NCBI RefSeq assembly: GCF_008386465.1
Contig: NZ_VUOD01000013.1
Location: 1 to 42,470, forward strand
Length of the DNA: 42,470 nucleotides
Direction: 5' to 3'
DNA from: Arenimonas fontis
GTDB taxonomy: Bacteria; Pseudomonadota; Gammaproteobacteria; Xanthomonadales; Xanthomonadaceae
This document shows positions 1 to 42,470 of the stretch, one piece after another. Position 1 is the first letter of the stretch. Each line of letters begins with the position of its first letter. A program made the position numbers and the translations under genes. The notes under the pieces are model-generated. The model had not been told where the DNA came from. It made no database searches and worked only from the letters and a program-made list of their open reading frames with translations.

Positions 1-83
1 CCTTCCCGAACTCGGAAGTGAAACGCAGCCGCGCCAATGGTAGTGTGGCCCATGCCATGCAAGAGTAGGTCATCGCCAGGGGC
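1..83 (+). rRNA. rrf: 5S ribosomal RNA, 3' part
   Basis: The first 83 bases match the 3' two thirds of bacterial 5S rRNA: the CCGAACTCGGAAGTGAAACG block, then GGTAGTGTGG, then the GAGAGTAGG-like block and a final GCCAGG that would pair with the missing 5' end. The 5' part lies outside the window, so an rRNA operon should sit to the left. The exact 3' end (about 83) is estimated by alignment to the E. coli 5S end from memory. A terminator follows directly. Confidence 0.95.
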
Positions 84-92
84 TTTACCCCC

Positions 93-126
93 AAACCCCC
101 GCCGGCCCCGGCGGGGGTTTTTTCTT
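93..126 (+). terminator. rRNA operon intrinsic terminator
   Basis: A perfect 10-bp GC stem (CCCCCGCCGG at 96-105 against CCGGCGGGGG at 108-117) is flanked by AAA on the left and a TTTTTTCTT run on the right. It sits about 10 bases after the 5S 3' end. This is a textbook rho-independent terminator. Confidence 0.93.
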
Positions 127-479
127 GCCCCGCCCGAACCCGCCCCGGCCAGGCCGGGATGGCCCAGGGCCGGACACCGCCCCCGCCCCACCGGGGGGAC
201 ATGAGCTCGCCGTTCGCGCCACCAGGAACCAGGCTGGCCGTCTCCCGGGCAGCGCCAGGACCCCGGCGCCGTTGCCGCCGTCGCCAGCGCCGGCAGAGCG
301 TTCCATCGAGCGGATGGGCGGCCAGAGCACGTGGCCGGGAACCGCCGGACAGGCGCCGACAAGGGGCCGCCCGCCGCCCGCCTCATCGCCCATGCCGGCC
401 GCGCGGCGGCGCGCACACGGGATGCGGGCTTGCGGGAATCCCGGGGTTGCACCGGCGCGAACGCGCCGGCGGGAATGCA
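125..479. other. Intergenic region with no supported gene
   Basis: About 355 bases between the rRNA terminator and the kinase stop codon. Open frames cross it on both strands, but the translations are Arg/Pro/Gly/Ala-rich, show no domain and have no convincing ribosome binding site. This is what random 70% GC sequence gives. The only structure I see is the hairpin at 452-469. Confidence 0.6.
452..469 (-). terminator. Stem-loop downstream of the PfkB kinase gene
   Basis: A perfect inverted repeat (CCGGCGCG, AA, CGCGCCGG) lies 11 bases beyond the kinase stop codon. It may stabilise or end the kinase transcript. There is no T-run on the minus strand and the loop would open to four bases, so it is not a proven intrinsic terminator. 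Confidence 0.35.
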
Positions 480-2623
<2,144 letters not shown>

Positions 2624-2639
2624 CAGGCACCATGACGCC

Positions 2640-3620
2640 GTGGCCTACACCGGCAACCCAGCACCCCGACTGAGCGACAGCGCCGCCGGCACTCTGCCGC
2701 TGCTGGCCTACCTGGCCATCGCCCTGGTGCTGATGGTGGCCGACAGCCGCGGCGACTTCGGCGCCAGGGCGCGGGCGCAGATGTCGCTGGCGGCGGAGCC
2801 GGTCTGGTGGTTGGCTTCGGCGCCCAGCCGCGTCGCCCGTGCGCTGCGCGAGAACTTCGTCACCCGTGCCGGCCTGCGCGAGGAGAACCTCCGCCTGCGC
2901 CGGGAACTGGAACTGAGCAATGCCCGCCTGCACCGGCTGCTGGCGGTGGCGGAAGAGAACCAGCGCTTGCGCGAGCTGCTCGGCGGCACCCGCGGCTACC
3001 GCCTGCAGGCCCGTCTGGTCGGCATCCTCGACGTGGACCTGGATCCCGCCCGGCAACGCATCCTGCTCGATGCCGGCGAGCGGGACGGCGTCGCCGTCGG
3101 GCAGGCGATGATAGATGCCGGAGGCGTACTCGGGCAGGTGATCGAGGTCGGCCCGCGTACCGCCACCGCGCTGTTGCTCACCGACCCCGATCACGCCGTG
3201 CCGGTGCAGGTGGCGCGCAGCGGGTTGCGCCTGATCGCGTTTGGCACCGGCCGGGCGGACCGCCTGCTGCTGCCCAATATTCCCCAGAGCGCCGACATCC
3301 GGGTCGGCGACCGGCTGGTGACCTCGGGCATCGGCGGTCGCTTCCCGGCCGGCTTCCCGGTGGCGGTGGTGGCATCGGTGCGGCCCGACGAATCCGGCCT
3401 GTTCATGCTGGCCGAGGCCAGGCCGACGGCGCGTCTGGATCGGGGCGTGGAGGTGTTGCTGGTCGCCAATACCCTGGAGGGCGTGGACGACGGCCCGCCG
3501 GTGCCGGCGCCCGTGAACCCGCCGGCCGACGAGGGCGATGCCAGCGCGTCGCCCGCCCGTACCGCTCCGGGCGCCGCCGCCGATCCGCCCGGACCCGGCG
3601 GCGGGGGGCGCCGGCCATGA
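2640..3620 (+). CDS. mreC: Rod shape-determining protein MreC
   Basis: 326 residues. MreC is a bitopic inner-membrane protein whose periplasmic part connects MreB to PBP2 and RodA. There is a short cytosolic N-terminus, a transmembrane helix at about residues 18-36, a Leu/Glu-rich coiled coil at about 75-115 (EENLRLRRELELSNARLHRL), then the beta-rich MreC core with the typical LLTDPDHAVPVQV and GDRLVTSGIGG segments. The tail (about 285-326) is Pro/Ala/Gly-rich and probably disordered. The start is GTG at 2640, 16 bases after the mreB stop; a nearby ATG at 2632 is in another frame. Its ribosome binding site is weak, suggesting translational coupling to mreB. Confidence 0.95.
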   Translation: MAYTGNPAPRLSDSAAGTLPLLAYLAIALVLMVADSRGDFGARARAQMSLAAEPVWWLASAPSRVARALRENFVTRAGLREENLRLRRELELSNARLHRLLAVAEENQRLRELLGGTRGYRLQARLVGILDVDLDPARQRILLDAGERDGVAVGQAMIDAGGVLGQVIEVGPRTATALLLTDPDHAVPVQVARSGLRLIAFGTGRADRLLLPNIPQSADIRVGDRLVTSGIGGRFPAGFPVAVVASVRPDESGLFMLAEARPTARLDRGVEVLLVANTLEGVDDGPPVPAPVNPPADEGDASASPARTAPGAAADPPGPGGGGRRP

Positions 3621-4105
3621 ATCGCGCGGTGTCCCCCTGGATCCTGTACGGCAGCCTGTTCCTGGGCCTGCTTGCGATGGTGCTGCCGCTGCCGGCGGGC
3701 ATGGATCTGGCGCGCCCCTACCTGCTGGCCTTGCTGCTGGTGTACTGGCAGCTGGAGCTGCCGGAGCGGGTGGGCCTGGGCACGGCCTTCCTGGCCGGCC
3801 TTGCCGCCGACCTGGTTTCCGGCACCTTGCTGGGCGAACAGGCAATGCGGCTGGTGATCCTGGCCTTCCTGGTGCAGCGCTTCCGCGCCCGCCTGCGCTT
3901 CTTCCCGCTCTGGCAGCAGGCGGCGGCCGTGACGGCCTTGCTGCTCAACGATCGCCTGGTCGCCTTGGCGATCCAACTGTCGGCTGGTCAGGCCCCGGCG
4001 CACTGGGCCACCTGGATATCGCCGCTGCTGGGTTTCGCCATCTGGCCCTGGCTGTTCCTGCTGCTGGACGAACTGCGGCTGCGCCAGCGCGAGCGCAGCG
4101 GCTGA
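3617..4105 (+). CDS. mreD: Rod shape-determining protein MreD
   Basis: 162 residues, matching the family length. MreD is an integral inner-membrane protein of the elongasome with about five or six helices. Hydrophobic segments run through most of the chain (WILYGSLFLGLLAMVLPL, YLLALLLVYWQLEL, FLAGLAADLVSG, then two more), and LAADLVSGTLLGEQAM matches the conserved LDxxxGxxLG-type motif of the family. The ATG at 3617 overlaps the mreC stop (ATGA), which fixes the start and implies coupled translation. A cytosolic Arg-rich end (RLRQRERSG) closes the protein. Confidence 0.95.
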   Translation: MNRAVSPWILYGSLFLGLLAMVLPLPAGMDLARPYLLALLLVYWQLELPERVGLGTAFLAGLAADLVSGTLLGEQAMRLVILAFLVQRFRARLRFFPLWQQAAAVTALLLNDRLVALAIQLSAGQAPAHWATWISPLLGFAIWPWLFLLLDELRLRQRERSG

Positions 4106-4108
4106 GCC

Positions 4109-5968
4109 ATGCTTTCCTTCCGCCGGCAACGCCTGAAGAACCTGCGCGCGGAAGCCGAACAGTTCCGGCGTCGCGCCGCGGTGGCGGCGGCGCTGGTCGC
4201 GCTGGCGATGATCGGCCTGGCGGCCGGCTATTTCCGCCTGCAGGTCCTGCAGCACGAGGAGTACCGGTTGCGCTCCGAGGCCAATCGCATCAAACCCCGG
4301 CCGATCGTCCCGGCGCGCGGCCTGATCTACGATCGCAACGGTCGCCTGCTGGCCGACAACGTGCCCGCATATCGGCTCGAGATCGTGCCCGAGCAGGCCG
4401 GCGACCTCGACGCCACCTTGCGGGACCTCGCGCAGCTGGTGGCCCTGGACGAGGAAGAGATCGCCCGCTTCCACGACACCCGGCGTGCCACCCGCGCCTT
4501 CCGGCCGATCCCGCTGAAACTGCGCCTGACCGAAGGCGAACTATCGCGGCTGGCGGTGAACCGGCACCGCTTCCCCGGCGTCGAAGTGGTGCCCTACCTG
4601 ATCCGCCGCTACCCCTACGGCGAACTGTTTTCGCATGTCATCGGCTACGTCGGGCGGGTGGATGCCGCCGATCTGGAGGCGATGGGGGACAGCCGCGACA
4701 GCGCCCGCACCCATATCGGCAAGGCCGGCATCGAGCGCTACTACGAAGAACGCCTGCGCGGCGAGATCGGCTACGAAGAAGTGGAAACCAACGTCGAGGG
4801 CCGCGCCTTGGGTGTGCTGCGCCGGCACGGCGCCCGACCGGGCACCGACCTTCATCTGAGTGTGGATGCACGCCTGCAGCAGGCCATGGTGGATGCCTTC
4901 GAGGGGCAGCACGGCGCGGCGGTGGCGGTGGATCCGCGCACCGGCGAAATCCTGGGGATGGTCAGCCTGCCCGGCTACGACCCCAACCTGTTCGTCACCG
5001 GCATCAGCCACAGGGACTGGCAGGCGCTGCAGGGTCCGGCCCGGCCGCTGTTCAATCGCAACGTACTGGGCGGCTTCCCGCCCGGTTCCACCATCAAGCC
5101 GTTCATGGCCCTGGCCGGTCTCGAGCTGGGCCTGCGCAGGCCGGAGGACACCACGTTCTCCACCGGCGAGTTCTTCCTGCCGGGCCAGAGCCGCGGCTAC
5201 CGCGACTGGCGGCCCGGTGGCCACGGCAGGGTGGACCTGCGCGAGTCGCTGGCGCAGTCGGTGAACAGTTACTACTTCGAGCTGGCGGTGGAAATGGGCG
5301 TGGACCGCATGGATGCGTGGTTCGACCGGTTCGGTTTCGGCCATCCCACCGGCATCGACCTGGCCGGCGAACTGGCCGGGGTGCGTCCCTCGCGCGACTG
5401 GAAGCGGCGTCAGCTGAACCAGCCCTGGTACCCCGGCGACACCGTCAACGCCGCCATCGGCCAAGGCTACTGGGTGACCACGCCGCTGCAGCTGGCCCAG
5501 GCCACGGCGGCGTTGGCCAACGGCGGCGTGCGGCACCGATTGCACCTGGTCAGGGCCAGCCAGTCCGGTTTCGACCAGCCGCGCGTGCCGGAGCCGCAAC
5601 CGCCCGGCGTGCGGGTGGTGGACGACCCGAGGCATCTGGCGCCGGTGATCGACGGTATGGTGGCGGTGGTGCACGGACCCACCGGCACCGCCCGCGCCAT
5701 CGGCGCCGGCGCGGCCTACCGTATCGCTGCCAAGACCGGTACCGTCCAGCGCACCAGCAGGCGCGGCGACGAACGCACCGACCCGAACGAACTGCCCTAC
5801 CACCTGCGGCATCAGGCCTGGACGATCGCCTTCGCGCCAGCCGACGCCCCGACCATCGCCGTGGCCGTCCTGGTCGAGCACGGCGGTTCGGGTTCGCGGG
5901 CGGCGGCGCCGGTGGCCCGGCGCATTCTCGATGCCTGGCTGTCGCCGCCGGAGGAGTCGCCGCCATGA
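4109..5968 (+). CDS. mrdA: Penicillin-binding protein 2, elongation D,D-transpeptidase
   Basis: 619 residues. PBP2 cross-links new lateral-wall peptidoglycan with RodA as glycosyltransferase partner. A membrane anchor lies at about residues 24-42, followed by the PBP dimerisation/pedestal region beginning at RGLIYDRNGRLLADN. Transpeptidase motifs are all present: SxxK at Ser327-Lys330 (GSTIKP), SxN at Ser384-Asn386 (SVNSYY) and KTG at Lys542-Gly544. Spacing matches E. coli PBP2, whose nucleophile is Ser330. The start at 4109 lies 3 bases after the mreD stop, and the rodA ATG overlaps its stop. Expected to be the target of mecillinam-type beta-lactams, as known for the family. Confidence 0.97.
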   Translation: MLSFRRQRLKNLRAEAEQFRRRAAVAAALVALAMIGLAAGYFRLQVLQHEEYRLRSEANRIKPRPIVPARGLIYDRNGRLLADNVPAYRLEIVPEQAGDLDATLRDLAQLVALDEEEIARFHDTRRATRAFRPIPLKLRLTEGELSRLAVNRHRFPGVEVVPYLIRRYPYGELFSHVIGYVGRVDAADLEAMGDSRDSARTHIGKAGIERYYEERLRGEIGYEEVETNVEGRALGVLRRHGARPGTDLHLSVDARLQQAMVDAFEGQHGAAVAVDPRTGEILGMVSLPGYDPNLFVTGISHRDWQALQGPARPLFNRNVLGGFPPGSTIKPFMALAGLELGLRRPEDTTFSTGEFFLPGQSRGYRDWRPGGHGRVDLRESLAQSVNSYYFELAVEMGVDRMDAWFDRFGFGHPTGIDLAGELAGVRPSRDWKRRQLNQPWYPGDTVNAAIGQGYWVTTPLQLAQATAALANGGVRHRLHLVRASQSGFDQPRVPEPQPPGVRVVDDPRHLAPVIDGMVAVVHGPTGTARAIGAGAAYRIAAKTGTVQRTSRRGDERTDPNELPYHLRHQAWTIAFAPADAPTIAVAVLVEHGGSGSRAAAPVARRILDAWLSPPEESPP

Positions 5969-7071
5969 TGGCCTTCCTGCGCTGGCTGCGCGATCTTGCG
6001 GCCCGCCTCACCGACAGGCTGGACCTGCCGCTGTTGCTGGCCCTGCTGGCATTGATGGCGATCAGCCTGGTGGTGCTGTCCAGCGCCTCCGAGGGCAATG
6101 CGCGACTGGTGCTGTCGCAGGGCGCGCGTTTCGGGCTCGGTCTTGCGGCGCTGGTGCTGATTTCGCGGATTCCGCCGGCGAAACTGCGGCTCTGGACGCC
6201 CCTGGCCTATGCCGGCAGCCTGGCGCTGTTGTCGTTGGTGTTCGTGTTCGGTTCCGGGCGCAGCGCCAACCTCTGGCTGAACCTCGGGCTGTTCTACCTT
6301 CAGCCGGGCGAGCTGCTGAAGCTGAGCGTGCCGATGATGCTGGCCTGGTACCTGCACTCGGTGGTGCTGCCGCCACGCTGGGGTGCGCTGGCGGTATGCG
6401 CCGGCATCATCGGCCTGCCGGTGGGCATGGTGGTGCTGCAGCCGGATCTGGGCACCGGCATGCTGGTCGCCGCTTCGGGTGTGTTCGCGGTATTCCTGGC
6501 CGGCATGGCCTGGTGGCGCATCGGCCTGTTCGTTGGCCTGGGCCTGGCGGCGCTGCCGGTGGCCTGGAACTTCCTGATGCCCTACCAGCGCGATCGCATC
6601 CTCACCTTCCTGGATCCGGAGTCGGACCCGCTGGGCGCCGGCTGGAACATCATCCAGTCCAAGATCGCGATCGGCTCCGGCGGGCTTGCCGGCAAGGGCT
6701 GGGGCCAGGGCAGCCAATCGCATCTGGATTTCCTGCCCGAGCACACCACCGACTTCGTGTTCTCCGTGCTGGCCGAGGAATGGGGCTGGATCGGCGTGGT
6801 CACGGTGTTGGCCCTGTACCTGTTCGTCATCGGCCGCTGCCTGTGGATGGCGGCGCAGGCGCGCGACGGCTATTCGCGCCTGCTGGCCGGCGCACTGGCT
6901 CTGGCGTTTTCGGTCTACGTGATCGTCAACGGCGGCATGGTGGCCGGCCTGCTGCCGGTGGTCGGCGTACCGATGCCCCTGCTCAGCTTCGGCGGCACCT
7001 CGGCGGTGACCCTGCTGGCCGGCTTCGGCATGGTCATGTCGGTGTACGCGCACCGCAAGTTCATGGGTTGA
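5965..7071 (+). CDS. rodA: SEDS peptidoglycan glycosyltransferase RodA
   Basis: 368 residues with about ten transmembrane segments. RodA polymerises lipid II into glycan strands together with PBP2. Family signatures are visible: LQPDLGTGMLVAASG around residue 160, the large loop with RILTFLDPESDPLGAGWNI and the QGSQSHLDFLPEHTTDF block with the catalytic Asp region, and GVPMPLLSFGGTS near the end. The start is the ATG at 5965 overlapping the mrdA stop, with GGAGGAG 8 bases upstream; an ATG at 5968 is an equally possible second start. A 61-base gap follows before mltB. Confidence 0.97.
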   Translation: MMAFLRWLRDLAARLTDRLDLPLLLALLALMAISLVVLSSASEGNARLVLSQGARFGLGLAALVLISRIPPAKLRLWTPLAYAGSLALLSLVFVFGSGRSANLWLNLGLFYLQPGELLKLSVPMMLAWYLHSVVLPPRWGALAVCAGIIGLPVGMVVLQPDLGTGMLVAASGVFAVFLAGMAWWRIGLFVGLGLAALPVAWNFLMPYQRDRILTFLDPESDPLGAGWNIIQSKIAIGSGGLAGKGWGQGSQSHLDFLPEHTTDFVFSVLAEEWGWIGVVTVLALYLFVIGRCLWMAAQARDGYSRLLAGALALAFSVYVIVNGGMVAGLLPVVGVPMPLLSFGGTSAVTLLAGFGMVMSVYAHRKFMG

Positions 7072-7132
7072 GCGCCGCGGCCGGCCGGCTCCGGCGTGGT
7101 AGATTGGCGGCGTTTCCGCCTGTCCAGACGCC

Positions 7133-8167
7133 ATGCCCGGTATCCGTTTCCGTCTCCTCCTGCCCTTCCTGTCGTTGCTGGCCGGCCCGGCCTTCGGGCA
7201 AAGCGGACCGGTCCCGGATCCCGGCCTCCGGGCCGAGTTCCTGGCCCAGGCCACCGGCAAGTACGGCCTGCCGGCCGGGGAAGTGGAGGCCTGGCTGGCC
7301 CGGGCCAGCTACCGGCAGTCCATCGTCGACGCCATGGCCCGACCGGCCGAGGCAGTGAAGCCCTGGAAGGACTACCGGCCGATCTTCCTCACCGGCAAAC
7401 GCATCGCCGACGGCCGCCTGTTCCTGGCCCGGCACCGGGAGGCGCTGGCGAAGGTGGAGGCCGACACCGGCGTGCCGGCCGAGATGATCGTCGCCATCCT
7501 CGGCGTGGAAACCAGCTATGGCAGCATCACCGGCAGCTACCCGGTGCTGGACGCGCTGTACACGCTAGGCTTCTTCTATCCGGCCAGCGGCAAGCCCGAA
7601 CAGGTCGAGCGCGAGCGCCGGCGCGGCGCCTTTTTCCGGGACGAACTGGCCCAGGTGATGCGGCTGGCGGACGAGGAGGGCCTGGACCTGGCCAGCCTGC
7701 GCGGCAGCTACGCCGGCGCGATGGGCTGGGGCCAGTTCATGCCCTCAAGCTACCGCGCCTACGCCCGCGACGGCGACGGCGACGGACGCCGCGACCTGTT
7801 CCGTTCCCTGCCCGACGTATTCGCCTCGGTGGCCAACTATTTCGTCGCCCATGGCTGGGAGCCCGGCGCGCCGGTGGCGATGCCGGCGGTGGCCGGAGAA
7901 GGCGCCCGCTTCCAGCCGGACGGCCTGGAAGCGCGCTACAGCCTGGCCGAGCTGGGCGAGGCCGGGTTCCGGCCCGCGCAGGCCCTGGGCGAGGATCGGC
8001 CCGCCACCCTGGTCACGCTGGAGGGCGACGCCGGCGTCGAGCACTGGCTGGGCTTCCGCAACTTCTACGTGATCACCCGTTACAACCGTTCGCCGATGTA
8101 CGCGCTGGCGGTTTACCAGCTCTCGCGCGAGATCGCCGCGGCCCGGGAGGCGGCCCTCGCGCCATGA
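7133..8167 (+). CDS. mltB: Lytic murein transglycosylase B
   Basis: 344 residues. MltB-type enzymes cleave the MurNAc-GlcNAc bond to form 1,6-anhydro-muropeptides in the periplasm. There is a signal peptide (MPGIRFRLLLPFLSLLAGPAFG) with cleavage expected before Gln23. No lipobox is present, unlike E. coli MltB, so this form is probably soluble. Catalytic Glu126 lies in ILGVETSYG, and the downstream family blocks YAGAMGWGQFMPSSY and DVFASVANYF are clear. The gene lies inside the elongasome operon and overlaps rlpA by ATGA. Confidence 0.95.
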   Translation: MPGIRFRLLLPFLSLLAGPAFGQSGPVPDPGLRAEFLAQATGKYGLPAGEVEAWLARASYRQSIVDAMARPAEAVKPWKDYRPIFLTGKRIADGRLFLARHREALAKVEADTGVPAEMIVAILGVETSYGSITGSYPVLDALYTLGFFYPASGKPEQVERERRRGAFFRDELAQVMRLADEEGLDLASLRGSYAGAMGWGQFMPSSYRAYARDGDGDGRRDLFRSLPDVFASVANYFVAHGWEPGAPVAMPAVAGEGARFQPDGLEARYSLAELGEAGFRPAQALGEDRPATLVTLEGDAGVEHWLGFRNFYVITRYNRSPMYALAVYQLSREIAAAREAALAP

Positions 8168-9096
8168 AGTGGGCGACCGGCGTGCTGCTGGTGATCCTGC
8201 TGGCAGCCTGTGGCGGTCGCCAGGCCAGCAGGCCGCCGATGGCGCAGGAGCCGGCAGCGGACGTCCCGCGCCGGATGGCGGCGGAGGCGGCGGCGCCCGC
8301 CCCGGTGGTGCCGCCGGCCTGCGTGCAGGTGCGGGAGCATCGCGACGAGGACTACACCGCCGGCGGCCTGTACGCTCCGGGCGTGCGCGACAGCGCCCCC
8401 GAACATCCGCTCGACGTCAGCGGCATCCCCGAGCCGGAACCGCGCCACGAGCCGCGTGCCGCCTATGGCAACCGCTCGCCGTACACCGTGCTGGGCCGGA
8501 GCTATCGCGTGCTCGACAGCGCCGATGGTTACGTCGAACGCGGCGTCGCCTCCTGGTACGGGCAGAAGTTTCATGGCCGGCTGACCTCCAGCCGCGAGCC
8601 CTATGACATGTGCAGCTTCAGCGCCGCGCACCGGACCCTGCCGCTGCCAAGCTATGTGCGGGTCACCAACCTGGAGAACGGTCGCAGCGTCGTGGTGCGG
8701 GTGAACGATCGCGGCCCCTTCCACGACGGCCGCATCATCGACCTCAGCTACGCCGCGGCGGTGCGCCTGGGTCTGGACCGCGCCGGCACCGCCCGGGTCG
8801 AAGTGCGCGCGCTCAGCCCGGGGGACGGCGGGCCGCCCGTGTTGACCGCGGACGCGGCCGGCGATGGTCGCCGGATCGTCCAGGTCGGCGCCTACGGCGA
8901 CAAGGACAATGCCCGCCGGGTCGCGCGGCGGCTTCAGGACGCCGGCATCCGCGGCGTGGAAGTGGACGGCGTGCGTGTGGACGGCCGCAAGCTGTGGCGT
9001 GTGCGCGTAGGGCCGCTGGCCGCCGCCGCCGCCGAGGAAGTCGCGCGCGCCGTGGTGGCGCTGGGCCTGCCCAGCCCGAGAGTGTTCAGCGAATGA
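8164..9096 (+). CDS. rlpA: Septal/denuded-glycan lytic transglycosylase lipoprotein RlpA
   Basis: 310 residues. RlpA is an outer-membrane lipoprotein; in Pseudomonas aeruginosa it is a lytic transglycosylase acting on glycan stripped of stem peptides. The N-terminus is a type II signal with lipobox LLAAC and Cys16 as lipidation site. A double-psi beta-barrel domain spans about residues 120-210 (GVASWYGQKFHG, then VRVNDRGPFHDGRIIDLS). A SPOR domain occupies about 235-305 (RIVQVGAYGDKDNARR), which binds denuded glycan at the septum. Start ATG at 8164 overlaps the mltB stop. Confidence 0.95.
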   Translation: MKWATGVLLVILLAACGGRQASRPPMAQEPAADVPRRMAAEAAAPAPVVPPACVQVREHRDEDYTAGGLYAPGVRDSAPEHPLDVSGIPEPEPRHEPRAAYGNRSPYTVLGRSYRVLDSADGYVERGVASWYGQKFHGRLTSSREPYDMCSFSAAHRTLPLPSYVRVTNLENGRSVVVRVNDRGPFHDGRIIDLSYAAAVRLGLDRAGTARVEVRALSPGDGGPPVLTADAAGDGRRIVQVGAYGDKDNARRVARRLQDAGIRGVEVDGVRVDGRKLWRVRVGPLAAAAAEEVARAVVALGLPSPRVFSE

Positions 9097-9172
9097 GGCC
9101 TAACCTCTAGGCCTTCCCGTGTTTCACCCGACAGGTCGGCCCCCGGCCGGCCCCGCCCCGGAGTTCTGCCCC

Positions 9173-10390
9173 ATGCGTTCGACCCGCCTGTTCCCGCTCG
9201 TCCTGGCCCTGCTGGCCGATGCCGCCCTGGCCCAGACCCCGGCGCCTGTGCCGGCGCCCGCCCAGCCGGCCGCGCCGACCGCCATCCCCGAGGCGCCGGT
9301 GCCGCAGGGCGCCAAGGCCTGGATCCTGATGGACCACGCCACCGGCCAGGTGCTGGCCGGCCAGAACATCGACGAGCCGCTGGAGCCGGCCAGCATCACC
9401 AAGGTGATGACCTCCTACGTGGTGGCCGCCGAGATGGCCGCCGGCCGCGTGTCCGCGGAGGACATGGTCAATATCAGCGAAAACGCCTGGCGCCAGGGCG
9501 GCGCCGGCACCGACGGCAGCTTCAGCGCGCTGCCGGTGGGCTCGCAGGTGAAACTGGACGACATCCTGCATGGCCTGGTCATCCAGTCCGGCAACGATGC
9601 CGCCATCGCCCTGGCCGAGCACGTGGCCGGCAGCGAGGCCGCCTTCGTGGACCTGATGAACCGGCATGCCGCCGAGCTGGGCATGACCGGCAGCCACTTC
9701 GAGAATTCGCACGGCCTGTCCGCGCCGGGCCATGTGATGACCGCGCGCGACATCGCCACCCTCTCGCGGGCGTTGATAGCGCGTTATCCGGAGCACTACG
9801 CGCTTTACCGGATCAAGGAGTTCAGCTTCAACGGCATCCAGCAATGGAACCGCAACGGCCTGCTGTGGAAGGACGCCAGCGTGGATGGCCTGAAGACCGG
9901 CCACACCTCTGCCGCCGGCTATTGCCTGGCCGCCTCGGCCGAACGCAACGGCCAGCGCCTGATCTCCGTGGTGCTGGGCGTGCACGCCGACAATCGCCGC
10001 GACGGCTTCCGCCTGCGCGAGGAAGGCAACCTGGCCCTGCTCAACTGGGGCTTCCGCTTCTACGAAACCCACACGGTCTACGAACCTGGCACCGAGGTCG
10101 CCGAACACAGGGTCTGGCGCGGCGAGGCCGACCAGGTGGGCCTGGGCGTGGCCGAACCGCTGCGGGTGACGCTGCCGCGCGGCCGCTACGGCGAGCTCAA
10201 GCCGAGCATGGACGTGCCGCGCCAGCTCAGCGCGCCGATCGCCCGGGGCCAGACCATCGGCGTGCTGCGCCTGAGCCTGGACGGCGAGGTGCTGGCCGAG
10301 CGGCCGCTGGTGGCCCTGGAGGAGGTGCCCGAGGGTGGCTTCCTCAAGCGTCTGAGCGACGACTTCTGGCTGTGGTGGGAAAGCGAGTGA
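9173..10390 (+). CDS. dacA: D-alanyl-D-alanine carboxypeptidase (PBP5/6 type)
   Basis: 405 residues. It trims the terminal D-Ala from muropeptide pentapeptides in the periplasm. Signal peptide MRSTRLFPLVLALLADAALA is followed by a Pro/Ala linker. Penicillin-binding motifs: SxxK at Ser74-Lys77 (SITK), SGN at Ser139-Asn141, and KTG at Lys241-Gly243 (KTGHT). The C-terminal PBP5 beta domain ends in the amphipathic, aromatic anchor GFLKRLSDDFWLWWESE typical of DacA. The start at 9173, with GGAG about 10 bases upstream, was chosen because the longer frame from 9119 would put 18 non-signal residues before the leader. Confidence 0.96.
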   Translation: MRSTRLFPLVLALLADAALAQTPAPVPAPAQPAAPTAIPEAPVPQGAKAWILMDHATGQVLAGQNIDEPLEPASITKVMTSYVVAAEMAAGRVSAEDMVNISENAWRQGGAGTDGSFSALPVGSQVKLDDILHGLVIQSGNDAAIALAEHVAGSEAAFVDLMNRHAAELGMTGSHFENSHGLSAPGHVMTARDIATLSRALIARYPEHYALYRIKEFSFNGIQQWNRNGLLWKDASVDGLKTGHTSAAGYCLAASAERNGQRLISVVLGVHADNRRDGFRLREEGNLALLNWGFRFYETHTVYEPGTEVAEHRVWRGEADQVGLGVAEPLRVTLPRGRYGELKPSMDVPRQLSAPIARGQTIGVLRLSLDGEVLAERPLVALEEVPEGGFLKRLSDDFWLWWESE

Positions 10391-10469
10391 CGGACGTGGT
10401 TGCGGCCGGGACGCGCCGTTGCCCCGGCCGCGCTTGGGCCGGGACCGGCACCGGGGGATAATGCCGGCC

Positions 10470-10748
10470 ATGGCCATCCATTCCGACAATCCCGAGCACG
10501 GCTTCCAGTTTCCGGGCGTGTTCGAGCTCAGCGCGATGGGCGCGGTCGAGGCCGAACTGCAGGCGGTGGTGCCGGCGGTGCTGGAGGCCCTGGGCCTGAC
10601 CGTCTACCGCGACCGCACCCGGATCCGGCCCTCGGCCAAGGGTAATTACGTCTCGGTGACGGTGGTGTTCGAGGCGCACTCGCGCGAGGACTACGACGCC
10701 GCTCACGGCGCCCTGCGCAACCACCCGGCGGTGCGGTGGACTCTGTGA
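10470..10748 (+). CDS. ybeD: YbeD/DUF493 family protein
   Basis: 92 residues, close to the 87 of E. coli YbeD, which is also encoded between dacA and lipB. The DUF493 fold resembles the ACT-like regulatory domain. Visible family segments are the N-terminal [11 protein letters not shown], the central [19 protein letters not shown] and the C-terminal helix ending in a strand (HPAVRWTL). Function is unknown; conserved linkage to lipB suggests a role near lipoylation or cell-envelope metabolism, which is inference. The ATG at 10470 lies 11 bases after GGGGGA; ATG 10461 is an alternative that adds three residues. Confidence 0.92.
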
Positions 10749-11440
10749 GCGCCGTAGCCTGCCCGGCGCCTGCCGCGCCCCAGGCCGCGGGCCGCGCCTG
10801 GATCGTGCGTGAGCTCGGACGCCAGGCCTACGAGCCGGTCTGGCGGGCCATGCAGCGCTTCACCGACGCGCGTGGCCCCGACACCCCCGACGAGCTCTGG
10901 CTAGTCGAGCACGAGCCGGTGTTCACCCTCGGCCAGGCCGGCAAGGCCGAACACGTGCTGGCCCCGGGCGACATTCCGGTGATCCCGGTGGACCGCGGCG
11001 GCCAGGTCACCTACCACGGCCCGGGCCAGATCGTCGCCTACCCGATGCTGGACCTGCGCCGGCTCGGCCTGGGCGTGCGCGAGCTGGTTTGCCGGATCGA
11101 GCAGGCCGTAATCGAGGTCCTGGCCGCTTACGGCATCCGCGGCGAGCGCCGCGAGGGCGCGCCCGGCATCTACGTGGACGGCGCCAAGGTCATGGCCCTG
11201 GGCCTGCGGGTGCGGCGCGGCTGCAGTTTCCACGGTCTGGCCTTCAACATCGGCATGGACCTGGAACCGTTCCGGCGCATCAACCCCTGCGGCTACCGGG
11301 GGCTGGAGGTGACCTCGGTGCTAGACTTGGGCGGCCCTGGCGACCTGGCCGCGGTCAAGCCCGTCCTGGTCGCCGCCCTGTCCCGCCAGCTTGGCCTGCA
11401 GGCCCGGTTTTCGCCGGAGCCGCCCGGGCTTTCTCCCTGA
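10745..11440 (+). CDS. lipB: Octanoyl-[acyl-carrier-protein]:protein octanoyltransferase
   Basis: 231 residues. LipB moves octanoate from ACP to the lipoyl domains of 2-oxoacid dehydrogenases and the glycine cleavage H protein. The family signature [16 protein letters not shown] is intact, catalytic Cys182 lies in [10 protein letters not shown], and the general base/acid Lys148 lies in [15 protein letters not shown]. The GTG at 10745 overlaps the ybeD stop (GTGA) and has GGTGG five bases upstream; another GTG at 10736 would add three residues, so the start is uncertain by that much. lipA follows 8 bases later. Confidence 0.96.
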
Positions 11441-11448
11441 GCGCCGCC

Positions 11449-12453
11449 ATGTCCGATCCCGCCAAGACCATCCCGCTGCAGGTGCTGGGCTCGCCGCTGG
11501 CCGAGGGGCAGAAGCAGGTGGCCGCAGACAAGATCGCCCGCAGCCCGGTGAGGTTCGACGAGAATGCGCCCGTGCTGCGCAAGCCCGGCTGGATCCGGGT
11601 GCGCATTCCCTCCGGCAACGCCGTGCAGAAGCTCAAGGCCAAGCTGCGCGAGAACCGCCTGGTCACGGTCTGCGAGGAGGCGAGCTGCCCGAACATCCAT
11701 GAATGTTTCGGCCATGGCACCGCCACCTTCATGATCCTGGGCGAGGTCTGCACCCGCCGCTGCAGCTTCTGCGACGTCGCCCACGGCCGGCCCCGGCCGC
11801 CGGATCCGCAGGAGCCGGCCAACCTGGCCCGCACCATCGCCGACATGGGCCTGCGCTACGTGGTCATCACCTCGGTGGACAGGGACGACCTGCGCGACGG
11901 CGGCGCTCAGCATTTCGTGGACTGCATCCGCGCGGCGCGGGCGCTGTCGCCCTCGCTGAAGATCGAGATCCTGACGCCCGACTTCCGCGGCAAGGGCCGC
12001 ATGGACCGGGCCCTGGAGATCCTGGCGCAGGCGCCGCCGGACGTGTTCAACCACAACCTCGAGACGGTGCCCGAGCTGTACCCGAACGTGCGGCCGGGCG
12101 CCGACTACCAGTGGTCGCTGACCCTGCTCAAGCGCTTCAAGGCCCAGCATCCGGAGGTGCCGACCAAGAGCGGCATCATGCTCGGCCTGGGCGAGACCAA
12201 GGAGCAGGTGCTGGCCACCCTGCGTGACCTGCGCGCGCACGAGGTGGACATGATCACCATCGGCCAGTACCTGCAGCCCAGCCCGCACCATCACCCGGTG
12301 ATGCGTTACTGGACCCCGGAGGAATTCAAGGAGCTGGAGCGCGCCGGGCTCGACATGGGTTTCACGCACGTGGCCTCCGGCCCGATGGTCCGTTCGTCCT
12401 ACCATGCGGACCGAATGGCGGCTGAAGCCGGTTACGTCGCCGATCCCGCCTGA
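11449..12453 (+). CDS. lipA: Lipoyl synthase (radical SAM)
   Basis: 334 residues. LipA inserts two sulfur atoms into octanoyl-lysine to make lipoyl-lysine. The auxiliary iron-sulfur cluster motif is [12 protein letters not shown] (Cys75, Cys80, Cys86) and the radical-SAM motif is CTRRCSFC (Cys101, Cys105, Cys108). The C-terminal [12 protein letters not shown] segment holds the Ser that ligates the auxiliary cluster in studied homologues. The ATG at 11449 is 8 bases after the lipB stop, so LipB and LipA form a complete endogenous lipoylation route here. Confidence 0.98.
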
Positions 12454-12553
12454 ACGGCGGCGAGGATATGCTCCCGGAAAGCCCCCACCATCGGCACAGG
12501 CCCGGGGCCGGACTCCGGGCGCAAGCTGGGCCCCTGAACCCACGGACCGCACC

Positions 12554-14722
12554 ATGCTCAAGCACAAGCTGATCGCCTTCACCGCCGTCCTGCCGCTGGC
12601 CCTGGGCCTGGCGGCGGCCGGCTCCGCGCCGGCCCGGACCGAGCCGGCGGCGGTCGGGTTCCAGCCCGGGCCCGAGCAGGTGGCGGCCGCCCGCTGGGTC
12701 TACGGCATCCTGTCCGACAGCCGCTACGTGTACCGGCCCAAGCCCCTGGACGACGTTCTGTCGGCCGACATCCACCGCCGCTACCTGGAGTCGCTGGACG
12801 GCCAGAAGTTGTTCTTCACCCGCGCCGACATCGCCCGCTTCGAGGCCTACCGCAACCGCCACGACGAGGCCATCCGCCAGCAGCAGCTGGAGCCGGCCTA
12901 CGACATCTTCGCCACCTACGTGCAGCGGGTTGACGAGCGCATCGCCCATGCCCGGGAGCTGCTGAAGCGGCCCTTCGACTTCAGCGGCGACGAGACCTGG
13001 CACTACGACCGCAAGGATGCCGACTGGGCGGCCGATTCCGCCGAGCTGGATGCGCTCTGGGCCAAGTACGTCAAGAACGACGCCCTGCGCCTGAAGCTGG
13101 CCGGCCGCGACGACGAACAGATCCGCGCCACCCTGGACAAGCGTTACGCCGGCATCGCCGAGCGCGTGCACGAGCTTCGCGCCGACGATGTGTTCGAGAA
13201 CTACATGAACGCCTATGCCGGCGCCATAGACCCGCACACCAGCTACATGTCGCCGCGCACGGCCGAGAACTTCAACATGCAGATGCGGCTGTCGCTGGAA
13301 GGCATCGGCGCCGTGCTGCAGCGTCAGGACGAATTCGTGGTGGTGCGCACCATCGTCCCGGGCGGCCCGGCCGCCAACGGCGGCCGACTCAAGGTCGGCG
13401 ACCGGGTGGTCGCGGTCGGCCAGGGCAGGGACGGGGCGATGGTGGACGTGGTCGGCTGGCGCATCGACGACGTGGTGGCGCTGATCCGCGGCAAGAAGGG
13501 CACGATGGTGCGCCTGGACGTGCTGCCGGCCGAAGCCGGCGTGGACGCCAGGCCGCGCCAGATAGCCATCGTCCGCGACAAGGTCAAGCTGGAGCAGCAG
13601 GCCGCGCAGAAGCGGGTCATCGACGTCGGCGGGCGCCGCATCGGCGTGATCGAGCTGCCGACCTTCTACACCGATTTCGAGGCGCGTCGCCGCGGCGATC
13701 CCGAGGCCCGCTCGGCCACCAGCGACGTGGCCCGGCTGTTGCGCGAGCTGCGCGCCGAGGGCGTGGACGGTGTGGTGGTGGATCTGCGCGACAACGGTGG
13801 CGGCTCCCTGCTGGAGGCCGTGGAGCTGACCGGCCTGTTCATCGACAGCGGCCCGGTCGTGCAGGTACGCGAGGCCGGCGGCCGGGTCAGTGTCGAGTCG
13901 GACAAGGAGCCGGGCGTGGCCTGGTCCGGCCCGCTGGCCGTACTGGTCAACCGCAGTTCGGCTTCGGCCTCGGAGATCTTCGCCGCCGCCATTCAGGACT
14001 ACGGCCGCGGCCTGATCATCGGCGAGCCCACCTTCGGCAAGGGCACGGTACAGAGCCTGATCGATCTGGACCGCTTCCCGCGCAAGGACGACGTCAAGCT
14101 GGGTCAGGTCAAGCTGACGGTGGCGCAGTTCTTCCGTATCGAAGGCGGCACCACCCAGCATGCGGGCGTCACCCCGGACCTGCAGTTCCCGGTCACCCTG
14201 GATGCCAGCGAGTTCGGCGAGAGCACCTACGACAATGCCCTGCCGGCCACCCGCATCGCCCGCGCGGCGCACCCCAGCCTGGGCAACCTGGCCGCCCTGG
14301 CGCCGCAGCTGCGGGCCAACCACGAGGCCAGGGTCGCCGACGACCTGGAATACCGGTGGTGGGCCGAGGATGTGGCCAGCTACCGGGCCGAGCGCGCGCG
14401 CAAGACGCTCTCGCTCAACGAGGACGAACGGCGCAAGGAGCGCGATCAGCTCGAAGCCAAGCGCCAGCAGCGCCAGGCCGAGCGCAAGGCTGCCGGTCTG
14501 GACGCCGACGCCCTGGCCCAGGCCGACGACGGCCTGAACGAGTCCGAACGCAGCGTGCTGGAACAGGCCCGGCGCGAGGAGGCGGCCAAGGCCCGGCCGG
14601 ATCCGCTGCTGCGGGAGGCAGCCGCCATCCTGGCCGACGCCCTGGACCTGCTGGAAGCCGACCGTCAGCTCACCGCCCAGGTGCTGCCCCTGACCCGCCA
14701 GCCCCGGGTCTGGGCGGAGTGA
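12554..14722 (+). CDS. prc: Carboxy-terminal processing (tail-specific) protease Prc
   Basis: 722 residues. Prc/Tsp is a periplasmic S41 protease that processes PBP3 and degrades proteins with nonpolar C-termini; family knowledge also links it to MepS turnover. A signal peptide lies at residues 1-23. The N-terminal helical domain runs to about 240, a PDZ domain is centred on GGPAANGGRLKVGDRVVAVG, and the catalytic core holds Ser471 in SSASASEIF and Lys496 in PTFGKGTVQ, 25 residues apart as in E. coli Ser452/Lys477. A C-terminal DUF3340-like Arg/Glu-rich helical region (about 610-680) follows. The start at 12554 opens with a classical leader (MLKHKLIAFTAVLPLAL). Confidence 0.96.
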   Translation: MLKHKLIAFTAVLPLALGLAAAGSAPARTEPAAVGFQPGPEQVAAARWVYGILSDSRYVYRPKPLDDVLSADIHRRYLESLDGQKLFFTRADIARFEAYRNRHDEAIRQQQLEPAYDIFATYVQRVDERIAHARELLKRPFDFSGDETWHYDRKDADWAADSAELDALWAKYVKNDALRLKLAGRDDEQIRATLDKRYAGIAERVHELRADDVFENYMNAYAGAIDPHTSYMSPRTAENFNMQMRLSLEGIGAVLQRQDEFVVVRTIVPGGPAANGGRLKVGDRVVAVGQGRDGAMVDVVGWRIDDVVALIRGKKGTMVRLDVLPAEAGVDARPRQIAIVRDKVKLEQQAAQKRVIDVGGRRIGVIELPTFYTDFEARRRGDPEARSATSDVARLLRELRAEGVDGVVVDLRDNGGGSLLEAVELTGLFIDSGPVVQVREAGGRVSVESDKEPGVAWSGPLAVLVNRSSASASEIFAAAIQDYGRGLIIGEPTFGKGTVQSLIDLDRFPRKDDVKLGQVKLTVAQFFRIEGGTTQHAGVTPDLQFPVTLDASEFGESTYDNALPATRIARAAHPSLGNLAALAPQLRANHEARVADDLEYRWWAEDVASYRAERARKTLSLNEDERRKERDQLEAKRQQRQAERKAAGLDADALAQADDGLNESERSVLEQARREEAAKARPDPLLREAAAILADALDLLEADRQLTAQVLPLTRQPRVWAE

Positions 14723-14777
14723 GCGGCGTCGCAAGATCCGGATAGCCCGGCGCATCGGCGGCGATTAGCCTGCCACC

Positions 14778-15635
14778 ATGGAAAACACCCCCGATCCCCG
14801 CCTCGAACGCGCCCGCTGCCTGCTCGACCGGGACGACATGGACCTGGCCGGCCTGGGCCGGGCGGTCGGCCTGAGTCCCTCGCATCTGCAGCGGCGTTTC
14901 CGCGCCCAATACGGCCTGAGCCCGGCGGAGTACCGGGCCCAACGCCGGCTGCAGGCCTTCAAGCGCGAACTGCGCGCCGGCAGCGAGGTCACCCGCGCCG
15001 TGTACGAAGCCGGCTACGGCTCGCCTAGCCGCGTCTACGAGGACGGCGCCGCCCGCCTGGGCATGGCGCCGCTGGCCTACCGTCGCGGCGGTGAAGGCAT
15101 GGAGATCCGCTGGTCGCTGGTGGACACCGCCCTGGGCCTGGCCCTGGTGGCGGTGACCGAGCGTGGCGTCTGCGCGGTGCTGCTGGGCGACAGCGAAGGG
15201 GAGCTGGCGGCGCGACTGCAGGCCGAGTTTCCGCGCGCCCGCTTGCAGCGGGTGGACGCCGGTCGCGACGAATTCCTGGCGCCGCGTGTGCGCGCCGTCG
15301 CCCAGGCCCTGGCCCAACGCCGTGCTTCGGTGCCGGTGGAACTGGTCGGCACCGCGTTCCAGCAGCGCGTGTGGCAGGCCCTGATGCGGATTCCGCCTGG
15401 CCAGACCCGCAGTTACGCCGAGATCGCCGCCGAACTCGGCCAGCCGCGCGCGGTCCGCGCCGTCGCCCGTGCCTGCGCCGGCAACCGGGTGGCGGTGCTG
15501 GTGCCCTGCCACCGCGTCATCCGCAGCGACGGCAGCCTGGGGGGCTACCGCTGGGGCCTGCCGCGCAAACGCGAACTTCTGGCCCGTGAAGCCGGGCGCG
15601 AACCTACGCGCGAGGGAGCCGCCCGCCACGCATGA
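14778..15635 (+). CDS. AraC-type HTH fused to O6-alkylguanine-DNA methyltransferase (Ada-like, lacking the N-terminal Cys domain)
   Basis: 285 residues. Residues about 1-105 form an AraC-type double helix-turn-helix (LDRDDMDLAGLGRAVGLSPS, then RAVYEAGYGSPSRVYED). Residues about 110-275 are an Ogt/MGMT domain with acceptor Cys244 in VPCHRVIRSDG, followed by GGYRWG. The enzyme removes alkyl groups from O6-guanine by a suicide transfer to this Cys. Full-length Ada has an extra N-terminal zinc-Cys phosphotriester sensor domain that is absent here, so methyl-phosphotriester-driven activation cannot work in the usual way. The stop overlaps the next ATG. Confidence 0.93.
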   Translation: MENTPDPRLERARCLLDRDDMDLAGLGRAVGLSPSHLQRRFRAQYGLSPAEYRAQRRLQAFKRELRAGSEVTRAVYEAGYGSPSRVYEDGAARLGMAPLAYRRGGEGMEIRWSLVDTALGLALVAVTERGVCAVLLGDSEGELAARLQAEFPRARLQRVDAGRDEFLAPRVRAVAQALAQRRASVPVELVGTAFQQRVWQALMRIPPGQTRSYAEIAAELGQPRAVRAVARACAGNRVAVLVPCHRVIRSDGSLGGYRWGLPRKRELLAREAGREPTREGAARHA

Positions 15636-16522
15636 CTCCTGCCGCTTCGTCCGTCGCGCCGTCCCCGTGGGCGGTGGCGGCCGCGCTTGCCTCGGTCTAC
15701 CTGGTCTGGGGCTCCACCTACCTGGCGATCCGTGTCGGCCTGGAAGGCTATCCGCCTTTCCTGATGGGAGGCCTGCGCTTCGTCGCCGCCGGCGCCGTCT
15801 TCTACGCCTTCCTGCGCTGGCGCGGCCATGCCGCGCCCACCCGTGCGCAGTGGCGCAATGCGGCCGTGATGGGTCTGCTGATGATGCTGCTGGGCAACGG
15901 CCTGGTGAACGTGGCAGAACAGACCGTGTCCTCGGGCCTGGCCGCCGTGGCGGTGGCCTCGATGCCGCTATGGGCCGGCCTGTTCGGCGCCTTGCGCGGC
16001 CAGCACCCGGGCCGCCTGGAATGGCTGGGCCTGGCGGTGGGATTCCTGGGCGTGGTCTGGCTGAACATCGGCAGCGAGCTGAACGCCAGCCCGGTCGGCC
16101 TGCTGGCGCTGCTGGTGGCACCCGTCGCCTGGGCCTGGGGCTCGATCTGGAGCCGCGGCCGCGACCTGCCCGGCCCGTTCATGAGCACGGCGGCGCAGAT
16201 GCTGTGCGGCGGCGTCGCCATGACCGTGCTGGGCCTGGGCCTGGGCGAACGCATCGGCGAGGTGCCGCCGCCCAGCGCCACTCTGGCGGTTGCCTATCTG
16301 GCCGTGTTCGGTTCGATCCTGGCCTTCAGCGCCTATGTCTGGCTGCTGCACCACGTGCGCCCGGCCCTGGCCACCAGCTATGCCTACGTCAACCCGCCGA
16401 TCGCGGTGTTGCTGGGCGCCTGGCTGATGCAGGAACGGGTTGGCGCGCAGGCCGTCGGCGCCATGGTGGTGATCCTGGCCGGTGTATTGATCATCAGCCG
16501 GGCGAAGGCGCGGGTCGGCTGA
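15632..16522 (+). CDS. EamA/DMT-family transporter (YedA-like)
   Basis: 296 residues with ten predicted transmembrane segments in two EamA repeats. The N-terminal signature VYLVWGSTYLAIRVGLEG followed by GGLRFVAAGAVFY is typical of the YedA/RhtA-like branch of drug/metabolite exporters. The second repeat ends with TSYAYVNPPIAVLLGAWLMQE. Substrate is unknown; amino acids or small metabolites are the usual cargo of this family. The ATG at 15632 overlaps the stop of the alkyltransferase gene, so the two are translationally coupled, though no functional link is obvious. Confidence 0.9.
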   Translation: MTPAASSVAPSPWAVAAALASVYLVWGSTYLAIRVGLEGYPPFLMGGLRFVAAGAVFYAFLRWRGHAAPTRAQWRNAAVMGLLMMLLGNGLVNVAEQTVSSGLAAVAVASMPLWAGLFGALRGQHPGRLEWLGLAVGFLGVVWLNIGSELNASPVGLLALLVAPVAWAWGSIWSRGRDLPGPFMSTAAQMLCGGVAMTVLGLGLGERIGEVPPPSATLAVAYLAVFGSILAFSAYVWLLHHVRPALATSYAYVNPPIAVLLGAWLMQERVGAQAVGAMVVILAGVLIISRAKARVG

Positions 16523-16530
16523 GGCCCGGC

Positions 16531-16548
16531 GGATCCGGCGACGGATCC
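16531..16548. terminator. Stem-loop between convergent transporter genes
   Basis: A perfect 7-bp inverted repeat (GGATCCG, loop GCGA, CGGATCC) lies 8 bases after the EamA stop and 22 bases before the rarD stop on the other strand. There is no T-run, so intrinsic termination is only possible, not shown. Confidence 0.35.
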
Positions 16549-16570
16549 TCGGGACGGATCGTCGGCAGGC

Positions 16571-17545
16571 TCAACGCGCCGGCTCGTTCTCCGGCGGCGG
16601 CGCCGCGCCGTCGCAGGCCGGCACGGTTTCCGCCGCGATGTCCTGCACCGGCAGCGGCCGCTGCCGGGCCCGGCGCAGGCCGTCGCCGGCATAGATGAGC
16701 AGGGCCAGCCAGATGCAGCCGAAGCCGACCGCCTGGACGGCACTGAACGGCTCGCCCAGCAACAGCACGCCGCAGATCAGCTGCAGGCTGGGCGCGATGT
16801 ACTGCAGGATGCCGACCAGAGAGTAGGGGATGCGGCGAGCGCCGAAGGCGAAGCCGATCAGTGGCAGCGCCGTCAGCACGCCGCCGAGCATCAGCAGGGC
16901 GTCGCTACCGGGCTGGCCGCCGAGGAAACGCGCCGTGCCCTGCGCATGCATCCAGCCCAGCAGGCCTAGGGCCGGCAGCAGCATCAGCAGGCTCTCGATG
17001 GCCAGGCCCGGTACCGCGTCCACGTTGGCCACCTTCCGGATCAGGCCGTAGAAGGCGAAGCTGAAGGCCAGGGCCAGGGCGATCCACGGCGGTTGCCCGT
17101 GCTGGATGGCCAGCCACAGCACGCCGGCGCCGGCCACCGCCACCGCCGTCCACTGCGCCCGGTTGAGCCGCTCGCGCAGCACCAGCACGCCCAGCAGCAC
17201 GTTCACCAGCGGATTGATGAAATAGCCCAGGCTGGACTCGACCACGTGGCCGTGCGTCACCGCCCAGATGTACAGGCCCCAGTTGCCGCTGATCAGCACG
17301 CTGGAGACCAGCAGCATGCGGCCGACGCCCGGGCGCAGCGCCGCCCGCAGCCAGCCCGGCCCCTCGCGCAGGAACAGCCAGCCGGCGACGAACAGCGCGC
17401 ACCAGACGATGCGGTGAGCGATGATCTCCAGCGCCGGCACGTGCCGCAGCAGGTACCAGTACAGCGGGAACACGCCCCAGAGCGCGTAGGCGGCAATGGC
17501 CGCGGCCAGGCCCTGGCGGTCGAGGGAGGGTTGGCTGGGGGTCAC
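16571..17545 (-). CDS. rarD: RarD-family EamA transporter
   Basis: 324 residues, ten transmembrane segments. The RarD signature is strong: AYALWGVFPLYWYLLRHVPA at the N-terminus, HRIVWCALFV, SGNWGLYIWAV and SSLGYFINPLVNVLLGVL. In Pseudomonas aeruginosa rarD was named for a chloramphenicol phenotype; the substrate is not established. The C-terminal about 35 residues are a Pro/Glu-rich cytosolic extension (QRPLPVQDIAAETVPACDG) beyond the usual family end. The gene is monocistronic, convergent with the other EamA gene. Confidence 0.92.
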   Translation of the reverse strand: MTPSQPSLDRQGLAAAIAAYALWGVFPLYWYLLRHVPALEIIAHRIVWCALFVAGWLFLREGPGWLRAALRPGVGRMLLVSSVLISGNWGLYIWAVTHGHVVESSLGYFINPLVNVLLGVLVLRERLNRAQWTAVAVAGAGVLWLAIQHGQPPWIALALAFSFAFYGLIRKVANVDAVPGLAIESLLMLLPALGLLGWMHAQGTARFLGGQPGSDALLMLGGVLTALPLIGFAFGARRIPYSLVGILQYIAPSLQLICGVLLLGEPFSAVQAVGFGCIWLALLIYAGDGLRRARQRPLPVQDIAAETVPACDGAAPPPENEPAR

Positions 17546-17656
17546 GGGAAGGCTCCGGCGGGCAGGCGATTATCCGCCGGAATCCATGCCGCCGAATGCA
17601 ACGGTGTGGTGCCGGCCCGACACCACGGCGCCAGGCCGTGGCGTCAGGGGCAAGCC

Positions 17657-18838
17657 TCATTGCGTGCGCAGCGCCGTCGTCACCGGCACGCGCGCCGCGC
17701 GCACCGCCGGCAGCAGGCCGCCGATGAAGCCGATCACCACGGCGATCACCAGGCCGGCCAGCACCAGGCCCAGGCTGACCTGGAAGGCGAACACCACCTG
17801 GGTGAAGCTCTGGCCCAGGGTGGACACCGACAGGTTGTCGAACAGGGCCCAGGCCAGGAAGGCGCCGAGCAGGCCGCCGATCAGGGCCAGCACCACCGCC
17901 TCCACCATCACCGAGACCAGCACCGGGAAGCCGCCGAAGCCGATCGCCCGCAGCGTGGCGATCTCGCGGGTGCGGGTGGCCACGGCCGCGTACATGGTGT
18001 TGAGCGCAGCGAAGATCGCGCCCAGGGCCATGATCAGCGTCACCACGCCGGCCAGCACCGTCACCATGGCGCGGAACTGCTGGGTCTGCGAATTGTAGTA
18101 GGCGCGCTCCTGCAGTACTTCGGTGCTCAGGCGCGGGTCGGCGGCCAGGGCGGTGCGCAGGGTTTCGATGGCCTCGGGCGATTCCAGGCCCACCCGCACC
18201 GCCGACACCGAGTTGCCGCGGCCGAAGGCCGATTGCGCGGCGCCCAGGTCGGCCCACATCTCGCTGTCGTTGGCATCGCCGGCCTCGAACACGCCGACCA
18301 CGGTCCAGTCCGAGCCACGCATGCGCAGCACCTGTCCCAGGGCCACGCCTTCGAACTGCCGGGCGACGCCGGCGCCGACGATGATCTCGCGCAGGCCCTC
18401 CTTGAACCGCCTGCCCTCGACGATGCGCAGCTGCGGCCGCAGGGCGAACGACGCGGCCTCGACCCCGCGCAGGGTGACGTTGGCGCCGTTGACCGTCTCG
18501 CCCTTCTTGAACAGCTCGGCGATCACGATCAGCTCGCCGGCGGCCAGCGGCTCGCCGTCCTCGCCCTTGCGGATGCCGGGCGCCAGCCTGATCAGGTTGA
18601 CGGCGTCGCCACCCAGGCCGGAGTTGAGCTCGGCGCCGGAGCCGCCGCGCATGACCAGGGCGTTGTCCTCGCGTCCGGCCTCGCGCAGCGTGCTGGCGAA
18701 ACCCTGGGCCATGGCCAGCAGGGCGGTGAACACGGCCACCACGCCGGCCAGGCCGATGACGATGACCAGGGAAGGGCCCCAGCGCTGCGGCAGGCTGCGC
18801 AGGTTCAGGCCGGTGATGGCGAATATCTGTCCCAGCAT
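17657..18838 (-). CDS. ABC transporter permease, MacB/FtsX type (second permease)
   Basis: 393 residues. Topology is that of type VII (FtsX/MacB/LolC) ABC proteins: one N-terminal membrane helix (about residues 20-45), a large periplasmic MacB_PCD-like domain (about 45-265) and three C-terminal helices (about 270-385) with the TRTREIATLRAIGFGG coupling segment. It forms a heterodimer with the permease encoded 12 bases upstream. These complexes use ATP for mechanotransmission rather than direct pumping, here with an HlyD-type adaptor encoded at the head of the operon. Substrate unknown. Confidence 0.92.
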   Translation of the reverse strand: MLGQIFAITGLNLRSLPQRWGPSLVIVIGLAGVVAVFTALLAMAQGFASTLREAGREDNALVMRGGSGAELNSGLGGDAVNLIRLAPGIRKGEDGEPLAAGELIVIAELFKKGETVNGANVTLRGVEAASFALRPQLRIVEGRRFKEGLREIIVGAGVARQFEGVALGQVLRMRGSDWTVVGVFEAGDANDSEMWADLGAAQSAFGRGNSVSAVRVGLESPEAIETLRTALAADPRLSTEVLQERAYYNSQTQQFRAMVTVLAGVVTLIMALGAIFAALNTMYAAVATRTREIATLRAIGFGGFPVLVSVMVEAVVLALIGGLLGAFLAWALFDNLSVSTLGQSFTQVVFAFQVSLGLVLAGLVIAVVIGFIGGLLPAVRAARVPVTTALRTQ

Positions 18839-18850
18839 GTCGGTTCCTCC

Positions 18851-20011
18851 TCAGCGGCCGGCCAGCGCGTCGACGATGCGCAGCCGGCGCGCGCGCAGCG
18901 CCGGCAGCAGGCCGACGGCCAGGCTGAGCAGCACGATCGCCGCCAGCCCGGCCAGCCAGACCCGGCCCTCGATGGCGATCGGCAGCATCGGTCCGGCCGC
19001 CTGCGCCACCAGGATGCCCAGCAGCGTGGCCAGGCCCAGGCCGACCAGGCCGCCGATCGCGCACAGGGCAAAGGTCTCGGCCAGCACCAGCCCGAGCACG
19101 GCGTTGTCGGTGAAGCCCAGGGTCTTGAGCACCGCCAGCTGCGGGATGCGCTCGCGCACGCTCTGGGCCATGGTGTTGCCCACCACCAGCAGCAGGGTGA
19201 AGAACACCGCGAACAGGATCCAGCGCACGATCAGGCCGATGTCGCCGAGCTGCTTGACGAAGCCGACGTTGAAGTCCTTTTCGGTCTGGGTCTTGGTCTC
19301 GTCCGGCGAGTTCTCGTAGCGTTTGTCCACCAGGGTGGCGATGGACTCGGCCATGTCCGGGTCCTCCAGCCGCAGCACGAAGATGCCGGCCAGGCCGCCG
19401 CCGAACTGCGCCGCCTCCTTGAAATAGGCATGGTTGACGTACATGCCGCCGGCGGTCTGCCGCTGCCACTGTTCGTCCACGCCGTCGTAGATGCCGACCA
19501 GGTCGAAGGTCCAGTCCTTGCTGCCGTCCTTCTGCGGGAAGATGGTGGACTGCAGCGGGATCTTGTCGCCGACCTTCCAGCCGTACTTGTCGGCCAGCAG
19601 GCGGCCGGCAATCATGCCGGTACGGGTGTCCCTGAAGGCTCGCCACTGTTCTTCCGGCATCACCCATTCCGGATAGACCTTGTGCAGGCGCTCGGGCTCC
19701 ACCACGAAGGCGAAGATCTGGGTGTCCTCGCGGAACTTGGCGCCGAACCACTGCTGGAACATCACCGCCTGCACGCCGGGGATGGCATCCATCTCCGGGA
19801 CCATGCGCAGCGGCAGCGACTGGGTGAAGGACACCCGCGACTGCACCACCAGCCGGGTCGCGCCGACGAAGTCGGCGCCGGCGCTGAACACCAGGTTCAG
19901 GGCCTGCAGCAGGCCGAACAGCACGAAGGCCGCCACCACCGACAGCAGGGTCAGGCCGGTACGGGTCTTGCGGTGGAACAGGTTGGCGAGGACGAATCCG
20001 GTCCGTGTCAT
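18851..20011 (-). CDS. ABC transporter permease, MacB/FtsX type (first permease)
   Basis: 386 residues with the same layout as its neighbour: helix at about residues 18-40, periplasmic domain, and three C-terminal helices with [20 protein letters not shown] as the coupling segment. The closest layout I know is the DevC-like permease of DevBCA/MacAB-type exporters. It is separated by 12 bases from both the ATPase gene upstream and the second permease downstream. The C-terminus [14 protein letters not shown] matches the end of FtsX-domain permeases. Confidence 0.92.
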
Positions 20012-20023
20012 GGCGGCCGCTCC

Positions 20024-20716
<693 letters not shown>

Positions 20717-20757
20717 CGGGGGCCTCTCTTGTCGCGCTGGAAAGGGAAAGGGGAAGA

Positions 20758-21996
20758 TCACTCGATCACGGTGACGGCGTCGCCGTCGGCCAGTTCCGCA
20801 GGTGGCGACAGCACCACCCGTTCGCCGGCGGCCAGGCCGCGGCCGACCCGGCGGCGGCCGTCGCGGGCCTCGCCGGACTCGATCTGACGCAGCTGCGCGC
20901 GCCCGTCCTTGACCACGAAGGCGACGGTACGGCCGTCGCGGCTGGTGACGGCCTCGGCCGGCACCGTCACGCCCGGCACCACCGGCGCGCCATCGGCCAC
21001 GGCCGGGGTTTCCCCGAGGAAGGACACCCGCACGCCCATGTCCGGGACGATGCGCGGATCGCGCTCGAGGAAGGCGATGCGCACCTTGACCGTGGCCTTG
21101 CTGCGGTCGGCGGTCGGCACGATGGCGATGACCTCGGCCGGGACCTTCCAGTCCGGGTAGGCGTTCAGCACCGCCTCGACCTTCTGGCCGGCGCGGACGC
21201 GGCCTATGCTGGCCTCGTTCACGTCCACCTGGATCTCCAGCGAGTCCATGTCCACGATGGTGCCGATGCCGGTGCGGGTGAAGCCGCCGCCGGCGGAGAT
21301 CGGCGAGATCATCTCGCCCGGCTGCGCCGCCTTCACCGTCACCACGCCGTCGAAGGGCGCGCGCACGATGGTGTTGTCCACGCCGATCTCGGCCAGGTCC
21401 AGGGCCTCGGACGCCACCTGCACGTTGCGGCGTGCGGCTTCGAGCTGGGCGGCCAGGGCGTCGCGCTCGGCCCGGGCCTGGTCGAGCGCGGACTGCGCCA
21501 CCAGCTGGCGGCCGGCCAGCTCGCTGGTGCGGGCCAGGGTCTGCTCGGCCAGGCGCAGCTGCGCCTCGGCGCGGGCGACTTCGCTGCGGGCGGCGGCCAA
21601 CTGGGCCGCCGACAGCTCGCGCTGGGCCAGGGCATCGGTGGCCTCGAGCCTGGCCACCACTTCGCCTTCGCGCACCACCTGGCCTTCCTCGATCAGCACC
21701 TCGACCACCTTGCCGGTGATCTTCGAGGACACGGTGGCGATGCGGCGGGCGGTGACGTAGCCGGAGGCGTCCAGCACCGAGGTCGCGGCCGGGCCGCCGC
21801 TTTCGGCGCTCAGCAGTTCGGCGGTGGCCACACGTACCTCGCGGGCCGGTTCGCGGGTGAACAGGAACAGCGCCAGCGCGGCCAGCACCAGCACCGTCGG
21901 CGCGATCCAGCGCCAGTGCCGGCCGGACGGCGGCGAAGCGGGCTGGCGCTCGCGATCGATGCGGAGCTGGCTGATCAGGTCGGACGGAGCCGTCAT
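20758..21996 (-). CDS. HlyD-family periplasmic adaptor subunit
   Basis: 412 residues. One N-terminal membrane helix (about 28-46) anchors a periplasmic adaptor. A biotinyl-lipoyl-like half appears at GKVVEVLIEEGQVVREGEVVARLE, a long alpha hairpin at about 115-195 is Ala/Glu/Arg-rich coiled coil, the second lipoyl half is APFDGVVTVKAAQPGEMISP, and beta-barrel and membrane-proximal domains follow. It is the first gene of the operon and should link the ABC complex to an outer-membrane channel, which is not encoded nearby, so a housekeeping TolC is probably shared. Confidence 0.93.
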   Translation of the reverse strand: MTAPSDLISQLRIDRERQPASPPSGRHWRWIAPTVLVLAALALFLFTREPAREVRVATAELLSAESGGPAATSVLDASGYVTARRIATVSSKITGKVVEVLIEEGQVVREGEVVARLEATDALAQRELSAAQLAAARSEVARAEAQLRLAEQTLARTSELAGRQLVAQSALDQARAERDALAAQLEAARRNVQVASEALDLAEIGVDNTIVRAPFDGVVTVKAAQPGEMISPISAGGGFTRTGIGTIVDMDSLEIQVDVNEASIGRVRAGQKVEAVLNAYPDWKVPAEVIAIVPTADRSKATVKVRIAFLERDPRIVPDMGVRVSFLGETPAVADGAPVVPGVTVPAEAVTSRDGRTVAFVVKDGRAQLRQIESGEARDGRRRVGRGLAAGERVVLSPPAELADGDAVTVIE

Positions 21997-22131
21997 CCTG
22001 GCGATTCCTCGGGTTCTCTCGCGGGCGGCCAGTGTACCCGGGGCCCGGTGAGGACCAAGGTGCCGGAAGCAACCTTTTGCGGACAGTGACGGTCCTCAGC
22101 GGGACGGCGTGACAAACGTCCTGCCGACGGC

Positions 22132-23529
22132 TCAGCCCGTCGGGTAACGCGCCTTGAGCATGGCGAAGGCCGCGCGCAGGCCCTGGGCCTCGCCGCCGGC
22201 CGGCTTGCCGGGGCGGTCGCTGTCGTTCCAGGCGTACACGTCCACGTGAGCCCAGGTCTGCCCCTCGGGCACGAAACGGTCGAGGAACAGGGCGGCGGTG
22301 ATGCTGCCGGCCATGCGCGAGGCGCCGGAATTGGCCAGGTCGGCGATGCCGGAACGCAGGTAGGTGAGATACGGGCGCCATAGCGGCATGCGCCAGAGCG
22401 GGTCGCGTTCGGCATCGCCGGCGGCCAGCCAGGCCTGGGCCACGCCGTCGTCGTTGCTGTACAGGGCCGGCAGGTCCGGGCCCAGGGCGATGCGGGCCGC
22501 GCCAGTGAGGGTGGCGAAGTCCAGCAGCAGGTCCGGCGCGGATTCGGCGGCGTAGGCCAGGGCGTCGCAGAGCACCAGCCGGCCTTCGGCATCGGTGTTG
22601 TCCACCTCGACGCTGATGCCCTTGCGGGTGGCCAGCACCTCGCCGGGCCGGAAGGCGTTCGGGCCGACCGCGTTTTCCACCAGTGGCAGCAGCAACTGCA
22701 GGTGCACCGGCAGGCGCCGGGTCATGACCAGTTCCGCCAGGGCCAGGGCGTGGGCGGCGCCGCCCATGTCCTTTTTCATGTTGCGCATGCCCTCGGCCGG
22801 CTTCAGGTCCAGGCCGCCGGTGTCGAAGCACACGCCCTTGCCGACCAGCGCCAGGCGCGGGTGGCCGGGCTCGCCCCATTCCAGTTCAAGCAGGCGCGGC
22901 GCCCGGTGGCTGGCGCGGCCGACCGCATGGATGGCAGGGAAGCCGTTCGCCAGCAGTTCGTCGCCGCGGAACACGCGCGCCCGGGCGCCGTGCGTGCGGG
23001 CGATCTCCAGGGCGGTGGCTTCCAGTTCGTCCGGGCCCATGTGCTCGGTCGGCGTGTTCACCAGGTCGCGCACGCGCAGGCAAGCGGCCAGCACGGCGGC
23101 GGCCTCGGAGTCGGCCGCGACCGGTTCCGGCAGCAGTCGCGCCGGTGCGCGGTCCCTGTCGCCGAGGTAGCGGCGGAAGCGGTATCCGCCCAGACCCCAG
23201 CCCAACAGCAGCCGGCCCGGGTCGGGCCGCAGCGGCGAGCCCGGGTCGAGCCGGTAGTTGCCCGGAGGCAGCTGGCTGGGCAGGTGCGCCACCGACAGCG
23301 GATCGGCGACGTCGCCGATGCCGGCCAGGGCGAAGGCGGGCCGGCCGTCGGCGCCCGGCACCAGCAGCGGCGCGCCGGGCTGGCCGTCGAAGCCGCAGGC
23401 CTGAAGCCAGGTCCGTACCGCTTCCGGCTGCCCGGCCGACCAGGCGGCCAGGCCGGCCCGGTCCAGCAGCACCAGGGGCAGGGCCCCGGGCGCGTCCCCG
23501 GGGCGGGCGAAACAGTCGGGCAGGCTCAT
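22132..23529 (-). CDS. M17 leucyl aminopeptidase family protein
   Basis: 465 residues. Cytosolic dizinc aminopeptidase. All active-site residues of E. coli PepA are conserved with identical spacing: Lys231, Asp236, Asp254, Asp313, Glu315 and Arg317 (in VGKGVCFDTGG, MKKDMGG and NTDAEGRL). The N-terminal domain is divergent and shorter than in PepA, so a DNA-binding role like that of PepA/XerB is not implied. The stop codon of the downstream-coded HAD gene overlaps its start (23526-23529), hence they are co-transcribed. Confidence 0.94.
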   Translation of the reverse strand: MSLPDCFARPGDAPGALPLVLLDRAGLAAWSAGQPEAVRTWLQACGFDGQPGAPLLVPGADGRPAFALAGIGDVADPLSVAHLPSQLPPGNYRLDPGSPLRPDPGRLLLGWGLGGYRFRRYLGDRDRAPARLLPEPVAADSEAAAVLAACLRVRDLVNTPTEHMGPDELEATALEIARTHGARARVFRGDELLANGFPAIHAVGRASHRAPRLLELEWGEPGHPRLALVGKGVCFDTGGLDLKPAEGMRNMKKDMGGAAHALALAELVMTRRLPVHLQLLLPLVENAVGPNAFRPGEVLATRKGISVEVDNTDAEGRLVLCDALAYAAESAPDLLLDFATLTGAARIALGPDLPALYSNDDGVAQAWLAAGDAERDPLWRMPLWRPYLTYLRSGIADLANSGASRMAGSITAALFLDRFVPEGQTWAHVDVYAWNDSDRPGKPAGGEAQGLRAAFAMLKARYPTG

Positions 23530-24257
23530 CGGGTCTCCAGGGACAGCGGTTGGTCCGGCGAAAGCGTATGGCGCTCCAGCCAGTCGGCCAGGCCGGCCAG
23601 CGTACCGAATTCGAGGTCGGGCCGCGGCAGTTCGCGCGGCCAGTGGGCGTTGCCGCGGTTGATCCAGCAGGTGCGCAGGCCGGCCCGGCGCGCGCCGGCG
23701 ACGTCCAGGTGCGGGTCATCGCCGACGTGCAGCACCTCGTGCGGCGCGGCGCCCAGGCGTTCGCAGGCGGCCAGGAAGATCGGTGGCTCGGGCTTGGCCA
23801 CGCCCGTGTCCCGGGCGCTTACGTAGGCGCGGAAATGCCCCTGGATGCCGATCCGGGCCAGGTCGGCGTTGCCATTGGTCAGGGCCGCCACCGGCGCGCG
23901 TGCCGCCAGCCTTTCCAGCGCGTCCAGCGCATCCGGGTAGAACTCCACCCGGTTGCGCGCCTCGTAGAAGACATCGAAGGCGGCCCGGGCCATCGCCACA
24001 TCGTCGCCGGCCTCGCACAGGGCCCATTCCAGCGACACCAGGCGCTGGCGGGTGAAATCGTGGGCGATGTGCGGCTGTTCGGCCGCTACCCTTGCCCGTA
24101 GCTCGCGCATCTTCGCGACCGGGAAACGGGCGGCGGTGCGCGGGCAATGCCGGCGCAGGAAGGCGTCCAGGGCCTGTTCGGCCCGCTCGATGGCCGGCCA
24201 GATCGGCCAGAGGGTGTCGTCGAGATCGAGGCTGAGCGCGCGCGGCAGGCTGTTCAC
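23526..24257 (-). CDS. HAD-superfamily hydrolase (YigB-like phosphatase)
   Basis: 243 residues. HAD subfamily IA phosphatase: nucleophile Asp11 and acid/base Asp13 in LDLDDTLWP, motif II Thr in ALTNGNADL, motif III Lys in GVAKPEPPIF and motif IV in GDDPHLDVAGARRAG. E. coli YigB with the same layout dephosphorylates FMN and other metabolites; the true substrate here is unknown. The cap is a four-helix C1 type. The gene precedes and overlaps the aminopeptidase gene by 4 bases. Confidence 0.92.
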   Translation of the reverse strand: MNSLPRALSLDLDDTLWPIWPAIERAEQALDAFLRRHCPRTAARFPVAKMRELRARVAAEQPHIAHDFTRQRLVSLEWALCEAGDDVAMARAAFDVFYEARNRVEFYPDALDALERLAARAPVAALTNGNADLARIGIQGHFRAYVSARDTGVAKPEPPIFLAACERLGAAPHEVLHVGDDPHLDVAGARRAGLRTCWINRGNAHWPRELPRPDLEFGTLAGLADWLERHTLSPDQPLSLETR

Positions 24258-24292
24258 CCGGCGATTCTACCGCTGCGTTCCCGCCGGCCGCG

Positions 24293-24724
24293 TCAACGCG
24301 GGCGGCGGCGCCCGCTGTCGCCGGCGTCCCGGTCCGCGTCCCCGGCCGTGCCCTCGCCGGGGCAGCCGTCCGCTTCCTCGGTCGCGTCTTCGTCCGGGTC
24401 AGGTGCGGACTCCCCGTCCTCTTCGCCGCCGTCTTCGCCCAGGTCGGCGGTGGCAGCGGCCAGCCCGGCCATCAGGCCGGGCAGCAGGGTCTGGCCGAGC
24501 AGTTCGAACATCGGCCCGGCCAGCCTGGCGGCGCCCACGGCCTCGGGGCCGGCCTTGCCGGCCACGAAGCCCAGGCCCAGGCCGCCGACGACGATGCGGC
24601 CGGGCGTGGCGGCACGGCCCAGTTCGCTGCGCAGGCCGGCCCAGGAGTGCTCGGCCCGGGTCCGGGCACGCCGGCATTCGGCTTCGGCGGCGGCGACGGC
24701 GGCGCGGGCGGTGGAAAGCCTCAT
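24293..24724 (-). CDS. Small hypothetical protein with acidic tail, third gene of YqjD/YqjE-like set
   Basis: 143 residues, not recognised with certainty. The N-terminal 45 residues are an Ala/Arg/Glu-rich helix (MRLSTARAAVAAAEAECRRA), the middle has a short Gly/Ala-rich, mildly hydrophobic segment (GRIVVGGLGLGFVAGKAG), and the last 40 residues are rich in Asp, Glu and Gly. Position resembles the YqjK-like gene of yqjDEK clusters. The ATG at 24724 overlaps the stop of the holin-like gene, which fixes the start and places it in the same operon. Confidence 0.75.
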   Translation of the reverse strand: MRLSTARAAVAAAEAECRRARTRAEHSWAGLRSELGRAATPGRIVVGGLGLGFVAGKAGPEAVGAARLAGPMFELLGQTLLPGLMAGLAAATADLGEDGGEEDGESAPDPDEDATEEADGCPGEGTAGDADRDAGDSGRRRPR

Positions 24725-25161
24725 GCCGGGGGCTCCTCCGGCGGCCGGCCGGACTCCGTGGCCGTCCGGCCACGCGCCAGCTGCCGGCGGGTGGCTTCGA
24801 AGCGGGCCAGGCGCAGGGTCCGCAGCAGGCGCCACACGGTCAGGCCGGTGAGCAGGGCACTGGCCAGCAGGCAGAAGGCCACCGAAGCGGTCCAGGGCAG
24901 GCCCAGCGCCTGCAGCCCGAGCACGGCCAGGACGATCAGGAGCAGGCAGGTGGCGACGGTCAGGCCCAGCGCCAGCGCGGCCAGCCAGAGGCTGCGCAAC
25001 AGGGCGGCGCGCGCCAGGTCCAGTTCGGCCAGGAACAAGCCGTGCAGTGCCCGCAGCGCCTCCGACCACGCGCCGGCGGTCTCCCGGGCCGCCTGCAGCA
25101 CGGCCCGGGCATCCTGGCCCAGCGGGCCGGCCGGTTCCGGTGTCTGCCGGGGTTCCTCCAC
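24721..25161 (-). CDS. Phage-holin-family / YqjE-like membrane protein
   Basis: 146 residues. Two adjacent strongly hydrophobic helices (about residues 57-80 and 88-108: LWLAALALGLTVATCLLLIV, then SVAFCLLASALLTGLTVWRL) lie between an amphipathic N-terminus and a basic cytosolic C-terminus. This is the layout of the YqjE/holin superfamily inner-membrane proteins found next to DUF883 proteins. Function is unknown; YqjD-type partners bind stationary-phase ribosomes in E. coli. It lies 3 bases after the DUF883 gene and overlaps the next gene. Confidence 0.85.
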   Translation of the reverse strand: MEEPRQTPEPAGPLGQDARAVLQAARETAGAWSEALRALHGLFLAELDLARAALLRSLWLAALALGLTVATCLLLIVLAVLGLQALGLPWTASVAFCLLASALLTGLTVWRLLRTLRLARFEATRRQLARGRTATESGRPPEEPPA

Positions 25162-25164
25162 GAC

Positions 25165-25395
25165 TCAGCGGCGGCGGGTCAGGGCGGCGATCAGGTAGCC
25201 GGCAGCGAAGGCGATGCCGAAGGCCGCCAGCGGCTTCTCGCGGATCAGCAGCTCGGCCTGGCTGAGCAGGCCGCGGCCCTGGTCGAGCAGGCCTTCCAGG
25301 CGTTCGTCCAGCTCGGCCCTGGCCTCGGCGGCGCCTTCCTTCAGGTGCTCGCGGGCCTTGGACAGGTGGCTGGCGTCCTCGGGGGTGGGGCTCAT
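25165..25395 (-). CDS. DUF883 (ElaB/YqjD-type) membrane-anchored protein
   Basis: 76 residues. A charged helical N-terminus (about 1-50) is followed by one C-terminal tail-anchor helix with the family's typical motif, IREKPLAAFGIAFAAGYLIA, and a final RRR. ElaB, YqjD and YgaM of E. coli are inner-membrane proteins that bind ribosomes in stationary phase under RpoS control; this role is inferred here. It heads a three-gene operon and has a strong GGAGG eight bases before ATG 25395. Confidence 0.92.
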   Translation of the reverse strand: MSPTPEDASHLSKAREHLKEGAAEARAELDERLEGLLDQGRGLLSQAELLIREKPLAAFGIAFAAGYLIAALTRRR

Positions 25396-25445
25396 GGGCG
25401 TGTCCTCCTGGGGGGCGGGTCCACCTTACACCTTCGCGCCACCCC

Positions 25446-26897
25446 TCACTGCATGATCAGGTAGCCGAAGCGGCCGCCGCGGGCAACGCTCAGCACCAGG
25501 TCGCGTGGGGGGCGCGCCAGGGCCTCGCGGAAATCCTGCAGGTTTTCGACGTCGCGGCGGTTCACCTGGGCGATGCGGTCGCCGGCGCGCAAGCCGCCGA
25601 GCGCCGCCGGGCTGCCGGGCTCGACCTTGCTGGCGATCACGCCGGTGACGCCGCGCTGGCGGAAGCGCTCGGGCACTTCGGTCAGGGTGGCGCCGGCGAG
25701 GCGGCCGTCGATCCGACCGCCGTCGATTTCGGTGGCGCGCGGCTTGAGCCTGGCCTGCACCTGCAGTCGGCGCTCGCCGCGCAGCAGGTCCAGCCGCACC
25801 ACCTCGTCCAGCGGCAACAGGCCTTCCAGGTTGCGCAGGGCCTGGGCGGAATCGATGCGCTCGCCGTTGGCGGCGACGATGAGGTCGCCCGGACGCACGC
25901 CGGCCTGTTCGGCAGGGGAATCGCGGTAGACCCGCGTCACGACGGCGCCGCGCTGCCCGGCCGGCACACCCAGGTGTTCGGCCAGGCGCGGGTTCATGTC
26001 TTCGCTGTCCAGTCCCAGGGTGCCGCGCCGCACCTCGCCGTAGGCCAGCAGCTGGCGCTTGACCTCGTCGGCCAGGTTGGCCGGGATGGCGAAACCCAGG
26101 CCGATGTTGCCGGCGGCGCTGCCACGCGGATTGAAGCTGGCGGTGTTGATGCCGACCAGCTCGCCGCGCAGGTTCACCAGCGCGCCGCCGGAGTTGCCCG
26201 GGTTGATCGAGGCGTCGGTCTGGATGAAGTGCTGGTAGCCAAGCCCCTGCAAACCGCTGCGGCCCACCGCCGAGACGATGCCGCTGGTGACGGTCTGCCC
26301 CAGCCCGAAGGGATTGCCCACTGCGACCACGAAATCGCCCACCCGCAGCTTGCTGGAATCGGCCAGCGGCAGCGCCACCAGGTTTTCGGCCGGGATCCGG
26401 ATCACCGCCACGTCGGTATCGGGATCGGAGCCGATGAATTCGGCCTCGAAGGTGCGGCCGTCGGCCAGGGTCACCGACACGGCGTCGGCGTTCTCGATCA
26501 CGTGGTGGTTGGTCAGCACCAGGCCGCGCTCGGCGTCCACGATCACCCCCGAGCCCAGTGACTGCTGCACCCGCTGCCGCGGCACGCCCTGCATGCCGAA
26601 GAACTCCTCCAGCGGATGCCGCACCCGCACCACCTGGCGGGTGTAGATGTTGACCACCGCCGGGGTCACCCGTTCCAGCATGTCGGCCAGGGAGGGCAGG
26701 GGCTGGCCGTCCACCTCCGCCGGCAGGGCGGCGTGGGCGGCGCGCGGCAGTGCCAGTTCGGCGGCGCTGTCCAGGGCGGCGCGGGCCCGGCCGGGGGTCG
26801 GGCTTTCGGCGTCTGGCGGCGCGGACAGCCAGCGGTGGCCGACGGCCCCGCCCGCAGCGGCGACCAGCAGGCAAAGGGTGGCGATCAGCGGACGCAT
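25446..26897 (-). CDS. degQ: Periplasmic Do-like serine protease (DegP/DegQ)
   Basis: 483 residues. HtrA-family protease and chaperone of the periplasm. Signal peptide at about 1-20, then the trypsin-like domain with catalytic triad His132 (TNHHVIE), Asp162 (DTDVAVIRI) and Ser236 (NPGNSGGALVN). Two PDZ domains follow (about 285-380 and 395-480; GVRPGDLIVAANGERID and GLRAGDRIAQVNRRDVE). The Q-linker LA loop is short, closer to DegQ than DegP. The start at 26897 has an excellent AGGAG six bases upstream; the frame stays open to 27236, but that part reads as untypical Arg/Pro-rich sequence. Confidence 0.95.
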   Translation of the reverse strand: MRPLIATLCLLVAAAGGAVGHRWLSAPPDAESPTPGRARAALDSAAELALPRAAHAALPAEVDGQPLPSLADMLERVTPAVVNIYTRQVVRVRHPLEEFFGMQGVPRQRVQQSLGSGVIVDAERGLVLTNHHVIENADAVSVTLADGRTFEAEFIGSDPDTDVAVIRIPAENLVALPLADSSKLRVGDFVVAVGNPFGLGQTVTSGIVSAVGRSGLQGLGYQHFIQTDASINPGNSGGALVNLRGELVGINTASFNPRGSAAGNIGLGFAIPANLADEVKRQLLAYGEVRRGTLGLDSEDMNPRLAEHLGVPAGQRGAVVTRVYRDSPAEQAGVRPGDLIVAANGERIDSAQALRNLEGLLPLDEVVRLDLLRGERRLQVQARLKPRATEIDGGRIDGRLAGATLTEVPERFRQRGVTGVIASKVEPGSPAALGGLRAGDRIAQVNRRDVENLQDFREALARPPRDLVLSVARGGRFGYLIMQ

Positions 26898-26946
26898 GTT
26901 TCTCCTTGGGCCCCGGAGGGGCGATGCCGGTGTCGGAATGCCATAC

Positions 26947-26975
26947 CAGATAGGCGCTGGACCGGGGCTGGACAA
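26947..26975 (-). promoter_or_regulatory. Candidate promoter of the degQ gene
   Basis: On the minus strand TTGTCC (26975-26970), a 17-base spacer and TATCTG (26952-26947), about 50 bases before the ATG. Hexamers are moderate. I saw no clear sigma-E pair (GAACTT/TCTGA), though related genes are often sigma-E controlled. Confidence 0.35.
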
Positions 26976-27110
26976 GGGCCGGAAGGCGTGTCCGCCGCCG
27001 CCCCGGCCGGCGGGAACGCAATCCCCCGCGGTTTCAGGACATTCTGGAAGTGTTTTCCAGGGGCTTGATGGGATTGGAGTTTTTCTTCCGCCGTCGCCTG
27101 TGTCCGGCGG

Positions 27111-27139
27111 TTGACAGCCCCGGTGCCGAGGGGTAGCTT
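27111..27139 (+). promoter_or_regulatory. Sigma-70 promoter of the ribonucleotide reductase locus
   Basis: A perfect -35 hexamer TTGACA (27111-27116), a 17-base spacer and TAGCTT (27134-27139). Transcription would start near 27146 and give a leader of about 240 bases before the nrdJa ATG. It is the best promoter match in the window. Confidence 0.65.
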
Positions 27140-27151
27140 TGCCTTCCGCTG

Positions 27152-27167
27152 CCACTACATCTTGTGT
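27152..27167 (+). promoter_or_regulatory. Probable NrdR box
   Basis: CCACTACATCTTGTGT matches the 16-base NrdR operator (ACACWATATATWGTGT) at 12 of 16 positions, with the conserved ACTA and TTGTGT parts present. It sits at about +7 to +22 of the predicted transcript, where repressor binding would block nrdJa expression. NrdR boxes usually occur as pairs about 31 or 42 bases apart; I could not find a convincing second box at these distances on either side. Confidence 0.6.
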
Positions 27168-27181
27168 CTGGCGGCGGGGGG

Positions 27182-27203
27182 CGACCCCAAGGCTTTGGGG
27201 TCG
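27182..27203 (+). repeat. Stem-loop in the nrdJa leader
   Basis: Perfect 9-bp inverted repeat CGACCCCAA / TTGGGGTCG around a GGCT loop. It is the first of several hairpins in the roughly 240-base leader; others are CGGGGC-AGC-GCCCCG near 27275-27289 and CGCCCC / GGGGCG at 27344-27363, just before the ribosome binding site. The rest of 26898-27385 holds no gene that I can support. Confidence 0.6.
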
Positions 27204-27385
27204 GCAGGCTTGCACGACGCGGCGGCGAAACGGCATGCGGAAACCGGACAGGACATGGCTTTTGCCGCGGGGCAGCGCCCCGGCGGCGGGGGCGTTCCTC
27301 GCCGTTCGCCGCCCCGGCCAACGCGGATAACCACAGAACAGGGCGCCCCGCCGGAAGGGGGCGACCCGGGAGGACGGAAGGACAC

Positions 27386-30300
27386 ATGAGCACGGTTCGC
27401 CTGGAGGCGGTCAAGAAGAAGGCATCCCGAGAGATCGAGATGCAGCCGGCGTCGTACGACATCTGGGACAAGAAGTACCGCCTGAAGACCAAGAAGGGCG
27501 AACCGGTCGACGCGACCATTGACGACACCTACAAGCGCGTCGCCAGGGCCCTGTCCGAGGCCGAGCCCACTGCCGAGAAGCAGAAGTACTGGTACGAGCG
27601 CTTCCTCTGGGCGCTGCGCCGCGGCGCCATCCCCGCCGGCCGCATCACCTCCAACGCCGGCGCCCTGGAGCACAAGCCGGCCACCAGCACGATCAACTGC
27701 ACCGTGTCGGGCACCATCACCGACTCGATGGACGACATCCTGGCCAAGGTGCACGAGGCCGGCCTGACCCTGAAGGCCGGCTGTGGCATCGGCTACGAGT
27801 TCAGCACCCTGCGCCCGCGCGGCGCCTACGTGTCCGGCGCCGGCGCCTACACCTCGGGCCCGCTGTCGTTCATGGACATCTACGACAAGATGTGCTTCAC
27901 GGTCAGCTCGGCCGGCGGTCGCCGCGGCGCCCAGATGGGCACCTTCGATGTCAGCCACCCGGACGTGAAGGAGTTCATCGGCGCCAAGCGCGAGGACGGC
28001 CGCCTGCGCCAGTTCAACCTCTCGCTGCTGGTCACCGACGAGTTCATGCAGGCGGTCGAGGCCGACGGCGACTGGCCGCTGGTGTTCCCGGTGAACGTCA
28101 AGGAAGCCGGCGACGTGGACCTGAAGGACCCGGCCCAGGTGGTCTGGCGCGACTGGCCGCACACCAGCAACTACGTGGTGCGCGAGGACGGCATGGTGGC
28201 CTGCAGGATCTACGGCCACATCAAGGCGCGGCAGCTGTGGAACCGCATCATGGCCTCCACCTACGACTACGCCGAGCCGGGCTTCATCCTGATCGACCGC
28301 GTCAACGAGATGAACAACAACTGGTGGTGCGAGAACATCCGCGCCACCAACCCGTGCGTGACCGCCGACACCTGGGTGCAGACCGGCGAAGGTCCGCGTC
28401 AGGTGGCCGACCTGGTCGGCACGCCTTTCCTGGCGAGGGTGGACGGTCGCGACCATGCCACCGGCAGTGAGGGTTTCTTCCGTACCGCGACCAAGGCGGT
28501 GCTGCGCCTGCAGACGGTCGAAGGCCATGCCCTGCGTCTCACCGCCGATCACCGCGTGCGCCGGGTCACCCAGCTTTCGCGCTGGTCGGTGCGTACCGAG
28601 TGGTGCGAGGCCGGGCGCCTGCAGCCCGGCGACCGCGTGCTGCTCAACGACCATCGCCGGGGCGCCGAATGGCCCGGCGCACACGGATACGACGAGGGCT
28701 TCCTGCTGGGCCTGCTGGTCGGCGACGGCACGCTCAAGGCCGATGGCGCCGTGCTCTCGGCCTGGACGCCGGCCGCGGCGGCCAATGCCGTCGGTGTGGC
28801 TGCGCCCGTGGCCTTGATGGAGGAAGCGCTGCGCTGCGCCCGGGCCCTGCCGCATCGCAGCGATTTCGCCGGCTGGAGTCCGGTGGCCGGCCGCGGCGAG
28901 TTCCGTCTGAAGTCGGCCGCCTTGCGCGATCTCGCCTTCTCGCTAGGCCTCGAGCCCGGCAAGAAGGCCATCACCCCCGCGCTCGAGAAGACCTCCAGCG
29001 ATTTCCATCGCGGCTTCCTGCGTGGCCTGTTCGATGCCGACGGCAGTGTCCAGGGCAGCCAGGACAAGGGTGTCAGCGTCCGCCTGGCGCAGTCCGACCT
29101 GTCGCGCCTGGAGGCCGCGCAGCGCATGCTGTTGCGGCTCGGCATCGCCTCGGTCATCTACCGCAACCGCCGTCCGGCCGGCCAGGCCATGCTGCCGGAC
29201 GGCCGCGGCGGCGTCCGCGCCTACCCCACCGAGGCCCAGCACGAGCTGGTGATCAGCGGCGACAACCTGGCGGTGTTCGCCGAGCGTGTCGGTTTCGCCG
29301 ATGCCGCCAAGGCGGCGCGCCTGAAAGCCGCCCTGTCCGGTTATCGCCGCATGCTGAACCGCGAGCGATTCGTCGCCACCGTCGAGGCGGTGGCGGAGGA
29401 CGGCGTCGAGGACGTGTTCGACGTCCAGGTGCCCGGCATCAACACATTCGATGCCAATGGCCTGCATGCCCACAACTGCGGCGAGCAGCCGCTGCCGCCC
29501 TACGGCGCCTGCCTGCTGGGCTCGGTCAACCTGACCAAGTTCGTGCGCGAGCCGTTCACCGACAACGCCCACTTCGACTGGGAGGAGTACCGGGAGGTGG
29601 TGCGGGTGTTCACCCGCATGCTCGACAACGTGGTGGAGATCAACGGCCTGCCGCTGCAACAGCAGCGCGACGAGATCATGCGCAAGCGCCGGCATGGCAT
29701 GGGCTTCCTCGGCCTGGGCAGCACCCTGACCATGCTGCGGATGAGGTACGGCAGCGGCGAGTCGGTGCAGTTCACCGAGGACGTGTCCCGGGAGATGGCC
29801 CTGGCCGGCTGGGAGGTCGCGCTGAGCCTGGCCAGGGAAAAGGGCCCGGCGCCGATCATGGACGAGGAATTCACCGTCACCGCCGAGATGCTTCGCAAGC
29901 GACCGGAAATGAAGCGGGACGGCTGGAAGGTCGGCGAGAAGATCAAGGGTCGGCAGCTGCACGCGCTGTATTCGCGCTACATGCAGCGGGTGGCCGAGGT
30001 GGCGCCGGACCTGGTGAAGGAGCTGAGCGAGGTGGGCGCGCGCTTCACCCACCACAGCTCGATCGCCCCGACCGGCACCATCTCGCTGTCGCTGGCCAAC
30101 AACGCCAGCAACGGCATCGAGCCCAGCTTCGCCCACCACTACAGCCGCAACGTCATCCGCGAGGGCAAGAAGACCAAGGAGAAGGTCGAGGTGTACAGCT
30201 ACGAGCTGCTGGCCTACCGCACCCTGGTCAATCCGGACGCGATGCCCTTCGCCAGCGACGAGAAGAGCCGTCTGCCGGACTACTTCGTCTCGGCCGACGA

Positions 30301-30658
30301 CATCACCCCGAAGGAGCACGTGGACATCCAGGCGGCGGCGCAGAAGTGGGTGGACAGCTCCATTTCCAAGACCGCCAACGTCCCGACCGACTACCCGTAC
30401 GAGGACTTCAAGGACATCTACATGTACGCCTACAGGCAGGGCCTGAAAGGCTGCACGACCTTCCGCTTCAACCCGGCCGCCTTCCAGGGCGTGCTGGTGA
30501 AGGAGCAGGACCTCGAGAACACGACCTACCGCTTCGAGCTCGAGGACGGCACCGTGGTGGAGGCCAAGGGCAACGAGGAGATCGAGTACGACGGCGAGGT
30601 GCATACCGCCGCCAATCTCTTCGACGCGCTCAAGGAAGGCTACTACGGCAAGTTCTGA
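27386..30658 (+). CDS. nrdJ: Adenosylcobalamin-dependent (class II) ribonucleotide reductase, NrdJa part, with intein
   Basis: 1090 residues as translated, 716 after removal of a 374-residue intein. NrdJ reduces ribonucleotides to deoxyribonucleotides with a B12-generated thiyl radical, independent of oxygen. Extein motifs: substrate-reducible Cys133 in LKAGCGIGYEF, the radical-site block NPCGEQPLPPYG (the Cys is residue 324 of the spliced protein), and IAPTGTISLSLANNASNGIEP for phosphate binding. It lacks the C-terminal TSCPD/Cys-pair region, which is encoded separately as NrdJb at 31313, as in Pseudomonas. The ATG at 27386 follows GGGAGGACGGAAGGAC; earlier in-frame codons are non-typical and lie in the leader. 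B12 dependence follows from family knowledge; no nrdAB or nrdDG is in the window. Confidence 0.96.
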   Translation: MSTVRLEAVKKKASREIEMQPASYDIWDKKYRLKTKKGEPVDATIDDTYKRVARALSEAEPTAEKQKYWYERFLWALRRGAIPAGRITSNAGALEHKPATSTINCTVSGTITDSMDDILAKVHEAGLTLKAGCGIGYEFSTLRPRGAYVSGAGAYTSGPLSFMDIYDKMCFTVSSAGGRRGAQMGTFDVSHPDVKEFIGAKREDGRLRQFNLSLLVTDEFMQAVEADGDWPLVFPVNVKEAGDVDLKDPAQVVWRDWPHTSNYVVREDGMVACRIYGHIKARQLWNRIMASTYDYAEPGFILIDRVNEMNNNWWCENIRATNPCVTADTWVQTGEGPRQVADLVGTPFLARVDGRDHATGSEGFFRTATKAVLRLQTVEGHALRLTADHRVRRVTQLSRWSVRTEWCEAGRLQPGDRVLLNDHRRGAEWPGAHGYDEGFLLGLLVGDGTLKADGAVLSAWTPAAAANAVGVAAPVALMEEALRCARALPHRSDFAGWSPVAGRGEFRLKSAALRDLAFSLGLEPGKKAITPALEKTSSDFHRGFLRGLFDADGSVQGSQDKGVSVRLAQSDLSRLEAAQRMLLRLGIASVIYRNRRPAGQAMLPDGRGGVRAYPTEAQHELVISGDNLAVFAERVGFADAAKAARLKAALSGYRRMLNRERFVATVEAVAEDGVEDVFDVQVPGINTFDANGLHAHNCGEQPLPPYGACLLGSVNLTKFVREPFTDNAHFDWEEYREVVRVFTRMLDNVVEINGLPLQQQRDEIMRKRRHGMGFLGLGSTLTMLRMRYGSGESVQFTEDVSREMALAGWEVALSLAREKGPAPIMDEEFTVTAEMLRKRPEMKRDGWKVGEKIKGRQLHALYSRYMQRVAEVAPDLVKELSEVGARFTHHSSIAPTGTISLSLANNASNGIEPSFAHHYSRNVIREGKKTKEKVEVYSYELLAYRTLVNPDAMPFASDEKSRLPDYFVSADDITPKEHVDIQAAAQKWVDSSISKTANVPTDYPYEDFKDIYMYAYRQGLKGCTTFRFNPAAFQGVLVKEQDLENTTYRFELEDGTVVEAKGNEEIEYDGEVHTAANLFDALKEGYYGKF
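28355..29476 (+). mobile_element. Homing-endonuclease intein in NrdJa
   Basis: 374 in-frame codons between the Pro of NP and the Cys of CGEQPL. Splicing blocks: N-terminal nucleophile Cys1 (CVTADTWVQTGEG), block B with TADH (LRLTADHRVRR), block F VEDVFDVQVPGINTF, and block G ANGLHAHN with the terminal His-Asn followed by extein Cys+1. A LAGLIDADG-type endonuclease lies in the middle: motif 1 GFLLGLLVGDG and motif 2 FHRGFLRGLFDADG, both with their catalytic Asp, so the homing function may be intact. GC content is a little lower than in the exteins but not strikingly so, suggesting long residence. Confidence 0.95.
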
Positions 30659-30685
30659 GCGGTGACCCTGACGAGGAACTGTGTC

Positions 30686-31207
30686 ATGAGCAATGGAAAT
30701 GGCGTGACGGCGGCGATCTCCACTGCCGCGGAAACAGTCGGCGAGAAGGCCTCCGAGATCGGCGGCGCGATCGCGAGCCGGGCCGGCGAGGTGGTCGAGG
30801 CGGCGCGCGAGGCGGCGGCCCCGGTCATCCGCAAGGCGAAGGCGGGCGTGCGCAAGGCCCGGGCCTCGGCTCCGGCCAAGGCGGTTCGCAAGGCCGCCGG
30901 CAAGGCGAAGAAGAAGGTCGCCGCCGCGGTGAAGGCCGTCGAGGGCGCGGTGGCCGGCAAGAGAAAGCCGGCGAAGAAAGCCGCGAAGAAGGCGGCCGGA
31001 AAGACCGCCGCGAAGAAGGCGACGAAAAAGGCCGTGCGCAAGCCCGCCGCCAAGAAGGCGGCAGCGCGCAAGGTCGTGAAGAAGAAGGCGCCGGCCCGCA
31101 AGGCCGCCGCCAGGAAACCCGCCGCGAGGAAGGCGGCGGCGAAAAAGGCTGCCGCGCGCAAGCCGGCGGCCCGCAAGACGGCCCGAAAGGTTGCCAGGAA
31201 GCGTTGA
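30686..31207 (+). CDS. Histone H1-like Lys/Ala-rich protein
   Basis: 173 residues. Residues about 1-50 form an Ala/Glu helical head (AAETVGEKASEIGGAIASRA). From about 50 on, the sequence is Lys/Arg/Ala/Pro-rich with many PAKKA, AARK and KKAA repeats, ending in RKVARKR. This resembles eukaryotic H1 tails, AlgP (AlgR3) and HctB-type bacterial proteins, which bind nucleic acid without sequence preference. The ATG at 30686 has GAGGA 8 bases upstream; a GTG at 30662 would add 8 residues. It lies between the two ribonucleotide reductase genes, 27 bases after nrdJa. No fold beyond composition can be claimed. Confidence 0.85.
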   Translation: MSNGNGVTAAISTAAETVGEKASEIGGAIASRAGEVVEAAREAAAPVIRKAKAGVRKARASAPAKAVRKAAGKAKKKVAAAVKAVEGAVAGKRKPAKKAAKKAAGKTAAKKATKKAVRKPAAKKAAARKVVKKKAPARKAAARKPAARKAAAKKAAARKPAARKTARKVARKR

Positions 31208-31239
31208 CGCCGACGGCTGTCCCGATTGTCGTACCCCGT

Positions 31240-31265
31240 CCCCCCGCCGTCCGCGCGGCGGGGGG
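31240..31265 (+). terminator. Strong hairpin between the H1-like gene and nrdJb
   Basis: A perfect 10-bp stem (CCCCCCGCCG / CGGCGGGGGG) with a 6-base loop lies 33 bases after the H1-like stop and 47 bases before nrdJb. There is no T-run, so it may be a partial terminator, an mRNA end-protection structure or an RNA processing point within the operon. Confidence 0.5.
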
Positions 31266-31312
31266 CTCCGGGCCCCGGAATTCCCCAGCAGATCCACACC
31301 ACGGAACCAGGC

Positions 31313-32065
31313 ATGGCCATCAAGATCAACAAGAAAATCAAGGGTTACAGCGTGCAGAAGCCGGAGGACAAGGCCAAGGAGGCTGCTCCCGCTGCCGCAC
31401 CCGTCGCCCGCGCCGAGCCGGATTCCAACATCATCCAGATGCACGAGAAGGTGGAGCGGCCCGACGTCCTGGTCGGCTCGACCTACAAGATCAAGTCGCC
31501 CCTGGTCGAGCACGCGATGTACGTGACCATCAACGACATCGTGCTCAACCCGGGCACCGAACACGAGCTGCGCCGTCCGTTCGAGGTGTTCATCAACTCC
31601 AAAAACATGGACCACTTCCAGTGGATCGTGGCCCTGACCCGGATCATGAGCGCGGTGTTCCGCAAGGGCGGCGACGTCACCTTCCTGGTGGACGAGATGA
31701 AGGCGGTGTTCGATCCGCGCGGCGGCTATTTCAAGGCCGGCGGCGTCTACATGCCGTCCATCGTCGCCGAGATCGGCTCGGTGGTGGAGGAGCACCTGAA
31801 GTCCATCGGCATGATCGTCGACCCGGAGCTGGGCGAGGAACAGAAGCGCCTGATCGCCGAGAAGCGCGCCGCCTACGAGGCCCGCGCCAAGGGCAAGTCC
31901 AAGGCCGGCCCGGAACCGGGCAGCAACGAGTCCGTGGCCGTCACCGGCGAGGGCACCAGCTTCCCGCCCAGCGCCACCATGTGCAGCAAGTGCAACACCA
32001 AGGCCACCGTGATCATGGACGGCTGCGCCACCTGCCTGAACTGCGGCTACAGCAAGTGCGGTTGA
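31313..32065 (+). CDS. nrdJb: Class II ribonucleotide reductase, NrdJb part (C-terminal TSCPD/Cys-shuttle subunit)
   Basis: 250 residues. It corresponds to the C-terminal end of single-chain NrdJ. The middle (about 60-175) is a TSCPD-type domain (HAMYVTINDIVLNPG, RPFEVFINSKNMDHFQWIV). The C-terminus holds a six-Cys zinc-ribbon-like cluster, CSKCNTKATVIMDGCATCLN, ending CGYSKCG; the last pair probably re-reduces the active-site disulfide of NrdJa. In Pseudomonas aeruginosa NrdJa and NrdJb are adjacent and both needed. Here an H1-like gene separates them. The ATG at 31313 lies where homology starts (MAIKINKKIKGYSV); an upstream open frame from 31226 covers the hairpin and is not used. Confidence 0.93.
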   Translation: MAIKINKKIKGYSVQKPEDKAKEAAPAAAPVARAEPDSNIIQMHEKVERPDVLVGSTYKIKSPLVEHAMYVTINDIVLNPGTEHELRRPFEVFINSKNMDHFQWIVALTRIMSAVFRKGGDVTFLVDEMKAVFDPRGGYFKAGGVYMPSIVAEIGSVVEEHLKSIGMIVDPELGEEQKRLIAEKRAAYEARAKGKSKAGPEPGSNESVAVTGEGTSFPPSATMCSKCNTKATVIMDGCATCLNCGYSKCG

Positions 32066-32078
32066 GCTGATCGCGCGA

Positions 32079-32110
32079 AAAGGCCCTCCGGCGACGGCCG
32101 GAGGGCCTTT
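32079..32110 (+). terminator. Terminator of the nrdJ operon
   Basis: A 13-bp perfect stem (AAAGGCCCTCCGG at 79-91, CCGGAGGGCCTTT at 98-110 of the 32000s) with a 6-base loop begins 13 bases after the nrdJb stop. The AAA/TTT flanks provide short U-runs on both strands, so it could work in either direction. Confidence 0.8.
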
Positions 32111-32152
32111 GCGTCCGCGTGTATCCTCCTTGGTGAAACAGGGGAGGAGATC

Positions 32153-32866
32153 GTGAGGAGCTTCTGGCTGCTGCTTGGCCTGGCTTTCGCCGATCTGGCC
32201 ATCGCCGGCGTGATGGCCGGGCATGGGGATCGGAATCTTGCCCTGGCCTTTGTCCTGCTGGCCGTCATCACGGCAGCGTTCGCGTTGTTCGCGGGTGTTT
32301 CCGCCTGGAAACAGGGCCGCGACAAGTCGCGTCATTCCCGGGAATTCCCGCTGTCCAACATCGTCGCTTCGTTTGGCGCGGCGGCGATCCTGTCGGCGGC
32401 GGCGTATGTCGCGGTGACCACCACCTCGGTGCCAGCGCCGGCATCTGTCGGCGAGCCCGTTCACCTTTCGCGCCCGCCGGCTAATGATCGCGTACCGCCG
32501 TCGGCGCCCAGGCCCGTCCGACGCCGGGTGCACCTGCTTTACAAGTGCGTGGCGGCGGACGGGCAGGTCAGCATCCAGTCGCAGTCCTGTCCTCCAGGCA
32601 GCCGGCAGGTGTGGGAGCGTGATGCCACGCCGGAAGCCGAGCCGCTCCGGGGCAGGCGCACTACCCTTGGCGGCGACGAACGGACGCCACCCTCGCAGGC
32701 GTCATGGTCGTGGGACCAACCGCGCGCGCCGGAGAAGGGCGAACGCAGCGCTGCCTGCAGGACAGCAAGGGCGGCGGATGCGGCGTACCGGCGAAGGCCT
32801 CTGAATCAGATCACCCACGACGGCCTGCGCCGTCACGGAGACGCGATCCACGAGGCGTGCAGGTAG
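32153..32866 (+). CDS. Membrane protein with DUF4124-like Cys domain
   Basis: 237 residues, function unknown. Three hydrophobic helices (about 4-23, 28-49, 69-90) are followed by a Pro-rich linker and a periplasmic-type segment with Cys132, LYKCVAADGQVSIQSQSC, then GSRQVWERD. This is a DUF4124-like module common in Xanthomonadales. The C-terminus has a second Cys pair (SAACRTARA and HEACR) similar in spacing to the protein at 34597. Start GTG at 32153 with GGGGAGGAG just upstream. The gene is preceded by the nrdJ terminator, so it has its own promoter somewhere in 32111-32140; I see no clear one. Confidence 0.8.
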   Translation: MRSFWLLLGLAFADLAIAGVMAGHGDRNLALAFVLLAVITAAFALFAGVSAWKQGRDKSRHSREFPLSNIVASFGAAAILSAAAYVAVTTTSVPAPASVGEPVHLSRPPANDRVPPSAPRPVRRRVHLLYKCVAADGQVSIQSQSCPPGSRQVWERDATPEAEPLRGRRTTLGGDERTPPSQASWSWDQPRAPEKGERSAACRTARAADAAYRRRPLNQITHDGLRRHGDAIHEACR

Positions 32867-32873
32867 TCGCCGA

Positions 32874-33245
32874 TCAGCCTTCGGACGACTCGAACCGCAA
32901 GCACTCGTTCCGCACCCAGCCCCGCTCGCTGTGCCGGTCCTCGCACCAGCAGGCGCCGTGGGCGGGATCCTCCCAGATCAGGCGGACGCTGTCGCCGGGC
33001 TGCACGCTGAGTTCGGCACTGCAGTACTCGGCCTTGGCCGTGGGCCGGCCGGCGTTGGTGTCGATCAGGTCCATCGGCACCCAGCCGGCGCTGAGCTGGC
33101 CGTCCTCCACCCAGACATAGCCCGGCCGGTCGGGATGGGCGTGGCGCACCTGCACCACGTCGCCGGGCCTGAGCGTCAGCGGGATGGCGTCGGGGCTGTC
33201 CTGGGGCGCGATCACCCGCGCATGGATGGACTTGAGCGTGGACAT
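32874..33245 (-). CDS. Small protein with two SH3-like domains
   Basis: 123 residues, no signal peptide. Two halves each look like a bacterial SH3 barrel: LRPGDVVQVRHAHPDRPGYV with WVEDGQLSAGWVPMDLI, and VQPGDSVRLIWEDPAHGAC with RHSERGWVRNECL. The repeated pattern xPGDxVxV...GWVxxxxL suggests a duplicated variant-SH3 protein such as those annotated ligand-binding SH3. Ligand and role are unknown. It converges with the gene ending at 32866. Confidence 0.8.
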   Translation of the reverse strand: MSTLKSIHARVIAPQDSPDAIPLTLRPGDVVQVRHAHPDRPGYVWVEDGQLSAGWVPMDLIDTNAGRPTAKAEYCSAELSVQPGDSVRLIWEDPAHGACWCEDRHSERGWVRNECLRFESSEG

Positions 33246-33292
33246 GGAGGCGTGGATTTCCTGCTCCCCCTGCAGGAGCGCCCGCCAAGGAT

Positions 33293-33325
33293 ACCCGCAG
33301 CGGCCAGGACACCCGCAGCGGCCAC
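33293..33325. repeat. Tandem duplication of about 18 bases
   Basis: ACCCGCAGCGGCCAGGAC at 33293-33310 is followed directly by ACCCGCAGCGGCCAC. Only two units. It lies in the gap upstream of the SH3-like gene; no function is evident. Confidence 0.7.
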
Positions 33326-33419
33326 CCCCGGGTTCGCGCTGCCGGCGCCTTCCGGTCGCTGGCGAGACGGCCTCCGCTCGTCAGCAAACCGTGACCGAGT
33401 GCCCGAAATCCGGGAAAAG

Positions 33420-33435
33420 TGTGAACTGCATCACA
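33420..33435. promoter_or_regulatory. CRP/Clp-family binding site
   Basis: TGTGA-ACTGCA-TCACA, a perfect match to both half-sites of the CRP consensus with the required 6-base spacer. Clp, the Xanthomonas CRP homologue, uses the same sequence. A second palindrome overlaps it (TGAACTG at 33422-33428 and CAGTTCA at 33434-33440). It lies 80 bases before the DUF2007 gene and 175 bases before the divergent SH3-like gene; no good -10 was found to decide which is controlled. Confidence 0.6.
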
Positions 33436-33515
33436 GTTCATGGGCGGGCCGGCCCGGCCCAATGGGCGGCGAGCAGGCATTCGGCCCGCCGCCCCGGGCG
33501 GGCTTTGGAGAGGTC

Positions 33516-33863
33516 ATGGTCCCCGTCTACATCGCCCAGAGCGCCCTCGACGCCCAGCTGGTCCGCGACCTGCTGACGGGGGCCGGTATCCACGCCCACG
33601 TGTTCGGCCCGAACGTGGCCGGCGCCATCCCCGAAGTGCCAGGGACCGGCCTGATCCGGGTGGTGGTGGAGGAGGCCGAGGCCGAACAGGCCCAGGCCCT
33701 GATCCGGGACTGGGAGTCGGCGCCGGACGAGGCCGAGGTCGAGGCGGCGGCCCTGGATGCCGCCGACGGCACCGCCGACCTGCGCCTGCCGGACGACGAG
33801 GCCATCGAACTGGACCTGCTGGCGGACCCGGACGACCTGCTGAGCCTGGACGGAACCGACTGA
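33516..33863 (+). CDS. DUF2007 putative signal-transducing protein
   Basis: 115 residues. Residues about 1-70 match the DUF2007 (putative signal transducing protein) ferredoxin-like domain: VYIAQSALDAQLVRDLLTGA, then IRVVVEEAEAEQAQALIRDW. The tail is a very acidic, probably unstructured extension (Asp/Glu-rich, LADPDDLLSLDGTD). Function unknown. ATG 33516 follows GGAGAGG at 6 bases. A frame open from 32931 runs into this gene but the earlier part is out of context. Confidence 0.9.
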   Translation: MVPVYIAQSALDAQLVRDLLTGAGIHAHVFGPNVAGAIPEVPGTGLIRVVVEEAEAEQAQALIRDWESAPDEAEVEAAALDAADGTADLRLPDDEAIELDLLADPDDLLSLDGTD

Positions 33864-33910
33864 GCCTGCCGGCCCTTCCGGGCCAGGCGCCGGCGCGGCA
33901 GACTCGCGCC

Positions 33911-34600
33911 ATGCACCCGCTCGACAATCCGGTCTGGGAATCCCTTGCCGGCCGGCATTCGCCGCTGGCCCTGGGCCGCGACGGCGTATTGCGTTACCCG
34001 GCCGGGATCGCTCCCTTCCTGGGGGTGCGCGAGCCGGGCCTGAGGGTGGACGATGCCCTGCACGAGCTGGTGGCACCGGGCGAGGAAACCCTGCTGCTGG
34101 GCCCCTTGCCGCAGGCGCCGGCGGGCTGGCGGCTGGAGCCGATCATCGAGCTGGTGCAGATGCACTGCCCGGCGCCGCTGCCCGCTCAGCCGGGCCCGGA
34201 CATCGTCGAACTGGGCGACGCCCATCAGGGCGACATCCATGCGCTGGTGGCCCTGGTCTATCCGCACTACTTCCGCTCGCGGACCACCGCCCTGGGCCGC
34301 TACTTCGGCATCTACCTGGATGGCCGGCTGGCGGCCATGGCCGGCGAACGCATGGGCCCGGCCGGGTTCCGGGAGCTCAGCGCCATCTGCACCCATCCGG
34401 ATTTCCTCGGCCGCGGCCTGGCGCGCCGGCTGATGGCCTTCCTGTCCAACGACCTGCTGGAGGGCGGGCTGACGCCCTTCCTGCACGTTAGCCCGGAGAA
34501 TCGCCGGGCTCTGGAGCTCTACGAGCGCAACGGCTACCGCCTGCGCGCCCGGATTCCTTTCCATCGCCTGTGCCGGCCGGCATCGGAGCAAGCCGCATGA
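33911..34600 (+). CDS. GNAT-family N-acetyltransferase
   Basis: 229 residues. The N-terminal about 105 residues are not recognisable and may bind the acceptor. The GNAT core starts near 105 with DIHALVALVYPHYF and contains motif A LSAICTHPDFLGRGLARRLM, whose FLGRGLA loop binds acetyl-CoA pyrophosphate, and motif B VSPENRRALELYERNGYRL. Substrate unknown; the layout resembles FR47-like GNATs. The gene overlaps the next one (ATGA at 34597-34600). Confidence 0.9.
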   Translation: MHPLDNPVWESLAGRHSPLALGRDGVLRYPAGIAPFLGVREPGLRVDDALHELVAPGEETLLLGPLPQAPAGWRLEPIIELVQMHCPAPLPAQPGPDIVELGDAHQGDIHALVALVYPHYFRSRTTALGRYFGIYLDGRLAAMAGERMGPAGFRELSAICTHPDFLGRGLARRLMAFLSNDLLEGGLTPFLHVSPENRRALELYERNGYRLRARIPFHRLCRPASEQAA

Positions 34601-35058
34601 GCGCCGTGCGGTCGCTGACGTGCCTGGTCCTGCTCGGGGCGGTGCCGGCCGCGTCGCCGGCCGCTTCGCTGTACAAGTGCGAGGGCGAGAAGGGCGCGGT
34701 GAGCATCCAGCACGAGCCTTGCCCGCGCGGCACACGCCAGGTCTGGAAACGCGAGGTCAGGCCCGAACCCGAGCCGGGCCCGGAAGAACTGGCGGCGCGC
34801 GCCGCCGCCCAGGCCGAAGCCGAGCGCGCCGCCGAGCAGGCGCGGCGACAAGCGCAGGCCGAAGCGGAGGCGCAGGCGCGCGAACAGGAGCGCCGGCGCG
34901 AGGAACGCAAGAGCCAATGCCACCTGGCGCACGATTTCCAGGACCAGGCCCTGGCCCTGGACGACATCCTGGTGTTGGGCGAGGCGCAGAAGCAACGCCT
35001 GCGCGACTGGGTCGTCGAGACCTGCCGCGACCCGGACGCACCGCGCGCCCGGCCTTGA
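34597..35058 (+). CDS. Secreted DUF4124-family protein with coiled-coil stalk
   Basis: 153 residues. Signal peptide at about 1-23, then a DUF4124-type module with Cys28 (SLYKCEGEKGAVSIQHEPC, GTRQVWKRE). A Glu/Ala/Arg/Gln-rich coiled coil follows at about 60-115, and a C-terminal pair of helices carries Cys at KSQCHLAHDF and VVETCRD. It shares the module order Lys-Cys domain / linker / Cys-helix pair with the protein at 32153. Function unknown; periplasmic by signal peptide. ATG 34597 overlaps the GNAT stop, giving the start. Confidence 0.88.
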   Translation: MSAVRSLTCLVLLGAVPAASPAASLYKCEGEKGAVSIQHEPCPRGTRQVWKREVRPEPEPGPEELAARAAAQAEAERAAEQARRQAQAEAEAQAREQERRREERKSQCHLAHDFQDQALALDDILVLGEAQKQRLRDWVVETCRDPDAPRARP

Positions 35059-35150
35059 GTAGCCGGGCCGGCGCCGCCCGGATCGGCAGCGCCCGTCCCA
35101 GGCGGCACGCCCCACTGTCTGGGCCGTTCGCCCTGGGCGACAATGCCGCG

Positions 35151-36035
35151 ATGGAATCCTCCCGGAACCTTCGCGGCATCGTCGCGATGCTGCTGGCGGT
35201 CGGCTGCTTCTCGCTGATGGACGGCGGGCTAAAGCATCTGGCCGGGCATTACCCGCCACTGCAGGTGGCGGCGCTGCGCGGCCTGTCGGCGCTGCCGCTG
35301 GTGAGCCTGTGGGTGCTGGCCAGCGGCCGCTTCCACACCCTGTGGCGGGTGCGCTGGGGCCTGCACCTGCTGCGCGCGGGCCTGTCCATCGGCATGCTCG
35401 CCGCCTTCGCCTACGCCATCCACCGCATGCCGCTGACCAGCGCCTACGCGCTGTTCTTCGTGGCGCCGCTGCTGATCACCGCGCTGTCGGTGCCGCTGCT
35501 GGGCGAGAAGGTCGGCCTGCGGCGCTGGGCCGCCATCGGCGCCGGCCTGGCCGGCGTGCTGGTGGCACTGCGGCCGGGCGGCGAGGGCGTGGCCAGCCTG
35601 GCCGGCCTGGCGGTGCTGGCCGCCGCCGCCGGCTATGCGCTCTCGGCGATCATGGTGCGGATCCTGCATCGCACCGACAGTTCGCACAGCCTGGTGTTCT
35701 GGATGATCGCCATGACCGCGCTGTTCGCCAGCCTGCTGTCACTGCCGGGCTGGGTCCCGCTGCGCGGCGACGACGCCTGGGTGCTGGCGGGCGTCGGCCT
35801 GACAGGCTTCCTGGGCCAGGTGGCGATCACCGAGGCTTTCCGGTCCGGCGAGGCCTCGGTGGTGGCCCCTTTCGAATACAGCGCCCTGGCCTGGGGCCTG
35901 GGTCTGGATCTGGTGGTCTGGAACACGCTGCCGGACGGATGGACTTTCGCCGGCGCCGGCATCGTCATTGCCTCCGGCCTCTACCTGATCCATCGCGAGC
36001 GCGTGGTTTCCACCGATTCCAGGGCCATTCCTTGA
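35151..36035 (+). CDS. EamA/DMT-family transporter
   Basis: 294 residues with ten transmembrane segments in two EamA repeats. N-terminal block GIVAMLLAVGCFSLMDGGLK and the repeat-2 end VAPFEYSALAWGLGLDLVVW place it in the SAM/RhaT-like branch often annotated as S-adenosylmethionine or drug/metabolite transporter. A substrate cannot be assigned. It is the third EamA-type gene of the window but not similar in detail to the other two. A promoter within 35059-35150 was not recognised. Confidence 0.9.
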   Translation: MESSRNLRGIVAMLLAVGCFSLMDGGLKHLAGHYPPLQVAALRGLSALPLVSLWVLASGRFHTLWRVRWGLHLLRAGLSIGMLAAFAYAIHRMPLTSAYALFFVAPLLITALSVPLLGEKVGLRRWAAIGAGLAGVLVALRPGGEGVASLAGLAVLAAAAGYALSAIMVRILHRTDSSHSLVFWMIAMTALFASLLSLPGWVPLRGDDAWVLAGVGLTGFLGQVAITEAFRSGEASVVAPFEYSALAWGLGLDLVVWNTLPDGWTFAGAGIVIASGLYLIHRERVVSTDSRAIP

Positions 36036-36059
36036 AGTGCTTTTGCGCTGTTGGTGTCC

Positions 36060-36077
36060 ATCCGCGTAAATCCGCGT
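36060..36077. repeat. Short direct repeat ATCCGCGT
   Basis: Two copies of ATCCGCGT spaced by 2 bases (36060-36067 and 36070-36077) in the 86-base gap before the lipoprotein gene. Similar ATCCGCGT/ACGCGGAT units are familiar as dispersed intergenic repeats in GC-rich gammaproteobacteria (recall, not a search). Confidence 0.4.
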
Positions 36078-36121
36078 CAAGGCGGTATGCTTCGCCGGTC
36101 ACGGTTGGAGGTGGGCGGCGA

Positions 36122-36715
36122 ATGGGGAAGGTGGCTGTGCCGGGGATGGCTGGGCTGGTCGTTCTGCTGGCGGCTTGCGCGGCCGAGGAGGCGCCGGCGC
36201 CGGCGGCGGCCGAGCCCGAAGTGCCGGTGCTGGCGGCACCGGTCGGGACGGACTGGAGCACCTGCCGTTTCCAGAACCTGCGCCTGCCGGTGCCGGGCCG
36301 GCTGTTCGTGGTGGATGCCGGCGCGCCGCTGGAAGACAGCGAGCCCGGCCGCGAGACCATCCGCCGGGTGGACGTGATGGTGCCGGGCCAGGTTTCGTTG
36401 CTGCTGACCGCCTCGCATGCGACCGCCTGGCACGTTCGGCCCTGGCCGGAAACCGAGGTCGTGGCCATCTTCGCCAGCGGCGCCGGCAGCCAGCGCATCA
36501 CCGGTGCCGGCCTGGGCGAGCACCGCATGGAACGCTCGCAGGATCTGGGCGACGACTGCGGCCGGCACTGGATGGCCGAGGGGCCCGGCCCGGCCGTGGC
36601 GGAGGCGGCCCGGCAGGTGTTCGGGCGCGTGCCGGACGCGTACTACCGCATGCGCGTGGGTAGCGTGGTGATCGGCAGCACCGAGGCGACGCCGGAACTG
36701 CTGGAGGCGCGATGA
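36122..36715 (+). CDS. Putative lipoprotein of unknown function
   Basis: 197 residues. Type II signal peptide with lipobox LLAAC at about residue 19, so the mature protein is lipid-anchored. An Ala/Pro/Glu linker follows, then a globular part with three Cys (STCRFQNLRLPVPGRLF, and DDCGRHWMAE) and a C-terminal strand pair (YYRMRVGSVVIGST). No family is recognised. The HAD hydrolase gene overlaps its stop codon (ATGA), so the two are co-translated. Confidence 0.82.
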   Translation: MGKVAVPGMAGLVVLLAACAAEEAPAPAAAEPEVPVLAAPVGTDWSTCRFQNLRLPVPGRLFVVDAGAPLEDSEPGRETIRRVDVMVPGQVSLLLTASHATAWHVRPWPETEVVAIFASGAGSQRITGAGLGEHRMERSQDLGDDCGRHWMAEGPGPAVAEAARQVFGRVPDAYYRMRVGSVVIGSTEATPELLEAR

Positions 36716-37449
36716 TCCGCCTGGTCGGTTTCGACGGCGACGACACGCTCTGGCACAGCGAGGGCTATTACCGGCAGGCCCAGGCCGAGTTCGAGGCCAT
36801 CGTCGGCAAGTACGTGGACCTGGCCGACGCCAACCTGCACGAGCGCCTGCTGCAGGTCGAACGCAGCAACCTCAAGCTGTTCGGCTACGGCGCCAAGGGC
36901 ATGGCCCTGTCCATGATCGAGGCAGCGGTGGCGGTCACGCACGAGAAGATCAGCGCTACCGACCTGCACCGGATCGTAGGCATCGGCAAGGGCGTGCTGG
37001 CGCATCCGGTGGAGCTGCTGCCGGACATCCGCGCCGCGGTGGAGGAGGTGGCGCAGAGTCATCCGGTGGTGCTGATCACCAAGGGTGACCTTTTCCATCA
37101 GGAAGCCAAAGTCGCCGCTTCCGGCCTGTCCGACCTGTTCCGCCGCATCGAGATCGTTTCGGAGAAGGACCGGGCGACCTACACCCGCCTGTTCGCCGAG
37201 TTCGGCGTGCAGCCGGAGGGTTTCGTCATGGTCGGCAACTCGCTGCGCTCGGACATCGAGCCGGTGCTGCGACTGGGCGGCTGGGGCGTGCACATGCCCT
37301 ACCACGTCACCTGGGCGCACGAGCAGGAACATGGCGTGACCGACGCCGATGCCGGCCGCATGGTGCGGGTGGACAGCGCCGCGGCGATTCCCGCTGCGAT
37401 CGGCGAACTGCACCAGCGCGCCCTGGCCCGGCTGCGCGGCCGCGGCTGA
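36712..37449 (+). CDS. HAD-superfamily hydrolase
   Basis: 245 residues. Nucleophile Asp8 and acid/base Asp10 in VGFDGDDTLWHSE, motif II in VVLITKGDLFHQE, a Lys before KDRATYTRLF for motif III, and motif IV MVGNSLRSDIEP. The substrate is unknown; the GDDTLW variety resembles YfnB-like and 5'-nucleotidase-like members. It has about 80 residues of helical cap (EFEAIVGKYVDLADANLHER) and is paired with the lipoprotein gene. Confidence 0.9.
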   Translation: MIRLVGFDGDDTLWHSEGYYRQAQAEFEAIVGKYVDLADANLHERLLQVERSNLKLFGYGAKGMALSMIEAAVAVTHEKISATDLHRIVGIGKGVLAHPVELLPDIRAAVEEVAQSHPVVLITKGDLFHQEAKVAASGLSDLFRRIEIVSEKDRATYTRLFAEFGVQPEGFVMVGNSLRSDIEPVLRLGGWGVHMPYHVTWAHEQEHGVTDADAGRMVRVDSAAAIPAAIGELHQRALARLRGRG

Positions 37450-37465
37450 GGCGGGCGCGGCGCCC

Positions 37466-38242
37466 TCAGTCGGCCGGGGACCAGCCCAGGCCGATCATCA
37501 CCGAGCTGGCGTGATCGCGTTCGACGATCGGGCTGTCGGCGATCTCGCCGGGATAGCGGCTGTGGCCGATACGTGCGAACAGGCTCCAGCGCGGGCCCAG
37601 CCTGCGTTCCACCAGCAGCGAGAGTTCGGCTACCAGGGCAGTATCGCCTTCGTAGGCGGGCCGGTCGGGCAGGGCCTCGCCGGGACGCACGCCGTAGTAG
37701 TAGTCCACCAGGTCGGCATCCTGCCAGCGCAGGGCCAGCGCCGGCAGGAAGCCCCAGCCACCGCGGCGGAACGGCAGGCCCCAGGTCAGGCTGGCCTCGC
37801 GGCCGCCGCTGCGGTCGAGCGCATCCTGCAGCAGGGCCAGCTCGATGCCGCCCAGCGGCGTGCGCCAGGTCGCCGCCAGGCCCAGGTCCAGGCTGGACCT
37901 GCGCCGGGCCATGCCGGCCAGCGCCGGCGAATCCTTGGCTTCGTAGCCGTTGAGGCGGGCCTGGGCGAGACCGGCCAGTTCGAAATCGTCCCTGTCCACG
38001 AAGCGCCAGCCGGCGCGCAAGCCGCGCAGGTAGGCGCGCTCGCCCTCGAAGCGGACCAGCGGCACCAGCAAGGGGTCGCGATCGATGTCGGCGTAGGGAT
38101 CGGCGCGATCGATCAGCAGGCCGCCGAAGGTCCAGCGCGGCGGCCCCTTGCGGTCTTCCCCGCGGCCGCCGTCCTGCGCCGCGACAGGCGGGGCGGCGAG
38201 GGCGATCGCAGCGATCAGGCAGCCGAGGGCGATGCTACGCAT
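37466..38242 (-). CDS. MipA/OmpV-family outer-membrane protein
   Basis: 258 residues. Signal peptide at about 1-22 (MRSIALGCLIAAIALAAPPV, then AA cleavage), then alternating beta strands typical of a 10- to 12-strand barrel. Family landmarks are VPLVRFEGERAYLRGLRAGW near the N-terminus, the DYYYGVRPGEA segment, and a C-terminal strand ending SSVMIGLGWSPAD. MipA of E. coli scaffolds murein enzymes; OmpV-type members are porins. The specific role here is unknown. It has 114 bases to the next minus-strand gene and is convergent with the HAD gene. Confidence 0.88.
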   Translation of the reverse strand: MRSIALGCLIAAIALAAPPVAAQDGGRGEDRKGPPRWTFGGLLIDRADPYADIDRDPLLVPLVRFEGERAYLRGLRAGWRFVDRDDFELAGLAQARLNGYEAKDSPALAGMARRRSSLDLGLAATWRTPLGGIELALLQDALDRSGGREASLTWGLPFRRGGWGFLPALALRWQDADLVDYYYGVRPGEALPDRPAYEGDTALVAELSLLVERRLGPRWSLFARIGHSRYPGEIADSPIVERDHASSVMIGLGWSPAD

Positions 38243-38307
38243 GGACGTTCCTGGAGGGATCCGGGATGCCCCAGCCTAAGGGCCTGCCCGTGTGGTCAGC
38301 GTGAGCG

Positions 38308-38343
38308 TCCCGGGCGCCGGCCGCAAGCCCTCGGCGCCCGGGA
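38308..38343 (-). terminator. Long stem-loop downstream of tonB
   Basis: A perfect 12-bp inverted repeat (TCCCGGGCGCCG / CGGCGCCCGGGA) with a 12-base loop, 14 bases beyond the tonB stop. No T-run is present on either strand. The most likely role is 3'-end formation or protection of the tonB mRNA. Confidence 0.55.
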
Positions 38344-38357
38344 GGCGCTCAGGGCGA

Positions 38358-39014
38358 TCAGGGCAGGCTGAACCGGATCGGCACCAGGGCATAGGCGGCG
38401 ATGGCGCGGCCCTGATGCCGGGCCGGATGGAATCGCCAGCGGTTCAGCACCTGCTCGCGGGCGGCGCGGTCGAGCTCGCGATGGCCGCTGCTGCGCTCGA
38501 TCTCCACCGACTGCGGCTGGCCGTGTTCGTCCACCAGGACCCGCAGCCAGACCGTGCCTTCGTGGCCGGCGCGCAGGGATGAACGCGGATAACGCGGCGC
38601 CGGCGCGACATCGTAGGCCAGCTGGGCCAGTTGCGGCGGGCCGGGATCGTAAGTGTCGGCCGCCGGCGTGGCCTCCTCGCCGGCTTCGCCGAGGATCTCA
38701 CCGCTCTCGAACACCGGTGCCGGGTCGGTCTGCACCGGCGCCAGCACCGGTGCCGGCCCCGGGCTCGGCCGTGGCACCGGCCGCCGCGGTATCTGTTCCG
38801 GCGGCGGCTGCGGTGGCCTGGGCAGCGCCGCCGGCCGCAGCTCGACCGGCACCACGCTCATCTCGCGGATCGGGCGTTCCGGCGGCGACCAGGCGCTGGG
38901 CGTCATCAGCACGCCGAAGGCCAGGGCGTGCAGGGCGATCACCAGACTGGTGCCGGCGATGCGCTTGCCGTCGAGTCCGGCGAAGGGAGAAGGCTGGGCG
39001 AGGTTGCGGACCAT
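38358..39014 (-). CDS. tonB: Energy transducer TonB
   Basis: 218 residues. TonB couples the ExbBD proton motor to outer-membrane receptors. A membrane helix lies at about residues 20-40 (TSLVIALHALAFGVLMT), then a Pro-rich periplasmic stretch (about 60-95; PRPPQPPPEQIPRRPVPRPS) and the C-terminal TonB domain with YPRSSLRAGHEGTVWLRVLV and LNRWRFHPA. The ATG at 39014 has an ideal GGAGG 6 bases upstream, so the longer open frame to 39257 is not used. No exbB/exbD is in the window. It is divergent from the NlpE-like gene. Confidence 0.92.
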   Translation of the reverse strand: MVRNLAQPSPFAGLDGKRIAGTSLVIALHALAFGVLMTPSAWSPPERPIREMSVVPVELRPAALPRPPQPPPEQIPRRPVPRPSPGPAPVLAPVQTDPAPVFESGEILGEAGEEATPAADTYDPGPPQLAQLAYDVAPAPRYPRSSLRAGHEGTVWLRVLVDEHGQPQSVEIERSSGHRELDRAAREQVLNRWRFHPARHQGRAIAAYALVPIRFSLP

Positions 39015-39124
39015 GGGACACCTCCTGGCGTGGCGGGCATCTCCATGAACGCGTAGCGGCACTGAACGGGGTTTGAGCCGCGCCGCTCGTGCCGGTGCCG
39101 GGATGGGGCTAGCATGGGCGGCTG

Positions 39125-39589
39125 ATGAGCCCCGTTCCGACATCGCGTTCCCGTGTTCTTCGGCCGCTGTTGCTGGCGCTCCTGCTGGCAGCGTGCGGGC
39201 GCGAGCAGGCCGGGCAGGAAGAGGCTGCCGCAGGCGTGCCGGGCGATGCACCGGCACTGGCGCAGGGCGGCGATTTCGATCGCCAGTGGTTCGGGGTGCT
39301 GCCCTGCGCCGATTGCGACGGCATCCAGACCCGGCTGCGGCTGCTGCGCGAGGACGGCGAGCACCGGTTCGAGCTCGAAGAGCGTTACCTCGGCGACGAT
39401 GTGGCGCCCGCCTTCAGCCAGCAGGGCCGGTGGCAGGAACAGGAACGTGGGGGCCGGCCCGAATACCTGCTCGACCCCGAGGGTGCCCGCCTACGGCTGC
39501 GCCCGCTGGAGGACGGCAGCCTGGAGCTGTTGGGCCCGGATGGCGAGCCGCTGTCGCAAGGCCCGGAGTACCGCCTGGGCCGACTTTAA
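39125..39589 (+). CDS. NlpE-like lipoprotein
   Basis: 154 residues. Type II leader with lipobox LLAAC at about residue 24. The mature part contains WFGVLPCADCDGIQTRLRLL, the hallmark of the NlpE N-terminal domain, whose CxxC may bind copper or act as redox sensor. The downstream part is beta-rich (YLLDPEGARLRLRPLEDG). E. coli NlpE signals surface contact and lipoprotein stress to Cpx; here the C-terminal domain of NlpE is absent, so the protein is a single-domain relative. ATG 39125 is 110 bases from the divergent tonB start. Confidence 0.88.
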   Translation: MSPVPTSRSRVLRPLLLALLLAACGREQAGQEEAAAGVPGDAPALAQGGDFDRQWFGVLPCADCDGIQTRLRLLREDGEHRFELEERYLGDDVAPAFSQQGRWQEQERGGRPEYLLDPEGARLRLRPLEDGSLELLGPDGEPLSQGPEYRLGRL

Positions 39590-39644
39590 GCCAGGATTCA
39601 CCCGCCTCCGCCAGACTGCCGGCGGGATCTTCTGGAGCGAGCCC

Positions 39645-40205
39645 ATGAAAACCGGAATCATCGGAATCGTGCTGGGTCTGGGCCTGGCCTGGTCGGCCGG
39701 CGCGCAGGCCATCGACAACTTCGTCTTCGGCTTCAGCCCGCGCACCGGCGACGCCTTCGTGGACGCGCAGCTCGGCGACATCAACGTGTTCGCCGCCGGC
39801 AATACCGACGGATTCATCGACGAGGTGGTGGTCGGCTTCGGTGCGCCACGTTACCTGGTGCGCGAGTACTACTACGACCGCCGCTGGGCGCCGGGCGACA
39901 TCTATTACGCCTGCGCCATCGCCTACCACCTGGGCCGGCCCTGCCTGGACATCCTGCGCATCTACGAGCGCGACCATGCGCAGGGCTGGGGCGTGATCGC
40001 CCAGCGGCTGGGCATCAAGCCGGGCTCGCCGGCCTTCCACGCGCTCAAGGGCCATGTCGGCAAGGGCCATGGCCGGATGCAGGGCAATGCCGGGCGCGGC
40101 GGTCCGCCGGCGGCCTCGGGCAAGGGCGGCAAGCCCGCCGGTGGCCCGCCTCCGGGCAAGGGCCAGGAAAAGGGCGGCAAGGGCAAGGGCAACGGCCGCG
40201 GCTGA
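39645..40205 (+). CDS. Secreted protein with Gly/Lys-rich tail, unknown function
   Basis: 186 residues. Signal peptide (MKTGIIGIVLGLGLAWSAGAQA) cleaved before Ile23. Residues about 25-130 form a soluble domain with YYYDRRWAPGDIYYACAIAY and RPCLDILRIYERDHAQGW, containing two Cys. Residues about 135-186 are a low-complexity Gly/Lys/Pro tail (GKGGKPAGGPPPGKGQEKGG). I do not recognise the family. The tail is positively charged and could bind cell wall or nucleic acid; this is inference from composition only. A terminator follows. Confidence 0.82.
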   Translation: MKTGIIGIVLGLGLAWSAGAQAIDNFVFGFSPRTGDAFVDAQLGDINVFAAGNTDGFIDEVVVGFGAPRYLVREYYYDRRWAPGDIYYACAIAYHLGRPCLDILRIYERDHAQGWGVIAQRLGIKPGSPAFHALKGHVGKGHGRMQGNAGRGGPPAASGKGGKPAGGPPPGKGQEKGGKGKGNGRG

Positions 40206-40236
40206 GCCTCGCGCGGCACCTTTCCAGGTGGCGAAC

Positions 40237-40264
40237 GAAGCGGCGGCCATCGGGCCGCCGCTTC
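40237..40264. terminator. Terminator between convergent genes
   Basis: A perfect 12-bp stem (GAAGCGGCGGCC / GGCCGCCGCTTC) with a 4-base ATCG loop, 32 bases after the secreted-protein stop and 24 bases before the SDR pseudogene end. On the plus strand it is followed by CGTTTCC, a weak U-tract; likely shared by both transcripts. Confidence 0.7.
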
Positions 40265-40287
40265 CGTTTCCGCGCCCGTGGCGGCGC

Positions 40288-40841
40288 TCAGCGGGCGGTG
40301 TAGCCGCCGTCTATGACCAGCTCGGCGCCGGTGACGAACTTGCTCTCGTCGCTGGCCAGGTAGACCACGCCCCAGGCAATGTCGTCGGGTTCGCCCATGT
40401 GGCCCAGCGGATGCAGGCGGCCGACCTCGGCGCGGGCCGCGTCCAGGTCGGTGGCGCCGCTGGCCTTGAGGTGGTTTTCCACCATCGGCGTCCAGATGTA
40501 ACCCGGGTGCACCGAGTTCACCCGGATGCGGTCGGGGGCGTAGATCATGGCGTCGGTCTTGGCCATCAGCCGCACCGCGCCCTTGCTGGCGTGGTAGGCC
40601 GGCACGTCCGGCGCGCCGACCAGGCCGTAGATCGAGGACAGGTGGATGATGCTGCCGTGGCCGGCCCGTCGCATGTGCGGGATGGCGTGCTTGCTGCAGA
40701 ACAGGACGCCCTTGACGTTTACCGCCTGCACGCGGTCCCACTCTTCCTCGCTGATTCTTCCGCCAGCCGCTCGGCGCAGGCGCGGCCGATGCCGAGCGCG
40801 CCGCCGGTAACGATGCAGACCTTGCCTTTGACCCGGTTCAT
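40288..40841 (-). pseudogene. Short-chain dehydrogenase, disrupted by internal deletion and frameshift
   Basis: The start at 40841 reads MNRVKGKVCIVTGGALGIGR, then ACAERLAEE: a normal SDR NAD(P)-binding N-terminus (TGxxxGIG). Near 40753-40762 the frame shifts by one and the remaining part continues from the middle of the family (ISEEEWDRVQAVNVKG) to the end (GGYTAR). About 80-90 residues with the NNAG motif are missing between these points. Ser in IIHLSSIYG and Tyr/Lys in YHASKG are still present. The product cannot be functional. The parent would be about 250 residues, close to cyclopentanol or hydroxysteroid dehydrogenase-like SDRs. Confidence 0.88.
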
Positions 40842-40956
40842 GGCCGTGCTCCGGTCGGAGGGTGAGGGCAGTCTGCGTCCGGGAGGTGCCGGGAGCCTTG
40901 ATCGAGGTCAGGTTCGCGGGGGTGGCGGCGTCCGGGCCGTTCCGGCGCTGACACGA

Positions 40957-40987
40957 CGCCACCGGGCCCGAGGCCGGGCCGGTGGCG
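40957..40987. repeat. Long stem-loop upstream of dusA
   Basis: CGCCACCGG at 40957-40965 pairs with CCGGTGGCG at 40979-40987, and an inner CCCG/CGGG extends the stem with one bulged G. It lies in the 215-base region between the SDR pseudogene and dusA, which holds no gene I can support. It may be an old terminator or an operator; no T-run. Confidence 0.5.
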
Positions 40988-41056
40988 CTCCGCTCGCCGG
41001 TACCGCGGCGCCCGGAACACGCCTGCCTGGCGTCGGGGCATGGCATCCTAGGGCCC

Positions 41057-41152
41057 ATGCATACGACCCCCGACGCCGGCGCTGCCGGCCAGTGGCGCCT
41101 GTCGGTCGCCCCGATGATGGACTGGACAAACAAGAGACATTTTCCTCTGTAA
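41057..41152 (+). pseudogene. dusA: 5' fragment of dusA (tRNA-dihydrouridine synthase A)
   Basis: 31 codons. The first 24 read MHTTPDAGAAGQWRLSVAPM, then MDWT, the invariant start of DusA (RxSVAPMxDWTDRHCR). After Trp-Thr the expected Asp-Arg-His-Cys-Arg is replaced by NKRHFPL and a stop. DusA makes dihydrouridine at tRNA positions 20/20a. The break is abrupt and coincides with a drop to AT-rich sequence. The original full gene, if still present, must continue beyond the right end of the element. Confidence 0.9.
41108..41128 (+). other. Predicted attachment site (left junction) of a dusA integrative element
   Basis: The junction lies within the bases GCCCCGATGATGGACTGGAC, the conserved 5' end of dusA used by the dusA-associated integrases described for Proteobacteria (established knowledge). 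Upstream is normal chromosome; downstream GC falls from about 70-75% to about 50-58%, and no homology to dusA remains. Exact core ends cannot be set without the other junction. Confidence 0.7.
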
Positions 41153-41272
41153 AGCAATAACTTACGTTAATTATTTAGTTACATGTAGCATCCGTGGTGC
41201 ACCGTGGCTGTCGCAACCCCTGAGGAGGGCTCACTTGACCATTCCCTCTCCGCAGTGCGTAGTGAACCCAAC

Positions 41273-42001
41273 ATGGACAACAAGCGAACCGTCACGTTCC
41301 GGCTGAAGGGGAAGTTCCCCAGCGACTTCAGCATTGAACGAATCGCCCAGTACCTGCGCGCAGTCTCGGCACTTGTCGGGGACGACGGCGTGCGTCTTCA
41401 GAAAATTGGTCGAGGCAGCGTTAATTTCGCCCTAGAGGTCCCGGCTGCGAACTATCCCGCCGTCGTGTACCGGGTTGGGCAAGCCAAGAATCCACAATTA
41501 GCCGACCCAAAAGCAGCTAGGGCGGCAGTTGAACTTGAAACGATGATCAGCGCCGACCAGGTCACCGCTGAGGTACTCACAGGTCGCACGAAGATCCTCC
41601 AGTTGTTCGGCTACCGCATTGGGGATGCTGCGCGAATCGGGCCAATTGCGCAGTCCGTGTCGGTTCGTGGGCGGATCCTTGGCCTCGAAGGAAAAGATCG
41701 GACCAAACATGCTCGCGTTGAAGAGTACGGAACCCAGCGAGAGTTCTCGGCTGAAATCGTAGACGAAGGACTCGCGAACAGGCTCAAGGATTATCTTTGG
41801 GGCGAAGTGATTGAGCTAAAGGGGACCGCGCGGCTGATACGGACGGCCGAAGGGAGATGGGAGACCAAGTCGTTTCGTTTGGAAGCAATCGCCGAACTAG
41901 GTCTTGCTCGTTTCTCTGAAGTAGCCGCGAGCCTCCGAGGCGAGATGAACGAAGATGCCCTTACAGAGCTGGCGAGGCAGTTGGTCCGGGGGAGGCACTG
42001 A
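41273..42001 (+). CDS. Uncharacterised protein, first gene of a PIN-linked unit in the dusA element
   Basis: 242 residues from ATG 41273; GTG codons at 41204 and 41255 are alternative starts and no ribosome binding site decides. I do not recognise a named family. The N-terminal part (about 1-65) looks like strand-helix-strand with RLKGKFPSDFSIERIAQYLR and IGRGSVNFALEV. The C-terminal part (about 145-215) alternates strands and one helix, VRGRILGLEGKDRTKHARV and GEVIELKGTARLIRTAEGRW, consistent with a small OB-like barrel; that is inference. It overlaps the PIN gene by one base (TGATG), so both form one unit. GC and codon use (AGA, TTA, CTA) differ from the chromosome. Confidence 0.8.
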   Translation: MDNKRTVTFRLKGKFPSDFSIERIAQYLRAVSALVGDDGVRLQKIGRGSVNFALEVPAANYPAVVYRVGQAKNPQLADPKAARAAVELETMISADQVTAEVLTGRTKILQLFGYRIGDAARIGPIAQSVSVRGRILGLEGKDRTKHARVEEYGTQREFSAEIVDEGLANRLKDYLWGEVIELKGTARLIRTAEGRWETKSFRLEAIAELGLARFSEVAASLRGEMNEDALTELARQLVRGRH

Positions 42002-42369
42002 TGCGCGTCGTGGTAGATGCAAGCGTACTCATCTACTTGATCTACCCCAACGCGCCGGCCCCCAAGAATTCCACGGGAACTGGTGTGGTCACTCATTGTC
42101 GTGAGCGAATCGAAGGGCTTCTTGAAGCGCTCGATGAAGACGGGACAGAGGTCATTGTTCCTACGCCGGTGCTTTCTGAGCTTCTAATCAGGTCGTCTGG
42201 AAAAGAGCAGGAAGTCATCGCAATCTTGAGTGGCAAGCGGTCTGTGGTTGTCGCTGAGTTCGACGATCGTGCAGCGATAGAGAATGCGATGCTTCGGCGC
42301 TCGGCGGCTGCCAAGAAGCCATTCTTGCCGGCCAAAAAAGAAGGCCTCTTTTCAATTTCGAGTGGGTAA
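42001..42369 (+). CDS. PIN-domain nuclease, truncated by an insertion sequence
   Basis: 122 codons, of which about 114 are native. PIN domains are metal-dependent RNases, typical of VapC toxins. First acidic motif: VVVDASVLIYLI with Asp6. Second: VPTPVLSELLIR with Glu60. Then EFDDRAAIENAM around Asp88/89, typical of an about 150-residue PIN subfamily. The expected last block with the third and fourth acidic residues (FDRQI... and SDD type) is missing: from base 42343 on, the sequence encodes GLFSISSG and a stop that belong to the inserted element. The gene is thus probably inactive in this copy. It overlaps its partner gene by one base. Confidence 0.85.
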   Translation: MRVVVDASVLIYLIYPNAPAPKNSTGTGVVTHCRERIEGLLEALDEDGTEVIVPTPVLSELLIRSSGKEQEVIAILSGKRSVVVAEFDDRAAIENAMLRRSAAAKKPFLPAKKEGLFSISSG

Positions 42370-42470
42370 GCTGGACCTGAGCAGGTACGGGATCGGGTAT
42401 GACTGACAAGCTGTTTGAGGCTGCCTTGGGGGTCTCTCCGCCGTGGCAGGTGACGGGCGCGGACTTCGAT
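42343..42470 (+). mobile_element. Left end of an ISL3-family insertion sequence
   Basis: From 42343 the sequence GGCCTCTTTTCAATTTCGAG has the form of ISL3 terminal repeats (GG at the tip, then TCTTT and an A/T-rich part). It is directly preceded by AAAAAGAA (42335-42342), an A/T-rich octamer that would suit the 8-base target duplication of this family. The transposase gene starts 56 bases inside. The right end is outside the window, so repeat and duplication are not confirmed. Confidence 0.7.
42399..42470 (+). CDS. ISL3-family transposase, N-terminal fragment
   Basis: 24 codons to the window end: MTDKLFEAALGVSPPWQVTG, then ADFD. The pattern LFxAALGhxxPWxVxxxDFD is the typical N-terminus of ISL3 transposases. 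The zinc-finger, HTH and DDE parts must lie to the right. The gene is cut by the window edge, not by mutation. No strong ribosome binding site is visible (GGGATCGGGT upstream). Confidence 0.88.
   Translation, partial: MTDKLFEAALGVSPPWQVTGADFD

Follow-up and report, generated by a model that had tools for sequence, protein, structure and literature searches.

Near the right end of one contig of Arenimonas fontis, a copy of dusA begins normally and then breaks off, which raises the question of what has interrupted the gene and where the other side of the interruption lies. The window, which is the whole stretch of DNA analysed here (42,470 bp), is the entire contig C5, ending at position 42470, of a 2.63-Mb genome in 32 contigs. 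Its relevant features are collected in Table 1.

Table 1. Coordinates of the features at the dusA junction of the window
Feature	Position	Strand	Evidence
Chromosomal flank: short-chain dehydrogenase pseudogene divergent from dusA, and intergenic region	40288..41056	-	Syntenic with same-genus genome G042
Severed native dusA 5' end, 24 codons, MHTTPDAGAAGQWRLSVAPMMDWT	41057..41128	+	Direct reading; intact dusA with syntenic flank in G042
Putative attL core of 28 bp, identical to the attR core at C23:324036-324063	41100..41127	+	Repeat comparison
Prophage left end, with IS start from 42344; presumed continuation on C23 from 361926 down to 324036	41128..42470	+	att core, IS target duplication, PIN halves, G042 synteny
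Gene A, 242 aa, PHROG 19868 (unknown function), predicted C-terminal OB fold	41273..42001	+	PHROG match and structure model
PIN nuclease gene, N-terminal half; C-terminal half on C23, split by the IS	42001..42343	+	Pfam PIN, E=0.0024
8-bp IS target duplication, AAAAGAAG	42336..42343	+	Matched by the C23 end only, among the IS ends compared
Left end of ISL3-type insertion sequence, transposase start 42399	42344..42470	+	Repeat and family match

The severed dusA and the second junction

The dusA ATG lies at 41057, and by direct reading the 24 codons to 41128 are those of MHTTPDAGAAGQWRLSVAPMMDWT; past codon 24, the frame enters unrelated DNA and reaches a stop at 41150-41152. The sequence-only reading held that dusA is perfect up to codon 24, is split at the GATGATGGACTGGAC core and is then replaced by unrelated AT-richer DNA. 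Direct reading bears this out, as does a fall in G+C from 0.71 (window 1-41099) to 0.56 (41128-42343). The GATGATGGACTGGAC core, extended by script, becomes an exact 28-bp repeat, TGTCGGTCGCCCCGATGATGGACTGGAC, which occupies window 41100-41127 within dusA codons 15-24 and recurs in reverse orientation at C23:324036-324063. A rough calculation puts the probability of such a perfect 28-mer match arising by chance across 2 x 2.63 Mb at about 1e-10. The whole 2.63-Mb genome was searched with a 19-bp pattern covering part of the core, allowing up to 3 mismatches, and four sites were returned: the window, the C23 dusA (exact), C1:302844 (1 mismatch) and C28:162595 (3 mismatches). Since a control with the same pattern reversed gave 2 + 2 sites at up to 3 mismatches, weight was placed only on the exact core copies. 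The sequence at C1:302844 was read as nusA, and this site was taken as a chance match.

The uninterrupted state of the site is represented by G042, a genome of the same genus with intact dusA; a comparison of this kind had been named in the sequence-only reading. Seven genes of the left flank in the window have homologues next to the G042 dusA, at identities of 85% for the dehydrogenase and 46-77% for the six that follow it. The gene downstream of dusA on C23 likewise lies beside the G042 dusA (71%). In the window, the dehydrogenase gene (40288-40841) has an internal deletion of 220 bp by comparison with G042 and reads out of frame; this pseudogene is 216 bp from the dusA start.

A second core copy, a restored dusA frame and a tyrosine integrase had been foreseen further to the right. 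All of these were located together on C23, not by direct extension, as C5 ends at 42470. The C23 dusA is full-length with an open frame, and its match to Dus extends over the full length (E=1.6e-77). Besides it, the genome contains one full-length match to Dus, at 28% identity, which leaves the C23 copy as the only close full-length dusA. The objection that a normal dusA might stand elsewhere without a second junction thus does not apply, because this copy is itself the second junction. On C23, the core is preceded by 17 new in-frame codons with an ATG, MESGQEPRQAYNPADFR, followed by LSVAPMMDWTDR; it is through these codons, provided by the DNA adjoining the core, that the full-length dusA stays open. 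A crude scan upstream of this gene found no sigma-70-like promoter, and 'restored' is therefore claimed for the frame and not for expression.

The dusA ATG (C23:324115) and the integrase ATG, taken as the start (C23:324220, other strand), are 104 bp apart, and the two genes are divergent. The C23 tyrosine integrase matches Pfam PF00589 (E=8.5e-21) and the PHROG integrase family (E=7.3e-48), and its best-ranked phage record is Marinobacter phage AS1 (48%). It is 41% and 39% identical to the integrases of Pseudomonas phage H66 and Burkholderia phage BcepMigl, respectively, and in the alignment it keeps R-K-HxxR-H-Y, the catalytic residues of tyrosine recombinases. Both H66 and BcepMigl are listed, in section 10 of the report by Farrugia et al., among the phages with homologues of dusA-associated integrases (DAI) (PMC4482086). 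Judged by this alignment, the C23 integrase appears to be related to known DAIs.

The sections of Farrugia et al. 2015 drawn on here (PMC4482086) describe dusA-specific genomic islands and prophages carrying DAIs; of 258 variants, 213 are dusA-linked integrases, the att sites mapped in two strains measure 26-28 bp, and prophages make up 48 of the 94 surveyed dusA islands. They also describe a new dusA 5' end given by the element and excision demonstrated by PCR in the strains of that study. The present locus shares with this class an insertion in the dusA 5' end with 28-bp att repeats at both ends, an adjacent divergent tyrosine integrase with the catalytic residues, and an in-frame replacement of the dusA 5' end supplied by the element. 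It differs in the phage and the host, in a left end that is interrupted by an IS, and in that excision is here a prediction. By analogy with the class, the tyrosine integrase would recombine the phage attP with attB in the dusA core; after integration, the phage end encodes the first 17 dusA codons, as seen on C23, and excision would be expected to restore the native dusA.

All 60 family genomes searched gave a match to dusA, those in G007 and G014 being partial. Such integrase sequence lies upstream of dusA in 9 of 80 dusA loci of the genome_contigs set, always on the opposite strand, a count in which some integrase matches are partial and several loci reach less than 2.5 kb upstream. In 30 loci from the 60 family genomes, with flanks of at most 1.5 kb, integrase sequence was present in the locus of this genome and in L051 (partial). 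A similar integrase (E<=1e-60) occurs in 3 of the 149 genomes of the family sample, this one included, and none was found at this threshold in five other genomes of the same genus. The divergent integrase-dusA arrangement, with the frame open through the core, recurs in the other two of these three genomes (L203 and L204) and in two viral contigs (L068 and L070). dusA is in view in 4 of the 15 viral loci with a related integrase, this prophage included; L067 and L069, whose sequences start at the integrase or within it, contain no dusA.

The prophage body and the insertion sequence

The expectation that an island or prophage starts at dusA was met by tailed-phage genes on C23, which point to a prophage. 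These genes lie in a 37.9-kb stretch (324036 to 361926; 37,891 bp). Eight C23 frames scanned against PHROGs matched an integrase, an O-antigen acetylase, two tail proteins, a tape measure, a portal, a large terminase and a primase, the frames between the integrase and the contig end having been scanned in part. Further scans of C23 gave a transcriptional repressor and a ParB-like protein (Pfam ParB match just below the cut-off). The tailed-phage (Caudoviricetes) set of terminase, portal, tape measure and tail is thus present within one element, each as a PHROG match. Excluding the IS, and counting one core and one duplication, the prophage measures 1,244 + 37,891 - 28 - 8 = 39,099 bp. Given that the G+C of its left 1.2 kb is 0.56, against 0.68 in the rest, this piece could be a later addition to the phage.

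Two of these frames lie close to the ends of the C23 stretch. The ParB-like frame, of 731 aa (PHROG 7783, unknown function; C23:359095-361290, L012:1095-3290), is near the left end of the prophage and the PIN remnant. The frame matching the PHROG O-antigen acetylase, an acyltransferase-SGNH protein (C23:325430-327430, L010:7430-9430), adjoins the integrase and is a possible surface-modifying lysogenic conversion gene.

The large terminase was 61% identical to that of Stenotrophomonas phage S1, the best-ranked of 789 matching records among 50,697 phage records, a likeness that refers to the terminase alone. A closer counterpart is the viral record IMGVR_UViG_2891253994_000001 (39,912 bp), whose integrase is 100% identical to that of C23. 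In the 6,097 bases at its start, which were the part compared, the first 200 coincide with C23 from 322188; counted from there, its length of 39,912 bases would extend precisely to the C23 end. By that placement, the record overshoots attR into the host and is without the attL side seen in the window. By this comparison, the record is almost certainly this prophage, so that most of the prophage is already in IMG/VR.

The repetition of the IS explains why contig C5 stops inside it. The genome contains six copies of the final 121 bases of the window: the one on C5, three that close C4, C6 and C13, and two that lie 115 bases short of the ends of C10 and C29. The C10 copy is 99% identical and the others are exact. 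The right end of the IS closes C23, where a short match to PF01610 (ISL3 transposase), over the cut-off, lies at C23:362007-362099. ISL3 elements make 8-bp target duplications, and imperfect inverted ends with an 8-bp duplication are both found here, in keeping with an ISL3-type IS. When 6 left and 6 right IS ends were compared, AAAAGAAG was found to flank the IS only on the left side at C5 and the right side at C23. Some ends had no duplication partner among those compared (left, C29 and C6; right, C11 and C13), and the octamer CCTTTTTC lies next to two left and two right ends. Given the unpaired ends and the repeated CCTTTTTC, the duplications alone are no complete guide in this assembly. 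The halves of the PIN frame are in the same phase across the duplication, on C5 up to the IS and on C23 beyond it, and the C23 frame past the IS carries the DxQI and TDD motifs of the PIN C-terminal half. As no read or contig spans the IS and its interior is unassembled, we infer the join: the att core, the 8-bp duplication, the PIN halves and the G042 synteny together indicate that C5 and C23 are two ends of one element.

This ISL3-type IS, with near-identical ends, breaks the assembly at the ends of C1, C4, C6, C10, C11, C13, C23, C27, C29 and C30. The octamers beside it include AAAAGAAG, CCTTTTTC and AGAAAAAG, which suggests that the IS prefers A- or T-rich sites. The genome also has another, different ISL3-type transposase (C10:682-1404, L021), open over 428 aa, with a right end that resembles the contig ends of C3 and C29.

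Collectively, this evidence supports, with a probability of about 0.96, the reading that window 41100-41127 is the attL of a tailed-phage prophage of about 39.1 kb, of the dusA-specific class, in Arenimonas. The lower G+C of the left piece (0.56 vs 0.68 in the C23 prophage) would also suit a separate small island or tandem element in dusA, made up of the left 1.2 kb with gene A and the PIN gene, the C23 phage then being another element. However, no third core copy at up to 3 mismatches could be placed as an internal boundary, no integrase is encoded in the left piece, and related pairs of gene A and PIN are found in other phages and viral contigs. The PIN gene, moreover, runs from C5 to an apparent end on C23, which puts parts of one gene on both contigs, and we regard two separate elements as very improbable. 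Even harder to credit is an assembly artefact or chimera at 41128, which might be suspected from a short contig that ends in a repeat. The junction is 1.3 kb away from that end, its position is precisely that of the known dusA att core, a reciprocal junction exists on C23, and the flanks agree with those of G042. Nor would an assembly error be expected to produce a matching IS duplication, complementary PIN halves and agreement with the gene order of the relative.

Gene A and its PIN partner

The sequence-only reading had described the cargo as starting with an uncharacterised protein/PIN unit. The unit is real, but its PIN gene is interrupted by the IS. The PIN start overlaps the gene A stop by 1 nt, and an alternative upstream start of gene A (GTG, 41204) would give a protein of 265 aa. 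The mechanically called PIN frame (42001-42369) runs into the IS, and the true PIN half is 42001-42343. The match of this half to Pfam PIN (E=0.0024) is below the Pfam cut-off; relatives match more strongly, and the domain was found in 11 of 16 members at E<=0.01. In the alignment of the PIN proteins, the acidic residues D5 and E93 are invariant, and E59, D87, D120 and D139 are nearly so. In this genome, the conserved acidic residues lie on both sides of the IS, so this copy of PIN is probably inactive; the unit of gene A and PIN is here probably disabled by the IS.

The structure model of gene A has two domains, the C-terminal one an OB fold. Matches to solved structures cover residues 124-212 and hardly probe the N-terminal domain, which is not evidence of a new fold. 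Among viral structures, the match ranked best is to a DUF6575 protein (E=3.1e-9, TM 0.29 over 253 columns), which may be a distant relative of gene A. Among 17 members of the gene A family, no NCBIfam match was obtained, and the only Pfam match was a weak one to Tudor_2 (E=0.04). A PDB sequence search with the gene A and PIN profiles gave no match at the E-values set.

A PIN frame lies directly behind gene A in 34 of 36 loci from viral contigs, plasmids and genomes, a raw count, uncorrected for PIN frames that may follow unrelated genes by chance. As several loci are near-identical, the number of clusters at 90% identity (24) is also reported. The PIN profile was built from L082, L083 and L086, which match by construction; without these, the count is 31 of 33. 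The 36 loci (L082-L086 and L088-L118) comprise 23 viral contigs, 8 genomes from a phylum-wide search and 5 loci from earlier searches or annotated regions. The exceptions are L104, which ends at the gene A stop, and L097, in which gene A diverges beyond residue 218 from otherwise near-identical relatives, with no PIN match behind it. The latter stretch (L097:5001-6243, on a viral contig) may reflect either natural disruption of the pair or a chimera. In L085, from a Sinorhizobium plasmid, the PIN match is in two frames.

Single-protein patterns for close relatives of gene A matched 36 stretches in genome_contigs, none of which was confirmed, and 0 stretches in viral_contigs; a five-member gene A alignment yielded 23 viral loci from 85 pattern matches. 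Gene A was found in 2 of 274 genomes class-wide, one of them this genome, and in 10 of 398 genomes phylum-wide, including this one and a weak partial match (L119) that the pair count does not include. A homologous gene A (26%) with a PIN gene directly behind it, beside a CI repressor, is also carried by Pseudomonas phages Ostro and Pacha_bin_1, and the PIN gene of Ostro is annotated 'nuclease'. Their pairs differ from the present one in having no IS and in occupying another position in the phage map. A literature search with thin coverage of subscription journals found no paper describing gene A with PIN and, judged by titles and abstract openings, none on an Arenimonas prophage.

What the pair may do

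With less certainty than for the prophage, we infer that the pair is an undescribed phage-borne PIN effector module, either toxin-antitoxin-like or anti-phage, in which the PIN RNase would most likely be controlled by, or work with, gene A. Tentatively, and with nearly an even chance of being right, it can be regarded as an undescribed mobile two-gene effector system of Pseudomonadota, in which a nucleic-acid-binding OB-fold protein A would sense a cue or restrain the PIN ribonuclease, serving lysogen immunity or addiction. The IS appears to have broken the nuclease and spared its partner, a pattern that would follow if A is harmless by itself and the nuclease is the costly component.

An antitoxin-toxin gene order with a 1-nt overlap is typical of VapBC operons, whose VapB antitoxins are small and DNA-binding. 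The present pair has this order and overlap, and it resembles VapBC in its PIN-domain protein with conserved acidic residues. It differs in the upstream partner, which has 242 aa, no known DNA-binding domain and, in the model, a C-terminal OB fold. This large partner, unlike VapB, is one reason to consider a two-component anti-phage system that needs both proteins, and not a toxin-antitoxin pair; another is that one pair of gene A and PIN adjoins, by our own reading, an hsdS-like gene. A precedent is DS-5 of DefensePredictor, presented in the portion of its report drawn on here as a validated two-protein PIN system in which the PIN ribonuclease also needs a partner protein, the latter being unlikely to act as an antitoxin (PMC13092281). 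According to the same portion, the DS-5 partner has DUF5830 and an AcrIF4-like domain (PMC13092281), whereas no DUF5830 match was found in the 17 gene A members at E<=0.1, a comparison at the level of the domains described for DS-5. None of the PADLOC defence models matches the pair well, and its gene order and overlap also suit VapBC. We consider a system of the DS-5 kind possible, though somewhat short of an even chance; the sequence is compatible with toxin-antitoxin and with two-part defence and cannot tell between them.

The half-gene near the end of this contig shows how a prophage attachment site can be recognised from a gene fragment and its counterpart followed to a second contig. The window also supplies the attL side of a prophage that IMG/VR almost certainly already contains without that side. 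The prophage belongs to a known, described kind, and the pair of gene A and PIN raises its interest somewhat. This cargo merits further attention as a candidate defence or addiction module carried by phages, one that is open to testing.
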